Translations under genes and position numbers: made by a program | Shown: in pieces, positions 1 through 64,000 of the stretch | Numbering within the stretch: the stretch's first letter is position 1 | How the letters are laid out: each line of letters opens with the position of its first letter | Assembly: GCF_002914585.1 (NCBI RefSeq) | Contig: NZ_PDDM01000022.1 | Location: forward strand, 1 to 64,000 | Reading direction: 5' to 3' | From: Pseudanabaena sp. BC1403 | Lineage (GTDB): Bacteria; Cyanobacteriota; Cyanobacteriia; Pseudanabaenales; Pseudanabaenaceae | Length of the DNA: 64,000 nt | Notes under the pieces: model-generated | What the model was told of the DNA's origin: nothing | Databases searched by the model: none | The model's input: the letters and a program-made list of their open reading frames with translations, nothing else

Positions 1-172
1 CTCCCTTTCAGGTCGGGCTCGCTTCGCTTTCGCTCGTCGCTCCCTTCAGCGCTTTACTAAGGTAGCAAGCTTATAAAGGTTTGTCAAGCGTTTTTTAAAG
101 GGAGTTTTTGGATAGATTTAACTTAGCTCGTCTATTCCTTACGATAGAAGGATTGCAGACTCTAAAAAAGTT

Positions 173-691
173 TTAGGATTTAGGCAACGCCGCTTCGATT
201 GACTTGGTTACGAGGGCTTGTACAGCCTCTACGCCTTCCCAGCCTCTGATTTCGGTTACTTTTTTCTCAAGATTTTTGTAAGAACGGAAGAATTCGGCAA
301 TTTCTTCGAGTCGGTGGGGATGAATATCGGCAAGAGTTTTGACATTTGCATAGCGGGGATCTTTGTCAGGCACACAAAGGATTTTTTCGTCGCGATCGCC
401 ACCATCGATCATGATTAGCATCCCAATAGGGCGGGCAGGGATGACACATCCAGGGAATGTGGGTTGATCCATGATCACCATGCCATCAAGAGGGTCACCA
501 TCGTCGGCAAGGGTGTTGGGTACAAAACCATAGTCATAGGGATATTGGACTGAAGAGTAAAGGACGCGATCAAGAGCAAAGGCGTTGAGGTCTTTGTCAA
601 ATTCATATTTATTTTTGCTGCCCGCAGGAATTTCGATTAGGACATTGAGGATGCCTGCTTTTGGTTGTGGGGGAATGCGTGATAAGTCCAT
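173..691 (-). CDS. ppa: Inorganic pyrophosphatase
   Basis: Soluble family I inorganic pyrophosphatase, 172 aa, the usual bacterial length. It hydrolyses PPi from biosynthetic reactions in the cytoplasm. The sequence shows the substrate/metal motif [10 protein letters not shown] (about residues 51-60) followed by the family signature DGDPLDGMV (about 64-72), and a C-terminal region with KNLEKK typical of the family. The ATG at 691 is preceded (reading the minus strand) by an AAGGAG-like RBS. It stands alone, with a long repeat-rich gap on its upstream side. The product assignment is secure. Confidence 0.97.
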
Positions 692-956
692 TAGTTACTC
701 CTTTGTTTAGTTTTCGATCTGAATATTTTGTTGTTGTCTGTACAGATGCTAATCGCGTAGGTGGATCGCAGGCTGCCTAGAAAAAGTATAGCGATCGCAA
801 GTACCGTTAAGACATAAAAACTAGAAAGGAATGGCAACACTTATGTATGTGTAAGCATTCCTTTCTACATATCTATAGCTCTATAGCAATCCTCCCATCA
901 AACCGAACAATCAGGTGTTGTTTATGATGTGCGGCTTTGTGCAACGAAAAACAAGG

Positions 957-1008
957 AAATAGTTTATGAAAGTGTGCCCCAAATGGGGCACACTTTCATA
1001 AACTATTT
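957..1008. repeat. 52-bp perfect inverted repeat (hairpin)
   Basis: Arms begin AAATAGTTTATGAAAGTG and meet at CCCCA/TGGGG, a perfect foldback of about 26 bp per arm. It lies between divergently transcribed genes, so a simple terminator role is unlikely; it belongs to the large set of intergenic foldbacks in this genome. Confidence 0.85.
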
Positions 1009-1057
1009 AGGATGAATATAACTGGGTTACAGCTTTATGTGAGAGACAAAAGTGATA

Positions 1058-1108
1058 CAAAGAATTTTGAAAAGTGTTGCAATGCAACGCTTTTCAAAAT
1101 TCTTTGTT
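1058..1108. repeat. 51-bp inverted repeat (hairpin)
   Basis: ACAAAGAATTTTGAAAAG pairs with CTTTTCAAAATTCTTTGT around a GTTGCAATGCAAC centre, with one G:T mismatch. It sits about 90 bp upstream of the glutamate racemase start. Confidence 0.85.
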
Positions 1109-1196
1109 TATTGCCTTTAAGGTTAATTAGTTAAGCTGATATTCACGTTAAGAAAAGTATGCTTTACTGTGATGCATGTGAAGTGTGAGGATGTGC

Positions 1197-2027
1197 ATGG
1201 TTTTGCAGCAAGAAGCTCGGTTCCCTATTGGTGTGTTTGATAGCGGGGTTGGGGGACTTACGGTTTTACAAGAAGTTCATCGCCAATTACCTAATGAGTC
1301 TGTGGTTTATTTCGGTGATACAGCAAGATTGCCATACGGAAAGCGATCGGCTTCAGAAATCATTGAGTATGTATATGAGATTTTGCACTGGATGCAGTCT
1401 AAGCAAGTCAAGATGGCAATCATGGCTTGTAATACTAGTTCGGCATTGGCACTAGATATAGTACGAAAAGATTTTGATTTACCAATTTTGGGTTTGATTT
1501 TGCCTGGGGCGCGAGCAGCTGTGGGCAAAGGAAAAAGGATTGGAGTAATTGCCACAACCGCGACTGTCAAGAGTGAAGCCTATGTAAGGGCGATTTGTGA
1601 GAGCGATCCTCAAGCACAAGTTTTTCAAGTAGATTGCCCTGAGTTTGTACCTTTGATTGAGTCTGATCGCATTCATGATCCCTATACGATGCAAGTAGCA
1701 GGGGAATATTTACAGCCGCTTATCGAAGCAAATATTGATACTTTGGTTTTGGGATGCACGCATTACCCCCACTTGTCAGGGGTTTTACGTCAAATTTTGC
1801 CGTCCCATGTGGCTCTGGTAAATCCTGCTTCTTATGTGGTAAGGGCGGCAGGGCAGGAATTAGATTTGATGGGTTTGAAATGTTTAGATAATCGTAGCGA
1901 TCGCGCTCAAACCAGATTTTTTGTGAGCGGTGAACCAGAGCGGTTTGCTCAAGTTTCTCGCCGCTGGTTAGGAAAGTTACCTTCGGTGGAAAAAGTTTCA
2001 CTATCTCCTGTAGAATTGCTGTCTTAA
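1197..2027 (+). CDS. murI: Glutamate racemase
   Basis: Interconverts L- and D-glutamate for peptidoglycan precursors. Visible are the N-terminal FDSGVGGLTVL motif, the first catalytic cysteine in MACNTSSA and the second in LGCTHYP, as in the Asp/Glu racemase superfamily. The frame opens with GTG at 1185 and has ATG codons at 1191 and 1197; I chose 1197 because GAGG lies 6-9 nt upstream and the protein then starts just before the conserved region, but 1185 remains possible. Two cell-wall amidase genes follow on the same strand 45 nt downstream, suggesting a cell-wall operon. Confidence 0.95.
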   Translation: MVLQQEARFPIGVFDSGVGGLTVLQEVHRQLPNESVVYFGDTARLPYGKRSASEIIEYVYEILHWMQSKQVKMAIMACNTSSALALDIVRKDFDLPILGLILPGARAAVGKGKRIGVIATTATVKSEAYVRAICESDPQAQVFQVDCPEFVPLIESDRIHDPYTMQVAGEYLQPLIEANIDTLVLGCTHYPHLSGVLRQILPSHVALVNPASYVVRAAGQELDLMGLKCLDNRSDRAQTRFFVSGEPERFAQVSRRWLGKLPSVEKVSLSPVELLS

Positions 2028-2072
2028 AGCTTTAGCTTAGGACGCTCTGGTCAATTTGATGGGAGTAATCTT

Positions 2073-3536
2073 TTGAATCAACTTTACAAACTATATCTAT
2101 CGCTAGTTTTGGGCTTGACTGCTAGTGTATGTCTTAGCGCGCAAGCAGTTAACGCCCAAGTTGAGCTTGATTTGTCATTGCAAGATAGTAGCCTCCAAGC
2201 ACAACTACCATCTTCGATTCAGCAACCGCAGCTACAAAATGTTCAAGTTAGCACTGATGGATTAGCTTTACAGATCAATGGTATTCCCAAGATGAATGCA
2301 TCGCGGGTGGATAATTCTGATCGCATTATTTTAGATTTACAGACAAAAGAAGTTGTGCCATCAATACACAACTCTCTAGTGGCTGTCAATCGCTATGGTG
2401 TCAAACAAATTAGAGTGGCACAGTTTCAAAAGTCTCCAGTGATCGCTCGGTCAGTTTTTGATCTGGATAGTAATAGCCCTACCATTTGGCAAAGTGCTTT
2501 TGATCAAGCTCATGGTTCATTGGTACCTCACCCCATAGGACTATCAGAAACATCTAATAATTCCAGCAATTTACCAGTCACAGGCTTGCCTGTAGCTAAT
2601 AACAATTTACCTACAACAATTGATGGTTTGTCATTTAATGGTTATGGTCAACTGGTAATTCAAGCTAGTCGATCGGTCAGTTATCGTACTAGCCTAGATT
2701 TAGCAAGTAATACTTACAATGTCACAATTCCTTCAACTCGGATTTCATCACAGTTACGTCGCCCGATTTTAGGATCTAATAGTCCGATTGAGCAAATTCG
2801 GCTCAATCAGGTGGGTGATGCGGTGGTTGTAAGTGTAAAAATGATCGCAGGTTGGCAAATTCGCGAAACAGTGAGAACCACTCCACAAGCGATCGCCTTG
2901 CAGTTAGAAAGTATTGGACAAGTCACAGCAAGTAATCCCCAAAATCCCCGATCGCAAATTCAGCCAAATTATAGTAATAATACAGGTCGTCAGTTAGTAG
3001 TGATTGACCCTGGGCATGGGGGGCCGGACGTGGGAGCTACCAGAAATGGAATTTACGAAAAGGATATTGTGCTGGCAATGAGTAAACAGCTTGGCAGAAT
3101 ATTGCAACAGATGGGATATTCTGTGATGTATACGCGCACTGAGGATATTGATCTCGACCTAGAGCCAAGAGTACAGATGGCGGAGAATGCCAGAGCGAGT
3201 GCGTTTGTAAGTATTCATGTCAATTCTTTAGATGCAAGTGCATCTCAGGTAAATGGGGTTGAAACTTATCATGCTCCAAGTGCGTCTCTAGGTAAGAATC
3301 TTGCAGAATTAGTACATGAGCAAATTATTGCTAGTACGGGAGCAACTGACCGTGGTGTGAGGTCAGCTAGATTTCATGTGATTGTCAAAACTTCGATGCC
3401 TGCAATTCTGGTGGAAACTGGATTTATTACAAATCCATCAGAAGCAGCAAGATTGGTCAATAGTTCCTATCAAGAGCGGATGGCAGTTGCGATCGCCAAG
3501 GGTGTCGATCAATTTTTAAAATCTTATCGAAGATAA
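2073..3536 (+). CDS. N-acetylmuramoyl-L-alanine amidase (AMIN + Amidase_3), copy 1
   Basis: Periplasmic zinc amidase that cuts the lactyl bond between MurNAc and the stem peptide during septum splitting (AmiC type). The 487-aa protein has a signal peptide (about residues 1-29, ending VNAQ), AMIN-like peptidoglycan/septum-targeting regions at about 55-150 and 185-285, a low-complexity linker, and a C-terminal Amidase_3 domain (about 308-485) with DPGHGG, EKDIVL, SIHVNSLD and ILVETGF carrying the zinc ligands and catalytic glutamate. The start is TTG with GGGAG nine bases upstream. Copy 2 follows directly, so this is a tandem duplication. Confidence 0.92.
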   Translation: MNQLYKLYLSLVLGLTASVCLSAQAVNAQVELDLSLQDSSLQAQLPSSIQQPQLQNVQVSTDGLALQINGIPKMNASRVDNSDRIILDLQTKEVVPSIHNSLVAVNRYGVKQIRVAQFQKSPVIARSVFDLDSNSPTIWQSAFDQAHGSLVPHPIGLSETSNNSSNLPVTGLPVANNNLPTTIDGLSFNGYGQLVIQASRSVSYRTSLDLASNTYNVTIPSTRISSQLRRPILGSNSPIEQIRLNQVGDAVVVSVKMIAGWQIRETVRTTPQAIALQLESIGQVTASNPQNPRSQIQPNYSNNTGRQLVVIDPGHGGPDVGATRNGIYEKDIVLAMSKQLGRILQQMGYSVMYTRTEDIDLDLEPRVQMAENARASAFVSIHVNSLDASASQVNGVETYHAPSASLGKNLAELVHEQIIASTGATDRGVRSARFHVIVKTSMPAILVETGFITNPSEAARLVNSSYQERMAVAIAKGVDQFLKSYRR

Positions 3537-3602
3537 ATAGTGGGACGATCACTCTAATCTAAGTCAATAATCCTTCAAAAATCAATTCGTTTAGCTCATC
3601 TT

Positions 3603-5099
3603 TTGGATCTTTACACCATTGGGAGAAACATTTTGCGATATCGACAACTAGCAGTCGGAATTTTTATGACCATAGCTACCAGCTATGGAATACCTGTAGT
3701 GGAGCAATTGCAGGCACAGTCGCTAAATACAGCTAATCAATCTGATGCAATAAAGCTAAAGAATATTCGACCTGCTACCAATGGCTTGATGTTGAATATG
3801 AATGCCAATCCACAGATCCGTATACAACGAGAAGATAACCCTGCCCGTCTAATCTTAGATCTGCAAAATACTTCCTTAGCAAAGGAATTACATCAAGCTA
3901 ATGTGCCGATTAATCGGTTTGGAGTCAAGCAGGTTAGAGTAGCCCAATTTCAAAGTAATCCTGAAATCACTAGATTAGTTTTTGACCTAGATAGTAACGA
4001 TCCCAACAGCAAAATTACATGGAAAAGTCAGTACATTGCTGCAACCAATACGCTTTTACTCAGCCCAGAAAATCAAGTTGCTCAAGCAATACCAATTGAG
4101 TCCAATCCCACAAGTCCTAGACCCACGCCAACCAATCCTCCAAGCCCAATATCAAGCCCAGCTGTGATTGAAAGGTTGAGTTTTAGTAGTACTGGACAAT
4201 TGCTAATTTTTGCCAACCAATCATTCACCTATCAAACAAGACTAGATCGTACCTCTGGAATATTTAATATAATTGTTGCCAATGCCAAGATTTCATCTAA
4301 CCTGCAACGCCCCAGTCTCACTGCCAATAGCCCAATTGAAAGAATTCGGCTCTCACAAGTTGGCAACTCTGTCGAGATTGGAATTAAAACCGTCTCAGGG
4401 TGGCTGATACGCGATACCCAACGCCCAAGCAATCAGCAAATCCAATTACAAGTTTCGTTAAATAGTAATTCGCCACTTCCCAATAATCAAAACCCTTTAC
4501 CAAATAATAATCCTTCTATCCCCAATCCACAGAATGTAGGCGATCGCCGTCGAGGCGTAATATTCGTTGATGCGGGGCATGGTGGCAGAGATCCTGGCGC
4601 TGTTGCTAACGGAATCCAAGAAAAAGATGTCGTTTTACCAATCAGCCTGAAACTAGGACAAGCTCTGCAAAGTATGGGCTATACAGTTTATTACACTCGT
4701 ACTAATGATGTGGAAATCGACTTAGAACCCCGTGTTGCGGCTGCTGAAAGAATCAATGCCGATGTATTTGTGAGTGTCCACGCCAATGCCTTAGCTCCTG
4801 GAAATAGTGGCATCAGTGGCGTAGAGACCTATCATTCACGCAACTCGACAGTGGGAAAAGAGCTAGCCAGCTACGTGCATTCGCAAATTATATCGGGGAC
4901 AGGTGCAAGCGATCGCTCTGTTAGAGGCGCAGGTTTTTATGTAATTGCCAAAACTTCCATGCCTGCAATTTTAGTTGAAACTGGCTATGTCACAAATCCA
5001 ACAGAAGCTAGAAATTTAAATAGTCCAGATTATCAAAAACGGATGGCAGATGCGATCGCAAGAGGGATTGATCAGTTTATGCGAGTACGTGGCAGATAA
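3603..5099 (+). CDS. N-acetylmuramoyl-L-alanine amidase (AMIN + Amidase_3), copy 2
   Basis: Tandem paralogue of the preceding gene with the same architecture: signal peptide (about 1-39, ending LQAQ), AMIN-like regions at about 50-140 and 190-290, an Asn/Pro-rich linker (about 293-318), and Amidase_3 with DAGHGG, EKDVVL, SVHANALA and ILVETGY. It is 498 aa long. The TTG start at 3603 has no clear RBS but is needed for a complete signal peptide. Linker and targeting regions have diverged much more than the catalytic domain. In filamentous cyanobacteria such paired AmiC amidases shape septal junctions; that role here is an inference. Confidence 0.9.
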   Translation: MDLYTIGRNILRYRQLAVGIFMTIATSYGIPVVEQLQAQSLNTANQSDAIKLKNIRPATNGLMLNMNANPQIRIQREDNPARLILDLQNTSLAKELHQANVPINRFGVKQVRVAQFQSNPEITRLVFDLDSNDPNSKITWKSQYIAATNTLLLSPENQVAQAIPIESNPTSPRPTPTNPPSPISSPAVIERLSFSSTGQLLIFANQSFTYQTRLDRTSGIFNIIVANAKISSNLQRPSLTANSPIERIRLSQVGNSVEIGIKTVSGWLIRDTQRPSNQQIQLQVSLNSNSPLPNNQNPLPNNNPSIPNPQNVGDRRRGVIFVDAGHGGRDPGAVANGIQEKDVVLPISLKLGQALQSMGYTVYYTRTNDVEIDLEPRVAAAERINADVFVSVHANALAPGNSGISGVETYHSRNSTVGKELASYVHSQIISGTGASDRSVRGAGFYVIAKTSMPAILVETGYVTNPTEARNLNSPDYQKRMADAIARGIDQFMRVRGR

Positions 5100-5100
5100 A

Positions 5101-5135
5101 AATAAGGGCAGCGCATTAGCGCTGCCCTTATTTTA
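5101..5135. terminator. Bidirectional terminator hairpin
   Basis: AATAAGGGCAGCGC pairs with GCGCTGCCCTTATT around ATTA and has a T run on both strands. It lies between the convergent amidase and nucleotidyltransferase genes. Confidence 0.85.
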
Positions 5136-6275
5136 AGATGGAGATTTAGAAAATTCTAAAGGAGACTGAGATTTCTGCTGGTGTCTAGCATCGGTAATTA
5201 ACCAATCTAGAGCGGCAGCTTGCAAGTCAATAGTTGCACCTGTTTTGTCAACACAATAACGACCAAACACCAATTTATCGACTAACCGCACATCTGATAA
5301 GCGTGAATACTCAAAAATTACGCTTCGCTCAACCACAGCACCACTGCAAACATGACAGTTAGGTCCGATCATCGTGGGACCAATGATGGTCGCACCATCT
5401 TCGATTTGTGTCATTCCCCCAATATAAACTGGGCCACGGATATCAACTTTATCCCAGTTCACGGAGACATTTAATCCTGTATAAACTCCTGGCTTAATTT
5501 CATGCCCAGGAATATTCACGTTTTTAATTTTGTCTGAGAGTACATCTTGGATGGCTTGCCAATAGTCAGGAACTTTACCAATATCAACCCATTGAAAATC
5601 CATAGAGATTGCATGGAAAGGCAAATTATCTGCCACCAACTTGGGAAATAAGTCACTACCAAGATCAAACTCTACCCCTGAAGGAACATAGTCGAGGATT
5701 TCTGGCTCAAAGATATAAATCCCTGTATTAATCGTATTGCTAAGAGCAGCTTCAACACTTGGCTTTTCCTGAAACTGCTTAATTCTGCCATCAGAGTCCG
5801 TAACTACAACTCCATAGCTCGATACCTGATCCCTCGGCACAGTCTTTGTAATAATCGTAGCTAGAGATTTTTTCTGACGATGCCAGTTCACCGCATAGGT
5901 GAGATCAAGATCAATTAAAGCATCACCGCAAAGGACAACAAAGGTATCATCAAAAAATGGGGAGAAATCTTGGATTTTTTTGAGCCCGCCAGCCGACCCA
6001 AGTGCACTGCCTTGCAGTTTGCCATCAATGATGGTTCCTTCAAAGGAATATGCCATCTGTACGCCAAACTTTTGACCGTCTCGAAAATAGTTTTCGATCT
6101 CTTCTGACAAGTGGCTAACGTTAACCATGATCCGATCAAAACCGTGCTGTCTGAGTAACTCAACTAGAAACTCCATCACAGGCTTTTGCATGATCGGAAT
6201 CATGGGCTTGGGCATAATATTCGTGATCGGGCGGATTCTAGTACCTTTACCCGCAGCCAAAATCATGGCTTTCAT
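5133..6275 (-). CDS. NDP-sugar pyrophosphorylase (mannose-1-phosphate guanylyltransferase type)
   Basis: Nucleotidyltransferase making an NDP-sugar (GDP-mannose or a relative) for polysaccharide or glycan synthesis. The N-terminal Rossmann domain has MILAAGKGTRIRPIT at residues 4-18, the family's NTP-binding signature, then LCGDALIDLDL for metal binding. Residues about 255-355 form a left-handed beta-helix of hexapeptide repeats (IGGMTQIEDGA, IGPTMIGPNC). The 380-aa length fits bacterial GMPP-like proteins. Substrate cannot be fixed from sequence alone; glucose-1-phosphate thymidylyl- or uridylyltransferase activity is the alternative. Confidence 0.85.
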   Translation of the reverse strand: MKAMILAAGKGTRIRPITNIMPKPMIPIMQKPVMEFLVELLRQHGFDRIMVNVSHLSEEIENYFRDGQKFGVQMAYSFEGTIIDGKLQGSALGSAGGLKKIQDFSPFFDDTFVVLCGDALIDLDLTYAVNWHRQKKSLATIITKTVPRDQVSSYGVVVTDSDGRIKQFQEKPSVEAALSNTINTGIYIFEPEILDYVPSGVEFDLGSDLFPKLVADNLPFHAISMDFQWVDIGKVPDYWQAIQDVLSDKIKNVNIPGHEIKPGVYTGLNVSVNWDKVDIRGPVYIGGMTQIEDGATIIGPTMIGPNCHVCSGAVVERSVIFEYSRLSDVRLVDKLVFGRYCVDKTGATIDLQAAALDWLITDARHQQKSQSPLEFSKSPS

Positions 6276-6478
6276 AAATTACATTCTCCTCATCACTACG
6301 ATTAAATGGTACTTACATATCTCAGTAATTTAGCTACTTAAGATATATCTAAGATTCATAAAAATCCGTCTTATCATACCCCGTAAGCAGTCCTAAAAAG
6401 TTTAGGAAGGACAAACCCGCAAATCCTTTAGGCTGAGATGAGAGTAAATGAATCTTTGTAAGGCTCAGTCAACGCAAT

Positions 6479-7123
6479 TTAAATATCAATACTACGACTG
6501 TTATATAAGCTCATCGCTTTTTCTAGACCATCCGCTAAAATGCTTGTGACTGTAGATTCGGCAAGGTCAAAAATTTCAGGCAAGATTTTATTTTCCTTAG
6601 GCGAAAAACCTCCCAAAACGTGGTTGGTAACATTTTGATTTGCTTTAGATGCGATCGCACTGTCAACATCATCTTTGCCACCGCGCCCAATCCCAAGACG
6701 TAGTCGAGGAAAGTTTTGTGTACCCAGATGCGAAATTATGGATTTCATGCCATTGTGTCCACCTGCCGAGCCTGAGGGTCGCAATCGTAATTTGCCAAGT
6801 GGCAAATCCATGTCGTCATAGATAACCAAGATATTTTCAGGATTTCCCTTAAACCAATCGGCACAGGCTCGCACAGACTGACCTGAGACATTCATATATG
6901 TGGTGGGCTTGAGTAAACGGATTTTACCGCTACTAGCTAATCGAGCCGATAATCTACCTTCGCCAAAAATGCCATAAAACCGCTTTTCTTTGCCGAGGGA
7001 GATACTCCAAGATGTGGCTAACCGATCAACCGCCATAAATCCTATATTGTGACGGGTGCGCTCATATTCCGCCCCAGGGTTACCAAGCCCCACAATTAGA
7101 GAAATAGATTGAGTCTCAAGCAT
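6479..7123 (-). CDS. pth: Peptidyl-tRNA hydrolase
   Basis: Releases tRNA from peptidyl-tRNA dropped by stalled ribosomes. The 214-aa protein has VGLGNPGAEYERTRHNIGF with the conserved Asn and catalytic His, then PTTYMNVSG, IYDDMDLPLGKLRLR and GSAGGHNGMKS, all in Pth order. It overlaps the end of tatA by 8 nt (its ATG includes the tatA stop region), so the two are translationally coupled in one operon. Confidence 0.96.
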   Translation of the reverse strand: MLETQSISLIVGLGNPGAEYERTRHNIGFMAVDRLATSWSISLGKEKRFYGIFGEGRLSARLASSGKIRLLKPTTYMNVSGQSVRACADWFKGNPENILVIYDDMDLPLGKLRLRPSGSAGGHNGMKSIISHLGTQNFPRLRLGIGRGGKDDVDSAIASKANQNVTNHVLGGFSPKENKILPEIFDLAESTVTSILADGLEKAMSLYNSRSIDI

Positions 7124-7406
7124 CCGAGGCAGTTACTACTTCCTTAGTTTCTTCTGAAGATACAGCTACTGGAGTAGCAACTTCGGCGATTGGTTGTACA
7201 GATTTCTCTGCAATGGGTGCAGGTTGCTCTAGGCGATCGGCTTCGCGCTTAAATTCAGATTCAAATTCACGGGAAGCATCTTGAAAGCCTTTAATGGCTT
7301 TACCCATACTGCGACCGATTTCTGGCAACTTTTTTGGACCAAATATCAAGAGTGCCACGAGCATGATCAGAATCATTTCAGGCAAGCCAATACCAAAAAT
7401 ATTCAT
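7116..7406 (-). CDS. tatA: Sec-independent translocase subunit TatA/TatE
   Basis: Forms the pore-like oligomer of the twin-arginine translocon in thylakoid or plasma membrane. From the ATG at 7406 the 96-aa protein has a short periplasmic N-terminus, one membrane helix (about residues 6-22, MILIMLVALLIF), the hinge motif FGPKKLPEIGR, an amphipathic helix (SMGKAIKGFQ) and an acidic, Ala/Val/Glu-rich tail. The frame is open to 7448, but the ATG at 7406 gives the canonical TatA start and has AAGG upstream. It overlaps pth. Confidence 0.93.
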   Translation of the reverse strand: MNIFGIGLPEMILIMLVALLIFGPKKLPEIGRSMGKAIKGFQDASREFESEFKREADRLEQPAPIAEKSVQPIAEVATPVAVSSEETKEVVTASDA

Positions 7407-7442
7407 TGAGAATGACCTTTTTGTAGAAAACGAAACTACTAA

Positions 7443-7553
7443 TACCAAAGCACGAAATGGCTACGCTATTTTGTGCTTTTAAAACCCTTACTGGGTTTGG
7501 TTATCAATCCACAAAAGTGTCGTTACACTTTTGTGGATTGATATAACAAGAAT
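7443..7553. mobile_element. MITE family 1, copy a (111 bp, TAA target duplication)
   Basis: Begins TACCAAAGCACGAAATGG and ends with ATTGATA, flanked by TAA at 7440-7442 and 7554-7556. Inside are three hairpins in the same order as the copies at 37219 and 63191: a stem ending TTTGTGC, AACCCTTACTGGGTTT, and CCACAAAAGTGT/ACACTTTTGTGG. No coding capacity. It lies just upstream of tatA and may contain or displace its promoter. Confidence 0.85.
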
Positions 7554-7583
7554 TGCGGCGATACGAACAATTCTAATTTATGG

Positions 7584-7636
7584 AACCAAGTTTAGGGTTT
7601 TCAGACTCGCAGAGTCTGAAAACCCTAAACTTGGTT
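7584..7636. repeat. 53-bp perfect hairpin
   Basis: AACCAAGTTTAGGGTTTTC and its exact complement form arms of 25 bp around GCA. Together with the hairpin at 7663 it fills the gap between tatA and psbH, both on the minus strand. Confidence 0.85.
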
Positions 7637-7662
7637 TTGGCAATGTAAATTTCGGCTGCAAT

Positions 7663-7695
7663 ACATTAAAGGCACGCTATGCGTGCCTTTAATGT
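7663..7695 (-). terminator. Probable psbH terminator hairpin
   Basis: ACATTAAAGGCACGC pairs with GCGTGCCTTTAATGT around TAT, 22 bp past the psbH stop codon. Confidence 0.65.
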
Positions 7696-7716
7696 ACCGA
7701 TCTGGACAGCTAAATA

Positions 7717-7911
7717 TTAGCCGCCCCAATTGAGGTTGACACCATCAAGGATCAAGGAGGAGTTGTACAACTGGAGGATGATTACCAGAAATACAAGGAA
7801 CAAACCCATGAATACAGCCATGAGAGGTGTAGTTCCCCAACCGCGAGAAACCTTACCGTATTCTGCATTTAGGGGTCTGAGGATATCGCCAAGGCGGGTA
7901 CGTTGTGACAT
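7717..7911 (-). CDS. psbH: Photosystem II reaction centre protein H
   Basis: Small thylakoid subunit of the PSII core, needed for stable assembly and electron transfer at QB. The 64-aa sequence reads as classic cyanobacterial PsbH: N-terminal [17 protein letters not shown], then GWGTTPLMA and one membrane helix (about residues 30-50, [18 protein letters not shown]) and a short lumenal tail ending LNWGG. It is divergent from psbN, as in most cyanobacteria. Confidence 0.98.
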
Positions 7912-7944
7912 AAATTTGTCTTCTTAAAAGGATTGTTACAAAAT

Positions 7945-7972
7945 AGTATAATTGTAATTAAGAATAACTCAA
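7945..7972 (-). promoter_or_regulatory. Sigma-70-type promoter of psbH
   Basis: On the minus strand TTGAGT (-35) is followed after 16 bp by TATACT (-10), placing the start of transcription about 25-30 nt before the psbH ATG. Read from sequence only. Confidence 0.5.
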
Positions 7973-7988
7973 ATCATTGGTTCAATTC

Positions 7989-8120
7989 ATGGAAAATGCA
8001 ACTTCGATCGCGGTGACTGTCGCCGTATGTGTGATCTGCCTAACTGCTTATGCGATATACGTGTCTTTTGGGCCACCAAACAAGGGATTAGTTGATCAGT
8101 TTGAAGAACACGAAGATTAA
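7989..8120 (+). CDS. psbN: Photosystem II protein N
   Basis: Short gene of 43 codons plus stop. The translation starts MENATSIAVTVAVC, contains one membrane helix (about residues 6-27) and then VSFGPPNKGLVDQFEEHED, which is the conserved PsbN stroma-facing tail. PsbN is a thylakoid assembly/repair factor for the PSII reaction centre, not a stable subunit. It is divergent from psbH with 77 bp between the two start codons, the usual arrangement. Confidence 0.97.
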   Translation: MENATSIAVTVAVCVICLTAYAIYVSFGPPNKGLVDQFEEHED

Positions 8121-8164
8121 ATTATCTAGACATTGCAATACGAGACCTAGCTAGTCGATAACAA

Positions 8165-8590
8165 ATGTTTAACAATTTTCGACTTACTCATGATGTTTTA
8201 GATGTGTCGGCTGTCTATGCGATCGCCGACAATGCTTGCAATGGGGCAGTTGTGTTGATGAGCGGGATGGTACGTAATCAGACTGGAGGAAGAGCAGTTG
8301 ATTATTTAGACTATCAAGCCTATGAGTCCATGTCTTTACAAGTTTTTCAAAATATTAGCGATCGCTGCCATACAAAATTTCCTGATATTACTAAAGTTGT
8401 CATTCATCATCGGCTAGGCAAACTTAAAATTGGGGAAATTAGCGTTTTAGTTGCCGTTGGTTCACCACATCGCGCGGAAGCGTTCGAGGCTTGTCGTTAT
8501 GCGATCGACACTTTAAAAATTGATGCGCCGATCTGGAAAAAAGAATTTTGGCTTGATGGGGTAAGCAGTTGGGTAAATTGCCCCGTATAG
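8165..8590 (+). CDS. moaE: Molybdopterin synthase catalytic subunit MoaE
   Basis: Transfers sulfur from thiocarboxylated MoaD to precursor Z to form molybdopterin. The 141-aa protein shows GAVVLMSGMVRNQTGGRAV (N-terminal MoaE block), LGKLKIGEISVLVAVGSPHR and IDTLKIDAPIWKKEFW, which carries the catalytic lysines. No moaD or other moa gene is visible nearby. It precedes the DNA glycosylase gene by 39 nt on the same strand. Confidence 0.95.
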   Translation: MFNNFRLTHDVLDVSAVYAIADNACNGAVVLMSGMVRNQTGGRAVDYLDYQAYESMSLQVFQNISDRCHTKFPDITKVVIHHRLGKLKIGEISVLVAVGSPHRAEAFEACRYAIDTLKIDAPIWKKEFWLDGVSSWVNCPV

Positions 8591-8629
8591 CAAAAAGTCG
8601 CTTTGCGTCTTTTTGGTTTGGAGTTTTTG

Positions 8630-9205
8630 ATGCTGCTAGAAAAATCTTTTTTTGCTCGTCCAGCTTATGAAGTTGCTCCAGATCTATTGGGATGTACTTT
8701 AGTTAGACGAATTGACAGACTTGAATATCGAGGAATTATCGTCGAAACCGAAGCCTATGATGCAACCGATCCAGCTTGTCATGGCTATCGTCGCAAGACT
8801 AAGCGCAATCAAGCAATTTTTGGCTCACCATGTACAGCTTATGTCTATTTAATTTATGGGATTTATCACTGCGTCAATATCGTCACCGATCGCGAAGACT
8901 TTTGTAGTGCGGTATTAATTCGCGCGATCGAATGCGATCGCCTGCCGAGTTGGCATAGTCTTAAAGAAAAACAGCATCGAGCAGGAGCAGGACCAGGCAA
9001 ACTTTGTCGCTTGTTAAAAATTGATCGCCTGCTAGACGGTATTACTTTGCATCCAGATTTCGATTTATGGCTAGAAGCGCGATCGCCAAATTTTGATGAA
9101 CAAATTTGCCAAACTACGAGAATCGGGATTACACAAGGAGCTGATATTCCTTGGCGCTGGTATTTAAGCGATCGCAGGTCAGTATCACGAAAACCAAGAC
9201 AATAA
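8630..9205 (+). CDS. 3-methyladenine DNA glycosylase (AAG/MPG family)
   Basis: Base-excision repair enzyme removing alkylated and deaminated purines. The 191-aa protein has FFARPAYEVAPDLLGCTL, the catalytic glutamate in VETEAYDATDPACH, TAYVYLIYGIYHCVNIVT and GPGKLCRLLKID, the standard blocks of the AAG fold. The frame is open from a TTG at 8603, but the ATG at 8630 has GGAG 9-10 nt upstream and matches the family start. The gene runs into its own terminator hairpin. Confidence 0.93.
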   Translation: MLLEKSFFARPAYEVAPDLLGCTLVRRIDRLEYRGIIVETEAYDATDPACHGYRRKTKRNQAIFGSPCTAYVYLIYGIYHCVNIVTDREDFCSAVLIRAIECDRLPSWHSLKEKQHRAGAGPGKLCRLLKIDRLLDGITLHPDFDLWLEARSPNFDEQICQTTRIGITQGADIPWRWYLSDRRSVSRKPRQ

Positions 9206-9237
9206 AGGCATCGCGCCACCTTTATTGTCTTGGTTTC
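9191..9237 (+). terminator. Terminator overlapping the end of the glycosylase gene
   Basis: AAACCAAGACAATAAAGG pairs with CCTTTATTGTCTTGGTTT around a 10-nt loop; the glycosylase stop codon lies within the left arm. Confidence 0.75.
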
Positions 9238-9546
9238 ATGTTTTGCAAACATATTGATAACTTTAGAAATAACCTTTTCATAACTTTTGGATAAATAAAT
9301 ATTGAGTCTAGGAAGTAGGATGCTTATACAAAATAAAAAATACAGTTGAAAAGCAAAGCTTGATTTGAATGAATTAATTTTTCAAATAGAAAAGGTAACT
9401 CTTCAACTTAATTTTTTCTATGAATTATCCTTCTAGAGTGTTATCCAGACATTTCAATTAAATTTCAATTAAATTTTAATTGATAACTTATTAGCTCAAT
9501 TCAGATATTTTTAGTACCTATCAATTGGGAAAAAGGAGAAAAAGTA
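9206..9546. other. AT-rich gap with three tandem 11-bp repeats
   Basis: No gene seen. After the terminator the DNA is very AT-rich. At 9451-9483 three consecutive 11-bp units (ATTTCAATTAA twice, then ATTTTAATTGA) sit about 65 bp before the STAS gene, at helical-turn spacing, which is a plausible regulator-binding array. Confidence 0.55.
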
Positions 9547-9864
9547 ATGCGTATTGAAGTAATGCAACCAACAGGTCATCTTAATGCAACCAGTACTAAC
9601 CATTTTCGGCAGCAAGCTAGCAGTGTTTTAGATCGGAAACCTGATGTATTGCTTATTGACCTAAAACATTTAAAACAGATGGATAGCTCAGGATTGGGGG
9701 CTTTAATCTTTGTTTTGAGAAGCGCTAAGGCGATTGGCTGTAGGTTTGCAATCTGCTCAATCAGCGAATATATAGACTTTTTGCTAGAAGCAACCTCAAT
9801 GAAGACTTTGTTTGATGTATTTGAAAACCGTAGACAATTTGAACTTTCTTTGAAAAAAGTATAA
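9547..9864 (+). CDS. STAS-domain anti-sigma factor antagonist
   Basis: Single STAS domain, 105 aa, of the SpoIIAA/RsbV type, which binds an anti-sigma or switch kinase depending on serine phosphorylation. VLLIDLKHLKQMDSSGLGALIFVLRSAK (residues about 36-63, split here: DLKHLKQMDSSG then LGALIF) contains the phosphorylatable Ser in DSSG. A strong RBS (AAGGAG) lies 7-12 nt upstream. No partner kinase is adjacent. The tandem 11-bp repeats upstream may regulate it. Confidence 0.88.
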   Translation: MRIEVMQPTGHLNATSTNHFRQQASSVLDRKPDVLLIDLKHLKQMDSSGLGALIFVLRSAKAIGCRFAICSISEYIDFLLEATSMKTLFDVFENRRQFELSLKKV

Positions 9865-9895
9865 GAAAAAAGTTTAAATATCCTTTTAAATCCCA

Positions 9896-9937
9896 AAAAA
9901 GAGACAGGGCGTAAAGCACCCCGTCTCTTTCTTTTTT
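9896..9937 (+). terminator. Terminator after the STAS gene
   Basis: AAAGAGACAGGGCG pairs imperfectly with CCCCGTCTCTTTC and is followed by a T-rich run. Confidence 0.75.
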
Positions 9938-10059
9938 ATCTTTTTATTTTTTTATATTTGCGATCGCCATATCTGCTAGACCGATCCCCTAACAAAGCGC
10001 TGCAAATATTGTTAAAATTTCCCCATCGTAACTGACCGATCAATAAGATCAAACAAATT

Positions 10060-10482
10060 ATGGAACCTAAGGAAGACAATGTTGAAGCGATCGCAGAAGA
10101 TCTCACCGAAACTATACAGCCAGTGACATCTGCCCCTGAGTCAGAACAAGCAATAACAGCCACCACGACCTCAGTCGATGACACGCTCAAAGTTAGCTAT
10201 GATCTTTTGAACAAAGTCAAACAACTTTGGGAGGAATATTTTGGTGAAGGCAAAAAAGCTAACCTCACTCTGGCAATCATCATCATCGCCACTATTCCTC
10301 TATTAATCGCCACTTCAACACTTGTAGACTTCTTAAATAAACTACCTGTGTTACCTAGTGTGTTTGAATTAGTTGGCTTTGGCTATTCGATATGGTTTAT
10401 CTATCGATACCTATTACTTGCTGATACTCGCAAAGAGCTAATTGATGGAATCACCACTTGGAAAAATAAAGTTTTTGGCTAA
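10060..10482 (+). CDS. CAAD-domain thylakoid membrane protein
   Basis: 140-aa protein with an acidic disordered N-terminus (about residues 1-45), an amphipathic stretch, and two membrane helices (about 70-93 and 102-122), then a basic C-terminal helix (ADTRKELIDGITTWKNKVFG). This is the CAAD domain first described as appended to cyanobacterial aminoacyl-tRNA synthetases and related to CURT1 thylakoid-curvature proteins. The role in anchoring or membrane bending is family knowledge. It is a stand-alone CAAD gene followed by a terminator. Confidence 0.85.
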   Translation: MEPKEDNVEAIAEDLTETIQPVTSAPESEQAITATTTSVDDTLKVSYDLLNKVKQLWEEYFGEGKKANLTLAIIIIATIPLLIATSTLVDFLNKLPVLPSVFELVGFGYSIWFIYRYLLLADTRKELIDGITTWKNKVFG

Positions 10483-10490
10483 ATAACTGA

Positions 10491-10526
10491 TCTACAGACA
10501 AGGGGGTTAGTCCCCTTTGTCTATAA
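10491..10526 (+). terminator. Terminator after the CAAD gene
   Basis: AGACAAGGGGG pairs with TCCCCTTTGTCT around TTAG, 10-35 bp past the stop codon. Confidence 0.7.
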
Positions 10527-10630
10527 GCGTGGTTTTTAGAGCTAGGATATTAGCAAAGTAAAGCAAAATCAAAAATTGTTAAGCTGTTTAATACGCAGTC
10601 TTGGGAAGTGAAGAGGTATATACGTCAAGC

Positions 10631-12601
10631 ATGGGCAAAATTGTAGGTATTGACTTGGGTACGACAAACTCTGTGGTAGCCGTTATGGAAGGTGGCAAAC
10701 CCATAGTGATTGCAAACTCAGAAGGTAGCCGCACCACCCCCTCCGTTGTTAGCTTTACTAAAGATGGCGAACGTCTTGTCGGACAAATGGCCCGTCGGCA
10801 AGCGGTGCTAAATCCTGACAATACCTTTTATTCTGTTAAGCGCTTTATCGGACGGAAACATAGTGAGCTCTCGGCTGAAACTAAGCGTGTTCCCTATACA
10901 ATCCGTCGTGACGATCAAGGTAATATCAAGTTACGCAGTTCTAGACTTGAAAAAGATTTTGCGCCTGAAGAAATTTCGGCAATGATAATTCGCAAACTCG
11001 TAGATGAAGCGAGTCGATATTTGGGAGAGCCTGTAACGGGTGCGGTAATTACGGTTCCTGCTTATTTTAATGACTCGCAAAGACAGGCAACGAAGGACGC
11101 TGGCAGAATTGCGGGGATTGAAGTTAAGCGAATTTTAAACGAGCCTACGGCTGCATCGTTAGCCTATGGCTTAGATAAAAAGACTAATAAGAAAATTTTA
11201 GTATTTGATCTTGGTGGCGGCACATTTGATGTGTCAGTGCTAGAAGTCAGTGACGGCTTATTTGAGGTAAAGGCAACTACAGGCGATACGCAATTGGGTG
11301 GCGATGATTTCGATCGCCAAATTGTTAATTATCTTGCTGAAGAATTTTTAAAATCCGATGGTGTGGATCTCCGTAAAGAGCGTCAAGCTTTGCAACGTCT
11401 AACCGAAGCTGCGGAAAAAGCCAAGATTGAGCTTTCGACTGTGGGAGTTACTGAGATTAATCTGCCATTCATCACGGCGACAGCAGAAGGACCATTACAT
11501 TTAGAAACAAGTTTAAAGCGATCGCAGTTTGAGCGGTTAAGTACAGATTTATTAGAGCGTTTACAAATTCCTCTAGATCGCGTCTTACGTGATGCCCAAA
11601 TTAGTCCGCGCCAGATTGATGAAGTGGTTTTAGTGGGTGGATCTACGCGCATTCCTGCGGTACAGGAAATGGTAGAGCGGGCGATCGGCAAGCCCCCAAG
11701 CCAAAGTGTGAATCCCGATGAAGTTGTCGCGATCGGCGCAGTTGTTCAAGCTGCCATTTTGTCAGGTGAAATTAAGGATGTTTTACTACTCGATGTCACC
11801 CCATTGTCCCTCGGCGTAGAAACTTCGGGCGGCGTGGTCAAGCGCTTGATCCCCCGCAATACAACGATTCCTTGTCGCAAGATGGAATTATTTACCACTG
11901 CTGAAGACAATCAAACATCTGTGGAAATCCATGTGATCCAAGGTGAACGGGATCTTGCGGAATATAACAAGTCTTTGGGGCGCTTTAAATTAAGTGGGCT
12001 TGATCCGCAACCTCGCGGCGTGGCTCAAGTGGATGTCACTTTTGATTTAAATACCGATGGGATCTTGGCAGTGACCGCTAGCGATCGCCGAACAGGAGTT
12101 GAACGCCGTGTCACGATCAAGGGCGCTTCGACCTTGGATGAAAAAGAAGTGCAGCGCATGGTCACGGAGGCGGAGCAATTTGCCGATCGCGATCGCGCTA
12201 AACGAGAACGCATCGAGAAATTAAATCGAGCTGATAATCTCGCCGTTGGGGCAGAACGGCAACTGAAGGAATTAGCACTGAACTATGGCTATAAGCTCAG
12301 TTACGAACGCCGTAAACAAATTGAGGGATCAATCAAAAAACTAAGAGATGCGATCGCAAAAGAAGATGATGCCCTAATTGATCGTTCTCAGTCGGAGTTA
12401 CAAGAAGCTCTCTATGCGCTATCAACTGAACTCTATGCTGAAGATGATGAATATGATGACGATGAAGATGACGATCTATTCGGTGGCATCCTTGAAAGTA
12501 TCGGTAGTTTTGCAAGTCGCAATAAACGCGGTAAAGATGAAGATGACCGTCGTCGTCCAAATACGCGAGTATCTTATGATGATGACGATGACTGGATGTA
12601 A
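10631..12601 (+). CDS. dnaK: Hsp70 chaperone DnaK (paralogue)
   Basis: ATP-driven chaperone. From the ATG at 10631 (656 aa) it has the nucleotide-binding domain starting [17 protein letters not shown], the [13 protein letters not shown] and [12 protein letters not shown] phosphate/adenosine motifs, a substrate-binding domain (about 390-500) and a shortened helical lid. The C-terminus is not EEVD-like but strongly acidic (runs of Asp/Glu, ending DDDDDWM). Cyanobacteria carry several dnaK genes; this tail marks a divergent paralogue rather than the essential DnaK2, but which one is not certain. No grpE or dnaJ is adjacent. Confidence 0.93.
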
Positions 12602-12638
12602 ATAAAAAGATTGCGCTTCGCGCAATCTTTTTATTTTG
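12601..12638. terminator. Bidirectional terminator between dnaK and the cyclase
   Basis: AATAAAAAGATTGCG pairs with CGCAATCTTTTTATT around CTTCG; both flanks are A/T runs, suiting the convergent genes. Confidence 0.85.
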
Positions 12639-15600
12639 GGGAAGAGGTAAGCCAATAGGTTTGCATTAATCCTTTGCCCTTGACTTCGATCACACCACGC
12701 TCGACTAAATCAAATTTATGTTTTAGCAGTTCATAGGTAGCGGCAGTCACTTGGATTTTACCAACTTCACTGTGGGACTCCATCCGACTCGCCACATTCA
12801 CCGTGTCACCCCAGAGATCGTAAATAAACTTTTGTGTGCCGATTACCCCCGCAATTACAGCCCCCGTATGAATACCGATACGGATTTGTAGTGGTTTACC
12901 TGTCAATTTGCTAAGTTCATTCACTTTATCAACCATATCTAATGCCATAGATGCGATCGCCTCCGCATGATCTTCTGTCGGAAGAGGAATGCCACCTGCC
13001 ACCATATAGGCATCACCTATGGTTTTGATTTTCTCCAATCCATACTTTTCGCAAAGGGTATCAAAATTAGAAAAAATTAGATTTAGCAGATCGACAAGTT
13101 CATGAGGAGAGAGTTCTGAGGACATTCTGGTAAAGCTAACCAAATCGGCAAAAAGAACGGTGACTGACTCAAAGCTATCGGCAATAACTCCGTGAAATTG
13201 TTTAAGGCGATCGGCGATCGCTTTAGGCAAAATGTTTAATAATAATTTCTCGGATTTTTCTTGCTCACTATGAAGTGCTTCCTCGGCAAGTTTTCGTTCG
13301 GTAACATCATCAAGTACACCCAAAATACCAATAGTCTTGCCCTCAGCATCAATAATTGGCAACTTACTAATATCCAGCCATATTGATTTTCCCGACTTAT
13401 CTGGATTAAGCTTCCGCTGAATTACATGCATTTCAGGAATATTCGATTCCATTATTTGTTGATCATGGGCGCGAAATATATTTGCTAAATCAAGATTTCC
13501 AATTAGATCGTAATCAGTTTTGCCCACCACACTTTCTGGAGTTTCTAATTGAGCAGACATCGCCCAATTTTTATTACAGCCTCGGAAAACCAGATTGGTA
13601 TCTTTCCAGAAAATCTGTTGCGGAATACTATCAATGATTAATCGCAAATAAGTTTTTTGTTCTTCGAGAGCTTGCTCCGCTCTCACACGAGCAGTTATAT
13701 CTTGAAAACTCCATACACGTCCAATAATCTGATTACCAATCCTCTGTGGACGGGAATAACGTTCCAATACTCTGCTATCTACCAGTTCTAGTAAATCATA
13801 ACTTTCGTGTTCAGGATGACGATAGAACTCTTGCGATCGCAGCATAAAGTCTTGAGGATCAATCATCATTGTCGAGAGAAACTCCAATCGAAGATCCGTA
13901 TTGTTTGCAGATAAAATCTCTGGAGATAGCGAGAACATATCGACAAAGCGTTGGTTATAGCTATTGACATGACCAAGCTGATCCACGGCAACTACGCCAT
14001 CGGCAATCGATTCAAAGGTAGCTCTTTGCAAACTCACAAACTCCTCAAGAGTGGACTCTATTTTCTTTCTTTCCGTAATATCAATTCCAATCGACAGAAC
14101 CTCAACTAGCCTTCCCGAATCATCCAAAATAGGGCAATTCGCCCAAGATATCCAAACCTCCTCTCCATCATTGCGAACGTTTTGACTTTCTTGAAACATA
14201 GAAACTTGGGGAGCCTTAGTGCTATTTCCCATCCAATTCAGCAAATCAGTAATAGTTGTATCATCACTATTCTTGATAATAGTTCCACTAATATTTCTCC
14301 CAACCATCTCATCTTGATTATGAAATCCAAAGAAGGTTACCCCATATTCATTAATAAATTTAATTGTGCCAGCAATATCTCTCCGTAAAATGATGCAATT
14401 TGCCGCTTCAACAAGGGTACGGTATTTAGTCTCACTGGTTTTTAAATCAGAAGTACGCTGTTCCACCCGAATTTCTAATTCTTCTTTACTTTGGGCAAGC
14501 TCCGTAAAAGAGATTTGCAATTGTTGCGCCATTTGATTAAAGGAATCAGCCAGAATTGACAGCTCTCGAACATTCGCTGCTTGAATAGGTTTATAGGGAT
14601 GGCCAGTGGCAAGATCGGCTGAGGCAGAGAGCTCTGCCAGCAAATGCGAAGCATCGATTAATTTCTCTACTGGTTTAGCAATCCACTTTGATGTATAGAA
14701 GCCTGTCACACTAGCCAATATAAAAGCTAAAGCACATAAGACGATTGTGTTGCGCGTATTAATATTAATGCGATCGCGAAAGTCTTGTTCCGAAACGGCT
14801 ACGAGCATCAACCAGTCTAGACCCTGTTCATTTCGCAATCGCGTAATCTGGACATATTGAGTCGCACCTTCCCATTCCATTTGGATCTGTAGATGCTTAG
14901 GAATATCAATAGAATTAGGATACTTTTGTTGAAGATTTTGAAAAATCAATCGCAGTAAAGGATTTTGACTTTTATTAGCATGAATGCGTTGTTGCTTTTT
15001 ATCTATGGAAATATAAGGTGCTTCAGAAGTTGATGTAGCGACGATCTCTCCTGATGGTTCGAGAATGAAAGCTTGTCCTGTTTTAGCGATTTTTAGTTGG
15101 CGTAGAAAGTCACCTATTTGAGCCAGCGTCAAATCGATCGCAATTACTCCGCGTAAGTTACCAGATTCATTATAAATCGGCAAAGAAGCCGTAATCCCTA
15201 AAATCGGACGCGCCACAAACAGATAAATCGGACTCCAAACAGCTTGACGAGCCTTGACAGCACTTTTATACCAAGGGCGATCGCGAGGATCGTAAATATT
15301 CGCCTCAATCTGGTTTAGGATTTTCCCAACCTTATCTAATCGATAGATTAATTTTTGCTGTGAAGCTGATGAATTTGGCAAGAAAGATTGATGTAATACT
15401 AAAGCATTACCTTCCCTACGCTCGACACCAATAAATTGCCCTTGGGGATTTGCTGCGTAGAAAAAATATAAACTTTGGGCTTGGCGCATCTGCTGCCAAA
15501 ATATCTTATCTAAGCTATTTAAATTCTCAAAATTCAAATAGCCTGCCCTTGCCATGGCTCCATGAGACTGCAAAATTTCTAAAGGTGCATCGAAGTACCC

Positions 15601-15810
15601 TCTCACATGGGCTTCAATCGTGTTAGTTACTTCTTGTCCGATTTGGGGAGCTAACTCCTGAGTTGCTTCACGCCCGTTCTGTACCGATAGCCATCCTGTG
15701 ATCCCCACCGCCAAAATCACTTGCGTCACGAAAGGAACAATCAGCAATATCTTGAGAGACATCTGGCGATCGCGTTGGGATTTGTGATCTTTACAGTCGG
15801 GAGCAGTCAT
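12631..15810 (-). CDS. Membrane adenylate cyclase with dCache, HAMP and three PAS domains
   Basis: 1059-aa class III nucleotide cyclase. Domains in order: membrane helix (about 22-42), periplasmic dCache-type sensor (about 45-350), second helix (about 355-375), HAMP (IAKPVEKLIDASHL), short coiled coil, three PAS/PAC units (starting about 465, 590 and 725) and the catalytic domain (about 880-1055). Metal-binding aspartates are in FADLVSFT and GDAYM; the substrate-selecting Lys (EKIKTIGDAYM) and Asp (YDLWGDTVNVASRM) predict ATP rather than GTP. It therefore probably makes cAMP in response to an extracellular ligand plus PAS-bound signals. Confidence 0.9.
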   Translation of the reverse strand: MTAPDCKDHKSQRDRQMSLKILLIVPFVTQVILAVGITGWLSVQNGREATQELAPQIGQEVTNTIEAHVRGYFDAPLEILQSHGAMARAGYLNFENLNSLDKIFWQQMRQAQSLYFFYAANPQGQFIGVERREGNALVLHQSFLPNSSASQQKLIYRLDKVGKILNQIEANIYDPRDRPWYKSAVKARQAVWSPIYLFVARPILGITASLPIYNESGNLRGVIAIDLTLAQIGDFLRQLKIAKTGQAFILEPSGEIVATSTSEAPYISIDKKQQRIHANKSQNPLLRLIFQNLQQKYPNSIDIPKHLQIQMEWEGATQYVQITRLRNEQGLDWLMLVAVSEQDFRDRININTRNTIVLCALAFILASVTGFYTSKWIAKPVEKLIDASHLLAELSASADLATGHPYKPIQAANVRELSILADSFNQMAQQLQISFTELAQSKEELEIRVEQRTSDLKTSETKYRTLVEAANCIILRRDIAGTIKFINEYGVTFFGFHNQDEMVGRNISGTIIKNSDDTTITDLLNWMGNSTKAPQVSMFQESQNVRNDGEEVWISWANCPILDDSGRLVEVLSIGIDITERKKIESTLEEFVSLQRATFESIADGVVAVDQLGHVNSYNQRFVDMFSLSPEILSANNTDLRLEFLSTMMIDPQDFMLRSQEFYRHPEHESYDLLELVDSRVLERYSRPQRIGNQIIGRVWSFQDITARVRAEQALEEQKTYLRLIIDSIPQQIFWKDTNLVFRGCNKNWAMSAQLETPESVVGKTDYDLIGNLDLANIFRAHDQQIMESNIPEMHVIQRKLNPDKSGKSIWLDISKLPIIDAEGKTIGILGVLDDVTERKLAEEALHSEQEKSEKLLLNILPKAIADRLKQFHGVIADSFESVTVLFADLVSFTRMSSELSPHELVDLLNLIFSNFDTLCEKYGLEKIKTIGDAYMVAGGIPLPTEDHAEAIASMALDMVDKVNELSKLTGKPLQIRIGIHTGAVIAGVIGTQKFIYDLWGDTVNVASRMESHSEVGKIQVTAATYELLKHKFDLVERGVIEVKGKGLMQTYWLTSSPK

Positions 15811-16140
15811 ACAAAAGCTGCGTAAAAAATGCTAGATATTCCCCATAATAAAGTGATCCTCGCTTAAAAGTATGTGTCTGCGCCTATTTGCTCAGATTTA
15901 TTAGCTCAGCATCAATGAATTCCTTATGGCTAGTTTGAGACAATTTTAACTTGTTTGGTTTCGTAGTAAGGGCAACAAAAACGGCTCTGAGCATCATTTG
16001 ATCTACTCAATAGATGATCAATTCCTTAAAACATCCTACCTAAGGCAGAGATTTATTAGTACAATCCAAAGTAGCGATCGTAACTACCCGATTACGATGA
16101 AGCTCACATAATAGTTCTTTAACAACATCCCTTTCAGTCC
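15811..16140. other. Intergenic region upstream of gltB
   Basis: About 330 bp between the divergent cyclase and glutamate synthase genes with no ORF or large repeat. An NtcA-like half-site pair near 16080-16095 has a 10-bp spacer, not the canonical 8, so it is not called. Confidence 0.5.
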
Positions 16141-19100
16141 ATGATGAATAGCAACGCACTGCCCGTAAAACAAGGTTTATACGATCCCCAATTTGAACAT
16201 GACGCTTGTGGGGTCGGCTTTATTGTCCATAAATCAGGAAAGAAATCCCATGCGATCGTTGAGCAGGGGCTGACGATTTTGGAGAACTTGGAACATCGCG
16301 GCGCGTGCGGTTGCGAGACTAATACGGGTGACGGTGCTGGGATTTTGATGCAGATTCCCCATAAATTTTTGGTAAAGGTAGCCGCCGCCGCAAATATTGC
16401 CTTGCCAGAGGTCGGTCAATATGGCGTGGGCATGGTTTACGCTTCACCAGATCCTGAAGCTCGTAAGAATGGTAGACAAGCTTTTGAAAAGTTGGTTGAG
16501 TCCGAGGGTTTAAAAGTCCTAGGTTGGCGTGATGTCCCGACTGATAATTCCTCCTTGGGAGCGACGGCACAATCGAGCGAGCCATTCATGCAGCAAGTAT
16601 TTATTTTGCGATCGCCCGATCTTGCCGATGACCTAGCCTTCGATCGCAAGTTATTTGTACTTCGCAAACTCGCTCACACCGCGATTCGTGCTTCCAATAT
16701 CGATGCCTATTGGTATCCCTCTAGCCTTTCCTGTCGCACCATCGTTTATAAAGGGATGTTGATGACAGCACAGGTAGGCTTGTATTACGCGGCTGATTTG
16801 CGTGATCCCGACATGGAAAGCGCTCTAGCTTTAGTTCACTCGCGCTTTAGTACAAATACTTTCCCTAGCTGGGAGCGATCGCACCCTTACCGCTACATTG
16901 CCCATAATGGTGAAATTAATACTTTGCGCGGCAACACCAACTGGATGATTGCGCGTCAGTCGATGTTTGAGTCGGACTTGTTTGGTGATGATATTTCCAA
17001 AATTAAGCCCGTGATTAACATCGAGGGTAGTGACTCGACGATTTTTGATAACGCTTTGGAATTATTGGTACTGGCTGGGCGATCGCTACCTCACGCGATG
17101 ATGATGATGATTCCTGAGCCTTGGACAGCCCATGAGTCGATGAGTGATGAGAAGAAAGCTTTTTATGAATATCACTCTTGTTTGATGGAACCTTGGGATG
17201 GTCCCGCCTCGATCGCTTTCACCGATGGCACAATGATCGGCGCTGTGTTGGATCGCAACGGTTTGCGTCCTTCTCGCTACTATGTCACTAAGGATGATTT
17301 GGTCATCTTCGCATCAGAAGCAGGTGTATTGAATATTGCACCTGAAATGATTGAATCGAAGGGTCGCTTGCAACCAGGACGGATGTTTCTCGTGAATATG
17401 GAAGAGGGGCGGATAGTTGCTGACGAAGAAATCAAGCATCAAATCGCAACCGAGCAGCCATACCGTGAATGGATTAATCAGCACATGGTAGACATTGCGA
17501 ATCTCAAGGATGCTGATGCGACTGAAGCCGAAGCAATTCCGCTCACGCAGCGTCAAATGGCATTTGGCTATTCTTTTGAAGATTTACGCTTGCTGCTGAC
17601 CCCAATGGCGAGAGATGGTGTAGAAGCGATCGGCGCGATGGGTGCAGATACCCCGTTAGCAATTCTTTCCAATCGTTCCAAACTTCTCTACGACTATTTC
17701 CAACAGCTTTTCGCTCAGGTAACTAATCCACCGATTGACTCGATTCGTGAAGAGATTATTACTTCTGCGGAAACTACCATTGGTGCAGAAAGGAATTTGC
17801 TCAAGCCTGAACCAGAAAGCTGTCATTTGATCGAGCTAAAAACTCCCATTCTTAGCGATGCCGAACTTGCGAAGTTGAAGCATATTAACGAAGGTGGTTT
17901 TAAATCCGTCACCCTTTCCACTTTGTTCAATCCTAAATCTGGTGTATCTGGATTAGAATCAGCAATTACTGAGATTTGTGCTAAGGCGGATCAAGCGATC
18001 GCCGATGGTGTGAATATTTTGATTCTGAGCGATCGCGGTGTGAATTCCGCTAATGCGCCAATTCCTGCATTACTTGCCGTGTCAGGCTTGCATCACCATC
18101 TCATCCGCACGGGAACCCGTACTAGAGTCGGGCTAGTCCTCGAATCTGGCGAACCTAGAGAAGTGCATCACTTTGCATTGCTGATCGGCTATGGTTGCGG
18201 TGCGGTGAATCCTTATCTTGCCTTTGAGACGATCAAAGACATGATCGATCAACGTCTCTTAGTCAATGTCGAGTTCAAAACAGCGGTTAAGAACTACATC
18301 AAGTCAGCGACTAAAGGCGTAACCAAGGTTGCATCCAAAATCGGTATCTCCACTATCCAGAGCTATCGTGGCGCTCAAATCTTTGAAGCCGTTGGCTTGA
18401 ATCAAGATGTGATCAAGAAATACTTCACTTGGACAGCATCCCGCATCGAAGGCGCAGATTTGGAAGTGATTGCTAAAGAAGCGATCGCTCGGCACACCCA
18501 CGCCTTCCCCGAACGCCCATCCAGTAGCAACACTCTCGATGTTGGCGGTGATTATCAATGGCGCAAGGAGGGTGAAGCGCACTTGTTTAGTCCTGAAACC
18601 ATTCACGCCTTGCAAAAGGCAGTGCGCGATGGCAACTATGAACTGTTCAAGAAATATTCAAGTTTAGTCAATGAACAGAATCAACAACATTTCACCCTGC
18701 GCGGCTTGCTCGATTTTAAATCGCGTGAATCTATTTTCATTGACGAAGTAGAACCGATTGAATCAATCTTGAGCCGCTTCAAAACGGGCGCGATGAGTTA
18801 CGGTTCGATTTCTAAGGAAGCCCATGAAGCTCTTGCGATCGCTATGAATCGTATCGGCGGTAAGTCCAATACAGGCGAAGGCGGCGAAGATCCCGATCGC
18901 TACACATGGACAAACGAGCAAGGCGATTCCAAAAATAGCGCCATCAAACAGGTTGCCTCTGGACGTTTCGGCGTAACCAGTCTCTATCTCTCCCAAGCCA
19001 AAGAAATTCAAATCAAAATGGCTCAAGGCGCAAAACCAGGGGAAGGCGGTCAACTTCCTGGAAAGAAAGTCTATCCTTGGATTGCCAAAGTTCGCCACTC

Positions 19101-20733
19101 CACCACAGGGGTGGGCTTAATTTCACCTCCTCCTCACCATGACATCTACTCCATCGAAGACCTCGCTGAGTTGATTCACGACCTCAAGAACGCCAACCGT
19201 GCTGCCCGTGTCAGTGTCAAGCTTGTATCGGAAGTCGGCGTTGGAACGATCGCCGCAGGGGTTTCTAAGGCTCACGCTGACGTGGTTCTTATCTCAGGCT
19301 ACGATGGCGGTACTGGCGCATCACCCCAAACCTCAATCAAGCACGCGGGCTTACCTTGGGAACTCGGACTCGCTGAAACCCACCAAACCCTCGTTCTCAA
19401 CAACCTCCGCAGCCGTATCGTTGTCGAAACCGATGGACAAATGAAAACTGGTCGTGATGTCGTGATCGCCGCTCTCCTTGGTGCAGAGGAGTTCGGCTTT
19501 GCTACGGCTCCCCTTGTCTCTCTCGGCTGTATCATGATGCGCGTCTGCCATCTCAATACCTGCCCTGTTGGTGTCGCTACCCAAGATCCGCAACTACGCG
19601 AGAAGTTCACAGGTGATCCCGCCCATACCGTCAACTTCATGACCTTCATCGCAATGGAAGTCCGCGAACTAATGGCGAAACTCGGTTTCCGCACCCTTGA
19701 TGAAATGGTCGGTCGTACTGAAGTGCTAGAAGCCAAGCAAGCCGTCGAGCATTGGAAACTCAAGGGCTTAGACTTCTCGAAGATTCTCTACCAACCAGAA
19801 GTTGGAGCCGATGTCGGTCGCTACTGCCAAATCCCACAGGATCACGGTTTAGACAAATCCCTTGATATGACTGTATTGTTAGATTTGTGCCAAGCTGCGA
19901 TCGTGGATGGTGAACCTGTTGAGGCAATAATTCCCATTAAAAACATCAATCGCGCCGTCGGAACTATCCTCGGCAACGAAATCACCAAGCGCCATTGGGA
20001 AGGATTGCCCGACGACACCGTGCATCTCCATTTCCAAGGCACGGCTGGTCAAAGCTTTGGTGCATTCGTTCCCTCTGGTGTGACGATGGAACTGGAAGGC
20101 GATACCAACGACTACCTCGGCAAAGGTCTGAGCGGCGGTAAGATCATTCTCTATCCCCACAAAGCTTCTACCTTTGTCGCCGAAGAGAATATCATCGCGG
20201 GTAACGTCGCTCTCTACGGCGCAACCAGTGGCGAAGTCTACATTCGCGGTATCGCTGGTGAACGCTTTGCGGTGCGGAACTCTGGCGTAAACGCTGTAGT
20301 CGAAGGCATCGGCGATCACGGTTGCGAATATATGACTGGCGGAAAAGTGGTCGTTCTTGGATTAACAGGACGGAACTTCGCCGCAGGTATGAGTGGCGGT
20401 ATTGCCTACATTCTCGATGAGGCAGGCGATTTCGCAACCCGTTGCAATGCCTCGATGGTCGGCTTAGAAAAGCTCGAAGATCCTGAAGAAATCAAGGATC
20501 TGAAGCAGTTGATTCAACAGCACGTTGATTATACGGAGAGTGCGATCGGTGAACGAGTTCTCGCTGATTGGAATGCGATCGCTCCTAAGTTCGTGAAGGT
20601 AATGCCCAAGGATTACAAGCGGGTATTGCAAGCGATTAAGGAAGCCTTGGAAGATGGCTTGAGTGGTGATGATGCCCTCAATGCCGCCTTTGAAGCTAAC
20701 TCCCGCGATGTCGCCCGTATCGGTGGCAGCTAA
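16141..20733 (+). CDS. gltB: Glutamate synthase large subunit, NAD(P)H-type (no ferredoxin loop)
   Basis: 1530-aa GOGAT large subunit. Cys23 (in HDACGVGF) is the glutaminase nucleophile exposed after loss of a short propeptide; a class II amidotransferase domain (23-about 430), a central domain, the FMN synthase domain (about 830-1190) and a GXGXG beta-helix (about 1270-1460) follow. The 3Fe-4S cysteines are in [16 protein letters not shown]. Between GGEDPDRY and NSAIKQ only a short linker is present, whereas plant and cyanobacterial Fd-GOGAT carries a loop of roughly 25 residues there. This points to the NADH-dependent form needing a GltD partner, which is not in the window. Fd-GOGAT (glsF) is the alternative. 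Confidence 0.93.
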
Positions 20734-20742
20734 TTAACAAGA

Positions 20743-20772
20743 AGCAAGGGGCTTAAGCCCCTTGTTTTCTCT
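20743..20772 (+). terminator. gltB terminator
   Basis: AGCAAGGGGCTT pairs with AAGCCCCTTGTT followed by TTCT, 10 bp past the stop codon. Confidence 0.85.
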
Positions 20773-20820
20773 TTCGGATTATTAGCGCCCGTATAGCCAC
20801 TAGAAAAGAGCGTGAAGAGT

Positions 20821-21054
20821 ATGAACAGCAATAGTTTTGAAAATCAATTAAATGCTGATGATGATCTTTTACCTGAATATAGCTTTGATTATCAGAAAGC
20901 TAAGCCCAATCGTTTTGCTAATCGTGGTGAAGCTAAGAGATTAAATATTGTGGTTTTAGATGAAGATGTGGCACGGGTTTTTACTACGCCTGAAGCCGTT
21001 AACAAAGTGCTAAGAGCCTTAATCGAGTCTATGCCTCAATCATCAGTTGGCTAA
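20821..21054 (+). CDS. Antitoxin-like small protein
   Basis: 77-aa protein starting at the ATG at 20821 (a GTG at 20812 is in frame). The N-terminal half has YSFDYQKAKPNRFA and the C-terminal half a short helix pair (FTTPEAVNKVLRALIESMP). This pattern recurs in small cyanobacterial proteins next to toxin or antitoxin genes; DNA-binding or toxin-neutralising function is inferred, not shown. No intact toxin gene is adjacent: only a broken hicB follows 4 nt downstream. Confidence 0.55.
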   Translation: MNSNSFENQLNADDDLLPEYSFDYQKAKPNRFANRGEAKRLNIVVLDEDVARVFTTPEAVNKVLRALIESMPQSSVG

Positions 21055-21058
21055 AAGT

Positions 21059-21395
21059 ATGAAATATAAGTATCGCGTTAATCTTGTTTGGTCAGATTAA
21101 GATAAATGTTATCTAGTGGAATTATACTAAAACACAAAGTAAAGACGACAGATGGTTATTAAATAATGCTCGTAAACCCAAACCAATATTTAGAGTGTGA
21201 AAATTCCATCTGTCGCCTTATCTAAGTGATTTGGTATTACCTGAGTTTTCTAATACCTTGCAGCGATACTTTACGCATGGAGATACTTATGCAGAGGCGA
21301 TCGCTAATGCAGAGGAGGTATTAGAGCTTTTAATCGAAGATTACGAAGAAACGGGTAAACCTTTACCATCACCTCAAGTATTGCAACTAGCTTAG
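21059..21395 (+). pseudogene. Disrupted hicB-type antitoxin gene
   Basis: The ATG at 21059 opens a HicB-like N-terminus (MKYKYRVNLVWSD), then an in-frame TAA at 21098-21100, then DKCYLVE. A 112-bp MITE (21125-21236) interrupts the gene. After it, from 21237, the same frame resumes as LPEFSNTLQRYFTHGD, YAEAIANAEEVLELLIEDYE and ends at 21395. Removing the element and one TTA duplication rejoins ...YLVE-LPEF... to a 73-codon HicB of normal length, except for the stop. No hicA is present. The gene carries two independent lesions and is not functional. Confidence 0.85.
21125..21236. mobile_element. MITE family 1, copy d (112 bp) inside hicB
   Basis: Terminal inverted repeats of about 32 bp: left TACTAAAACACAAAGT..GACGACAGATGG, right (reverse complement) TACCAAATCACTTAGAT..GGCGACAGATGG. 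TTA duplicated at 21122-21124 and 21237-21239. The ends resemble family 1 copies (TACCAAAnCACAAAGT) but the core is different. Non-coding. Confidence 0.88.
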
Positions 21396-21404
21396 CCAAT
21401 TTAT

Positions 21405-21848
21405 ATGAAAGCTGAAGAGTTAGATAAAAAGTTTGATGATGGCGAAGATGTCTTAGATTTATTTAATCTTACGACTTTAAAACGTCCTGCTTTAGAAACT
21501 CAGGCTGTTAGTTACTTGGGCGGATTGATGAACCAACAACTTTGGAGTCGAGTCAAAACTAAGTATCAGCTTGGGAAGTTAATTTACGGGAAAGTAGAAT
21601 TTCATGCGTCTTTTGGGGTGTTTGTTGATATTGGGGATGAGAATGTAGAGGGAATTATCCAGATTCCAGATTTTTTGGATAGTGGCGCGATGATTCCAGA
21701 AATGTATCCTGAGATTGGTTCACCTTTGGGGGCGGTGGTGGTTGGCTATACTGAGGATGATCGCAATCAAGTTTGGTTGAGTGTTAAGCCGAGCATTTTA
21801 CAAAAGTCTTTGGTCAAGTTGAGATTGCCAGTTGTGAATCAAGTGTAA
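21405..21848 (+). CDS. S1-like RNA-binding protein with antitoxin-like N-terminus
   Basis: 147 aa. Residues about 50-135 form an S1/OB domain (LIYGKVEFHASFGVFVDIGD, then EGIIQIPDFLDS and QVWLSVKPS), suggesting RNA binding. Residues 1-30 (MKAEELDKKFDDGEDVLDLF) instead resemble the start of BrnA/CopG-type antitoxins of cyanobacteria (MKAEEFDKKFDDGED). The join suggests a chimera produced by recombination in this toxin-antitoxin remnant area; it may also be translated from an internal start as a plain S1 protein. The antitoxin resemblance is from memory and needs a search. Confidence 0.6.
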   Translation: MKAEELDKKFDDGEDVLDLFNLTTLKRPALETQAVSYLGGLMNQQLWSRVKTKYQLGKLIYGKVEFHASFGVFVDIGDENVEGIIQIPDFLDSGAMIPEMYPEIGSPLGAVVVGYTEDDRNQVWLSVKPSILQKSLVKLRLPVVNQV

Positions 21849-21928
21849 ATTTCGGGGCGATCGCTAGTAATAATTTTCTGACTACTAGATGATGATTATG
21901 ATAGATGACCCAAATACATTCCTATTAA

Positions 21929-22771
21929 TCACTCCATTGAGTCAAATAGCCCTGGTATTTTAGGTTGTATCATGTCCTGTATTTCATCATTGGTATATGC
22001 AAGACGTTCTAAAATTTCTCTCCCTCTGTTGCTACTGATATCGTGAAAATTATACTTTGTGATTCTTGGATATCCCATCTGTCCATTTTTATCCCAGTTT
22101 GTTCCGAATAAAAAGCTCCATTGATGTTTATCTTCCGATTCTCTGATTTGCCAATGTTTCTTCGGTACATTTCTTATGTAATCAGTTAATCTCTTATAAA
22201 CATCAGAAGTGTCTGACTTTAAACAGCGTTTTACATTCGTTGCCGAAAAGTAGATAAGAATATCTATGGTTTCTAGATATTTTCTGCCTTTGAATACTTT
22301 TGATAATTGATCAAAGGGAGGAACTGTGCCATTTTCATCAGAGTACAGCAACCCATATAATGCTTTCTTGTTATTTTGAGAATGAGAATACAAAGACTCT
22401 GAAATATTTTCAAGCGCTAGCTTGTTATCACAAGAAAAATAATGAGCTTGACATGAGAAACGAGAAACATTTCGCTTTAATTCTTCTAGAACTGAATCTT
22501 TGATATCGACAAAATAGCACGAAGAATTAACCTTTTTGGATTCTGCTTGTTTCAAAAAAATTATAGGGCTTCCTTCTCCGTATGCTTCACTGATGCCAGT
22601 ACCAGCATTTAAGTCAATATACTGGTAGATATGGGATAACCAAGCTTTATCTTGATTTCCTTTAAAAATCCCTTTGCAAATGCCAAGGTGAATATCTATG
22701 AAATAATCAAATTGTTTCTGTTTTGCAGATGTATTTTTACTAAAACCTTGTCCAGATGGTGTAATTGGCAT
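21929..22771 (-). CDS. TcmP-like (three-Cys-motif partner) methyltransferase-fold protein
   Basis: 280 aa. YIDLNAGTG (residues 51-59) reads as motif I of a SAM-type Rossmann fold, with CYFVDIKDSV (about 84) as the following acidic strand. The overall layout (N-terminal K/Q-rich helix, YIDxxAGTG, long variable C-terminus) is that of TcmP proteins, described as partners of three-cysteine radical SAM-like proteins; the neighbour here, divergently encoded 97 bp away, is just such a protein. AT-rich DNA and few HIP1 sites compared with neighbours suggest transfer. Function is unknown. Confidence 0.5.
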   Translation of the reverse strand: MPITPSGQGFSKNTSAKQKQFDYFIDIHLGICKGIFKGNQDKAWLSHIYQYIDLNAGTGISEAYGEGSPIIFLKQAESKKVNSSCYFVDIKDSVLEELKRNVSRFSCQAHYFSCDNKLALENISESLYSHSQNNKKALYGLLYSDENGTVPPFDQLSKVFKGRKYLETIDILIYFSATNVKRCLKSDTSDVYKRLTDYIRNVPKKHWQIRESEDKHQWSFLFGTNWDKNGQMGYPRITKYNFHDISSNRGREILERLAYTNDEIQDMIQPKIPGLFDSME

Positions 22772-22868
22772 CCTATTTTTCTCTTAATAGGTGTATATTT
22801 CTAAAAATATAGCATATAGTTAATTATAGTATATTGTACGTTTTTCAAAAATATTGAGGTTTGTTGTT

Positions 22869-23933
22869 ATGGAGACTGTGAGAGGTACTGAAACTGTCGC
22901 TAGTCCTCTACAGGAAAGCGCACTAAGGAAAAAAGGACTATGTGACTATGTTATTAACGTTGCTTCTGGTTGTCTGCACGGTTGTACATTTTGCTATGTC
23001 CCCTCAACTCCAGTGATCAGAACCAGACAAGCACAACTAGCCCAAAAAGGCGTTGATAACCCTCAAATGGACTGGGGAAAGTATCTATTTGTACGTGAAG
23101 GTATTGCTGAGCAGTTAGAAGAAACTCTCAGCCGTAAAAGAACTTGGAAAACTACAGAATCAGGACAGGGAGTTGTTATGCTCTGTTCTGGTACTGACCC
23201 TTATCAAAACCATCAAACCGCAACAATCACGCGCCAAGTTGTCAAAGTGTTGCTTAAATATGACAAACGAGTACGGATTTTGACTCGTAGCCCTCTATGG
23301 ACAAATGATATAGATATTTTGCGATCGCGTAATGTAACTGTTGGAATGAGTTTACCCATGCTTGATGATGAACTCAGCCGCAAAATTGAACCCGCAGCAC
23401 CTCTACCATCTGACCGATACAAAGCGATGATGAAGGGATATAAGGCAGGTATTAAACTTTATGCGGCGATCGCACCCACACCGCCAACAATGCAATTACA
23501 GGATTTCCAAAATCTGTTACAGCAAGTGATGAAATTTGAACCTGAAGTCATTTTCTGGGAACCAATCAATGCTCGTGGCACAAATGGAAAGAGAATGCTA
23601 GAAGCAGGACTAGATTTTGTTCGTTCTATAACTAATAGAGAATCTTGGGCAGAAAACTTTATCCAACAATGGCAAGATATTGAGCAAGCTGCTAAAAATA
23701 TAGGATGTAAAGATCTTTTGCATATTTGGGTTGATCCAGAACTTCGCGGTTTTGTAGATGATGCTTCCTTAGATTATTGGTTATTCAGAAAAACAGTAGA
23801 AGATTGGGACAATTACACAAGAAAGCCTCAATCATCTGGGGTAAAACTACCTCAGTCTGTAGCATCACAAGATCAAGCAATTCGCAAACGTAATACATTC
23901 AAGAAAGGATCTGAGAAATTAGTAGCTTTTTGA
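22869..23933 (+). CDS. SPL-like radical SAM protein (three-cysteine motif)
   Basis: 354 aa. GCLHGCTFCYVPSTP carries Cys35, Cys39 and Cys42 (C-x3-C-x2-C), binding a radical SAM 4Fe-4S cluster in the manner of spore photoproduct lyase-like proteins. Downstream are LCSGTDPYQ, RILTRSPLWTNDIDIL and EPINARGTNGKR, a TIM-barrel pattern. The frame opens with TTG at 22854, but ATG 22869 has GAGG nine bases upstream. It is divergent from the TcmP-like gene, matching the described TcmP/three-Cys pairing. Substrate unknown. Confidence 0.75.
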   Translation: METVRGTETVASPLQESALRKKGLCDYVINVASGCLHGCTFCYVPSTPVIRTRQAQLAQKGVDNPQMDWGKYLFVREGIAEQLEETLSRKRTWKTTESGQGVVMLCSGTDPYQNHQTATITRQVVKVLLKYDKRVRILTRSPLWTNDIDILRSRNVTVGMSLPMLDDELSRKIEPAAPLPSDRYKAMMKGYKAGIKLYAAIAPTPPTMQLQDFQNLLQQVMKFEPEVIFWEPINARGTNGKRMLEAGLDFVRSITNRESWAENFIQQWQDIEQAAKNIGCKDLLHIWVDPELRGFVDDASLDYWLFRKTVEDWDNYTRKPQSSGVKLPQSVASQDQAIRKRNTFKKGSEKLVAF

Positions 23934-24029
23934 GATTAGGGGTGATCGCTGTTTGATGTTGTTAGTTTGTTGGGGGCGATCGCGTTCCCTTTTGACAGAA
24001 TAAGCGATCGCCTATTTGTTTTTATGAAC

Positions 24030-25586
24030 TCACGGAAGCAGACCACCACTACTACCAATGCCCAGACGTTCCGCAACACCAGAAGTGAGTGGAAGTAAAG
24101 TAATCAACATCCAAAAGAGTGCCACCACACCCAAAGCTTCGCGATCGCCATCAAGTTCTGAAAGTTCATTCAGCATTGGACGTTCCAGATCTCTCAATAG
24201 AATCAAGACAATGCCACCCCAATAGAGCGCAAGTGGATTAATCACTGTGGCAATCACTAAGAAAATCAACGTCAATACCGTCGTCACGCTTGCCGTGCGT
24301 CGTCCATAAATTGATTGCACGATCCGACCGCCATCTAACTGACCTGCTGGCATCAAATTCAAGGCGGTGATAGCCGAGCCGAGCCAGCCGAGAACTACTA
24401 ACGGGTGAATCGAAATAAAGCTATTGTGTAATGCCTCACCGAGGAAGAGTTTCGCCAAGGTTCCCGCCAGTACCGATGCTTGAAAAATTTGACTAGGAAT
24501 ATCAATACTGCCCATCCCGATCGCAGATAGGCGTAAACCAACTAGAAGCATGAGCAAAGATAGTAATCCACTTGCCAAAGCTGGAGCGATCGCAATATCA
24601 AACAGAGCCAGCCGATGAGGTAATGGCGAAGAAACCCGACTGAATGCACCGAAAGAACCTAATTGTGATGAAGGCAAGAGAAACGGCAAACTCATATTTA
24701 CTTTGTACTTCTTTGCCATCAGACGCATAGCCAACTCACGCACACCTAAAATCGCCCCAATACCAAGAGCAAAGGGTAGTCCTACTAAATATTGTTGAGG
24801 TTCTTGGACTACAGGAATACCCGCAACTAACGCGCCCAAGTTTAAGGCTGTGTAGCCATTTGCGACAATCAACACCGCAATTAGTACTTTTTGAGGAATT
24901 GTATTGTTATCGACATTACTAACTCGGCTAGGTAGCACAATCACCACTGGTTTACGATCTTGACCTTCCACCAAAAATAGATTGTATTTATCGCTAAGGC
25001 GATCGCTGAGGGATTTAGTCAAGCGATCGTGAACGACATCAGGCTCACCACGCAAGTTACCTTTAAAAATCGCCCCTTCTTGATAGGGAATCGTTTCGGT
25101 GACGTAATAGGTTTCAATCCCAAAGATTCCTTGTATCAGCTTCATATCTTCCGCAGGAAGTGCCCTAAACATTTTTAGTTGCGTCTTGCCCTGTGACATA
25201 GCCACGGCAATCGGACTGTTAACTGGCGGTTTATTGGTTGAATTATCGGGAGAATTAGGAAGATCACTAGCAGTTGCATCAAGATCTTTTTTGAGTTTTT
25301 GCTCGATCGCCGATCTTTCCTCTGTGGCGGCTTTGCGTAATTGGTTGCTAATCGCCACATAGGCGATCGTAGAACTAAGCAATAAGAATAATAGCGTTGT
25401 AAAATTTATAAAAACACCCGACACAAACAAGCCAAAATAAACAAGCCAAGGTGACATAAGCGCCACAAATTGAAGCCAAGACAGTAACCCAAGCTTGCCA
25501 AACTTGCGGGAACGAAAATATCCCCAACCTAGCAAAGCGAGGGTGAGTATAAATACGGTGATCGGAAGAAGTGGAGTTGATATCAT
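24030..25586 (-). CDS. Site-2-protease-like membrane protein lacking the HExxH motif
   Basis: 518 aa, M50 family relative of plant EGY and cyanobacterial S2P proteins. It has N-terminal helices (about 5-25, 38-75), a soluble domain (about 80-235) with the family's EDMKLIQGIFGIETYYVTET block, then a multi-helix core. The expected HExxH is replaced by RELAMR (in GVRELAMRLMAKK), so both zinc-binding histidines are arginines; the second motif, LMPAGQLDGGRI, is retained. It is therefore probably proteolytically inactive, comparable to EGY3 of plants, and may act as a substrate-binding or regulatory membrane protein. Confidence 0.8.
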   Translation of the reverse strand: MISTPLLPITVFILTLALLGWGYFRSRKFGKLGLLSWLQFVALMSPWLVYFGLFVSGVFINFTTLLFLLLSSTIAYVAISNQLRKAATEERSAIEQKLKKDLDATASDLPNSPDNSTNKPPVNSPIAVAMSQGKTQLKMFRALPAEDMKLIQGIFGIETYYVTETIPYQEGAIFKGNLRGEPDVVHDRLTKSLSDRLSDKYNLFLVEGQDRKPVVIVLPSRVSNVDNNTIPQKVLIAVLIVANGYTALNLGALVAGIPVVQEPQQYLVGLPFALGIGAILGVRELAMRLMAKKYKVNMSLPFLLPSSQLGSFGAFSRVSSPLPHRLALFDIAIAPALASGLLSLLMLLVGLRLSAIGMGSIDIPSQIFQASVLAGTLAKLFLGEALHNSFISIHPLVVLGWLGSAITALNLMPAGQLDGGRIVQSIYGRRTASVTTVLTLIFLVIATVINPLALYWGGIVLILLRDLERPMLNELSELDGDREALGVVALFWMLITLLPLTSGVAERLGIGSSGGLLP

Positions 25587-25737
25587 AAAAATAAATTACA
25601 GGAAATCCTAGGAATTCTCGACGACAAGCCATAATTCCCTACAATTTCTTAGTAGTTTGGCGGTGTTTTGTATATCCACTTTAGCGATAAACCGTAATCT
25701 CATGTTCAGAAAGTTTTATAAAGAATCAGGACTTACT

Positions 25738-25860
25738 CAGTAGCCCTGCACTCAAGTGCGGACTAAAAGCTCAAACCCGTTGAAACGGTTTGCTTGAAAG
25801 TATTCTGTAGCCCACTTCAGTGGACTTGAGCCTTTAGCCAATAACTTGAGTTCTTGGCTT
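25738..25860. repeat. Composite of short palindromes
   Basis: Successive small foldbacks: GCACTCAAGTGC, CAAACCCGTTGAAACGGTTTG (one base off), CCACTTCAGTGG and paired CTCAAG/CTTGAG words. No coding potential; looks like a decayed repeat cluster. Confidence 0.55.
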
Positions 25861-25979
25861 GTTTGGGTGTACTTTTATAAATTTTCTGGTTTTTCTAGCA
25901 GCACGAAGTACTGTAATATATGATCATATCCAATCAACGGTAAACACATAGATTAACTGTGGATTTGAAAAAACTTTTA

Positions 25980-26078
25980 TGAGTAGCTAAGCTCAAGTAA
26001 ATATAAAACCCTAAAACCAGAGCTGCCTGCGCAGCGGGCAACTCTGGTTTTGGCTCTGGGTTTTTAACTCTTAAAAGT
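25980..26078. repeat. Family 2 foldback element (AAGTA-ended), divergent copy
   Basis: Left end GAGTAGCTAAGCTCAAGTAAA resembles the copy at 57323. The core hairpin is AAAACCAGAG..GCCTGCGCAG..CTCTGGTTTT followed by GGGTTTTTAACTC. Confidence 0.6.
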
Positions 26079-26132
26079 ATTTGTAAAGGCGATCGCGTCG
26101 GTCATATCAAGACAATTTGAGGTAAGTGCAAC

Positions 26133-27152
26133 GTGGGCATTGTTGTAGAAAATGTAGTTAAGCAATTTGGCGATTTTTTAGCCCTAGATAATATCAATCT
26201 TGAGGTCAAAACTGGCTCATTGGTGGCGTTATTAGGCCCTTCAGGTTCTGGTAAGTCCACCCTATTAAGATTGATCGCAGGTCTAGAAACTCCCGATCGC
26301 GGCAAAATTTTTCTGACTGGTAAAGATGCCACCGATCAAGATGTACGCGATCGCAATATTGGCTTTGTGTTTCAGCACTACGCTCTCTTCAAGCACATGA
26401 CCATTCGCAAAAATATTGCTTTTGGTCTAGAAATCCGCAAAGAACCGAAAGCAAAAATTGCCGATCGCGTCGAAGAATTGCTAGAACTAATCCAACTTAA
26501 AGGTTTGGGCAACCGCTACCCATCACAACTATCTGGCGGACAACGCCAACGAGTTGCCCTCGCGCGCGCCCTCGCTGTCCAGCCCAGTGTATTGCTTCTC
26601 GACGAACCCTTTGGAGCGCTAGACGCAAAAGTCCGTAAAGAATTGCGGGCATGGTTACGCCGACTTCATGATGAAGTACATGTCACTAGTGTGTTTGTCA
26701 CCCACGACCAAGAAGAAGCGATGGAAGTGTCTGATGTGATCGTGGTGATGAATAAAGGCAAGATCGAGCAAATTGGCACTCCTGCCGAAGTTTACGATAA
26801 TCCTGCGACTCCCTTTGTGATGAGTTTTATTGGCCCTGTGAATGTACTTCCCGCCAATCGCGATCGCATTAGTGAATTCTCTAAAATCCATAGTGCTAGT
26901 GAAGATGTGTATATTCGTCCTCGCGATATTTTGATTGAGACAGAGGCAACTAGCACATCGGTATCAGCACGCATCACAAGGCTAATTCATCTTGGTTGGG
27001 AAGTTCAAGCTGAATTGATGCTAGGTGATGGACAGGTTTTGACGGCTCACCTTACTCGTGAACGTTTTGATGAGTTGAAGTTACAACCACAACAATATGT
27101 CCATATCGAGCCAAAGGATGCCAAGTCGTTTCCTTTAGACTATTCAATCTAA
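26133..27152 (+). CDS. cysA: Sulfate/thiosulfate ABC transporter ATP-binding protein
   Basis: 339-aa ATPase. Walker [11 protein letters not shown]-loop [13 protein letters not shown], signature LSGGQRQR, Walker [12 protein letters not shown] and H-loop VTHDQ are all present in order. The region after the ATPase ([11 protein letters not shown], then [10 protein letters not shown] and [10 protein letters not shown]) is the TOBE-like domain of CysA. Start is GTG. No permease or binding-protein gene is adjacent, so the other subunits are encoded elsewhere. Confidence 0.88.
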
Positions 27153-27159
27153 CGATCTC

Positions 27160-27280
27160 CTTCAATTAGCGATTTTCAAATGAGTATGCACTCATTTGAA
27201 AACAAAAAATAAATCCCAGTAAGAGTTTTGTTTTTGAGTTTTCATTTTGTCTACGTCAAAATGAAAACCGCTATAGCGAT
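27160..27280. repeat. Foldback element after cysA
   Basis: Outer ends TAGCGATTTTCA and TGAAAACCGCTATAGCGA are near inverted repeats. Inside are hairpins TTTTCAAATGAGT/ACTCATTTGAAAA, a decayed CCCAGTAAGAGTTTT unit like that in MITE family 1, and GTTTTCATTTTG/CAAAATGAAAAC. It separates the convergent cysA and Rpn genes and may act as a terminator. Confidence 0.65.
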
Positions 27281-27308
27281 CGCCGAAATCTTGCTTTTAC
27301 TAGCCAGA

Positions 27309-28187
27309 TTAAGATTTTGGCGATCTCTTTGGCTTTGAAATCTTGGGAGTTTGAGACTGTTTTACGGAATTTTTTTGTAGCTTCTGGACTTGTTTTAGGG
27401 TTAGTCCTGTAAATTGGGCGACTAAGTCTAGGGAAATGTTGGAGCGCAACATATTTAGAGCGATCTGGTTTCTTTCTTTAGTTTTGCCTTTGGCTTCGCC
27501 TTCAGCTATTCCTTCAGCTATTCCTTCAGCCTTGCCTTCAGCCTTGCCTTCAGCCTTGCCTTCTCGCAGTATTTCTTGATAAATCACTGATTCTTTCATG
27601 ATTTCGCTCCTTAGTAATCTTTGGATGATTTCTTTATTCAGGGCTATACCCGATATTATAGCTGTCGATGCAGCTACGTTACTTTTTACCTGTTTATCTT
27701 CGATATTTTCAATTTGATTAGCAACTTGTCTTAAGGTTTCTGCGGGATCATTAGTTTGAGATAGGGTTGCGAAGGGGAAGAGTCCTTGATATTTCTGAAA
27801 TATTGTGGTGGGTTGTTCCCATAGTCTGATGACGTTAAATTCATGGTTGAGCGTGCCAATATTGAATTTGGTTTCATGGACTAAGGATGATTGGCTGGGG
27901 GTGAGATAGATGACAACTTGATGGATTTGTTTATCGGGAAATTTACGATATAGCCGCAGTCGATAATCAGCCATGCGGAATGGGATGTTTTTATTTGGCT
28001 CGGTCTGAAATTCAATGTGTAGGATGATTTCTGATGATTCGAGAAATATCACGGAGTCAGCGCGAATTGGCTCGACTGACAGTTCAGAAGGTTCGAGTTT
28101 GGTTAGGGTAATGGCTTCGCCTAGTAAGCAACTGGCGAAGTCTGCGGAAAAACTCTCTGCTAAAAATTTACAGATGTTATCGATCAT
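27309..28187 (-). CDS. Rpn family PD-(D/E)XK nuclease-like protein
   Basis: 292 aa, recombination-promoting nuclease/putative transposase family. The N-terminal domain has EIILHIEFQTEPNK (nuclease acidic motif) and FRMADYRLRLYRKFPDKQIHQVVIYLTPS. Residues about 208-235 are a run of EGKAEG/EGIAEG repeats, a hallmark of these proteins, then a C-terminal helix-turn-helix-like tail (LDLVAQFTGLTLKQVQKLQK). Such genes are numerous and variable in cyanobacteria; a role in genome plasticity or defence is proposed for the family. Confidence 0.85.
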   Translation of the reverse strand: MIDNICKFLAESFSADFASCLLGEAITLTKLEPSELSVEPIRADSVIFLESSEIILHIEFQTEPNKNIPFRMADYRLRLYRKFPDKQIHQVVIYLTPSQSSLVHETKFNIGTLNHEFNVIRLWEQPTTIFQKYQGLFPFATLSQTNDPAETLRQVANQIENIEDKQVKSNVAASTAIISGIALNKEIIQRLLRSEIMKESVIYQEILREGKAEGKAEGKAEGIAEGIAEGEAKGKTKERNQIALNMLRSNISLDLVAQFTGLTLKQVQKLQKNSVKQSQTPKISKPKRSPKS

Positions 28188-28403
28188 TGCGGAATTTTAT
28201 CATCTCAAGAGCATTTGAGAATGACTCAATCCATAGATCAAATGTGCGATCGCTAGTTCAAGAGAAGCGATCGCATATTTGGATGGAGATCTCTAGAATA
28301 ATGGGATTAGATTCCAAGTAGATTTATTTGGTGCATTTCATGAACGCATCCTAATCGACTATAGTAAAACCTTGCTTTTTGTTATTCTTCTTGCTAGTCT
28401 TAA

Positions 28404-28421
28404 AAAGACTGATCGGTCTTT
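28404..28421. promoter_or_regulatory. Probable TetR operator at the regulator's own start
   Basis: AAAGACTGATCGGTCTTT is palindromic with one mismatch and ends 7 bp before the regulator's ATG. The same core recurs before the GST gene, implying autoregulation. Confidence 0.75.
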
Positions 28422-28428
28422 AATGTAA

Positions 28429-29016
28429 ATGTCAAAAGCTCAAGAAACTAAAACACGTATTATCGAGCAAGCGGCGACTCTGTTTAATCAGCAAGGATAT
28501 GCAGGAACTTCCGTTTCAGATTTGATGCGTGCTACAGGATTACAGAAAGGAGGCATCTACAACCACTTCCATAGCAAAGACGAATTAGCCTTAGAAGCAT
28601 TTGACTTTGCCGTGAATTGTGTGCAACAGAAATTCATGGGTGCTTTGAAAGGAAAACGTCATGCAGTAGATAGGCTGCTTGCCATCCTTAGCGTTTACGA
28701 AGACATCCTCGATAATCCACCAATAGAAGGCGGTTGTCCAATTCTAAATACATCCGTGGAGAGTGATGATTTTCATCCAGCTTTACGGAAGCGATCGCAA
28801 CTAGCAATGGATGCTTGGCGTGATTTGATTCGGCGGATTGTTGACAAAGGCATAATGCGTGGTGAATTTCAGGCAACGGTTGATGCAGATACTGTTGCCA
28901 CAATTTTGATTGCGACCATTGAGGGGTCGGTAATGCTTAGCAAACTATATGGCGATGCTTCCCATATGGAACGCGGAATAAAACATCTCAAGCTTTATAT
29001 TCAACAGCAGCTATAG
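28429..29016 (+). CDS. TetR family transcriptional regulator
   Basis: 195 aa. The N-terminal helix-turn-helix (about 10-55) reads TRIIEQAATLFNQQGYAGTSVSDLMRATGLQ, split here as TRIIEQAATLFNQQGY and TSVSDLMRATGLQKGGIYNH, with the conserved YNHF recognition helix. The C-terminal ligand-binding region has ILSVYEDIL and GGCPILNTSVE, as in the AcrR/QacR-like group containing a conserved Cys. It faces operators at its own start and before the downstream GST gene, so it probably represses the three-gene cassette in response to an electrophile or similar ligand. Confidence 0.9.
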   Translation: MSKAQETKTRIIEQAATLFNQQGYAGTSVSDLMRATGLQKGGIYNHFHSKDELALEAFDFAVNCVQQKFMGALKGKRHAVDRLLAILSVYEDILDNPPIEGGCPILNTSVESDDFHPALRKRSQLAMDAWRDLIRRIVDKGIMRGEFQATVDADTVATILIATIEGSVMLSKLYGDASHMERGIKHLKLYIQQQL

Positions 29017-29021
29017 CGATT

Positions 29022-29058
29022 TGTGAGAGTGCGCTCCTTCGGGGTGCACTCTCACAGA
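29022..29058 (+). terminator. Hairpin after the TetR gene
   Basis: TGTGAGAGTGC pairs with GCACTCTCACA around CTCCTTCGGGGT; lies 6 bp past the stop codon. Confidence 0.6.
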
Positions 29059-29095
29059 TTACTTTGGATTACTATCAAAACAATGATATAGTTTT

Positions 29096-29135
29096 TTTAA
29101 GCAAGAAAAGACCGATCGGTCTTTTCTTGCTTAAA
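29096..29135. promoter_or_regulatory. 40-bp perfect palindrome with TetR operator core
   Basis: A perfect inverted repeat: 20-bp arms meeting at CCGATCGG. The centre, AAAAGACCGATCGGTCTTTT, matches the operator at 28404. It ends 21 bp before the GST start, in position to block transcription. Confidence 0.8.
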
Positions 29136-29156
29136 CTCATTTAATCCAAAATATCC

Positions 29157-29867
29157 ATGCTGAAACTATACTACGCCCGTCCTTCAGCTTATGCTCGCCC
29201 TGTATGGCTAGCGCTACTAGAAAAGCAACTGACCTTTGAGTTGATTCCAGTGGATTTAAGTGGCAAACAATTCGAGCCTGAGTTCCTTTCTCTGAATCCT
29301 TTTAGCCATGTCCCAGTATTAGTAGATGGTGATTTTCGGGTAATTGAATCCTTAGCGATTTTGGATTATCTGGAAGCCAAGTATCCCACTCCATCACTAC
29401 TTCCTACCGATGCGATCGCTCTGGCAAAGACGCGGATGGCACAACTGGTTGCGCTCAATGAGTTACTACCTGCGTTCATTAGGCTGATCATTAATGAAGA
29501 TAGCCAAACCGAAAGATCAGCAGACTGGGAGTTTGCTCGGCTACGCGCAATCAATACCTTAGGCTTTTTAGAGAACTTATTGGGTGATTCCCTCTACTTT
29601 GCTGGAGAACAACTCACAATGGCAGAAATTGTGGCTGGAACATTTGTTTATAGAATGCCTTCTCTGGGAATTCCGTTAACCGATTATCCAAAATTGCAAA
29701 TTTGGTCTGAGCGATTATTGTTGCGTCCCGCTTGGCAACAAATTGAGCTAAGTTTAGAGGAGTGGAGTAGTTTTAAACGCCATATAAAAGTAATTCCCAA
29801 AATCTGGGAGCGTCGCCGCCGTCAACGAATTAGTTCTCTATCTGAGCAAAGACTACAACCAATCTAA
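29157..29867 (+). CDS. Glutathione S-transferase family protein
   Basis: 236 aa. N-terminal thioredoxin-like domain (1-about 80) with LYYARPSAYARPVWLAL, the cis-proline region FSHVPVLVDGDF and the glutathione-binding ESLAI; an all-helical C-terminal domain (about 90-205) with TMAEIVAGTFVYRMP. It likely conjugates or reduces electrophiles. The extended basic tail (WERRRRQRISS) is beyond the usual GST length. It is preceded by a palindromic TetR operator and followed by a monooxygenase-like gene, forming a probable stress cassette. Confidence 0.88.
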   Translation: MLKLYYARPSAYARPVWLALLEKQLTFELIPVDLSGKQFEPEFLSLNPFSHVPVLVDGDFRVIESLAILDYLEAKYPTPSLLPTDAIALAKTRMAQLVALNELLPAFIRLIINEDSQTERSADWEFARLRAINTLGFLENLLGDSLYFAGEQLTMAEIVAGTFVYRMPSLGIPLTDYPKLQIWSERLLLRPAWQQIELSLEEWSSFKRHIKVIPKIWERRRRQRISSLSEQRLQPI

Positions 29868-29892
29868 TCATTCATCGCAATAGCCAATAATC

Positions 29893-29965
29893 CCTAAATC
29901 TGTACCGCTCGCTTAGCGGGCGGTACAGATTTAGATTCTGTTTTTTTAATTATGTCGAGGTACTT
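29893..29965. repeat. Family 2 element abutting the next start codon
   Basis: Core hairpin TAAATCTGTACCGC/GCGGTACAGATTTA, then a right end that reads (reverse complement) AAGTACCTCGACATAATT, as at 36115 and 57323. It ends exactly one base before the ATG at 29966 and supplies the GAGG that acts as RBS. Confidence 0.7.
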
Positions 29966-30247
29966 ATGCAATACGTTTTAATCATTCATGAGGTTGAGGC
30001 TTATCCAGCTTGGAAAGCCATTTTTGACCAAGCCGCAGACATCAGAAAAACCGCTGGTGAAATCAGCTATCAGTTACTGCGTTACGACAATGACGCAAAT
30101 AACATCGTCCATTTCTCAGAGTGGTCTTCGCTTGATCATGCTCGGCGCTTCTTTGAGTCCAGCGAGTTGGTGGAAATCAGAAAGAAAGCTGGCGTAAAAG
30201 CACCTAACTTTATCTACCTACATGAGATAGAACGCGGCGTGCTATAG
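29966..30247 (+). CDS. Antibiotic biosynthesis monooxygenase-like (ABM fold) protein
   Basis: 93-aa dimeric alpha+beta barrel-like protein. MQYVLIIHEVEAYPAWKAIFDQAADIRK has the pattern of ABM-type folds where a beta strand leads into the xAWKxxFD helix; HFSEWSSLDHARRFFESSEL is the second half. Substrate unknown. It follows the GST gene by about 100 bp, probably in the same TetR-controlled unit, though the hairpin between may attenuate it. Confidence 0.65.
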   Translation: MQYVLIIHEVEAYPAWKAIFDQAADIRKTAGEISYQLLRYDNDANNIVHFSEWSSLDHARRFFESSELVEIRKKAGVKAPNFIYLHEIERGVL

Positions 30248-30273
30248 CTTATAGCGATTGCCGCCCGAACGAA

Positions 30274-30335
30274 CCATAATAAATTTTTGAAAGTATTGCG
30301 AAGCAACACTTTCAAAAATTTATTGGTTCGGGTTT
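30274..30335 (+). repeat. Foldback with core hairpin after the ABM gene
   Basis: CGAACCAATAAATTTTTGAAAG-type arms (GAACCATAATAAATTTTTG, CAAAAATTTATTGGTTC) around GTATTGCGAAGCAAC. Followed by GGGTTTGAGGACAAAGCGTTG, a tail shared with the element near 37364. Confidence 0.65.
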
Positions 30336-30429
30336 GAGGACAAAGCGTTGTAATTTTACGGGCGATCGCTACCAGTCACAAAAAATTTGGTATAGACTAG
30401 TGACTAGATGTTATCAAGGAGCAAAAACT

Positions 30430-30768
30430 ATGATTTTTAAAACTATTTCGCTAGTCGCAACTAGTCTCGTCTCAGCCACTATATTTGCAGCGGCTGGTGC
30501 GATCGCCCAAATTACGCCTGCGCCAACCCTATCCGAACAAACCTTACGTGAAGCTCAACAACAAGAAAGAAGCTCACTTAGTGTCGGTGGCAGCAATCTC
30601 AACTTATTGCAACTAATTAATAATATCAACCTCGCTGGCGGCAAGTCTCCAGACCAGTTTCGCGCTAGTCAAGCTGAATCCTTTGATGAGGCTGTGACCA
30701 ATTTTAGATCTCAACAACGTAAAGACGTGAAAATTTCGATCCCCGCAGCAAATACTCCAGCCAATTAA
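30430..30768 (+). CDS. Exported hypothetical protein
   Basis: 112 aa from the ATG at 30430, which has AAGGAG 8-13 nt upstream (the frame is open from 30334 but that part is poor coding sequence). Residues 1-about 27 are a signal peptide (hydrophobic LVATSLVSATIFAAAGAIAQ). The mature part is about 85 residues, Gln/Ser/Asn-rich with SLSVGGSNLNLLQLINNINL. No family recognised. Followed directly by a very strong hairpin. Confidence 0.7.
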   Translation: MIFKTISLVATSLVSATIFAAAGAIAQITPAPTLSEQTLREAQQQERSSLSVGGSNLNLLQLINNINLAGGKSPDQFRASQAESFDEAVTNFRSQQRKDVKISIPAANTPAN

Positions 30769-30815
30769 AAAGCAAAAAAATAATGGCTACGCCATTATTT
30801 TTTTGCTTTTTAATT
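30763..30815. terminator. Perfect terminator hairpin
   Basis: AATTAAAAAGCAAAAAAATA and its complement form 25-bp arms around TAC, overlapping the stop codon of the exported protein gene. Confidence 0.8.
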
Positions 30816-30840
30816 GGGTTTAATTCTCAACTCATAGTTG

Positions 30841-30884
30841 AAATAAAAAATAGCTAGCACTTAGTGCTAGCTATTTTTTATTTC
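30841..30884 (-). terminator. Terminator of the TPR gene
   Basis: AAATAAAAAATAGCTAGCAC pairs with GTGCTAGCTATTTTTTATTT around TTA; it overlaps the 3' end of the minus-strand TPR gene. Confidence 0.8.
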
Positions 30885-31672
30885 AACGTCAAAAACTTTT
30901 CGAGCGCCGTGACCAAAGAGGGCGGCCAACGACGGATATTCTTTACCCAATTGATATCTCGATAGCGTGGATCGAGGTTTTCCACAGAGACCCAATTACT
31001 CTCCGCTTCACCTTGCTTCTTATCTACCCAAAGCGCCGCAGTCAAAGCAGCACGCACGTCCGTAAAATTCGGATATTTGCGTAATATATTTTTCATCGCC
31101 TTAATTGCTTCATCGCTTTTACCGATCTCGTACAGAGCGATCGCATTATTACCAAAGGCAGTACTAAAGCGCGAATTAACATTCATCGCAATTTGATAAT
31201 CCGCGATCGCCTCTTCCCATTTGCCTAAGCCAGCTTTGGCATTACCACGATTGTTATAGGCTGCCGCATCTTTAGGATCAATTGCTAACACGCGATCATA
31301 ATCCGCGATCGCCTCTTCCCATTTGCCCAAGCTTTCCAAAGCCGCACCGCGATTGAGATAAGGATCGGGGAAATTAGGCGCAAGTTCTACAGATTTGTTA
31401 TAGTCTGCAAGCGCTTCTTGAGGACGATTTTGGCTCATTTTTGAGTTGCCGCGATTGCTCCAACCTGCGGCATTGTCAGGATAGAGCTTGATTAAATCTG
31501 TCCAATAGCCCTCTGCGGCTGGGAATTCACCTGCATCGGTGGCGGTAAAAGCTTTTTTGACCAAGGCATCCAGTTGATTTGATTCGGCTTCGGTAATGTT
31601 GAGTTGAGCTTGCACTGGTGCAGGATTCAAAAGTAAACATAAGGCAAGAAAAAGTGCAAATAGCGATCGCAT
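30878..31672 (-). CDS. Exported TPR-repeat protein
   Basis: 264 aa from ATG 31672, chosen because a clean signal peptide follows (MRSLFALFLALCLLLNPAPVQAQ with a cleavage site at about 20-23); an ATG at 31783 is in frame. The mature protein has about five TPR units (AAGWSNRGNSKMSQNRPQEA, DPYLNRGAALESLGKWEEAI, AAAYNNRGNAKAGLGKWEEA and others). It is probably a lumenal or periplasmic scaffold; chloroplast relatives include PSI/PSII assembly TPR proteins, but orthology is not established. Confidence 0.8.
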   Translation of the reverse strand: MRSLFALFLALCLLLNPAPVQAQLNITEAESNQLDALVKKAFTATDAGEFPAAEGYWTDLIKLYPDNAAGWSNRGNSKMSQNRPQEALADYNKSVELAPNFPDPYLNRGAALESLGKWEEAIADYDRVLAIDPKDAAAYNNRGNAKAGLGKWEEAIADYQIAMNVNSRFSTAFGNNAIALYEIGKSDEAIKAMKNILRKYPNFTDVRAALTAALWVDKKQGEAESNWVSVENLDPRYRDINWVKNIRRWPPSLVTALEKFLTLK

Positions 31673-31786
31673 GAGTATTGAATCCTTGCCAAAAGTGGAG
31701 ATTATTTTTTGTCTTAATATATCAGGCTGAGAGATTAATTGTGTCTTGCTAATTAGGGACTTACGCAAAATAATCGATCCCAAAAA

Positions 31787-31835
31787 TATATCGGCGGGCT
31801 ACGCCCGTCGATATATTTTTGGGTTTTTAATTCCG
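31787..31835 (-). repeat. Hairpin between the DUF4388 gene and the TPR gene
   Basis: CCCAAAAATATATCGGCGGG pairs with CCCGTCGATATATTTTTGGG around CTACG, with one mismatch. Confidence 0.75.
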
Positions 31836-31899
31836 CTGAGATACTTAAACTTTTGGGCACTTTCGGGAATTAGAAACAAACTATTTAAGACAAGCTTAG

Positions 31900-32757
31900 T
31901 TAAGCGTTAGCTTTAATCTTCAGATGACCTAAGAGGTTTTGTAAGAATGCATTGCTCGGAAATGAATTGGAGCTTCCTGATGAGCCTGACATTGACATTT
32001 CAAGATCTTGTTTCTGTGATGGCATCTCTGCTGCGACAAAGGGAACTTCTTCTACTAGTCCCATAGTCATTAGTCGAAAAGCAACTTGTTGGATCTTGTC
32101 AAGCGGCAATTTTAAGTGCTTAGCAATATTCTGAATTGAGACATCTCCTTTAGTAAACTCCCACACCTGCGATTCTAGTTGGTTCAATCGAAATTGGGGC
32201 TTACCAGTGATTGCACTGACAATACCTGAAGACGCTTCTGGAAGCTTATCTAAAAGCATAGTCCAGTCTTTTAAAGCTCGTAAACCAGCTAAGGTCACTT
32301 CACTAGGTGGAGCCTTTAAACCCGTCAATTCCGTAATAGGCGCTACTACTTTAGCGTCAAACTGAAACTGTCCATCTAGCAACTCAAATAGTTTGCAAAC
32401 CTGTTGCAATACCTGCTGACTAAACAACATTTTCAGTTGTTCAGCTTCTAGTAAACCCTGTTCTTTTAGACATAGTCCTGCGGGTTGATCGATGGCGCAT
32501 ACTTCTGTAATACGAGATGCAACTCTAGTACTCACCCATCCCCGTTGCTGAATCATCGACAACAACCCATGTCCATCAAGCCTATCTGCCGCTGCAATAA
32601 TACTTCCTTGTTTAAACCAAATGCGAAATATCTTTCCTGGATACAATGGGTTTTGAGAGCGCTCTTGAATACTTAAACGCCCTGTCTTATTTCCCTGTTC
32701 AATTAAACGAAAGATCTCTGGAAGAGAGAATTCGGATAGATATCCTGAAATAGCCAT
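31900..32757 (-). CDS. DUF4388 (PatA N-terminal-like) protein
   Basis: 285 aa. The N-terminus (GYLSEFSLPEIFRLIEQGNKTGRLSI, split GYLSEFSLPEIFRLIEQG / KTGRLSIQE) is the DUF4388/PatA domain seen in cyanobacterial response regulators for pili and heterocyst patterning; residues about 195-255 look like a winged helix (FTKGDVSIQNIAKHLKLPLDKIQQ). The C-terminus is Ser/Gly-rich and ends with a conserved-looking helix (NAFLQNLLGHLKIK). It is the last gene of the minus-strand GTPase/Roadblock module. Confidence 0.8.
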   Translation of the reverse strand: MAISGYLSEFSLPEIFRLIEQGNKTGRLSIQERSQNPLYPGKIFRIWFKQGSIIAAADRLDGHGLLSMIQQRGWVSTRVASRITEVCAIDQPAGLCLKEQGLLEAEQLKMLFSQQVLQQVCKLFELLDGQFQFDAKVVAPITELTGLKAPPSEVTLAGLRALKDWTMLLDKLPEASSGIVSAITGKPQFRLNQLESQVWEFTKGDVSIQNIAKHLKLPLDKIQQVAFRLMTMGLVEEVPFVAAEMPSQKQDLEMSMSGSSGSSNSFPSNAFLQNLLGHLKIKANA

Positions 32758-32833
32758 GACTTAACTCCTTTGATTATGCAAAAAATCAGAACAAAAGAAA
32801 CAGAATGAAATAGAGTGAAAGACCTAGGACTGC

Positions 32834-33373
32834 TTAGACCAAACAAACTTGCATGGAATGCTGAATCAGGGTAACAATGGCTTGAGCCACTGATGACTGT
32901 TCATTAGCATTAACAGTTATGAACGGAGGTCGGGTTTTAGGGTCGATATACCCTAATGCGATCGCAATGTTTTCTGATTGCCAAGCATTGGGGCAGTCCG
33001 TATGAGTTAGCCCAACAACCATCGGTAACTTTTGCCGTTGATTCATAAAGCTAGCAATTCGACGAGCATATCGAAACTCGGCTGGACGATGCGCTGCAAC
33101 AAGCAAGACGTAAGCATGGGCTTGCTTAATCAAAATATCCCACATGAAGTCAAATCGAGATTGTCCAGGAGTCCCATACAGATGTAGAGCCATTTCTGGA
33201 CCAAACTGCAAGCGCCCGAAGTCAAAGGCAACTGTGGTTTTGGGTTTCAGATCTGCGGTTTCGTCAGTCGCTTGACGGTCAGTATCAACAACTTCAATTT
33301 CGCTAACAGATCTGATAAAGGTAGACTTGCCAGCCCCTACTGGGCCAGTCACAACCAAACGCATGATTTCCAT
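32834..33373 (-). CDS. Small Ras/Arf-like GTPase
   Basis: 179 aa. P-loop GPVGAGKST (residues about 10-18), a switch II GTPGQ (in LYGTPGQSRFDFMWD) where most Ras-like proteins have DxxGQ, and THTD at about 123 in place of NKxD. This resembles the MglA/Gtr-type bacterial GTPases that pair with Roadblock proteins. It starts 108 bp after a Roadblock gene on the same strand. It likely acts as a molecular switch for the module; its output is unknown. Confidence 0.82.
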   Translation of the reverse strand: MEIMRLVVTGPVGAGKSTFIRSVSEIEVVDTDRQATDETADLKPKTTVAFDFGRLQFGPEMALHLYGTPGQSRFDFMWDILIKQAHAYVLLVAAHRPAEFRYARRIASFMNQRQKLPMVVGLTHTDCPNAWQSENIAIALGYIDPKTRPPFITVNANEQSSVAQAIVTLIQHSMQVCLV

Positions 33374-33481
33374 ATAATGTCTCAGTGAATGATTAAAAAG
33401 GCAATGCAGATTAATTAAGAGGTAGGATGCTTAACTTATATCTGCATTACCACCATCATTTACTTAGCATTGATTGAGCCT

Positions 33482-33853
33482 TTACTTTAGAATCTGTTTG
33501 ATTTCTAAAACAATCCGCTTAATTTCCAACATCAAAATCCCCTGTTTTGCCTTTTGATCAGCCAATACTAGAAGTACAGCATCATCGCCACAGCTTGTCA
33601 GAATACCGTAACCTTTGTCGCCTTCAACGAAAATGCGCTCAATACCACCTCTGGCAAGTTCTTGTCCAATTCGTTCGCCAAGAGAAAGCATGGCAGCAGA
33701 CATTGCCGATACTCTTTCTTCATCCATTGCACCTGGCAAGGTCGAAGCCAAGGGTAAACCATCTGGAGTGACAAGTGCTGCACCCTGAACATCGCTGGTT
33801 GCGGATACAAAATTTTGTAGAACAAGACTAAGTTTTTCAGTGTTAATTGCCAC
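33482..33853 (-). CDS. Roadblock/LC7 protein, copy 1
   Basis: 123 aa, the MglB/Roadblock fold that binds and regulates small GTPases as a dimer. The sequence has VQGAALVTPDGLPLAS, ERVSAMSAAMLSLGERIGQE, RIFVEGDKGYGILTSCGDDAVLLVLAD (split) and a C-terminal helix (EIKRIVLEIKQILK). It differs from copy 2 (34840) by one residue (Leu here, Ser there) although the DNA differs at many third positions. The neighbouring GTPase is the probable partner. Confidence 0.92.
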   Translation of the reverse strand: MAINTEKLSLVLQNFVSATSDVQGAALVTPDGLPLASTLPGAMDEERVSAMSAAMLSLGERIGQELARGGIERIFVEGDKGYGILTSCGDDAVLLVLADQKAKQGILMLEIKRIVLEIKQILK

Positions 33854-33910
33854 TATGAAATTCTCCTAATAAATACAAACGTTACACAAAATAATAAAAC
33901 CTATGAAGTC

Positions 33911-34390
33911 TTAAGCGAGGACTTCAAACTCAACAACATCATGGGAACCGCCACGTAGAACTGATTCTGTTTGCTTACCACGAAAACGCTTACCCGTGGC
34001 TTTTTCCAGCACTCCTTGAATGGCTCCCAAAGTGAATGTTAGTTTACGAGGAGAGCCTTGGACTTCGCCAGCAGAGCAAATTGTTTCGCGAGCGTAAACT
34101 GTGATCGTTTCTCCTGCTTCGACAATTTTGTCGATAATGCAAAGTCTTGTGCCATCTTTACCCAATGCTGCCTGAAGCTGCGGAACGACCTCTGCGCCAG
34201 AAACTCCTTTTCCTGTAAGCCCAAGCTGTTCGGCTACTTGCTTACCACGGTTACGACCAGCAGAGATCAAGGCAATCGCTGCGGCTTTTTCCCCTAGAGC
34301 TTCTTCAGTACCCACAACTACTGCTTTGAAGCAAATAATACTGCTGAAATCACCAAGCTCATTACGCACTTGTTCTGCATTATTAGACAT
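33911..34390 (-). CDS. Conserved cyanobacterial protein of unknown function, copy 1
   Basis: 159 aa; family not recognised. It has a central block (AVVVGTEEALGEKAAAIALI, GRNRGKQVAEQLGL) and a C-terminal block (SPRKLTFTLGAIQGVLEK, GKQTESVLRGGSHDVVEFEV). No signal peptide or membrane helix. It precedes Roadblock copy 1 by 57 bp and is about 83% identical to the copy at 35269. Partnership with Roadblock/GTPase is inferred from the duplicated pair. Confidence 0.8.
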   Translation of the reverse strand: MSNNAEQVRNELGDFSSIICFKAVVVGTEEALGEKAAAIALISAGRNRGKQVAEQLGLTGKGVSGAEVVPQLQAALGKDGTRLCIIDKIVEAGETITVYARETICSAGEVQGSPRKLTFTLGAIQGVLEKATGKRFRGKQTESVLRGGSHDVVEFEVLA

Positions 34391-34592
34391 AGTAAAACCT
34401 TAAAAGATAGACATTAAACATTGCTTATGAAATACCTTCTTTTTGAAGGCATCCAAAATCACATCCATACTGACTGACTGCCGCTAGAATCAAAATTCAT
34501 CGCGATTAAACTTATTACCTATATGGAGTTTAACTCCATCCCTTGCTTGACAGGATTTATTAACAGTCCTTTCTTGATCAATCTAAATATAG

Positions 34593-34670
34593 AGGCTATA
34601 GCTAGCTATAAGGTCAAGGGGGACAAAAAAAAGTTGCTATTGTAAAAACTTATCAATCATTTTGAGAAGC
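34593..34670 (-). promoter_or_regulatory. Conserved upstream block, copy 1
   Basis: Reads on the plus strand GGCTATAGCTAGCTATAAGG, then a G run, eight A, and AGTTGCTATTGTAAAAAC, TTATCAATCATTTTGA. The same order is present at 35964-36046. On the minus strand it gives a -35-like TTGACC before the TAGCTAGCTA palindrome. Confidence 0.7.
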
Positions 34671-34689
34671 TTTTACCAATTCCTATAGA

Positions 34690-34787
34690 TACTCCCTTCC
34701 CAGCGAAGAATTAGCATTGCGGAGCTTTACGCCGCAATGCTAATTCTTGGTTTTTGATGTCTATTTCTTTGGTGCGAAGGGAGTACT
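34690..34787. repeat. Foldback element with ACTCCCTTC ends
   Basis: Outer ends ACTCCCTTCCCAGC and (reverse complement) ACTCCCTTCGCACC; inner hairpin AGAATTAGCATTGCGG/CCGCAATGCTAATTCT. Present only in front of copy 1 of the duplicated module, so it may have inserted after the duplication. Confidence 0.65.
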
Positions 34788-34839
34788 TAACAATTTCTGA
34801 TTCTGAGCTTGCCGCTGAGCCTGATAATTGATTCAACGT

Positions 34840-35211
34840 TTATTTCAAAATCTGCTTGATTTCTGAAACAATCCGCTTAATTTCCAACATCAAAATCCCC
34901 TGCTTTGCCTTTTGATCAGCCAATACCAGAAGTACGGCATCATCACCACAGCTTGTCAGAATACCGTAACCTTTGTCGCCTTCAACGAAAATACGCTCAA
35001 TACCACCTCTGGCAAGTTCTTGTCCGATTCTTTCACCGAGAGACAGCATAGCAGCAGACATTGCCGATACTCTTTCTTCATCCATTGCACCTGGTAAGGT
35101 CGAAGCCAAGGGTAAACCATCTGGAGTAACGAGAGCCGCACCCTGAACATCGCTAGTTGCGGATACAAAATTTTGTAGAACGAGACTAAGTTTTTCAGTG
35201 TTAATTGCCAC
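34840..35211 (-). CDS. Roadblock/LC7 protein, copy 2
   Basis: 123 aa, same as the product at 33482 except Ser for Leu in the last helix (EIKRIVSEIKQILK). Roadblock dimers act as GTPase-activating or scaffold proteins. It follows the second copy of the unknown protein by 57 bp, exactly as in copy 1. A single amino-acid change despite many synonymous differences indicates strong purifying selection or gene conversion. Confidence 0.92.
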   Translation of the reverse strand: MAINTEKLSLVLQNFVSATSDVQGAALVTPDGLPLASTLPGAMDEERVSAMSAAMLSLGERIGQELARGGIERIFVEGDKGYGILTSCGDDAVLLVLADQKAKQGILMLEIKRIVSEIKQILK

Positions 35212-35268
35212 TATGAAATTCTCCTAATAAGTACAAATGATACACAAAACAATTAAACCGATGAAGTC

Positions 35269-35745
35269 TTAGGCGAGGACTTCAAACTCAATAACGTCAT
35301 GAGAACCGCCTCGCAGAACTGATTCTGTCTGCTTGCCACGAAGACGTTTGCCAGTGACTTTTTCTAGTACCCCTTGTACTGCTCCCAGAGTAAATGTTAG
35401 TTTGCGAGGAGATCCTTGAGGCTCACCAGCAGAGCAAACTGTTTCACTACAGTAAGCTGAGATCGTTTCTCCCGATTCGACAATTTTGTCGATAATGCAA
35501 AGCTTTGTGCCATCTTTGCCCAATGCTGCCTGAAGAATTGGAACAATTTCCGCGTTAGCAAGACCTTTTCCCTCAAGACCAAGCTGTTCAGCTACTTGCT
35601 TACCACGGTTACGACCAGCAGAAATTAGAGCGATCGCGGCGGCTTTTTCCCCTAGTGCTTCTTCAGTACCCACAACTACTGCTTTGAAGCAAACTATACT
35701 ACTGAAATCACCGAGTTCATTACGCATTTGTGAAGTATTAGACAT
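35269..35745 (-). CDS. Conserved cyanobacterial protein of unknown function, copy 2
   Basis: 158 aa paralogue of the product at 33911. Differences cluster in the central part (EGKGLANAEIVPILQ here, TGKGVSGAEVVPQLQ there) and around the ISAYCSETVCSAG segment, which has one more Cys. C-terminal block is nearly identical. It is the first gene of the module as transcribed. Confidence 0.8.
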   Translation of the reverse strand: MSNTSQMRNELGDFSSIVCFKAVVVGTEEALGEKAAAIALISAGRNRGKQVAEQLGLEGKGLANAEIVPILQAALGKDGTKLCIIDKIVESGETISAYCSETVCSAGEPQGSPRKLTFTLGAVQGVLEKVTGKRLRGKQTESVLRGGSHDVIEFEVLA

Positions 35746-36114
35746 AGTGAAACCTTAATATTTACATTGATGTGTAGGGCATACCTTCATATTGAAAGCA
35801 TCAAAATTACGACTTTAGTGATGTCACTTGTACTCTATTCCCACCAGAAAAATATTCATCGGAAATGTTGATATACAGTGCCCATATCCCCTATATAGAG
35901 TTAGACTCTATCGCCTGCTTGATAAGACTAGCTAGTAGTTTTTTCTTGCGCCACTTACTCTAGTGGCTATAGCTAGCTACAGTGTCAATGGGGATAAAAA
36001 AAAGTTGCTATTATAAAAACTTATCAATCATTTTGATAGAGTCAAATCAATGCTTTTTCTATAGAACTATTGGAATAATCAGGTGCTGCGATAAAAAAAG
36101 TTTGCTTGTGTTGT
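35746..36114. other. Promoter region of module copy 2
   Basis: About 370 bp without a gene; holds the leader hairpin ATAGAGTTAGACTCTAT (35895-35911) and the conserved block at 35964-36046. Confidence 0.65.
35964..36046 (-). promoter_or_regulatory. Conserved upstream block, copy 2
   Basis: Counterpart of 34593-34670, with GGCTATAGCTAGCTACAGTG, an A run and AGTTGCTATTATAAAAAC. On the minus strand TTGACA precedes the palindrome, a likely -35 element. Confidence 0.7.
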
Positions 36115-36213
36115 AAGTACCTATGCAGAAAATTCCCCAAACCCATAAGATTGTGCCCCGCAGGGGCGCAATCTTATGGGTTTGGGTTTGAAATTAATTA
36201 TGTCTATCTACTT
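36115..36213. repeat. Family 2 foldback element (AAGTA-ended), 99 bp
   Basis: Left end AAGTACCTATGCAGAAAATT; right end (reverse complement) AAGTAGATAGACATAATT. Core: CCCAAACCCATAAGATTG and its complement around CCCCGCAGGGG. It ends two bases before the MerR gene's stop codon. Confidence 0.75.
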
Positions 36214-36215
36214 TG

Positions 36216-37145
36216 CTAAGCAAGAAAGTTGTTTCCCTGTAAAATATCAGTTTTAGTAAAATCTGCCCCAGTCAAAATTGCCTCACCAAAATCCACACCT
36301 CGTAAATTTGCACCTGTAAAGTTCACACCCCCTAAATTTGCGGCGGTAAAATTTGCCCCTTCTAAATCTGCACCACTAAGATCAGCTCCGACTAATAATG
36401 CATCGGTAAAGTCAGCTTTTTGCAAGCAAGCTTCACTCATCATTGCACCAGCTAGATTCGCACCAACAAATTTTGTTTCTATCATTGATACCTCACATAA
36501 GTCTGACAACATCAATTTGGCATTAGTAAAATCTGCACCACTCAAATTTGCCCCATTGAGTTTTGCACTGATTAGATTTATTAGTCTAAAGTTCCGTCTC
36601 CCGACTGAATACATATATAAGACTTCTTGACTGCGATCTAAAAACATAGGGCGATCGCACTGAGTCTCTTCTAAATCTATTGAATTAGTAGATGTACTGA
36701 TCAAATTGAGTAGATGGTTTTGCTCAAGTTCTAAATTGGTAGTATCACAATCAGGTAAAACTTCAGCAATTAGATCTAACCGTTGAGAAATATTTTGTCG
36801 TTGAGTCATTAATTCTTGAATTTGCAAATCCAGCTTATCCAGTTTCCGCTTCACCATGAGTTTGAAGGTTGCATAGGGTATGGTATGCAAAGCTTGTAGA
36901 TCCATTAGTTGTTTGATCTCATCAAGAGAAAGTCCAAAAGCTTTGACCCCTTGAATAAATAAAAGGCGCTCCAACGCATCTGTAGAGTAAATTCGGTAGC
37001 CTTGCTCAGTTCGATGAGGTTTGCGCAATAATTCCAGACGTTCGTAATAGCGAATAGTTTGAACAGGAATTTCAACTAAATTACTGAGTTCACCGATTAA
37101 CCAACCACGGGCACGTCCAACTGGATTACTTTCGATTGGTTCCAT
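36216..37145 (-). CDS. MerR-type regulator fused to pentapeptide repeats
   Basis: 309 aa. Residues about 15-125 are a MerR DNA-binding and dimerisation region (LIGELSNLVEIPVQTIRYYE, LLRKPHRTEQGYRIY, FGLSLDEIKQLMDL, then a coiled coil). Residues about 185-305 are pentapeptide repeats of the A(D/N)LxG type (LNGANLSGADFTNAKL, LVGADLSGADLEGANF). MerR proteins usually end in a small ligand-binding domain; here a right-handed quadrilateral beta-helix takes its place. It probably binds DNA with a pentapeptide sensor or protein-interaction tail. Confidence 0.88.
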   Translation of the reverse strand: MEPIESNPVGRARGWLIGELSNLVEIPVQTIRYYERLELLRKPHRTEQGYRIYSTDALERLLFIQGVKAFGLSLDEIKQLMDLQALHTIPYATFKLMVKRKLDKLDLQIQELMTQRQNISQRLDLIAEVLPDCDTTNLELEQNHLLNLISTSTNSIDLEETQCDRPMFLDRSQEVLYMYSVGRRNFRLINLISAKLNGANLSGADFTNAKLMLSDLCEVSMIETKFVGANLAGAMMSEACLQKADFTDALLVGADLSGADLEGANFTAANLGGVNFTGANLRGVDFGEAILTGADFTKTDILQGNNFLA

Positions 37146-37218
37146 GACTTATAGAAACTATTTTAGGAACTAATGATATACATAAACATTTTACTACGAT
37201 ATCGCGATCGCTACTTTA

Positions 37219-37319
37219 TACCAAAGCACAAAGTGGCGTAGCCACTTTGTGCTTTTAAAACCCTTACAGGGTTTGCTTTTTAATTCACAGAAGTGTTGTC
37301 ACACTTTTGTGAATTGGTA
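37219..37319. mobile_element. MITE family 1, copy b (101 bp, TTA target duplication)
   Basis: TACCAAAGCACAAAGTGG to AATTGGTA, flanked by TTA at 37216-37218 and 37320-37322. Three hairpins inside: CACAAAGTGGC/GCCACTTTGTG, AACCCTTACAGGGTTT and AATTCACAGAAGTGT/ACACTTTTGTGAATT. Best-preserved complete copy. Confidence 0.9.
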
Positions 37320-37363
37320 TTAGTGAAGAGATACAGCAGTTTTTAATCGAAGAACCCATAAGA

Positions 37364-37401
37364 AAAGCTTTAAAAGCATTGCTTTTAAAGCTTTTCTTGG
37401 T
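37364..37401 (-). terminator. Hairpin after the second amidohydrolase gene
   Basis: AGAAAAGCTTTAAAAGCA pairs with TGCTTTTAAAGCTTTTCT, flanked by CCCATA and TTGGTTTGGGG. It lies 30 bp downstream of the operon's last gene. Confidence 0.65.
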
Positions 37402-37432
37402 TTGGGGTTGAGCGCAAAGCACTGTCAAAGAC

Positions 37433-38119
37433 CTATGCGATCGCCATTGTTTGAGGTGCTAATACCGAAATCACCGCATCAGCGTTTGCAGTCCAACCGA
37501 TGATCCCGCCTTGAGCGCGAAGCATTTCAATCGTTGAAGATTTAAATTCTGGAAAATAGCTCGCAGTTCCATCTTCGATTAGTAAGCATTCATAACCGCG
37601 ATCGTTGGCTTCACGCATTGTTGTTTGGACACATACTTCCGTAGTAACACCAGTAAAGAGAAGATGAGTAATCTGTTCTTTTTGCAAGATATCCTCTAAG
37701 CTTGTTCGACAAAATGCACCTTTCCCTGGTTTGACAATCACAATTTCATTATCTAGAGGCGTAAGCTCAGGAATAATATTATTGCCATCTTCCCCAACGA
37801 TTAGGATTCGCCCCATTGTTCCTTGGTCACCAATTTTAGGATTGCCTTGACCTCGATTGAGCTTTGAGGGAGGACAGTCTGATAAGTCAGGAGAATGAGC
37901 CTCGATGGTGTGAATTACAGGCAAATCTAGCGATCGGAAAGTTTCTAATAGACTCTTAACTGTTGGCACGATGCTCTGTAATTGTGTGACATCATTACCT
38001 AGTGCATCACCAAAACCACCATGTTCTAGGAAATCACGTTGCATATCGATAATGACTAGAGCTATTTTGCTCTCAGTTGGCAATTCATAATCATAAGGTT
38101 GAGCCGCGATCGCAGGCAT
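37433..38119 (-). CDS. Isochorismatase-fold cysteine hydrolase (triuret hydrolase-like)
   Basis: 228 aa. The catalytic triad of the family is visible: Asp25 (VIIDMQRDF), Lys130 (VKPGKGAF) and Cys163 ([19 protein letters not shown]). The same architecture as the upstream BiuH-like enzyme but with [12 protein letters not shown] and [14 protein letters not shown], features I associate with triuret/ureidoacrylate-type hydrolases. It is the last gene of a four-gene operon with the ABC ATPase, cupin and BiuH-like gene, so an amide or ureide substrate is likely. Exact substrate is not determined. Confidence 0.8.
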
Positions 38120-38152
38120 AAGTTTCTCCTCAATAATTGAGTATATGGTTTT

Positions 38153-38189
38153 GCAGTTTTCATTTTGCCGTAGGCAAAATGAAAACTGC
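38153..38189. repeat. Perfect hairpin in the operon
   Basis: GCAGTTTTCATTTTGCC pairs with GGCAAAATGAAAACTGC around GTA, between the cupin and hydrolase genes; it may give differential expression. Confidence 0.7.
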
Positions 38190-38543
38190 TTATTCGTTAA
38201 TAATTACAGGTTTTTCCCAGACAATGAGAACCACGCATCCTTCTTCACTAGAGACTTGATGACTAGTATCAGGAGGGTTAATGACTACAGAGCCTTTGGC
38301 ATATTTGCCATCAGCATCGGTCTGTGAACCCGACAAGACGAATATATGTTCGTACCCTGAATGGGAATGATGGGGAACCTTCGCTCCTGCTTCATAGCGC
38401 AGCAGTGCTGCACTTGCTCCCAAATCATTCTTGTATAAAGGATAGATTTCGACTCCTTGGCGAAATGGCTCCCAAGGTAGATCATCATAGCTAGAGCGAG
38501 TGAGCAATTCAGGAAAGACCCGAACCTTTTGATTGATAATCAT
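38190..38543 (-). CDS. Cupin-domain protein
   Basis: 117 aa single cupin, of the ChrR-like group. Metal-binding motif 1 [16 protein letters not shown] and motif 2 [10 protein letters not shown] are both present. It lies between the ABC ATPase and the second hydrolase on the same strand, 61 bp after the ATPase stop. It may be an isomerase, sensor or accessory enzyme for the ureide substrate; no specific reaction can be assigned. Confidence 0.8.
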
Positions 38544-38558
38544 GTTTTTTTATATAAA

Positions 38559-38592
38559 GGTTTTGCATTTACTCATGGCAAATGCAAAACCT
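38559..38592. repeat. Hairpin between ABC ATPase and cupin genes
   Basis: GGTTTTGCATTT pairs with AAATGCAAAACC around ACTCATGGC. Confidence 0.65.
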
Positions 38593-38604
38593 CAAAATCC
38601 TAAC

Positions 38605-40245
38605 TTAATGTCCTGCCATTTTCTGTCCGATCTCAGCGAGATTAGCTTCAGTACTGGCACTTTCGTAAACGAATTTACCATCACTTATCACTAGAATGCG
38701 ATCGCTTAAAGTCAAAATCTCATCAAGATCTTCGCTGACTAAGAGTACAGCCACGCCGCGATTTCGAGCTTCCACAATTTGATTGTGAATATACTCAACC
38801 GCTGCGAAGTCTAGACCAAAGACAGGATTTGCCACAATCAATAATTTGATTTTCTCTGCGGAAAGCTCTCTCGCAAGAACTGTACGCTGCACATTACCAC
38901 CTGAGAGATTACCGACAGGGGTTTCAGGTGATGGCGTTTTGATCGAGAATACCTTAATCAAATTCTTGGCAGTTTCACGAATTGCCTTGAATAGCAGTAA
39001 AATCCCACCTTTAGCTTGTGGATCTCGATCAAAGGTTCTTAAAGCCAGATTCTCAGCGACACTCATATACGGCACACAGGCATTCCGCAGAGGTTCTTCG
39101 GGCAGTGAGAATACTTGATGGCTATACATTTCCTTGCGCGTTGCATAGTAGCGATCGCCATTGACAAAAACTTCGCCAGATGTGGGGATGCGCTGCCCAG
39201 AGAGAACTTCCACTAGCTCTTTCTGTCCATTACCTGACACGCCAGCGATACCAACGATTTCACCGCTTTTGATTTTTAAATCAACGCCAGCAACTGCTTC
39301 TAAACCATTATCGCGATCGGCATGAACATTCCGCACTTCGAGAACTAGATTATCTGTCGCAACTTCTGTTTTGATAACTTGACGGGCTTCTTTTGCTTCA
39401 CCAAGCATCATTGCCGCCATATCCGAGACTGATAGATCTTTAGTAGAACCTGTCCCTACATATTTGCCTTTACGCAGCACCGTGACATCATCGGCAAAGG
39501 CAGTAATCTCACGGAACTTGTGACTGATCATCAAGACGCTCAAGCGTCCTGCGGTAACTTCCTCGCGCAAAAGCCCTAACACTTCATCGGCTTCTTGAGG
39601 AGTCAAAACTGATGTTGGTTCATCGAGAATGAGAATGCGACTTTTGAGATAAAGTTGTTTGAGAATTTCTAACTTCTGCTTTTGTCCAGCAGCCAACTGC
39701 GAGATTGGCGTATTGAGATCAATTTTAAAAGGAGCCGATGCCATGAATGCTTCTAGCTTTTCTAATTCATCCTTCCAATTAATGATCGTCGGTGTGTCAG
39801 GACGCACTAACAAGAGATTCTCGGCAACCGTCATCGCAGGCACAACCGTGAAATGCTGATAAACCATGCCAATGCCATAGTTATAGGCATCACGCGGACT
39901 GCTGATATCGCGGGATTGTTTGTTAATCAAAATATCGCCATGACTCGCAGCATGGAAACCCATAATGCATTTGACCAACGTGCTTTTACCTGCACCATTT
40001 TCACCGAGTAGTGCATGAAAAGTCCCAGGAGCAAGCTTGAGCGAGACATTATCAACGGCGACGAACGAGCCAAACTTCTTAGAGATATTTACTAGCTCTA
40101 ATTCAGGAGGTAGGTGCGATCGCAAGGTATCAGCGGAAACACTAGATGGAATAGTCAAGGATGGTATCGACTCTTTCATAGATTCTTCTTCGACCAGATT
40201 AGCAGCAAGATTGCTTTCAAGATCGTCAGGCATCGGTTTTTCCAT
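38605..40245 (-). CDS. ABC transporter ATPase, two-domain RbsA/BMP type
   Basis: 546 aa with two ATPase halves. Domain 1 has Walker A LGENGAGKST, a degenerate signature LAAGQKQKLEI and Walker B ILDEPTSVL; domain 2 has the degenerate P-loop GVSGNGQKELVE typical of sugar, nucleoside and BMP-family importers. The permease and binding-protein genes are not in this window. The neighbouring amidohydrolases suggest uptake of a small nitrogen compound. The start may be the ATG six codons later (MPDDLESN). Confidence 0.85.
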   Translation of the reverse strand: MEKPMPDDLESNLAANLVEEESMKESIPSLTIPSSVSADTLRSHLPPELELVNISKKFGSFVAVDNVSLKLAPGTFHALLGENGAGKSTLVKCIMGFHAASHGDILINKQSRDISSPRDAYNYGIGMVYQHFTVVPAMTVAENLLLVRPDTPTIINWKDELEKLEAFMASAPFKIDLNTPISQLAAGQKQKLEILKQLYLKSRILILDEPTSVLTPQEADEVLGLLREEVTAGRLSVLMISHKFREITAFADDVTVLRKGKYVGTGSTKDLSVSDMAAMMLGEAKEARQVIKTEVATDNLVLEVRNVHADRDNGLEAVAGVDLKIKSGEIVGIAGVSGNGQKELVEVLSGQRIPTSGEVFVNGDRYYATRKEMYSHQVFSLPEEPLRNACVPYMSVAENLALRTFDRDPQAKGGILLLFKAIRETAKNLIKVFSIKTPSPETPVGNLSGGNVQRTVLARELSAEKIKLLIVANPVFGLDFAAVEYIHNQIVEARNRGVAVLLVSEDLDEILTLSDRILVISDGKFVYESASTEANLAEIGQKMAGH

Positions 40246-40280
40246 AGCAACGTACTACTTAAAGCATTTTGATAATTTAA

Positions 40281-40964
40281 CTAGAAATTTTGCGCGATCG
40301 CTGTAGTCAATGTTTCAGAATCACTGACTGCACCAAATACGCCGCCTTGCATTTCGATCATTTTCAGCGCCGCAAGATGATTGCCATAGTCAGTTGCACC
40401 TGTGCAGTCAGACAGCATCAGACATTCATAGCCACGATCATTAGCATCACGCATGGTCGTGTGGACGCAGACATCGGTGGTAATGCCCGACAAGATAATA
40501 TTTTGAATGCCATTACGTTTTAAAAGTAGGTCGAGATCGGTGGCATAGAATGAGCCTTTTCCAGGTTTGTCGATAATTGGTTCACCTGCGATCGGGTAAA
40601 GCTCTGGAATGATATCCCAACCTTTTTCACCACGGACTAAGATTTTGCCACAGGGCCCTTCATCACCAATGCCTGCACCAATTCTTTGCGATCGCCAGCG
40701 CTTGTTTTCAGGTAAATCTGATAAGTCGGGGCGATGTCCTTCGCGGGTGTGAATAATCAGAAAGCCTTTTTCGCGAAACAGGGTTAAAACTTTTTTAATT
40801 GGCTCAATCGGAGCGCGGGTGAGTGAGAGGTCATAGCCCATTTTGTCTACATAGCCACCGACTCCACAAAAGTCTGTCTGCATATCGATGATGATCAGAG
40901 CAGTATTGTCTGGTCTGAGGTCACCGTTGTAGGGGTAAGGATAGGGGGTAGAGTTAATATGCAT
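40281..40964 (-). CDS. biuH: Biuret amidohydrolase-like enzyme
   Basis: 227 aa isochorismatase-fold hydrolase. Residues Asp27 ([11 protein letters not shown]), Lys133 ([10 protein letters not shown]) and Cys166 ([20 protein letters not shown]) each lie exactly nine positions before the triad I recall for Rhizobium BiuH (Asp36, Lys142, Cys175), and surrounding blocks ([52 protein letters not shown]) match that enzyme closely. Biuret hydrolysis gives allophanate and ammonia. First gene of the operon. An allophanate hydrolase gene was not seen in the window. Confidence 0.72.
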
Positions 40965-41102
40965 AAGCGATTTTTTTTAGATTAATACAAACTTGCGTTG
41001 TAGATTTGTATTAATTGTTGAGGATCTGGTTAGCCCAGACTGTTACTCAGAAACTTATAGCGATCGCAGCTTTAATCTGCTAAACAAATACGCTAAACAA
41101 AA

Positions 41103-41666
41103 ATGAACACTTTTTATCCTGAAAATCGGCAACAGTGGCGAGAATGGTTGGCTAGGAATCATTCTACAGAAAGCTCTATTTGGCTAATCTATTACAAGAA
41201 AAACAGTGGCAAACCTTCCATAAATTACAGTGATGCTGTAGACGAAGCGCTCTGTTTTGGCTGGATAGACAGCAAGGCAAAGTCTATTGACACAGAAAAG
41301 TATATGCAATTTTTTAGCGTGAGAAAGCCAAATAGTGTGTGGTCTAAGGTGAACAAAGAGAAAGTCGCTAGTCTAATTGATAAGAACCTGATGACACAAG
41401 CTGGACTTAATGCGATCGCGATCGCTAAAAGTAATGGCTCTTGGAACATTCTTGATGAAGTTGAAGCTTTAATCATTCCCGATGACTTGATGACATCATT
41501 ATCTTCAAGTCCAGTTGCAAAAGATTATTTTCTGAATTTGAGTCGAACAGACAAGCGAAATCTTTTGCAATGGAGAACTTTAGCAAAAAGGGAAGAGACA
41601 AGACAAAAAAGAATCAGAGAAATTGTGATTTCCGCAGAAAATCAAAGAAAGCCAAAGCAATTTTGA
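41103..41666 (+). CDS. YdeI/OmpD-associated family protein
   Basis: 187 aa. WREWLARNHSTESSIWLIYYKKNSG followed by INYSDAVDEALCFGWIDSKA (split) and FSVRKPNSVWSKVNKEKVA is the YdeI/OmpD-associated pattern; the C-terminal SPVAKDYFLNLSRTDKRNLL block is also conserved. Function is unknown in bacteria; a role in stress tolerance has been proposed. No operon partners. Confidence 0.8.
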   Translation: MNTFYPENRQQWREWLARNHSTESSIWLIYYKKNSGKPSINYSDAVDEALCFGWIDSKAKSIDTEKYMQFFSVRKPNSVWSKVNKEKVASLIDKNLMTQAGLNAIAIAKSNGSWNILDEVEALIIPDDLMTSLSSSPVAKDYFLNLSRTDKRNLLQWRTLAKREETRQKRIREIVISAENQRKPKQF

Positions 41667-41784
41667 GAGATGAACTTAGTAAGAGAAGAAATCATCTGCA
41701 AAACGGTGTAGCCATAGCTACGGTCATGCCTAGCCCAAAAAAGCACAAACCTCTCGTAGACAGATATTAAGATCCCCGACTTTT

Positions 41785-41817
41785 AAGGATGGGCGGCGCT
41801 TCGCGCCGCCCATCCTT
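41785..41817. terminator. Bidirectional terminator hairpin
   Basis: AAGGATGGGCGGCGC and its exact complement around TTC, between the convergent YdeI and carbonic anhydrase genes. Confidence 0.8.
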
Positions 41818-41819
41818 AC

Positions 41820-42446
41820 CTATTTAGTACTACCCAGAAACTCAACCTTTCCCGTCGCCAACCGATAATAAGCAGGAACAACCTTCAAATTTCCATTCTT
41901 TACTTCATGGGACAAAATGGGAACCGTAGATTCAATCTCCTTTACCATCAAATTGACATGTGCCTTCACCGTATCGCTCACCACACAATCACCATTAGCT
42001 TCCTGACCAGCCTGCACCGCAGGCTCAATATACTTAATCAACGAATTGAGCTTTCCCTCAGAAAATGCATGACCGATCGCAGCCATCACCGCACCGCATC
42101 GCTCATGTCCAAGCACAACAACTAGTCTTGTTCCCAGATGCTCAACCGCAAACTCAATACTAGCAATCACCGCATCGTCAGCCACATTTCCCGCAACCCT
42201 AAGCACAAACAAATCCCCAACCCCTTGATCGAAAATCAGTTCAGGCACAACCCGAGAATCAGCACAACCTAAGACGATCGCAAAAGGATGCTGGGCAATT
42301 GACAGATCAACTCGGCGTTGCGAACCCTCATGGGGATGCTCTACATGATCGAGCGCATAGCGATCGTTGCCTTCTTTAAGTTCCCGCAGGGCAGCTTCAG
42401 CATCTAGATTCTCGACAGTATAGTAGGTTTGATTTGCCGTGAGCAT
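41820..42446 (-). CDS. Beta-class carbonic anhydrase
   Basis: 208 aa. Zinc ligands and the Asp/Arg dyad are in GCADSRVVPE (Cys, Asp, Arg) and in GHERCGAV (His, Cys), the beta-CA signature. It interconverts CO2 and bicarbonate. The length is that of short bacterial beta-CAs and lacks the C-terminal extension seen in carboxysomal CcaA, so it is probably a non-carboxysomal or EcaB-like enzyme; a signal peptide is not evident. Confidence 0.93.
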   Translation of the reverse strand: MLTANQTYYTVENLDAEAALRELKEGNDRYALDHVEHPHEGSQRRVDLSIAQHPFAIVLGCADSRVVPELIFDQGVGDLFVLRVAGNVADDAVIASIEFAVEHLGTRLVVVLGHERCGAVMAAIGHAFSEGKLNSLIKYIEPAVQAGQEANGDCVVSDTVKAHVNLMVKEIESTVPILSHEVKNGNLKVVPAYYRLATGKVEFLGSTK

Positions 42447-42576
42447 AGGTGATCATGAAATTGGTATGCTCAAAGTTAGCTAGCTTTCCATTCTGAAACA
42501 GTAGTGAATTTAACATAAGTTCGATAGAAGCTAGTGAATGTATTGTTCTCATAACTAAACTGCGCGATCGCAATTT

Positions 42577-42653
42577 AACAACAAGCCAAACCCAATGATT
42601 ATAAAAGCTACGCTTCGGGTAGCTTTTATAATCATTGGGTTTGGCTTGTTGTT
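42577..42653. repeat. 77-bp perfect palindrome at the end of the 5'-nucleotidase gene
   Basis: Arms of about 34 bp starting AACAACAAGCCAAACCCAAT around CGCTTCGGG. Its right end includes most of the 5'-nucleotidase stop codon. One of the longest hairpins in the window. Confidence 0.9.
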
Positions 42654-44325
42654 ACTGACGGACAATGCGATTCTCAGTTTTTACCTGCAAAGGCGACCTA
42701 GCAGTTATATATTCTGCGATCGTATCAGATAAGAGATAACCAGTTTCCAAAAGGTTTTTCCCTTCTGCAAAAACACGATAACCGTCACCACCAGAGGCAA
42801 GGAAGTTATTTGTCGCGACCTTATAAATTGTATTGGGATTTAACAATTGGAATGTCCCTGAAGCATCTTTAACTTCTACTTTCGTAACTCGCGTGCCTGA
42901 GGGAAGTTTCGCATCCCAGACAAAGCGAACTCCTGCCACTTGGGGAAATCTTCCTTCTTCTTTCTCTGCCATACTCACACCACTCTCTAGGGCTTCCTTT
43001 AATTGCTTGCCAGTTAACTCCACCCGCGTAATCGTATTGCCAAAGGGAAGTGCTTCTAAGACATTGCCCATCGTGATATTGCCTAGAGGGAAACCATTGC
43101 GAATGCCACCTGCATTAATCAGCGCTACTTGGACTTGATCGCCTTTAGTCTTTGCCAAGATCGCATCAGCTATCAAATTTCCTAAAGCAGTTTCGCTAGT
43201 TCGCAGTTTGACGCGATCGCCATCAAGAGCAACCAAAGATTTACCAATGATTTTTTGCCGTAAAGCCTCAATTGGCGCTGCATAGACTTTGAGTTTATCC
43301 GCAAATTCTGGATTGGATTTGACGCTTGCATCAAGAGCGTGGGGTTTACCTGCCCAAGCAATCAATTTGCCTGTACGATCGAAGCTCACCGACAAATCAC
43401 CCAAATATTTACCCCATTCCCAATCCGTTACCACTAACACAGGTTCCTTTGTGCCATTCTTCTCAACTAATGGATAGGGGTAGTTAGCATTAGGGATATT
43501 CCCAACAGGTGTATGGCTATGAGCACCGATGATGATATCAATATCAGGGACTTTTCGCGCCAGTGCCACATCATTCTCAAAGCCAATGTGAGTCAAAGCC
43601 ACAATCTTATTGATGCCTTGTTGTTTGAGAGCAATCACTGAGGCACGAGCGGCTGCGATCGGATCAGTAAACTTCACTCCATCACCAACGCTGGATAAAA
43701 TCGCTGTATCGGGAGTCGTCAAGCCAAATACCCCAATCTTTTCGCCTTTCACATCGAGAACATGCCAAGGACGAACTTTGCCATAGAGAGGTGATTCAGG
43801 TGCGATGTCGATATTTGCGGAAATAATTGGGAATTTTGCTTTAGAGATGAAGTCGGCAAGTACCTGCTGACCGCGATCGAATTCATGATTGCCAATAGTT
43901 CCTGCATCGTAGGCAAGGGCATTATAAAAATCGAGGTCAGCCTGTCCTAGATACTGATTGAAATAGAGAGTGCCTTGAAAAATATCGCCTGCATCTAATA
44001 GCAGTAAAGGCTCTTGATTGTTTTTACTTTCTATACGAATTTGGTCAATGAGAGTACGACGACGGGCTATTCCCCCCAAAAGGCGATCGCCATATTTGAT
44101 AGGTTCCAAATGCGCGTGGTGATCGTTGGTATGCAAAATCCTGAGGGAGAAGCGACTTTCTTGTGCAACGACATTTAAGAGTGCTGGTGAAACCACAATG
44201 AGAAAGGTAATCACAAAAGCTCCGAATATCTGAAAAGATCGCCTCATCTGCGGTTTCAGTTTTAAATAATTGGCGATCGCTTTTAAACTATTCTTCGCTT
44301 TCACAGTTATCACCCTCAAGTTCAA
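42652..44325 (-). CDS. 5'-nucleotidase/2',3'-cyclic phosphodiesterase family protein
   Basis: 557 aa secreted metallophosphoesterase. After a basic N-terminus and membrane/signal helix (about 31-54), the catalytic domain has LRILHTNDHHAHLEP, DAGDIFQGTLYFNQY, GNHEFDRG and GAHSHT, the two-metal motifs. The C-terminal 5'-nucleotidase domain (about 365-557) has NLIADAILAKT, INAGGIRNGF and FLASGGDGYRVF. It dephosphorylates nucleotides or UDP-sugars outside the plasma membrane to scavenge phosphate or nucleosides. Confidence 0.92.
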   Translation of the reverse strand: MNLRVITVKAKNSLKAIANYLKLKPQMRRSFQIFGAFVITFLIVVSPALLNVVAQESRFSLRILHTNDHHAHLEPIKYGDRLLGGIARRRTLIDQIRIESKNNQEPLLLLDAGDIFQGTLYFNQYLGQADLDFYNALAYDAGTIGNHEFDRGQQVLADFISKAKFPIISANIDIAPESPLYGKVRPWHVLDVKGEKIGVFGLTTPDTAILSSVGDGVKFTDPIAAARASVIALKQQGINKIVALTHIGFENDVALARKVPDIDIIIGAHSHTPVGNIPNANYPYPLVEKNGTKEPVLVVTDWEWGKYLGDLSVSFDRTGKLIAWAGKPHALDASVKSNPEFADKLKVYAAPIEALRQKIIGKSLVALDGDRVKLRTSETALGNLIADAILAKTKGDQVQVALINAGGIRNGFPLGNITMGNVLEALPFGNTITRVELTGKQLKEALESGVSMAEKEEGRFPQVAGVRFVWDAKLPSGTRVTKVEVKDASGTFQLLNPNTIYKVATNNFLASGGDGYRVFAEGKNLLETGYLLSDTIAEYITARSPLQVKTENRIVRQ

Positions 44326-44367
44326 AGTTTTTTCTATGCCAGTTTAACGCTTGTTTTAAGCGATCGC

Positions 44368-45000
44368 TTAAAATTTAATCCGCCGATATACTTCTGACAT
44401 TGGCAGTTCTAAATTCAAGCTCTGTAAATGAATAGACTGCTCTAAGCGATCGCATATTTGTAGTTCCCAACGATCATTGTTATTTTGGCGATCAATTTGG
44501 TGATATTGCTCCACATAGGGTTCTGATTGACTAACGAGTAAATATTCACAAAAGCTAGAAATCGAGCGATATTTTCTAAACTTGTCGCCGCGATCGTAGC
44601 CTTCAGTTGAGGGAGATAGAACTTCCACAATCAGTAAGGGATTTAGAATTTCGTCAGTGCGATCGCCATTAAATTCTGGCTCGCCGTTAATAACCACGAG
44701 ATCGGTGTAAGTACCGCAGTTATACTCAGGAACCCATACTCGTAAAGCGCTGTTGTATAACCGAAAATCTGTATCTCTAAGCAAAAATCCTAGGTAACTC
44801 AATAGATTGACTGAGATCGTGCTATGAGTTGCTGTTGCTCCAGATATGGTAATCATTTCTCCGTTGCGATATTCATAACGTTCTTCAGATGTTTCGGCGA
44901 TCGCCCGATATCCCTCTAGGGTCATGCGAACTTTGCCATCTGAAACTTCAGATTCTGGAGATATATTTTTTGCGATCGGTTTAGCTTGAGCGATGACCAT
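44368..45000 (-). CDS. Uma2 family endonuclease-like protein
   Basis: 210 aa, DUF820/Uma2, a PD-(D/E)XK nuclease-like family hugely expanded in cyanobacteria. YEYRNGEMITISG, YTDLVVINGEPEF, LIVEVLSPSTEGYDRGDKFRKYR and EYLLVSQ are the family blocks with the catalytic acidic residues. Biological function is unsettled. There is a second, diverged Uma2 gene at 49181. Confidence 0.88.
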   Translation of the reverse strand: MVIAQAKPIAKNISPESEVSDGKVRMTLEGYRAIAETSEERYEYRNGEMITISGATATHSTISVNLLSYLGFLLRDTDFRLYNSALRVWVPEYNCGTYTDLVVINGEPEFNGDRTDEILNPLLIVEVLSPSTEGYDRGDKFRKYRSISSFCEYLLVSQSEPYVEQYHQIDRQNNNDRWELQICDRLEQSIHLQSLNLELPMSEVYRRIKF

Positions 45001-45033
45001 GAGCGTACCTCTGACGTAACGTTAAGAGCTAAT

Positions 45034-45073
45034 TATATCGTAGGGGCAATTCATGAATTGCCCCTACGATATA
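45034..45073. terminator. 40-bp perfect palindrome between Uma2 and dapL
   Basis: TATATCGTAGGGGCAATTCA and its exact complement. GTAGGGGCAATTC/GAATTGCCCCTAC is a word found repeated in many bacterial genomes. It lies just past the dapL stop, so it may terminate dapL. Confidence 0.85.
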
Positions 45074-45075
45074 CC

Positions 45076-46308
45076 TTATTTGAACTTGTCGAGAATGCGA
45101 CGCATGGCTTCATTCACGTTATCGCGGCTATTGAAAGCCGAAATACGGAAGTAACCTTCACCTGCTGCACCAAAACCAGAACCTGGGGTTCCCACCACAT
45201 TACAGGTTTGCAAGAGCTTGTCAAAGAAGTCCCAACTGGTCAGCCCTGCGGGAGTCTTCACCCACACATAGGGAGCATTCTCGCCACCATAGACAGCCAA
45301 ACCTGCTTCGGTCAATTTCTCACGGATGATCTTGGCATTTTCCATGTAGAAGTCAATCAAGGCTCTAGTTTGCGCTTTTCCTTCTTCAGAATAGACTGCC
45401 TCAGCACCACGCTGGACGATGTAGGAAACGCCATTAAACTTAGTGGATTGACGACGATTCCAGAGCTTCCAGAGTTCGACGTTAGAACCATCTTTAGCCT
45501 TGCCAATCAAGTTTTTAGGCACAACGGTTAACGCGCAACGAGTACCTGTAAATCCTGCATTCTTCGAGAAAGAACGGAACTCGATCGCACATTCCTTAGC
45601 GCCTTCAATTTCATAAATTGAGTGAGGAAGGTTAGGGTCGGTGATAAATGCTTCGTAGGCGGCATCAAAGAAGATGATCGAACCGTTAGCACGCGCATAA
45701 TCAACCCATGCTTGCAAATGTTCCTTAGTAGCAGTTGCGCCTGTGGGATTGTTGGGGAAGCAGAGATAAATCAGATCGACCTTTTGGGTTGGGATCTCGG
45801 CGGTGAAATTATTTTCGGCAGTTACTGGCAAATAAACTAAGCCTTCGTATTCGCCTTTGTCGTTGATGTCGCCTGTGTGACCTGCCATGACGTTGGTATC
45901 GACATACACGGGATAGACAGGATCGGTAACGGCAATAATATTGTCATCGCCAAAAATATCGAGAATGTTGCCGCAGTCGCACTTAGAGCCATCGGAAATG
46001 AAAATCTCGGAAGCGTCAATATCACAGCCTCTTGCCTGAAAATCATTTGCCGCAATCTTTTCACGCAACCATGCGTAGCCTTGTTCGGGGCCATATCCCT
46101 TGAATGAATTGCGATCGCCCATATCTTCGACAGCCTTGATCATGGCATCACGACAGGCTTGGGGCAAGGGTTCGGTGACATCGCCAATGCCGAGACGGAT
46201 CACTTTCGCGTCAGGATTTGCCTCGATAAAGGCGTTTACCCGTCTTGCAATTTCGGGAAACAGGTAGCCTGCCTTGAGTTTGAGATAGTTGTCGTTAACG
46301 GTAGCCAT
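45076..46308 (-). CDS. dapL: LL-diaminopimelate aminotransferase
   Basis: 410 aa class I/II aminotransferase converting tetrahydrodipicolinate directly to LL-diaminopimelate for lysine and peptidoglycan, the pathway used by cyanobacteria, plants and Chlamydia. Motifs: [14 protein letters not shown] near the N-terminus, [38 protein letters not shown] and the PLP lysine in [14 protein letters not shown]. The C-terminal [17 protein letters not shown] is typical of DapL. Confidence 0.97.
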
Positions 46309-46387
46309 GATGGATGAGTTAATCTTTTTTGATTTTTGTATAGTTTTATATTATGCCTTTATCAAGTTACTTAAGTCACCAAAAGCT

Positions 46388-46453
46388 CTAATAGACTTCA
46401 TCATGACTGCCAATATCTACTAGCAAAATCACCATTTCCAGTAGTTTCTTATC
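46388..46453 (-). pseudogene. RelE-type toxin remnant
   Basis: In the gap below the MYLG protein, the minus strand reads DKKLLEMVILLVDIGSHDEVY then stop (21 residues), which is the C-terminal strand pair and HDEVY tail of RelE-family mRNA interferases. A stop codon lies immediately upstream and the rest of the toxin is missing. The immunity-like gene overlaps its first bases, suggesting replacement by insertion. Confidence 0.65.
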
Positions 46454-46853
46454 CTAGTAAGTCTGCTAACAAATCATCGACAGAACCGCTTTTCGCTGTG
46501 CCATCTTTAAAAGCCTGTTGTACTTCTTGAGCGTTAGCCAAAATTTCAGCATTGCGTACTTGAAACTCTCTCAGGAATTTAAAAAACATTTCAAAGCCTG
46601 TCTTTTCATCGTGACAGGAGAGCATGATTAGTTTTGCCCATGAGGCAACGGATCTTACGCCTAGTTTTTGCTGTAGCCAAGGCTGAAACTCGTTATAAAA
46701 GTCCTCTTCTTCTTGAGTAAGTTCATCATTAATATGACTTCGCGCACATTCATATCCAGCTAGAAACATAAATAGATCGCTAACTGATTGACGACCTAAA
46801 TACATCCCTGAGTTCTTCTCAACTTTTTGCAAAAGCTCAAATAATTCAATCAT
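46449..46853 (-). CDS. Hypothetical protein with MYLG motif (immunity-like)
   Basis: 134 aa from ATG 46853 (the frame is open to 46916, but the ATG starts 10 nt after the upstream gene's stop). KVEKNSGMYLGRQSVSDLFM followed by GYECARSHIND, FYNEFQPWLQQKL and WAKLIMLS..ETGFEMFFKFLREF resembles small immunity-type proteins of polymorphic toxin systems, but I cannot name the family. It is coupled to the nuclease-like gene upstream, so the two probably act together. Confidence 0.55.
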   Translation of the reverse strand: MIELFELLQKVEKNSGMYLGRQSVSDLFMFLAGYECARSHINDELTQEEEDFYNEFQPWLQQKLGVRSVASWAKLIMLSCHDEKTGFEMFFKFLREFQVRNAEILANAQEVQQAFKDGTAKSGSVDDLLADLLG

Positions 46854-46863
46854 TTTGCTGTTT

Positions 46864-47757
46864 CTAGAAGAAACCTGTAAAATTGACATCAACTTGAAAT
46901 TTTTCACTGTTCTCAATCGACATATCTATATCATCGTCGTCACCAAACCAACTACTAGTATCAATTGATATATCTTCGAGGGTTATTTGTATTAATTCTG
47001 GTGTATGGACGGGACTCAGAAATTTAAAATCAAATGGAAAATTATCCTGTAATTCTGTTGGCTCATCTTTATCGCTACCATAATTTAAGGAAACATGGAC
47101 ATTTCCACATCCAGAAAAATAAATATTTGTAGAGTCAATTTTTATTATTTCGCATTCTTCAATATCCACATCTTCCACATAAGTATGAGTACTTAATATA
47201 TCAATGTCAGATATCGTATTAGAAATAAATGTACTAACTAGTTTATTACTGATATGTTGGTATAGTTGTGATATGACTTCAGCCTTAGCATCAGAAATAA
47301 CTGCAAAAATTGTTCCTAGCGAACTTAAAACCTCAGATGAAAACTTGCTACAGTCTTCATCTGAAATATTAAATGTGTTTTTATTAACATGAGTGTATTT
47401 TGATAGTAGATCTTGACTTTTACTTATTCCAGACCAAAACTCATCAATCTCTATACCTAATTCATCTTTTACATACTTATCTGCAAGCCCACCTTGAATT
47501 GCGTATATCAATTTTTGTCTTCTGGTGGATTTGCCTTCATTACTATCTTCTATCTTGAACCATTCACACTTGACAATTTCTTCTTCTGGGGATAGCCTGC
47601 TCAGAACATGTCTATAAAGTTCTCTCATTGAGTAAGCAAAGCTATTAAATCTTAATGGATCATTTTCACTACATAGATACGAAATTGATGCCTTAAAAAG
47701 CTCTCTTTCAAATTCTGTCTCTAAATACTTCTCAATGTTGGAGATATCAGATCTCAT
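46864..47757 (-). CDS. Putative pPIWI-associating-nuclease-like defence protein
   Basis: 297 aa from ATG 47757 (TTG at 47805 also possible). The first 150 residues (FERELFKASISYL, NDPLRFNSFAYSMRELYRHVL, TRRQKLIYAIQGGL) resemble proteins annotated as pPIWI-associating nucleases; that identification is from memory. The second half is acidic and lacks known motifs (ends FTGFF). AT-rich and poor in HIP1 sites, unlike the neighbours. It precedes the MYLG gene by 10 bp; the Abi gene is divergent 282 bp away. No PIWI protein is present. Confidence 0.5.
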   Translation of the reverse strand: MRSDISNIEKYLETEFERELFKASISYLCSENDPLRFNSFAYSMRELYRHVLSRLSPEEEIVKCEWFKIEDSNEGKSTRRQKLIYAIQGGLADKYVKDELGIEIDEFWSGISKSQDLLSKYTHVNKNTFNISDEDCSKFSSEVLSSLGTIFAVISDAKAEVISQLYQHISNKLVSTFISNTISDIDILSTHTYVEDVDIEECEIIKIDSTNIYFSGCGNVHVSLNYGSDKDEPTELQDNFPFDFKFLSPVHTPELIQITLEDISIDTSSWFGDDDDIDMSIENSEKFQVDVNFTGFF

Positions 47758-48039
47758 ATTAAAATAGCTACTAAAAATTGAAATAACCCCAGAACCATAA
47801 CTCAAACCTTATGCTACCGATCGAACTTCTGGCTAGAGAACCATTCTAAAAATGTCTATGACATAACCCCTTTAAACTTTGCAGTACGGGCGTAGCTAGA
47901 AATGGTTGACTCTCTAGGAATCCTTCACTATTTTATATAAAGTTGATATTATATTTGTGAGTTGTAGCATTAACACCTTGAGACATTGGGTTATCTGGGG
48001 TCTACACATACCATTCTAACTCAATACTTAAATTAGTCA

Positions 48040-48720
48040 ATGCCTCGTGAGCTATCCGATACAGATCTTCAAGAAATTCAAAAGCATTTTACCTCCTATC
48101 ACTTCAATCCCTATCTTTCGGCAGCAAATAGTTTTAAGGATGCATTGCATATCTACGAAATCAATATTCAGTTATGTGAAGCAATGTATCCCTGCTTGCA
48201 CACAATAGAAATCACCCTCAGAAACTCGATTCACACTGTCTTAAAAAACAAATATGGTCAAGATTGGTTCTCTTGTGAAGCATTGCAACTAACAGAGCAT
48301 GAGAGAGAAGAAATTGATCAAGCAATCAAAAAACTTCAAAGACTTGGATATATAGAAGTATCAAATAGAATTGTTTCTGAAATGACTTTTGGATTTTGGA
48401 AAAGCCTGATTCAGAAAAAATTTTATGAAGATGCAATATGGAAACCATGTTGTAAAGGTATATTTGTAGCCGCTAAACCCCGCGAACTTAATCTTAAAGT
48501 GATTAGGGGCAAAATCCAGAGAATACTAAATCTTCGTAATAAAGTCTTTCACCATGATTGTATATGGAATGATCATGAAATTTGTGATATTTACGAGGAT
48601 ATTTATCAATTTATATTTTGGATGAATCCCAAGGTTTTTACTTGGACTAAGAATTTTGATCGCTTTACAGAAGTATACTCAAAGTCGTTAAGACTTCTTG
48701 ATGGGCTGTGCAAGAAATAA
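48040..48720 (+). CDS. Abi-like protein with HEPN motif
   Basis: 226 aa, AbiD/AbiF-type abortive infection family. YLSAANSFKDALHIYEINIQLCEAMYPCLHTIEITLRNSIHTVL (blocks YEINIQLCEAMYPCLHTIEI and TLRNSIH) is the conserved helical part, and LRNKVFHHDCIW carries a HEPN-type RNxxxH motif, predicting RNase activity used to halt phage-infected cells. AT-rich with few HIP1 sites. Adjacent to the nuclease-like gene on the other strand. Confidence 0.82.
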   Translation: MPRELSDTDLQEIQKHFTSYHFNPYLSAANSFKDALHIYEINIQLCEAMYPCLHTIEITLRNSIHTVLKNKYGQDWFSCEALQLTEHEREEIDQAIKKLQRLGYIEVSNRIVSEMTFGFWKSLIQKKFYEDAIWKPCCKGIFVAAKPRELNLKVIRGKIQRILNLRNKVFHHDCIWNDHEICDIYEDIYQFIFWMNPKVFTWTKNFDRFTEVYSKSLRLLDGLCKK

Positions 48721-48757
48721 AAGTGAATTGACTCTTCAAAAGATATAGTTGGTCACA

Positions 48758-49144
48758 TTACAAAGCGCTAACTTTTACCTCGCGCTGCGATCGCATTTTC
48801 TGAAGCTTTTTCCAAGCAGCCTCATTACCAGTTTTTACCTTTGCAGCAGTACTAATTAGGCGATCGCGATTTTGATTAGCATAATATACTTGAAGTTCTT
48901 CAGTCTCTCGAACCACTTGAGCATACTCAGCTTCCACCGCATCCCGATTTATCTCAATGTAGGATAGAGCCGCATTAATTTGCTCATCCGTAAGTTCAAA
49001 CAAACCTTGGATAAACTTAGCAGGATATTTAGTTTTTACATAGTCCATCACATCATAAAGAGTAATTCGAGTACCAGATATTGTTAAACCTCTTTCAGTG
49101 CGAATAATCGCTACTTTTGCATTAGATTGTGAAATCATATCCAT
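48758..49144 (-). CDS. DUF433 domain protein (antitoxin-like)
   Basis: 128 aa. ERGLTISGTRITLYDVMDYV followed by PAKFIQGLFELTDEQINAALSYIE is the DUF433 winged-helix core, found in VapB45-type antitoxins. The C-terminus is a basic coiled coil (NQNRDRLISTAAKVKTGNEA). No toxin gene sits next to it, only a Uma2 gene 36 bp upstream on the same strand, possibly its operon partner. Confidence 0.78.
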   Translation of the reverse strand: MDMISQSNAKVAIIRTERGLTISGTRITLYDVMDYVKTKYPAKFIQGLFELTDEQINAALSYIEINRDAVEAEYAQVVRETEELQVYYANQNRDRLISTAAKVKTGNEAAWKKLQKMRSQREVKVSAL

Positions 49145-49180
49145 AGCCTCCTATAGCCCAGATCTATACTACATTTATTC

Positions 49181-49753
49181 TTAAAGCGATCGCAAGTCTA
49201 AACTAAACTCAGGCAATACATCCTCACCAGATAACACATCAGGATTATTGAGAACTTCCACGACTTGATTTTGGCGATAAATCTCGACAATATTCGCTCT
49301 GCGATCTACCAACCAAACTAGCCTTGCGCCATTTTCGATATATTCCTGCATTTTCGCTTGAGTCTCCTTGCGAGTATCAGTTGGCGACATCAACTCCAAA
49401 ACAAAATCAGGTGTAATTGGGGGAAACTTTTCTTTTTGAGAATCAGTTAACGCATTCCATCGCTCCAAACTAATCCACGACACATCAGGCGATCGATTAG
49501 CATTATTAGGCAACTTAAAACAAGTCGATGAATCAAACACCTTGCCAAGCTTAAAGCGATTATTCCAAATCCAAAACTGAGCAATCAAACCCGCATTATA
49601 AATTCCCGTTTCTCCACCCGTCGGAGCCAAGATAATTACCTCTCCTCTAGCATTACGCTCAAACTTGACATCAGGATTGGCTAGACATAGATCGTAAAAC
49701 TGATCGTCAGCTAATTTCGAGATGGGCGCAAGATTTAAAGTTACCGTATTCAT
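49181..49753 (-). CDS. Uma2 family endonuclease-like protein
   Basis: 190 aa. ISKLADDQFYDLCLANPDVKFERNARGEVIILAPTGGETG has the family N-terminus, SPDVSWISLERWN and FVLELMSPTDTRKETQAKMQEY the acidic motifs, and GARLVWLVDRRANIVEIYR the C-terminal block (quoted pieces are separate). Same family as 44368 but only distantly alike. It is followed by the DUF433 gene. Confidence 0.88.
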   Translation of the reverse strand: MNTVTLNLAPISKLADDQFYDLCLANPDVKFERNARGEVIILAPTGGETGIYNAGLIAQFWIWNNRFKLGKVFDSSTCFKLPNNANRSPDVSWISLERWNALTDSQKEKFPPITPDFVLELMSPTDTRKETQAKMQEYIENGARLVWLVDRRANIVEIYRQNQVVEVLNNPDVLSGEDVLPEFSLDLRSL

Positions 49754-49825
49754 GCTTTTAGTTTGAAGATACAGTATTAAAATCTTAGCACTTGCAACCG
49801 TTTTTCATATCCCATTAACTTATCT

Positions 49826-50449
49826 ATGCAATATCCAGATCCCAAGAATCCGCATCCAATGGCAGGATTTCCTCAAGTTTGCTTTATTCAAAACACAGTT
49901 ACTAATCCGAATATCATCATCGGCGACTACACCTATTACGACGATCCCGAAGACTCCGAAAACTTTGAACGTAACGTCCTGTATCACTTTGACTTCATCG
50001 GTGACAAACTGATTATCGGTAAATTTTGCGCGATCGCAAGGGGCGTAAAATTCATCATGAACGGCGCAAACCACAGTATGTCAGGCATCTCCACCTATCC
50101 ATTTCAAATCTTTTGGAACGAGTGGAAACCACAAAATCTCGAATTTCCCTACAAAGGCGATACTGTGATTGGGAATGATGTCTGGATCGGCTACGAGGCG
50201 GTGATTATTGCGGGAGTGAAGATTGGTGATGGCGCGATTATTGCCTCCAAATCTGTCGTTACTAAAGACGTGCCACCCTATGCGATCGTTGGTGGCAATC
50301 CTGCAACAGTTATCCGTCAGAGATTTGACGATCGCGCGATCGCAAAGCTACTCGAAATTGCTTGGTGGCATTGGGACATTGAGAAAATCACTAGAAATCT
50401 AGATCGAATTGTAAGCGCTGATATCGCGGCTTTACAAAATTGCATGTAA
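49826..50449 (+). CDS. CatB/Vat-type O-acetyltransferase
   Basis: 207 aa xenobiotic acetyltransferase family with left-handed beta-helix. [13 protein letters not shown] contains the catalytic His; [54 protein letters not shown] (pieces [38 protein letters not shown]) is the hexapeptide and acetyl-CoA region. Resembles streptogramin and chloramphenicol acetyltransferases, but many relatives act on sugars; substrate unknown. Confidence 0.88.
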
Positions 50450-50485
50450 GTTGCGATATCTTCTTGAGGCGATCGCAAAACTTTT

Positions 50486-51499
50486 TCAAGATCGACCTTG
50501 GCTGATCGGGATCTCCAAGTCAAATTCAGTCCCCTGCCCAGAATCCGAAGTGCATTTAAGTGAACCGCCATGTCGTTCTACCACAATCTGGTAGCTAACA
50601 GTTAACCCCAGACCAGTTCCTTTTCCTACAGGTTTGGTAGTAAAAAACGGATCGAATATCTGTTTCTGGATATCCTCTGTCATACCTATACCATTATCTC
50701 TAATCCGAACTTCCACAGAATTACCCTGTAGAGACTTTCCTGTAGATATCCAAATTGCAGGCGTTTTGCCTAGTCTTTTATTATCTTCTATTGATAATAA
50801 AGGAGCAACTTTGAAGGACTTTTCTAAAGCATCAATCGCATTATTAATGATATTCATGAAAACTTGATTTAGCTGTCCAGCATAACAGTCAACCAAAGAT
50901 AAGTTGCCATATTCTTTATGCACTTCAATTTTAGAACCTGCGATCGCAGACTCTAAACGATTTCGGACAAGTACTAAAGTGCTATCAAGACCTTCATGAA
51001 TGTTAACTAATTTCATTTCTGCTTCGTCTAAGCGTGCAAAGTTGCGCAACGATAATACTATTGAGCTAATACGTTCAGTTCCAACCTTCATTGAGGTAAG
51101 AATCTCAGGTAAATCTTGCCTGAGAAAATCTAGGTCAACATCTTCAATTGCCTTTTGAATTGCAGATACTGGTTGGGGATAATGCTCCTGATAAAGATGC
51201 AACAGATGAAATAAGTCTTGAGTATATTGATGAAAATGATTTAGATTGCCATGAATAAAATTGACGGGATTATTAATCTCATGAGCTACTCCCCCAACCA
51301 GTAGCCCAAGGCTATACATCTTCTCAGACTGAATCAACTGCGCCGTTTGTTGAAGCTTCAAAAGAGCCAGCTCTAATTCCTCCGATTTTTTAGTAGTCTC
51401 TTGTTCATATACTTCGAGCAGTTGTTCGAGGGCGATTACCTGATCCTTGAGTTGCTCGATCTCTTTATTATCTTTGTCTCTATCTAGATCGGAATTCAT
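50486..51499 (-). CDS. Sensor histidine kinase without sensor domain
   Basis: 337 aa. Residues 1-60 are a coiled coil ([20 protein letters not shown]). His73 sits in [13 protein letters not shown] (H-box), then [16 protein letters not shown] (N-box), DNGIGM (G1), [18 protein letters not shown] (F/G2). No transmembrane or PAS domain, so it must receive its signal from another protein; the gene 428 bp upstream encodes what looks like a cyanobacterial sensor domain. Confidence 0.9.
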
Positions 51500-51927
51500 A
51501 AAACTGTTGCGGGATAATGTACAGACTTGTTGAAGAGGTAAAATAAGAGCTTAAGGAATTAAGAAATCAGTATAAGTATATGTAACATAGATAGGTTCCA
51601 AAACTCTCTATTCAACAACATTGAAATACCACACTGTTGAGGATATCTGATTGACTATCAAAATGATGAACTATGCCTCAAACCCATTTATAGCTGGCTT
51701 TTCAGTCTACAGCAATTTGCTTTCAAAACTGCCACAAATACTAATGTAAAACCCATTGCGGGGCTTCGCCCTGCGACCCTTCTTGTGGCGGGTTTGATCG
51801 AACACTGCTGTAATTTAGGCGCAAAAAGCTAAAACCCCTATGCCAATAAAGGTTTGAGATAATCAAAGACGACTTTTGATAGTCAATCATTGAGGATGCT
51901 TAGTGAGAAATCAATTTTAACCTATCA
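51500..51927. other. Gap between sensor and kinase genes filled by an inverted-repeat element
   Basis: No gene. 51648-51889 is an element with 16-bp perfect terminal repeats; within it 51740-51800 is a decayed foldback (AAACCCATTGCGGGG..GGCGGGTTT). Confidence 0.65.
51648..51889. mobile_element. 242-bp non-coding element with 16-bp terminal inverted repeats
   Basis: TGATTGACTATCAAAA at 51648-51663 and its exact complement at 51874-51889; inner flanks remain similar (CTCAAACC, TTTATAGC, ACAGCA). Candidate MITE. The target duplication is not clear. Confidence 0.65.
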
Positions 51928-52659
51928 TTATTGATTGTCAAAAATCTGTTTACCTTCAAAAGGGAACAAAGCCATTTTGGCATTGAGCGCTAGAGTTTTG
52001 AACATGTCAGCCTTGTCCCGAGTAATATTCACTTTGGCAAACATCACGACCGCTAAGAGATTTCCTGAAGGCAGCATCCCTCCAAATCCCAATACAGACT
52101 TGATGCCATATGGCACGACAAACTCTGCTTGTGCAGGAACATGAGGGTTACCTAAAGCTTGACCAATATGGAAGACATTAAAGCTTCTTTGCTCAATATC
52201 TACTAAAATTGCTGGATCTGGTTCTAAAACCGTGCCTATTTCTAAGCCAAACTGCTTGATTAATTGTGAAATCATTGGCGATTGAGCAACCACATTTTCG
52301 CTAAGTAATGGTATAGCTTGATGACCAAATGAATCTTGTCTAGTATTCCACGCTTGTTGTTCTCCCGCTGTAGCAAGCAAGGTTAAGCATTTTGTCTGTG
52401 GATTTTCTGGTGCTTTGCCTAAATTTTGATCTACAACTCTCTGCAAGCTCGGCTCTAGATCTATATATGGATGGGTTTTAAATAATCGCACCAATGCAAA
52501 TGATTTGCTCTGATCTTGTTCATTAATGAAGTTGTCATAAAGATGTCCAACAATTAAGTTGGCTACTGCTTCCATGTTTGCCATACCCACTGACGATTTG
52601 CGTAGTGCAGCACCACAATTCGTCATATCTTTGATAGTAAATTTTTCTAGATTGTACAT
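51928..52659 (-). CDS. Cyanobacterial GAF-like sensor-domain protein
   Basis: 243 aa. NLIVGHLYDNFINEQDQSKSF, CLTLLATAGEQQAWNTRQDS, GHQAIPLLSE, FNVFHIGQALGNPHVPAQAEFV and FGGMLPSGNLLAVVMFAKV (pieces) match a domain that I recall fused N-terminally to cyanobacterial PAS-kinase proteins. Here it is alone, upstream of an input-less kinase. Probably a GAF-like input protein; its ligand is unknown. Confidence 0.65.
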   Translation of the reverse strand: MYNLEKFTIKDMTNCGAALRKSSVGMANMEAVANLIVGHLYDNFINEQDQSKSFALVRLFKTHPYIDLEPSLQRVVDQNLGKAPENPQTKCLTLLATAGEQQAWNTRQDSFGHQAIPLLSENVVAQSPMISQLIKQFGLEIGTVLEPDPAILVDIEQRSFNVFHIGQALGNPHVPAQAEFVVPYGIKSVLGFGGMLPSGNLLAVVMFAKVNITRDKADMFKTLALNAKMALFPFEGKQIFDNQ

Positions 52660-52889
52660 TGCTGATGTGAGGGGCTAAATTCGCGCAATTATATTTTTAT
52701 TATTGATAACATTTTGCGGATACCAATAGAGTCTCTGCTGAAATATTTTTCTGTTCAACTACTCAAGCTTTTAGACCATACCTTGATTAAATCTCACCCT
52801 AACTTCTAGAAACTTTGCTCTTATGGCTCTATTGCTGTCCAACTTTGTTCGTAGTTCCGTAGTATTCTTGATTAAGAGTCGGAATTTGT

Positions 52890-54542
52890 ATGGAATTTAA
52901 CTACAGCTACAAAGGCAGTTCGTCAGTGTCTGGACAAGGCGATCGCACAGCGATGTCGTTCTCGCCTGACGTGACAAGGCAACCCACTTACTTTAGAGGT
53001 GAACTGCACCAGAATATTGCCTTTCGAGAAGCGATTAGTGCCTTGCATGACGTTGTAGTCTCTGACCTTCGTTTTAAGCCAAAGGATAAAGAAGCTTACA
53101 AAGCTTGGGCAGCCCAACGCAATGAGATTGACTGGCAACTGGTCGCCGCCCAACGCCAAGAAGTTACAGATAGGATCAAAGCCCTCCAAGCCGATCTCAC
53201 CGATCTAAATCGGCGCAGTTCGGAACGGATGTCTGGATTTTATCGAGCCACCGCGAGATATTTTGATTATCTCTATCAAAAAGATCGAGATTATTGGTTT
53301 GTGCTTGACCCTGTAATTACCGTTCATCCCGACGAAGTTTTCTTTGAATGCTTTAGCCAAGATGAGTCTAGCTATGGTCGTCTGGGGGCTAGCTATGAGG
53401 TATTTAAGAATATTGATGAATTTGCCTGTGGCACTACCAATATCGATTACTCCGCCGCACTCTACGACGAGTTCCAAAAGATTCGCAGTTATAAACGGAC
53501 GTTATTGGAGGTCGATCCTTCGGGGTTTGAAGTAAAGACCACAGGAGAGGCTGACTATAAAGAAGTCAAAATCGATCTGCCAGATACTTGGGTGCGCGGC
53601 TTTTTGCAGGTTAGCTCGGCAATGTCACTTCCTGCAATTCGCTTTGACCTCCATCCTACTGATATTTATAATATCTGTTTTGTTTTGCGTCGTCGCAAAG
53701 AAAAGCAGGGCCCGCGCAGTATGCGCTATATTCTCAAGCCGAACGAACCTATCCGAATTGTATTTGAGCCTTGGGGAACGGAAATAGTCTGTTCCCGTTC
53801 AATTTATGAAGGCAATAGCGATCGCACGATCCGTGTTTGGGGTCGTCGTCGCCTCTTGATTTTGGAGCGACTGATTCCCGTTGCGCGTAAATTCACCGTG
53901 CATTTACTTGGCAATGGAATGCCTTCTTTTTATGTCGCCGATCTTGAAGATATGTCCTTCACCTTGGGTTTATCGGGCTGGACGGCTAATGACTGGGCAA
54001 AGGCGAGTAATTTTGATTTACTTGCGCCTAGGGCGAATGTTGATGATCGCACCAAACGCCAGATTTTTGAAGCCCTCAAGCAGAATTGGGTAGAATCCCC
54101 TGACGCTCTGGCAGCAAGACTCAGACTGGATCGCTCGGTGGTTCTTGGTGCACTCAGTGCCTATACTCAGGCGGGTAGAGCGATTTATGACTTAAATAAG
54201 CAGATCTATCGCGTGCGCGAACTGTCCAATGTGCCTTTGCCGATGGATAAACTGCGCTTTGCTAGCGATCGCGAAGCCCAAGCAAGTCAATTTTTAGAAC
54301 AAAATGCCGTGCGGATTACCAATGACAATATTGATACTTCGGGAACTCAATTTTTGCAAGGAGAAGTGCGCCACAAAAATCAAACTTTCCTACCTGTGGT
54401 CACGCTCGATCGCGATCTACGCATTGTTCACGCCGAATGTACTTGCAACTGGCATCAACAAAACAAGCTATTTAAAGGGCCATGCGAACATATCCTCGCA
54501 TTGCGAATGCATAGCGATCGCATCGCTAATGCAATTGTGTAA
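52890..54542 (+). CDS. SWIM zinc finger protein
   Basis: 550 aa. Near the C-terminus (about 510-540) HAECTCNWHQQNKLFKGPCEHIL gives the C-x-C-x(n)-C-x-H SWIM motif (Cys-Thr-Cys..Cys-Glu-His). The remainder is a large conserved region without recognised fold, with a wHTH-like segment at about 415-455. In bacteria SWIM proteins often sit with WGR, MoxR and VWA genes; a WGR/HEAT gene is 2.9 kb downstream on the opposite strand. Function unknown. Confidence 0.82.
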   Translation: MEFNYSYKGSSSVSGQGDRTAMSFSPDVTRQPTYFRGELHQNIAFREAISALHDVVVSDLRFKPKDKEAYKAWAAQRNEIDWQLVAAQRQEVTDRIKALQADLTDLNRRSSERMSGFYRATARYFDYLYQKDRDYWFVLDPVITVHPDEVFFECFSQDESSYGRLGASYEVFKNIDEFACGTTNIDYSAALYDEFQKIRSYKRTLLEVDPSGFEVKTTGEADYKEVKIDLPDTWVRGFLQVSSAMSLPAIRFDLHPTDIYNICFVLRRRKEKQGPRSMRYILKPNEPIRIVFEPWGTEIVCSRSIYEGNSDRTIRVWGRRRLLILERLIPVARKFTVHLLGNGMPSFYVADLEDMSFTLGLSGWTANDWAKASNFDLLAPRANVDDRTKRQIFEALKQNWVESPDALAARLRLDRSVVLGALSAYTQAGRAIYDLNKQIYRVRELSNVPLPMDKLRFASDREAQASQFLEQNAVRITNDNIDTSGTQFLQGEVRHKNQTFLPVVTLDRDLRIVHAECTCNWHQQNKLFKGPCEHILALRMHSDRIANAIV

Positions 54543-54562
54543 TACCCTTTCGTTGCTCTTGT

Positions 54563-55432
54563 TCAACGCGCCAAATGTTCTTTTAGCCAAGCACTTAAAT
54601 CAGCAGATGTTTGTAAGTCAAAGATTACTTCGGCTAAATTTTCTAGCTGCGCGACAGATAGTTTAGCAATCTTAGATTTTATGCTTGGAGATATTTTACC
54701 AAATTTGCGGGTTAGCATTCGTACCAACATCGCAGCCTGCCTTTGTAAGCCCTCTTGTTTACCAATTTGCAAGCCCTCTTGTTTACCTTCCAGCATAGCC
54801 TCTTGGTAGACGCGGGTTTTCTTTAGATCGCTATGTGTAAACATCGATTCAACCTCTTGACGACTTAGTTTTGGGAATTTGTATACCAACACTGCCTCTA
54901 TGAATTCTACTACGTTATCTCTCAGTTCAGTGTTTGTTTCTTGCTCAACTTTTTTGGCTAGGTTTCTTGCCATGGTTGGTGCTTTTTTTTCTGTGGCTAA
55001 GATTAGCTGAATGATGGCTATGCCAAGGGAGTTCGTTTCTTCCCGCAGGTCTTCTAAATATATGCGGGTGATCCTTCCTGAGACAATTAGTTCTTGGCAG
55101 AATTTGTCGGGTGTTGGTTCGCTATTGTGTTTCGCGAAGATGGCTATGGCTTGCCAGTCTTGGATGTGGCGATATTGGTTGAGATATAGGAAGATTTCGG
55201 CTAGTAATTCGGAGTAGAAGTCTTCTTTGGGTTGAAATTGGACTTCTACTAGAAATATTGGTTTGTCTTTGGTTTCGGGCATGAAGATACCGTCAAACCG
55301 AAATGCTTTTTCTTTGATCTCGGCTGAGCTGAATTTGTATCCTTCGGCTTCTGCGATCGGGCGATCGATTAGCTCGAATAGTAGGGTGTGGAAGGATTGA
55401 AATAATTGATAGAATAACGTATCCGTCTTCAT
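54563..55432 (-). CDS. Rpn family nuclease-like protein (DUF2887/DUF4351)
   Basis: 289 aa. The N-terminus has FDGIFMP and PIFLVEVQFQPKEDFYSEL (PD-(D/E)XK core, Asp and Glu-x-Gln), then LFLYLNQYRHIQDW-type helices. A short repeat EGKQEGLQIGKQEGLQ joins it to a DUF4351 tail (LARMLT-like, IAKLSVAQLENLAEVIFDLQ). Second Rpn-type gene in the window after 27309, only distantly related to it. Near a duplicated WGR fragment. Confidence 0.83.
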   Translation of the reverse strand: MKTDTLFYQLFQSFHTLLFELIDRPIAEAEGYKFSSAEIKEKAFRFDGIFMPETKDKPIFLVEVQFQPKEDFYSELLAEIFLYLNQYRHIQDWQAIAIFAKHNSEPTPDKFCQELIVSGRITRIYLEDLREETNSLGIAIIQLILATEKKAPTMARNLAKKVEQETNTELRDNVVEFIEAVLVYKFPKLSRQEVESMFTHSDLKKTRVYQEAMLEGKQEGLQIGKQEGLQRQAAMLVRMLTRKFGKISPSIKSKIAKLSVAQLENLAEVIFDLQTSADLSAWLKEHLAR

Positions 55433-55451
55433 AACGGTTTAGTTTAGCATG

Positions 55452-55566
55452 AGATTGTCTGGTGAAAATTTGGGCGACGATGCTAGCGGCGGCTTCGCTT
55501 TTAATTGCTTCTTGATTGAGAAAAGCAAACACCCGTTGCTTGGTGACGAGACCGCGATTTACTTAG
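55452..55566 (-). pseudogene. Duplicated fragment of the WGR/HEAT gene
   Basis: About 115 bp closely match 57550-57664 within the WGR gene. The minus strand keeps the frame for FAFLNQEAIKSEAAASIVAQ and IFTRQS, against FAFLNQEAIKSEAAAHIVAQ in the intact gene. It directly precedes the AraC gene and makes a spurious N-terminal extension to its frame. Confidence 0.85.
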
Positions 55567-55616
55567 ATCACCTTCTTTCCCAAATTCCTGAAATAAATAC
55601 TTCCAAACTAATATCT

Positions 55617-56468
55617 ATGCATACTATTAACTTAGATGTCGGCTGTGATGTTTTCTATAATTCGTTGGCGCAGCATCCGCTTTGCTCCAGCGATCGAACT
55701 CATTCCATCGAACATATCGATCCGCACATAAAAATTGCGATTCCGTTTGAGGGAGCTGCATTTGAAGCAATGTGGCAAACTCGATCGGGGCAACAGAAAC
55801 AACAGCAAGTGAGATCGGGACACGTCTGTATTTTACCTGCAAACTTGCCCCACAAAGTTAGATTAGAGCGTAAATATGAGTCGATCGTCATTGATTTCAA
55901 ACCTGAATTTGTCGATCGCATCGCCGATGAATTAGTCGGTAAAAATGTGGAAATTGTCGAGCAGTGGGCAGCAAGAGATCCTTTGATTAAACAGCTTGGT
56001 ATCGATTTGCGGCGGGAGTTTCACCAACAACCACCCAGAAGGTTGTACGTTGAATCGGTGATTCAGGTATTGGCAAATCACCTCGTCAGAAACTACTCAT
56101 CAAATCTGGTTGTGGTTGAAGATATCGCCACCAAACTCACACCTAAACAACTGCAACAGGCGATCGATCATATTCACGATCGCTTCACAGAAGACATCAA
56201 ATTGAGCGAATTGGCAGATGTGGTCAAAATGAGTCAATATCGCTTTGCACGCGCCTTCAAACAGTCTACAGGGATGCCTCCACATCAGTATTTGCTCTCC
56301 CAGAGGATCGATCGCGCTCAACAACTTTTAACTAACACCCAATTATCCATTAGCGACATTAGTTATCAGCTTGGATTTGCCAGTCAGAGCCACTTTACCG
56401 CGACATTTCGTCGATTTACGACCATCACTCCGAACCTGTATCGAAAAGAAATCGGGGCAAGTTTTTGA
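55617..56468 (+). CDS. AraC family transcriptional regulator with cupin domain
   Basis: 283 aa from the ATG at 55617; the frame is open back to 55449, but that part is antisense of the WGR gene fragment. N-terminal cupin-like domain (RSGHVCILPANLPHKVRLER) and C-terminal double HTH (about 185-280) with LSELADVVKMSQYRFARAFK and ISDISYQLGFASQSHFTATF, GITPNLYR. Activator of the following methyltransferase gene is a reasonable inference from the shared orientation and 78-bp gap. Confidence 0.88.
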   Translation: MHTINLDVGCDVFYNSLAQHPLCSSDRTHSIEHIDPHIKIAIPFEGAAFEAMWQTRSGQQKQQQVRSGHVCILPANLPHKVRLERKYESIVIDFKPEFVDRIADELVGKNVEIVEQWAARDPLIKQLGIDLRREFHQQPPRRLYVESVIQVLANHLVRNYSSNLVVVEDIATKLTPKQLQQAIDHIHDRFTEDIKLSELADVVKMSQYRFARAFKQSTGMPPHQYLLSQRIDRAQQLLTNTQLSISDISYQLGFASQSHFTATFRRFTTITPNLYRKEIGASF

Positions 56469-56546
56469 TAACCTCGGCAAGAAATTTGTAGCCCATCGTT
56501 AATCTAGTTGATATGGTGAAAGCACATCAATCATTAGGCTTTAATT

Positions 56547-57254
56547 ATGAGCGAGCAAAAAACAGCTATTGTATTCGACAAAGAAATGGCTGCTCGATAT
56601 GACAAAAGTAATGCTAAATTCGCTCCAATCAGTGACTCACTCTTTTTGATCATTCGCACGATCCTGTCCGATCTTCCTGTCAATGCTCGAATCCTCTGCG
56701 TCGGTATCGGTACTGGCTCGGAATTGCTAGATCTCGCCCAAGCATTCCCACAATGGCAATTTACCGCAGTAGAACCTTCCGCTCCGATGTTGGATATCTG
56801 CCGCCAGCGGGTTGAAGAAAACGGTTTCACATCACGCTGTACTTTTCACGAAGATTATCTCGATTCACTACCCGCAACAGACTCATTTGATGCGGCGACT
56901 TGCTTGTGGGTTTCTCACTTCATCATGCAGCCAGAGGAGAGAACCAACTTGTTTCATCAAATAGCTTTACGACTTTGCCCACAGGGGTATTTGATTAATG
57001 GCGATCTCGCTTACGATCTCTCTTCCTTAGATTATCCAGACATTCTAGAGATTTGGTTCCAAATGAGGAAATCTGCTGAAGCACCAGCAGAGGAAATCGA
57101 AAAGATGCGTCAAGCCTATAGTACTGTTGTCGCCGTACTACCACCCGCAGCAGTCGCCTCAATTATTGCAGCGGGGGGCTTTGATGCCCCTGTATTGTGC
57201 TTTCAGAATTTACTGATGCACGCTTGGTATACAAGACGAAGATTGGTCGATTAA
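56547..57254 (+). CDS. Class I SAM-dependent methyltransferase
   Basis: 235 aa. ILCVGIGTGSELLDLAQAFP is motif I, FTAVEPSAPMLDICR motif II, and DAATCLWVSHFI motif III, the small-molecule methyltransferase pattern. The N-terminal helix (AARYDKSNAKFAPISDSLF) forms the lid over SAM. Substrate unknown. It sits in a two-gene cassette with the AraC regulator, bounded by direct repeats of a WGR gene fragment. Confidence 0.85.
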   Translation: MSEQKTAIVFDKEMAARYDKSNAKFAPISDSLFLIIRTILSDLPVNARILCVGIGTGSELLDLAQAFPQWQFTAVEPSAPMLDICRQRVEENGFTSRCTFHEDYLDSLPATDSFDAATCLWVSHFIMQPEERTNLFHQIALRLCPQGYLINGDLAYDLSSLDYPDILEIWFQMRKSAEAPAEEIEKMRQAYSTVVAVLPPAAVASIIAAGGFDAPVLCFQNLLMHAWYTRRRLVD

Positions 57255-57322
57255 AGTCTCATTAATGAATTATTTGTAGGATGGGTTAGTGCAATGTAAC
57301 GCATCCTATGTTTGTTTACACT

Positions 57323-57424
57323 AAGTAGCTAAGCATAAGTAAACTTAAAACCTAGAAGAGCGTACCGCCCGCTACGCGGGCGGTACGCTCTCTGGTTTTG
57401 GTTTTTAATTATGCTTAACTGCTT
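57323..57424. repeat. Family 2 foldback element (AAGTA-ended), 102 bp
   Basis: Left AAGTAGCTAAGCATAAGTAA; right (reverse complement) AAGCAGTTAAGCATAATTAA. Core hairpin AGAGCGTACCGCCCGC around TAC. The right end supplies the WGR gene's stop codon and last codons. Confidence 0.75.
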
Positions 57425-60400
57425 AATTGTGGTAGTGATTTTGTCGGGATAGTAGATACTTTGATGGGAAGTGGAATTTGAGGATAGGTGAGATGGATTT
57501 TTAAGAGAGATTCTAGGGCTTTGGCTTTATCACCGATCGCGATCGCAGCAGATTGTCGGGTGAAGATTTGGGCGACGATATGCGCAGCAGCTTCGCTTTT
57601 AATTGCTTCTTGATTGAGAAAGGCAAATACACGTTGCTTGGTGACACGACCGCGATTTACTTGGGCTAAGACTCTTGTGAAATAGGGAATTAGCTCCTGC
57701 AAACGACTGGGATTATTTGTGGCGTAGTTTTCTAGATAGTTGGTGGCAAATAGCTGCATATCCGTAGAAGGATGTTCGCTAAATTTAACTAGATATTCCT
57801 GTCCATCGGTTTCTTGAAAACAGCGACTGACTAAATCGCGTCCAAACTTGCGCACATCAGCGCGAATGCTATCGCAGATGCTGATAATCACCACAGGCGT
57901 GAAGTCTTCAGGTTGGAGTAATTCTCCAAAGAGGCGAAATCCAAATAGCCTTGCATCATCCCAGTGGGATTCGAGAAATGGTAATGCTGCGAGTAATTCC
58001 TCTGGTTGACGATGCAGACGGGGGAGTATCTGTTCGCCCATGGCATAGGAGGCAATGCGAACTGTTAACACTTCATGGTTGCTAAACTGAGCAATCTCTG
58101 CGATTGTAAAGCTACTCGCCCAAACCGATCTATTGACGGAGAGGATAGATCCCGCCACTTCTTGAGCGGCAGTAGATTTGGTTTGGAGAAGTTGCTGCGT
58201 TAACTCTTGGGTAGCCGCAGACATCCATTCAGGCAAATCGTGTTGGAGCAACTGACTGAGAAATTTATGCACCCCTTCGTTCGCTTCAGGTGCAAGCAAG
58301 ACTTGGAGTAGTTGCCCTGCAAGAGTTGAGCTGAAGTCATGATTGTCATTAGCCAATCGATGAATGATCGGACGAATTGCTTCGCGCATATCCGCGATCG
58401 CATGGGTCGCGATCGCCAAGATTAGGGTCGTGCGTTCTAACAAAACGCGATCGGGTAATTGCCCAAACAGCCGCACGCCCAAAACCCTAACATGATCATA
58501 GGGGGATTCTAATAGAGCTTCCATTAAGCCTGATGGTAAGTCCATGACATTTATTTCATGGTTCACCAGAATCTGCGCTCCCAAGGTTTGTAACTCTGGC
58601 AGAGGATGACGCAGGAGATCGAGAATGATTTCTAAGCCTAGCGATCGCAATTGCATACTGAAGCTAAGTAATAGAGTTTCTGCTCCTTGTTTAGCTTGTT
58701 CTGCTTGATCGGGTTGCAGAGTCAGCATCAGGGCAATAATCTGTCCAATTAGCGATCGCGCTGTGACATCACTCAAAATAGCCGCACCGAGTAACTGCCG
58801 CGCAAAAGTCCTCGTCTCCGCCTGTTTGCTCAATATTAACCCCGCAATTAAGTGACTATCTTCGGTTAAAAAGCGATCGCGTTGTTCGTTAATCCATCGA
58901 TAAGCCTCGGTTCTTGCAGGCGCAAAAGCACAATTAGCCACCGCTAAAATCAGATTGCCATCAGGTCGATCAGATTGATAACGTGACCCTGCCAGCTCAA
59001 ATCCCAATTGCGCGGTGACTTCGTAGGGACGGTCTAAAATTTTAATCAGATTCTCTAGAGGTATCTCTGTACAAAAACTTTGACATGACCGCATCGCTTT
59101 AACGGCAAAATGATGTACGGGGCGAGCTTCACTTTCTAATAGAAGTTGTAATAGCGCAGTGGGATGCTGTTCCCATAGTTGAGGGAATGCTTCTTCTCTA
59201 ACTTTTGGCTCAGGACTTTCAGGCTTGTAGGGTGGAACGCATCGCCATGCTTTGGAGTTGGGCTTCAGAACATAACGGGGGCTATGCTCGTAGAGAATAT
59301 GATTGAAGGTGAGATATTTAGCATAGATATCCCATTCAATTCTGGCTGATTCATACCGTCGCCAATTGCGATCATATTTATAGTAAACGGATTGCCGCAC
59401 TTCCTCGGCATCAACATCAGCGTGCTGCAAGAGAATACTTACGGCTAAGTTAATGTAGGCTGGATCGTTTAATTCACCAAGTTTACGCAGCGATCGCCAT
59501 ACTCGCCGCCTTAAGTAACTGCGCGTTTTTTGGGAATAAACCTGATTATTCTCAATCTCTTCACATTCCGTTTTTTTATCTTGATCGAAGCGCTTCGCAA
59601 GAATTGCGAATGCTTCCGCATCTTGACGATATTCGGCAATTTTAAAGATATGGCGCACTCTTTGGAAGTAGTTATATTCTAGGGGAACCGTTCTTAAAAC
59701 CTCTAAAATCACAGGGCGAATCTTCTCACTATCGATTTGATAGAGCAATTCGATCGCCATAAAACGGTAGCGGTCGTCGCTATTGAGAAGAGTCTGAAAA
59801 GCTTCCGCAAATTGCTCAGCAGTACCATGGCGAACTGGATCTTGCAGTGCGATCGGTAATTGCGCGATTAATTGCGATCGCATCTCCGCTTGTTTAGCAC
59901 TATCAGCCAGTTTAAAAACAGCTTCAAAGGCAATGCGCTTTACTGCGTCTGGCGTAGCACTATTTTGATACAGCCCTTCTAATGCGGGAATGACACTGCG
60001 ATCTCCACACCATCCTAATGACCAAGCGATCGCATAGTTCCTGATGGGATTGCGAGAAGTATTGAGCATTCGCAACAAAAGAGGTGCTGCTGCTACTATC
60101 TTTAGTTCTCCCACCCGCCAAATCAATCGATCTAAGGGATGCTGGCGATTCTCTTCGGCTGTGCTAGTTGTACTACCTCGTCTAGATACTCTGCTGGATC
60201 TTCTGCCAGAAGCTCGACCAGATACTTGCCGAGTAGCAACGACCGTCGGCACACCCACATTTAAGATTGCCACCAATCGATTGAGAATCGCTTGACTTCT
60301 GGCATCGCTATCAATGGGAATTTCTATCGGTGGCAGTGGAGGACTTGCGATCGGTGTAGAAGTTGTCTCAGCTTCCCCAGTAGCATCACGATAGCCTTTG

Positions 60401-60618
60401 TTTACTTTTGCATTGACTAAGCGATCGCGCAATTTCTGCGCTTGCTCTAGGGATACTGCTGTAACTGTCTCGGAATTCTCTTTGAGGACAGCCCCTTGTT
60501 TCCCATACCGCGAGTTGACCACATAGCGATTATCGCCAACCTGACAAAGATCGATTTCGTAGACTTTAGCTGAGCTGCCAGCCTGATAAAGCAGCGTCGT
60601 TCGTTTAATTATTTGCAT
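57415..60618 (-). CDS. WGR-domain and HEAT-repeat protein
   Basis: 1067 aa. The N-terminal WGR domain (about 1-80, RYVVNSRYGKQGAVLKENSE) is followed by a Ser/Arg-rich linker (RRSSRVSRRGS) and many HEAT-like helical repeats to the end (LDRLIWRVGELKIVAAAPLL, RFMAIELLYQIDSEK and others). Such proteins are large scaffolds in cyanobacteria and often co-occur with SWIM proteins, as here. The 3' end of the gene is bordered by a family-2 element that provides the stop codon. Confidence 0.85.
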   Translation of the reverse strand: MQIIKRTTLLYQAGSSAKVYEIDLCQVGDNRYVVNSRYGKQGAVLKENSETVTAVSLEQAQKLRDRLVNAKVNKGYRDATGEAETTSTPIASPPLPPIEIPIDSDARSQAILNRLVAILNVGVPTVVATRQVSGRASGRRSSRVSRRGSTTSTAEENRQHPLDRLIWRVGELKIVAAAPLLLRMLNTSRNPIRNYAIAWSLGWCGDRSVIPALEGLYQNSATPDAVKRIAFEAVFKLADSAKQAEMRSQLIAQLPIALQDPVRHGTAEQFAEAFQTLLNSDDRYRFMAIELLYQIDSEKIRPVILEVLRTVPLEYNYFQRVRHIFKIAEYRQDAEAFAILAKRFDQDKKTECEEIENNQVYSQKTRSYLRRRVWRSLRKLGELNDPAYINLAVSILLQHADVDAEEVRQSVYYKYDRNWRRYESARIEWDIYAKYLTFNHILYEHSPRYVLKPNSKAWRCVPPYKPESPEPKVREEAFPQLWEQHPTALLQLLLESEARPVHHFAVKAMRSCQSFCTEIPLENLIKILDRPYEVTAQLGFELAGSRYQSDRPDGNLILAVANCAFAPARTEAYRWINEQRDRFLTEDSHLIAGLILSKQAETRTFARQLLGAAILSDVTARSLIGQIIALMLTLQPDQAEQAKQGAETLLLSFSMQLRSLGLEIILDLLRHPLPELQTLGAQILVNHEINVMDLPSGLMEALLESPYDHVRVLGVRLFGQLPDRVLLERTTLILAIATHAIADMREAIRPIIHRLANDNHDFSSTLAGQLLQVLLAPEANEGVHKFLSQLLQHDLPEWMSAATQELTQQLLQTKSTAAQEVAGSILSVNRSVWASSFTIAEIAQFSNHEVLTVRIASYAMGEQILPRLHRQPEELLAALPFLESHWDDARLFGFRLFGELLQPEDFTPVVIISICDSIRADVRKFGRDLVSRCFQETDGQEYLVKFSEHPSTDMQLFATNYLENYATNNPSRLQELIPYFTRVLAQVNRGRVTKQRVFAFLNQEAIKSEAAAHIVAQIFTRQSAAIAIGDKAKALESLLKIHLTYPQIPLPIKVSTIPTKSLPQLSS

Positions 60619-60746
60619 GGCAAGCTCAAACTAATTAAGTTAATGCTGATGACAATCTTAGCCACCAAATATATATTAGGTCTGTCGGGAAACAAAAGTA
60701 AGGTATAGAAGCAACTTCACATTTCACTGGTTAATAGAAAACAGGC

Positions 60747-62045
60747 TTAATTTCTAGGTCTTTGATCGCTTTCAAGATCAAAGATAACTTTCTGCCAGTA
60801 CCAAACTTCGGGCATATTCGGATGATCTTGTTTCGCAATGTCGATTAGGCGCTGAGCGATCGCCATATTGCCGCCGACCAAACTTAGCAAACGCTGCTGT
60901 AATTCCAGACTCGGCATTTGCATCAAATCCACATTTGCCGCAGCATTTGGCTGCTGACGCTTACCCTCTTTAGTTTGTTTTTCGAGTTCCGATCGCCAGA
61001 GATTAACCCGATCTAATGCATAGCGATACCGATCCATGTTCGACTGATTAAACCAAATATTCGCTGCTAGTTGGTAATCATCGATCGCACCTTTTAGATC
61101 GCCAAAGTCATACCTTACCTCAGCGCGATCGCAATATAGTTGGGGACTATTGTTATTGAGAGAAAGCGATCGCGAAAAATCTTCGATCGCAGTGCGATAG
61201 TCCTGAAGTTTTAGATGAGCTTTAGCGCGATCGCTATAGATTTCCGACATGCTGGGATATTCACGCAGTAATTCATTAAAATCGCTGATTGCTCCTTGAG
61301 CATCACCAATTTCGAGACGGATTCTGCCACGACTGATTCGCACTTCAAGATTTTGCGGTTCGAGGAAAGTTGCTTGGTTGAGGTCTTTGATCGCGGCTTC
61401 AGGATCGCCGAGCTTACCGAGGGTCAAGCCTCGCAGACAGAAAGCTTTAACATTTTTAGGATCGATTTGCAGTATCCAATTGAGATCGATCAAGGCATTT
61501 GTATAGTCGCCCTTATCGATCCTTTGCTGCACATTGGCAAAAATATCGGTGGTAGATGGTGGCAACATTGCCTCTAGAGGTTTATAGCTCTCGATGCAAC
61601 GGCGACAATTATCTTCATCCCGTAGTTCTAAGAATAGACTTGCTGCTTTCTTATAGGTAGCGATCGCCTTTTCGATTTGATTTTGTTGTTTATAGGTCAA
61701 GCCCAATAATTGATGTGCGATCGCGGATTTGGGATTAATTACTAGCGCTTGAGCAATGTCAGCTTGAGCCGTCGCGATATCGTTACTAGCAATGCGAGTA
61801 ATGCTTCGAGCAATATACACATCGATCGCATCAGGTTTCAGGCTAAGAGCTTGGTCATAGTCAGCGATCGCTCCTTGGCGATCGCTCAAATCAAATAGGA
61901 CTAAACCTCGCTGATAATATGCTTCAGCAAATTGAGCATTAGCTGCGATCGCACAGCTAAAGGCTTGCACAGCACCATAGCGATCGCCAGCCTTCGCCTT
62001 AACTAACCCCTGCTGATAGAAATCTTCATTAAAATCTTGTATCAT
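60747..62045 (-). CDS. TPR-repeat protein
   Basis: 432 aa, cytoplasmic (no signal peptide). About nine TPR units: FYQQGLVKAKAGDRYGAVQA, AEAYYQRGLVLFDLSDRQGA, AIADYDQALSLKPDAIDVYI and on, with a less regular C-terminus ending WYWQKVIFDLESDQRPRN. Scaffold or adaptor; partner unknown. Starts 82 bp from the divergent coiled-coil gene. Confidence 0.85.
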   Translation of the reverse strand: MIQDFNEDFYQQGLVKAKAGDRYGAVQAFSCAIAANAQFAEAYYQRGLVLFDLSDRQGAIADYDQALSLKPDAIDVYIARSITRIASNDIATAQADIAQALVINPKSAIAHQLLGLTYKQQNQIEKAIATYKKAASLFLELRDEDNCRRCIESYKPLEAMLPPSTTDIFANVQQRIDKGDYTNALIDLNWILQIDPKNVKAFCLRGLTLGKLGDPEAAIKDLNQATFLEPQNLEVRISRGRIRLEIGDAQGAISDFNELLREYPSMSEIYSDRAKAHLKLQDYRTAIEDFSRSLSLNNNSPQLYCDRAEVRYDFGDLKGAIDDYQLAANIWFNQSNMDRYRYALDRVNLWRSELEKQTKEGKRQQPNAAANVDLMQMPSLELQQRLLSLVGGNMAIAQRLIDIAKQDHPNMPEVWYWQKVIFDLESDQRPRN

Positions 62046-62127
62046 GGCTCTACTTGCTATCCCAGCTATAGCGATTATGATAAATGAAACTCATACTTTT
62101 GCAGTGCATTACTCAGGAGTTATCGCG

Positions 62128-62415
62128 ATGTCCAAAAAGTCAAAAGATATCAAGCATCAGATCGAAAAAACGCTACATACAGTTGCGGACGTAGCTCAAC
62201 AGCAGTACGAAAAGAATTTAAGAAAAGCCCATAAAAATGTTGATAAGCAGGTTGGGTCAGTGCGCGATCGCCTTGAAGAATTTGATAGCTGGGCAGTTGA
62301 GTCGGTTAACGAGGCTTTAGAAAATGTCGAGAAAAAACTAGAGAAAAAAGTCTCGAAAACCCTGAACCGTTTTCAAAAAGCAGCGCAATCGGCATGGGAA
62401 AAACTAACTGATTAG
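62128..62415 (+). CDS. Small coiled-coil hypothetical protein
   Basis: 95 aa from ATG 62128, with AGGAG 9-13 nt upstream (an in-frame ATG at 62044 lies inside the TPR gene's start region on the other strand). Highly charged, Lys/Glu-rich, entirely helical (IEKTLHTVADVAQQQYEKN, ENVEKKLEKKVSKTLNRFQK). No family recognised. Confidence 0.75.
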   Translation: MSKKSKDIKHQIEKTLHTVADVAQQQYEKNLRKAHKNVDKQVGSVRDRLEEFDSWAVESVNEALENVEKKLEKKVSKTLNRFQKAAQSAWEKLTD

Positions 62416-62446
62416 CTATAGCGCAAAGCGCTGCAATGAAATTCAT

Positions 62447-62480
62447 GTAAAAAAAGAAGCGCTTTGCGCTTCTTTTTTCG
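62447..62480. terminator. Bidirectional terminator hairpin
   Basis: AAAAAAAGAAGCGC pairs with GCGCTTCTTTTTT around TTT, between the convergent coiled-coil gene and hisG. Confidence 0.8.
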
Positions 62481-63113
62481 TTAAACAGTAACTTGCATTT
62501 GTTGCATTAACTCACTGAAGCGATCGCTATGTAAGCGATAACTAAGCGGATGTCCGATTAATCGGGCTGTGCTTTGATATAAAACTTCAATTTCAATGAG
62601 TCCATTATCTTTGAGTGTCTTTCCCGTAGAAACTAAGTCCACGATCGCTTCTGCCATGCCTGTAATTGGGCCAAGCTCAACTGAACCATAGAGGGGAATA
62701 ATCTCAACAGGTAAATCAATGCTGTCAAAGTAGGCTTGGGCGCAACCGACATATTTTGAGGCGACACGGCTATGGGGCGGCAAGTCTAGTGGCGAGCGAT
62801 AGCGGCTCTCTCCTGAAACAGCGATCGACATCCGACAGCCACCAAATCCCAAGTCAAGCAACCTTGCCACTTTAGGAGTTTTTTCACGCAATACATCTTC
62901 ACCTACGATGCCAGCCTGAGCCTGTCCATATTCCACATATACAGGCACATCTTGCGCTCTTACTAGCAGTGCTTTGGCGGCTCCTGTGGGATCGGTGATT
63001 TGGAGTTGGCGGTTCGATGCATCGAGGAATGCGCTAAAGTCGAGCCCAACTCCTTGGAGTAAGCGGATCGAGTCTTTTAACAGTGAGCCTTTGGGCAGTG
63101 CGAAGGTGAACAT
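62481..63113 (-). CDS. hisG: ATP phosphoribosyltransferase, short (HisZ-dependent) form
   Basis: 210 aa from ATG 63113 ([19 protein letters not shown]), the usual N-terminus; an upstream start at 63173 gives an unlikely extension. First step of histidine synthesis, ATP + PRPP to phosphoribosyl-ATP. KPHS-free sequence with [25 protein letters not shown] and [23 protein letters not shown] (pieces) typical of HisG-short, which lacks the C-terminal regulatory domain and requires HisZ, not present here. Confidence 0.95.
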
Positions 63114-63190
63114 GGAATGGGGTTTGCTTGAGCGTTTGTCATAGTCCATTCTACAGCCCATTGCCGATCGCAAAAAATGCTGACCAATAA

Positions 63191-63431
63191 TACCAATTCA
63201 CAAAAGTGTGGCAACACTTTCGTGAATTAAAAACCAAACCCAGTAAGGGTTTTAAAACAGCAGTTCTCATTATAAAAATCGGTTATTTGAAAGCCCGCCG
63301 TTGGCGGGCTTTCAAATAACCGATTTTGGTGTTTCCAGCGCCTTCGGCGCTGGAAACACCAAAATCGGTTTCATAATGAGAATTGCTGATTTTAAAAACA
63401 CAAAGTGGCTACGCCATTTTGTGTTTTGGTA
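63191..63431. mobile_element. MITE family 1, copy c (101 bp) carrying a nested element
   Basis: Outer element from TACCAATTCACAAAAG to GTTTTGGTA, flanked by TAA at 63188-63190 and 63432-63434. Subtracting the inner element and one 8-bp duplication (132 + 8) leaves 101 bp, the length of copy b, in reverse orientation to it. Confidence 0.9.
63258..63389. mobile_element. Nested 132-bp foldback element with 8-bp target duplication
   Basis: Ends CAGCAGTTCTCATTAT and ATAATGAGAATTGCTG. Flanked by TTTTAAAA (63250-63257 and 63390-63397), a site that exists once in the empty copy b. Two internal hairpins: AAAATCGGTTATTTGAAAGC with its complement, and GGTGTTTCCAGCGCC with its complement. Confidence 0.88.
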
Positions 63432-63547
63432 TAATGCTGAAATTGTCTTCAGTTGTTGGATTTTTTGGCTTTGCTGAAAATTTGGAGAGTCTGTAGGCAA
63501 TCAGATTGCTAATGCGATACTTCTCAACTAGCCATTGTCTGCCGTCT

Positions 63548-64000
63548 CTAGTGCTCATTATTCAAATGCAATCGATATAGCTTAATAGCAGCTTCTTTAC
63601 CTTTGACTTTTACAGACTCCTCAACTATTTCCAATCGAAAATCCTCTGGATGAGTTAAAGCACATACTACCGAGTCGCTAATCAAGACTTCGCAGTTGTA
63701 GTTTTTAGTCAAGCTCTCAATGCGAGACGATACATTTACAGCATCCCCAATTACGGTCGAGTCAATACGAAACGTCGAGCCAACGGTTCCCATAACTACC
63801 ACTCCTCGATGAATACCAATGCCACTGGCAATTGGCATTAAGCCCGTTTGCGATCGCTTTTGGTTAAACTTCGCGATCTCTGACTGCATAGCGATCGCTG
63901 CTTTTAAAGCTCTATCAGTATGCTCATCATCAAAGAGCGCCATAACTGCATCACCGATATATTTGTCAATAAAACCACCATGTTCATCAATTGCTGCGAC
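63548..64000 (-). CDS. Class III adenylate/guanylate cyclase, C-terminal part (cut by window edge)
   Basis: The frame continues without a break to the window's end, so only the last 150 codons are seen. KYIGDAVMALFDDE (metal Asp and substrate region), GIGIHRGVVVMGTVGS, STVIGDAVNVSSRIESL and VKVKGKEAAIKLYRL are class III catalytic blocks. It resembles CyaC-like soluble cyclases. The 5' part and any sensor domain lie beyond 64000. Confidence 0.9.
   Translation of the reverse strand, partial: VAAIDEHGGFIDKYIGDAVMALFDDEHTDRALKAAIAMQSEIAKFNQKRSQTGLMPIASGIGIHRGVVVMGTVGSTFRIDSTVIGDAVNVSSRIESLTKNYNCEVLISDSVVCALTHPEDFRLEIVEESVKVKGKEAAIKLYRLHLNNEH

Follow-up and report, generated by a model that had tools for sequence, protein, structure and literature searches.

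The closest described systems pair a Ras-like GTPase with a Roadblock protein. In Myxococcus and Thermus, MglA and its Roadblock partner MglB are encoded side by side. In Actinobacteria, the conservon (CvnA-D/Mfp), assigned to MglA Group 2, is an operon that couples an input protein with a Roadblock protein and a GTPase of the MglA type, and the text of PMC4316618 gives few known inputs to bacterial Ras-like GTPases, namely Frz/RomR for MglA and histidine kinases for conservons. The same text names Cyanobacteria for a single MglA group, Group 5; in its main text the term V4R does not occur, and its sections 15 and 18 name no globin partner.

Work on how vesicle traffic arose includes the eukaryotic and Asgard relatives of Bet3/TRAPPC3-fold proteins, Roadblock proteins and Ras-like GTPases. 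The TRAPP core is built of Bet3-fold and longin-fold subunits. TRAPP complexes act as GEFs for Rab1/Rab11, and in MK-D1 the genes for GTPases as a rule do not share an operon with RB, longin or TRAPPC3 genes, as stated in the text of PMC10933270.

Here we analysed a stretch of 64,000 nucleotides from Pseudanabaena sp. BC1403 (the window), in which one bacterial gene cluster encodes a Ras-like GTPase together with a Roadblock protein and a protein of predicted Bet3/TRAPPC3 fold. We consider it fairly probable (roughly 0.6) that this locus encodes an MglA-type G-protein switch whose exchangeable sensors respond to a ligand or a gas. The conserved operon, which occurs in Cyanobacteriota and Deinococcota, names two candidate inputs, a V4R-fold protein and a protoglobin, which replace each other or occur together, and makes the signal input of a bacterial Roadblock GTPase testable with four small proteins. 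In the full-text literature, from which subscription papers mostly fall outside, none of the matches listed describes the module by its title or the start of its abstract, and neither protoglobin together with roadblock nor Tlr1989 gave a match.

Gene order and protein families

The locus (31900-35745, minus strand) consists of two pairs of a V gene and a Roadblock gene (R), followed by one Ras-like GTPase gene (G) and one PATAN/DUF4388 gene (P). The first pair holds V_B (158 aa, 35269-35745), an ORF placed in the family by alignment and given its predicted V4R/TRAPPC3 fold by extension from the copy A model, and the Roadblock/LC7 protein R_B (123 aa, GTG start, 34840-35211). In the second pair, V_A (159 aa, 33911-34390), with the same fold predicted by AlphaFold2, Foldseek and VIA-align, precedes R_A (123 aa, GTG start, 33482-33853). 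R_A and R_B (PF03259, 67.2 and 67.1 bits, cut-off 23) are the only Roadblock matches in the window genome at E 0.001. The ORFs bear out the duplicated pair noted in the preliminary description, as well as its identical V-R spacing of 57 bp; the module was there said to lie around the GTPase, which in fact sits downstream of both pairs and not between them. A shared upstream block, also noted there, is found on the minus strand at 34500-34660 for copy A and 35880-36055 for copy B; its conserved elements are a perfect 14-bp palindrome and a hairpin/palindrome with 7-bp arms, and it also precedes V in UWO311, M085S1SP2A07QC and I3-5_bin-680.

G (32834-33373, minus strand) matches PF03029 with 59.4 bits (cut-off 27) and PF00071 (Ras) with 24.6 bits (cut-off 21.6); an alternative start at 33364 is possible. 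According to the text of PMC4316618, MglA Groups 2-5 carry GTPGQ in G3 and, in G2, a Thr that replaces the Arg of Group 1. All 56 aligned rows of G have YGTPGQ, with T46-T47 invariant and no Arg there, which gives G the traits of Groups 2-5, T46/T47 being, as we read the motif, the G2 positions; the Group 1 motif TVPGQ is absent from these 56 rows. The module resembles the Group 5 MglA with PATAN neighbours, as that text presents it, in its cyanobacterial occurrence and PATAN association, but it does not keep the Group 5 G4 consensus [NT]KxD: G has [TS]-[HY]-x-D, with His in 55 of the 56 rows, Tyr in one and Lys in none. The guanine specificity of G is therefore uncertain. The text also gives an Asp-Gly pair as a trait of the MglB coupled to Groups 2-5, and R, in addition to its PF03259 score of 67 bits, has a PDGL motif in which the Asp is invariant and the Gly present in at least 90% of 52 rows, which makes it MglB-type.

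P (31900-32757, minus strand; PF14332, 94.5 bits, cut-off 25) has a winged-helix-like stretch at about 200-240, where winged-helix matches are weak and below cut-off, and a C-terminal tail that is conserved in the family alignment. AlphaFold yields only a weak model of it (pLDDT 64.0), for which the structure search gave no match at E 0.001. The Pfam scan found no receiver domain in it.

The predicted fold of V

The AlphaFold2 model of V_A (pLDDT 79.4, pTM 0.75) shows helices packed on a four-stranded sheet in the order HHH-EE-H-EE, the alpha/beta arrangement of the V4R/TRAPPC3 fold. Foldseek matched it to PoxR, MopR, Bet3 and TRAPPC3 (E down to 3.8e-6, TMq 0.68), and VIA-align gave Z scores of 10.0-15.8 over 123-144 residues with PoxR, MopR, DmpR, TRAPP subunits, Thor TRAPPC3, MJ1460, BcsD and YslB. 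The top scores (14.8-15.8) belong to the ligand-sensor domains of PoxR/MopR and those of TRAPP subunits and Thor TRAPPC3 reach 11.6-14.5, ranks within 1 Z unit being tied. Two GxxxG glycine pairs, in helices alpha2 and alpha5, mark the V4R/TRAPPC3 fold (PMC2253512), and both pairs of V, G45/G49 and G122/G126, are invariant in 45/45 cyanobacterial rows and in 15/15 rows of an alignment that includes 7 Deinococcus sequences. The V profile aligns in register with cyanobacterial V4R proteins, with an hhalign probability of only 2.3-6.3%.

V resembles prokaryotic V4R/TRAPPC3 (Bet3) proteins in predicted fold and glycine pairs, and differs from them in sequence score, zinc site and genetic tie to a bacterial Ras-like GTPase. 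Matches to Pfam V4R (PF02830) occur in 7/45 V members and reach 14.3 bits at best (best E 0.045), below the cut-off of 31 bits. The unrelated ALOG model is matched by 8/45 members (0.046) and DUF7317 by two (0.0021), and profile searches of PDB sequences with V gave no V4R match. We therefore call V a predicted V4R-fold protein and not a member of PF02830. The four-cysteine Zn site is missing: in the 45-row alignment only C20 and C105 are invariant, with C84 nearly so. This site, present in Thor TRAPPC3 and PoxR, is replaced in mouse TRAPPC3 and so is not a universal criterion.

Conservation of the operon and its sensor genes

Among 44 cyanobacterial V loci, R, G and P are all in the cluster in 36 and at least one of them in 38, the remaining 6 being solitary V genes (ORF-based counts gave R, G and P in 34/44, and globin as the picked ORF in 18/20 G loci). 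Deinococcus plasmids carry G-R-V on 7/7 read; on two Deinococcus plasmids, the genes next to G and R include none annotated as a sensor. V is hence tied to G in two phyla, Cyanobacteriota and Deinococcota, in line with the link to GTPases first proposed. On both Thermus plasmids read (2/2), DUF4388-G occurs with a Roadblock and a protoglobin.

A protoglobin, of a heme-sensor family and assigned through PF11563 for the two members scanned, is in the cluster of 23/44 V loci (in L132 only as a fragment). Among 20 GTPase loci that were picked for having no adjacent V, 19 have the protoglobin and one has neither sensor. Its H101 is invariant in 40/40 aligned ORFs. In one operon of the order Glob-R-G-P (L174 of genome G089), the globin is identical over all 184 residues to the Tlr1989 chain (PDB 8h17); this alternative sensor has no homologue that we found in the window genome. 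Within the genus, V or globin is present in 18/19 genomes with G and in 0/7 without it (Fisher p 1.2e-5, not corrected for relatedness). Computation thus shows that the input side is interchangeable and R, G and usually P constant, since protoglobin takes or shares the place of V in many cyanobacteria and in Thermus.

Roadblock copies are nearly the same whichever sensor they flank. Across five operons with two Roadblocks they are identical at 121-123 of 123 positions, even when one flanks a V4R-fold protein and the other a globin; three of these operons have both sensors (L106, L133 and L049, with 122, 121 and 123 identical residues), and dS between the copies is 1.29 in L106 and 1.23 in L133. 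V and globin labels interleave in the Roadblock tree, where 9 changes are needed and at least 5 are forced by starred branches; the labels are still clustered (0/500 shuffles as low), in a tree whose bootstrap had not settled. Another reading of the near-identical Roadblocks beside V and beside globin is that the sensors contact G or P rather than R.

We propose that soluble V would bind a small hydrophobic or tetrapyrrole-like ligand, and that its ligand state would alter how the Roadblock dimer handles the nucleotide cycle of G, by analogy with MglA/MglB and conservons. G would then pass its state to the PATAN/winged-helix protein P, which may act on pilus motors or on transcription; a motility output through PATAN is plausible. 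For the window species we envisage an input side of two V4R-fold copies that have diverged from each other, while the Roadblocks that accompany them are nearly identical. Such a switch is like the conservon in being a multi-gene operon that couples input, Roadblock protein and MglA-type GTPase. However, the conservon input is the histidine kinase CvnA with CvnC, and here it would be a soluble V4R-fold protein or a protoglobin, with PATAN added. The window has no adjacent CvnA histidine kinase and CvnC, the genes next to the module encoding a MerR-pentapeptide protein and a TPR protein, and a histidine kinase lies upstream only in some relatives: one sequence cluster, with Pfam run on one member, in 8/44 V loci and 4/20 G loci.

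The two copies and alternative readings

The Roadblock copies differ at one of 123 residues (L116S) against 22 synonymous changes, as had been observed (dN/dS 0.014, dS 0.29). V_A and V_B diverge by 14.5%, somewhat below the 17% or so first estimated, with 136 of 159 aligned columns identical, 22 substituted and one gapped. An assembly artefact is unlikely, because the Roadblock copies differ at these 22 sites and Pseudanabaena sp. UWO311 (L038) has the same V-R-V-R-G-P order, so that the duplication is not unique to one assembly.

The preliminary description explained the asymmetry by one conserved GTPase/Roadblock set around which the V proteins specialise. The conserved set holds, as does V as its looser part. 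Low Roadblock dN/dS is largely a family trait, with a median of 0.027 between genomes of another clade, and it is no proof that the duplicates specialised; the window and UWO311 Roadblocks compared with single-copy relatives (L039, L040) give 0.06-0.09, above the value for the pair. The V_A/V_B dN/dS of 0.19, at the edge of the 0.06-0.18 of V genes between genomes of the same clade, is not clearly above it, which leaves V specialisation unsupported.

Compatible with a sensory module, and to our minds only a little short of an even chance, is a dosage event or a neutral tandem duplication with no functional split. The low R divergence across the family and the V_A/V_B ratio fit it, as does gene conversion between the UWO311 copies, where the near copy joins a near-type flank to a far-type coding sequence. 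Against it, V_A is maintained, being an open frame with dN/dS well below 1; the V copies differ at the columns given above, and their ratio exceeds those of the other clade, where 19 V pairs gave 0.05-0.15. Most likely the duplication provides a second input or else increases the sensor/Roadblock dose on one switch.

More tentatively, and at rather long odds, the locus may represent a sensory G-protein system of plug-in design, the same Roadblock–GTPase–PATAN core being driven by soluble sensors that are unrelated to each other, of Bet3/V4R fold or heme globins, and its Bet3-fold version being a bacterial counterpart of TRAPP-Rab, by ancestry or convergence, in one operon.

We regard it as improbable that the module is a genuine polarity switch of the MglA/MglB kind, serving gliding or phototaxis, with V as an accessory polarity factor. 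An MglA-type GTPase with a Roadblock would suit it, and the PATAN linked to the module, rightly pointed out at the outset, may connect it with type IV pilus control: in Synechocystis, according to the text of PMC9090330, the pilus motor PilB1 is a binding partner of PATAN-REC proteins, and the window genome has five T2SSE-family and five DUF4388 matches. Unlike MglA/MglB, however, the operon has additional genes, for predicted sensors and for a PATAN protein in which no receiver domain was found, its G does not have the Group 1 motif, and no G was found in 7/26 genomes of the genus, of which one is just 76% complete.

Slightly less probable still is a TRAPP-like exchange machine in which V, structural and not a sensor, and R, of platform fold, would form a composite GEF for G: the GEF activity of TRAPP, the Z scores with its subunits and the joint appearance of Bet3, Trs31/Trs33, Bet5, Trs23 and sedlin in PDB titles among the Foldseek matches would suit it, but the best V matches are ligand-sensor domains, and many operons have globin alone and no V, so that V is not an obligatory GEF subunit.

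An operon with interchangeable putative sensors

In the window, the module lies on the minus strand in the transcription order V_B–R_B–V_A–R_A–G–P, where V is a protein of 158-159 aa with a predicted V4R/TRAPPC3 (Bet3) fold, R a Roadblock, G an MglA-type Ras-like GTPase and P a PATAN/DUF4388 protein, the suffixes A and B denoting the copies near to and far from G. The two equally spaced pairs of V and Roadblock reported in the preliminary description are borne out, both gaps measuring 57 bp, and Pseudanabaena sp. UWO311 (locus L038) shows the identical V-R-V-R-G-P order. I3-5_bin-680 (L039) and M085S1SP2A07QC (L040) carry a single V-R-G-P.

Of 386 genomes drawn from across the cyanobacterial phylum, 25 contain V (one as fragments alone) and 36 contain G at E 1e-10. 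R, G and P were clustered with V at 36 of the 44 V loci found with sufficient flank and at least one of the three at 38, the other six V genes being solitary. A protoglobin (PF11563) belonged to the cluster at 23 of the 44, once as a fragment. At 20 GTPase loci chosen for having no adjoining V, a protoglobin was clustered in 19 and neither sensor in one; the globin of L172 is distant (26% identity). These counts come from translated searches, and the ORF-based ones are lower (all four genes at 34/44 V loci, globin at 22/44 V loci and 18/20 GTPase loci) because ORF picking skipped genes in L131, L132, L138, L171, L177 and L184. Short, broken or repeat contigs were excluded from the V loci (L007, L027/L031, L043, L046, L050, L055, L067, L069 and repeats), as were G284 (near G251) and two short fragments in genome G385 from the GTPase loci.

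Among the genus genomes, V or globin occurs in 18 of the 19 with G and in none of the seven without it. A single query found no globin homologue in the window genome (5.5 Mb) and matched 13 of 26 genus genomes, one by a fragment. One genus genome (G394:C22 and G394:C260) holds both a window-type GTPase (95%) and the genus's other type (71%), so two module lineages coexist there.

Both sensors occur with two Roadblocks in three operons, arranged as V-R-globin-R-G-P (L106, L133) or globin-R-V-R-G-P (L049). Since the paired Roadblocks are identical at 122, 121 and 123 of 123 residues in L106, L133 and L049, respectively, with dS above 1.2 in the first two, there is no distinct Roadblock for each sensor. 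Mapped on the tree of the 60 ORF-picked Roadblocks, whose bootstrap had not settled, the sensor label needs nine changes, at least five of them forced by well supported branches, and is nevertheless clustered by descent (0/500 shuffles as low).

In Deinococcota, the sample comprised seven of eight Deinococcus V records (without H8) and two of four Thermus GTPase records. G-R-V with a preceding gene was found in all seven Deinococcus plasmid loci; four preceding genes were scanned, giving a weak winged-helix match in three and DUF4388 in none. Two Deinococcus G-R pairs have no annotated adjoining sensor. In both Thermus plasmid loci, DUF4388-G is accompanied by a Roadblock and a protoglobin. 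Three Deinococcus plasmids (L194, L195, L199) carry HD-type phosphohydrolase genes after V, and EAL and HD-GYP genes follow the Thermus brockianus module; such c-di-GMP-type neighbours hint at another output in Deinococcota. The single module on T. brockianus pTB1 (L198 4539-6644) has one Roadblock amid three genes of the protoglobin family, one of which matches weakly (E 8.7e-6).

The fold of V and the globin

No housekeeping or other known family was found for V: single sequences gave no convincing match, with none in NCBIfam and just FMN_red (E 0.097) in Pfam for copy A. The AlphaFold2 model (21 sequences in the alignment, pLDDT 79.4, pTM 0.75) has the topology HHH-EE-H-EE and, by Foldseek and VIA-align, groups with the V4R domains of the aromatic sensors PoxR/MopR/DmpR (Z 14.0-15.8). 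Bet3/TRAPPC3, other Bet3-fold TRAPP subunits and Thorarchaeal TRAPPC3 reached Z 11.6-14.5, MJ1460 12.1-13.4 and BcsD 10.0-11.8, with H-NOX next in order (8.4-8.8). The two glycine pairs described as common to V4R and Bet3 by Podar et al. (PMC2253512) are both invariant in the V alignments.

The V4R model was touched weakly by 7 of 45 V members, and the unrelated ALOG model equally weakly by eight; the three V4R matches inspected cover the second glycine helix (E 0.045-0.16). With Deinococcus members in the V profile, its alignment to the tandem V4R genes of the same genome group keeps the two glycine helices in register (E 0.0059, hhalign probability 6.3%); without them, it does so for the first glycine helix alone (E 0.02, 2.3%). 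Because this sequence support is weak, we name V a V4R-fold protein and not a PF02830 member. The matches to ALOG (best E 0.046), DUF7317 (2/45 members, best 0.0021), DciA and others were weak and came from single relatives, and we put them aside because the modelled fold points elsewhere. PDB sequence-profile searches with V returned uL13 (E 0.25; alignment A2, 45 cyanobacterial V) and SENP8 (E 0.28; the further alignment A6) as best matches, both taken as chance. True V4R-domain genes of about 226 and 222 aa stand in tandem at G000:C2:170613-172260 (L092) in the window genome and represent a different V4R system; V4R matches occur in 51 of 58 relatives.

The nearest solved relative of the cyanobacterial globin is Tlr1989 (PDB 8h17), which the L115 globin matches at E 1.9e-80 and to which the globin of the Glob-R-G-P operon L174 is identical at 184/184 residues. 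All 40 aligned rows of the cyanobacterial globin have His101, which would be the heme ligand.

Selection and the history of the duplication

We computed divergences by the Nei-Gojobori method and applied the Jukes-Cantor correction; beyond about 1 the values are rough. In the window/UWO311 set, dN/dS is 0.014 and 0.028 for the R pairs, 0.03 for G, 0.18 for P and 0.19 for V_A/V_B; in the other clade (ten relatives, pairs with dS 0.3-2 alone), the medians are 0.027 for R (17 pairs), 0.036 for G (34), 0.080 for V (19) and 0.099 for P (6). In both sets, then, R and G make up a rigid core, and V and P are its looser ends.

The window Roadblocks differ at 1 of 123 residues despite 22 synonymous changes, as the preliminary description had noticed, and V_A and V_B are identical in 136 of 159 columns. 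This asymmetry had been read as Roadblock constraint combined with V specialisation. V is indeed looser than R (0.19 vs 0.014); however, a special lock on the Roadblock by duplication is superfluous, since the low Roadblock divergence recurs between genomes of the other clade and so is largely a family property. Comparing window and UWO311 Roadblocks with the single-copy ones of L039 and L040 gives 0.06-0.09 (six pairs), which makes some extra constraint within arrays possible. The V_A/V_B value lies above the other clade's 0.05-0.15 but hardly above the 0.06-0.18 between genomes of its own clade, so V_A and V_B may or may not be specialised. This lends weight to the alternative that the duplication was a dosage event or neutral, without a functional split, to which we give somewhat less than an even chance.

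The array probably arose once, since the near copies of UWO311 and the window share the same type of upstream flank. Behind this flank, beginning roughly where the conserved upstream block does, the UWO311 near copy resembles the far copy of its own genome in its coding part, an apparent gene conversion between its V-R copies (L038 4110-6905). The outlying member in the window is V_A (V_A/V_B dS 0.545, dN 0.101; V_B vs UWO311 far V dS 0.223, dN 0.014). Besides the apparent trace of conversion in UWO311, a partial conversion of the window Roadblocks is possible because their pS (22/~90 sites) is lower than that of V (47/~120 sites; Fisher p 0.037), but simple conversion behind the Roadblock identity in L106/L133 is ruled out by dS of 1.2-1.3 with 121-122/123 residues equal.

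Known systems, proposed mechanism and neighbouring elements

G has YGTPGQ and lacks the G2 Arg, as in MglA Groups 2-5, but its G4 motif is [TS][HY]xD instead of the [NT]KxD of Group 5, so a Group 5 label would not be safe. PATAN neighbours of MglA and MglB have been noted earlier (PMC4316618, citing Makarova 2006). Among the papers listed by full-text searches of literature mostly without subscription papers, none described, by its title or the opening of its abstract, an association of this GTPase module with a V4R-fold protein or with protoglobin. The parallel between V/R/G and TRAPP is attractive, yet it is limited to a resemblance of parts, since V is dispensable where globin stands alone; according to PMC10933270, MK-D1 GTPase genes are generally without such operons with TRAPPC3. 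We conclude that the module belongs to the MglA/Roadblock type, its soluble predicted sensors being interchangeable.

The operon, the predicted V fold, the sensor interchange and the strong constraint on R and G are computed results; the mechanism proposed here goes further. In MglA/MglB and conservons, a Roadblock dimer is described as a platform regulating a Ras-like GTPase (PMC4316618, PMC10933270). V, through a hydrophobic or tetrapyrrole ligand, and the globin, through a gas, may set the activity of this platform or of G directly. PilB1, a pilus motor of Synechocystis, is a binding partner of PATAN proteins (PMC9090330), and the winged-helix-like part of P may bind DNA, so the output would run via P to either target. 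The window genome has five T2SSE-family and five DUF4388 matches. The AlphaFold model of P was weak (pLDDT 64.0), and its structure search returned no match at E 0.001. In Myxococcus, the protoglobin-bearing kinase NmpU is linked to type IV pilus control (PMC6211767).

A conserved block lies upstream of each V on the minus strand (34500-34660 for copy A, 35880-36055 for copy B), and contains a palindrome of 14 bp, which is perfect in copy A, as well as a palindrome or hairpin with 7-bp arms. Among six related sequences, this hairpin had 97.6% of cells paired and two pairs doubly changed, with a score reached by 3/500 shuffles, and the palindromes are candidates for an operator or leader hairpin. 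Rfam gave 16 matches on 30000-38000, all under the gathering score and mostly of microRNA type on hairpins, which we treat as chance. Long intergenic inverted repeats at 30760-30890, 31780-31830, 34700-34785 and 36136-36186, where Rfam matches likewise stay below gathering scores, are likely repeat elements of the window genome.

The gene directly upstream of the module (36216-37145) encodes a MerR regulator with a fused pentapeptide-repeat part and is also present in UWO311 (89%) and M085S1SP2A07QC (87%). The mycobacterial Mfp conservon also adjoins a pentapeptide protein. MfpA and MfpB are mentioned in PMC9769811.

At 8 of 44 V loci (L110, L111, L112, L114, L115, L116, L123, L127) and 4 of 20 GTPase loci (L177, L182, L187, L188), the module is preceded by a histidine kinase of one cluster, for which the member scanned showed HisKA_3. 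In most of these loci a LuxR-type response regulator comes after the kinase, and in L110, L111, L114 and L127 the globin is followed by a DnaG-type primase gene.
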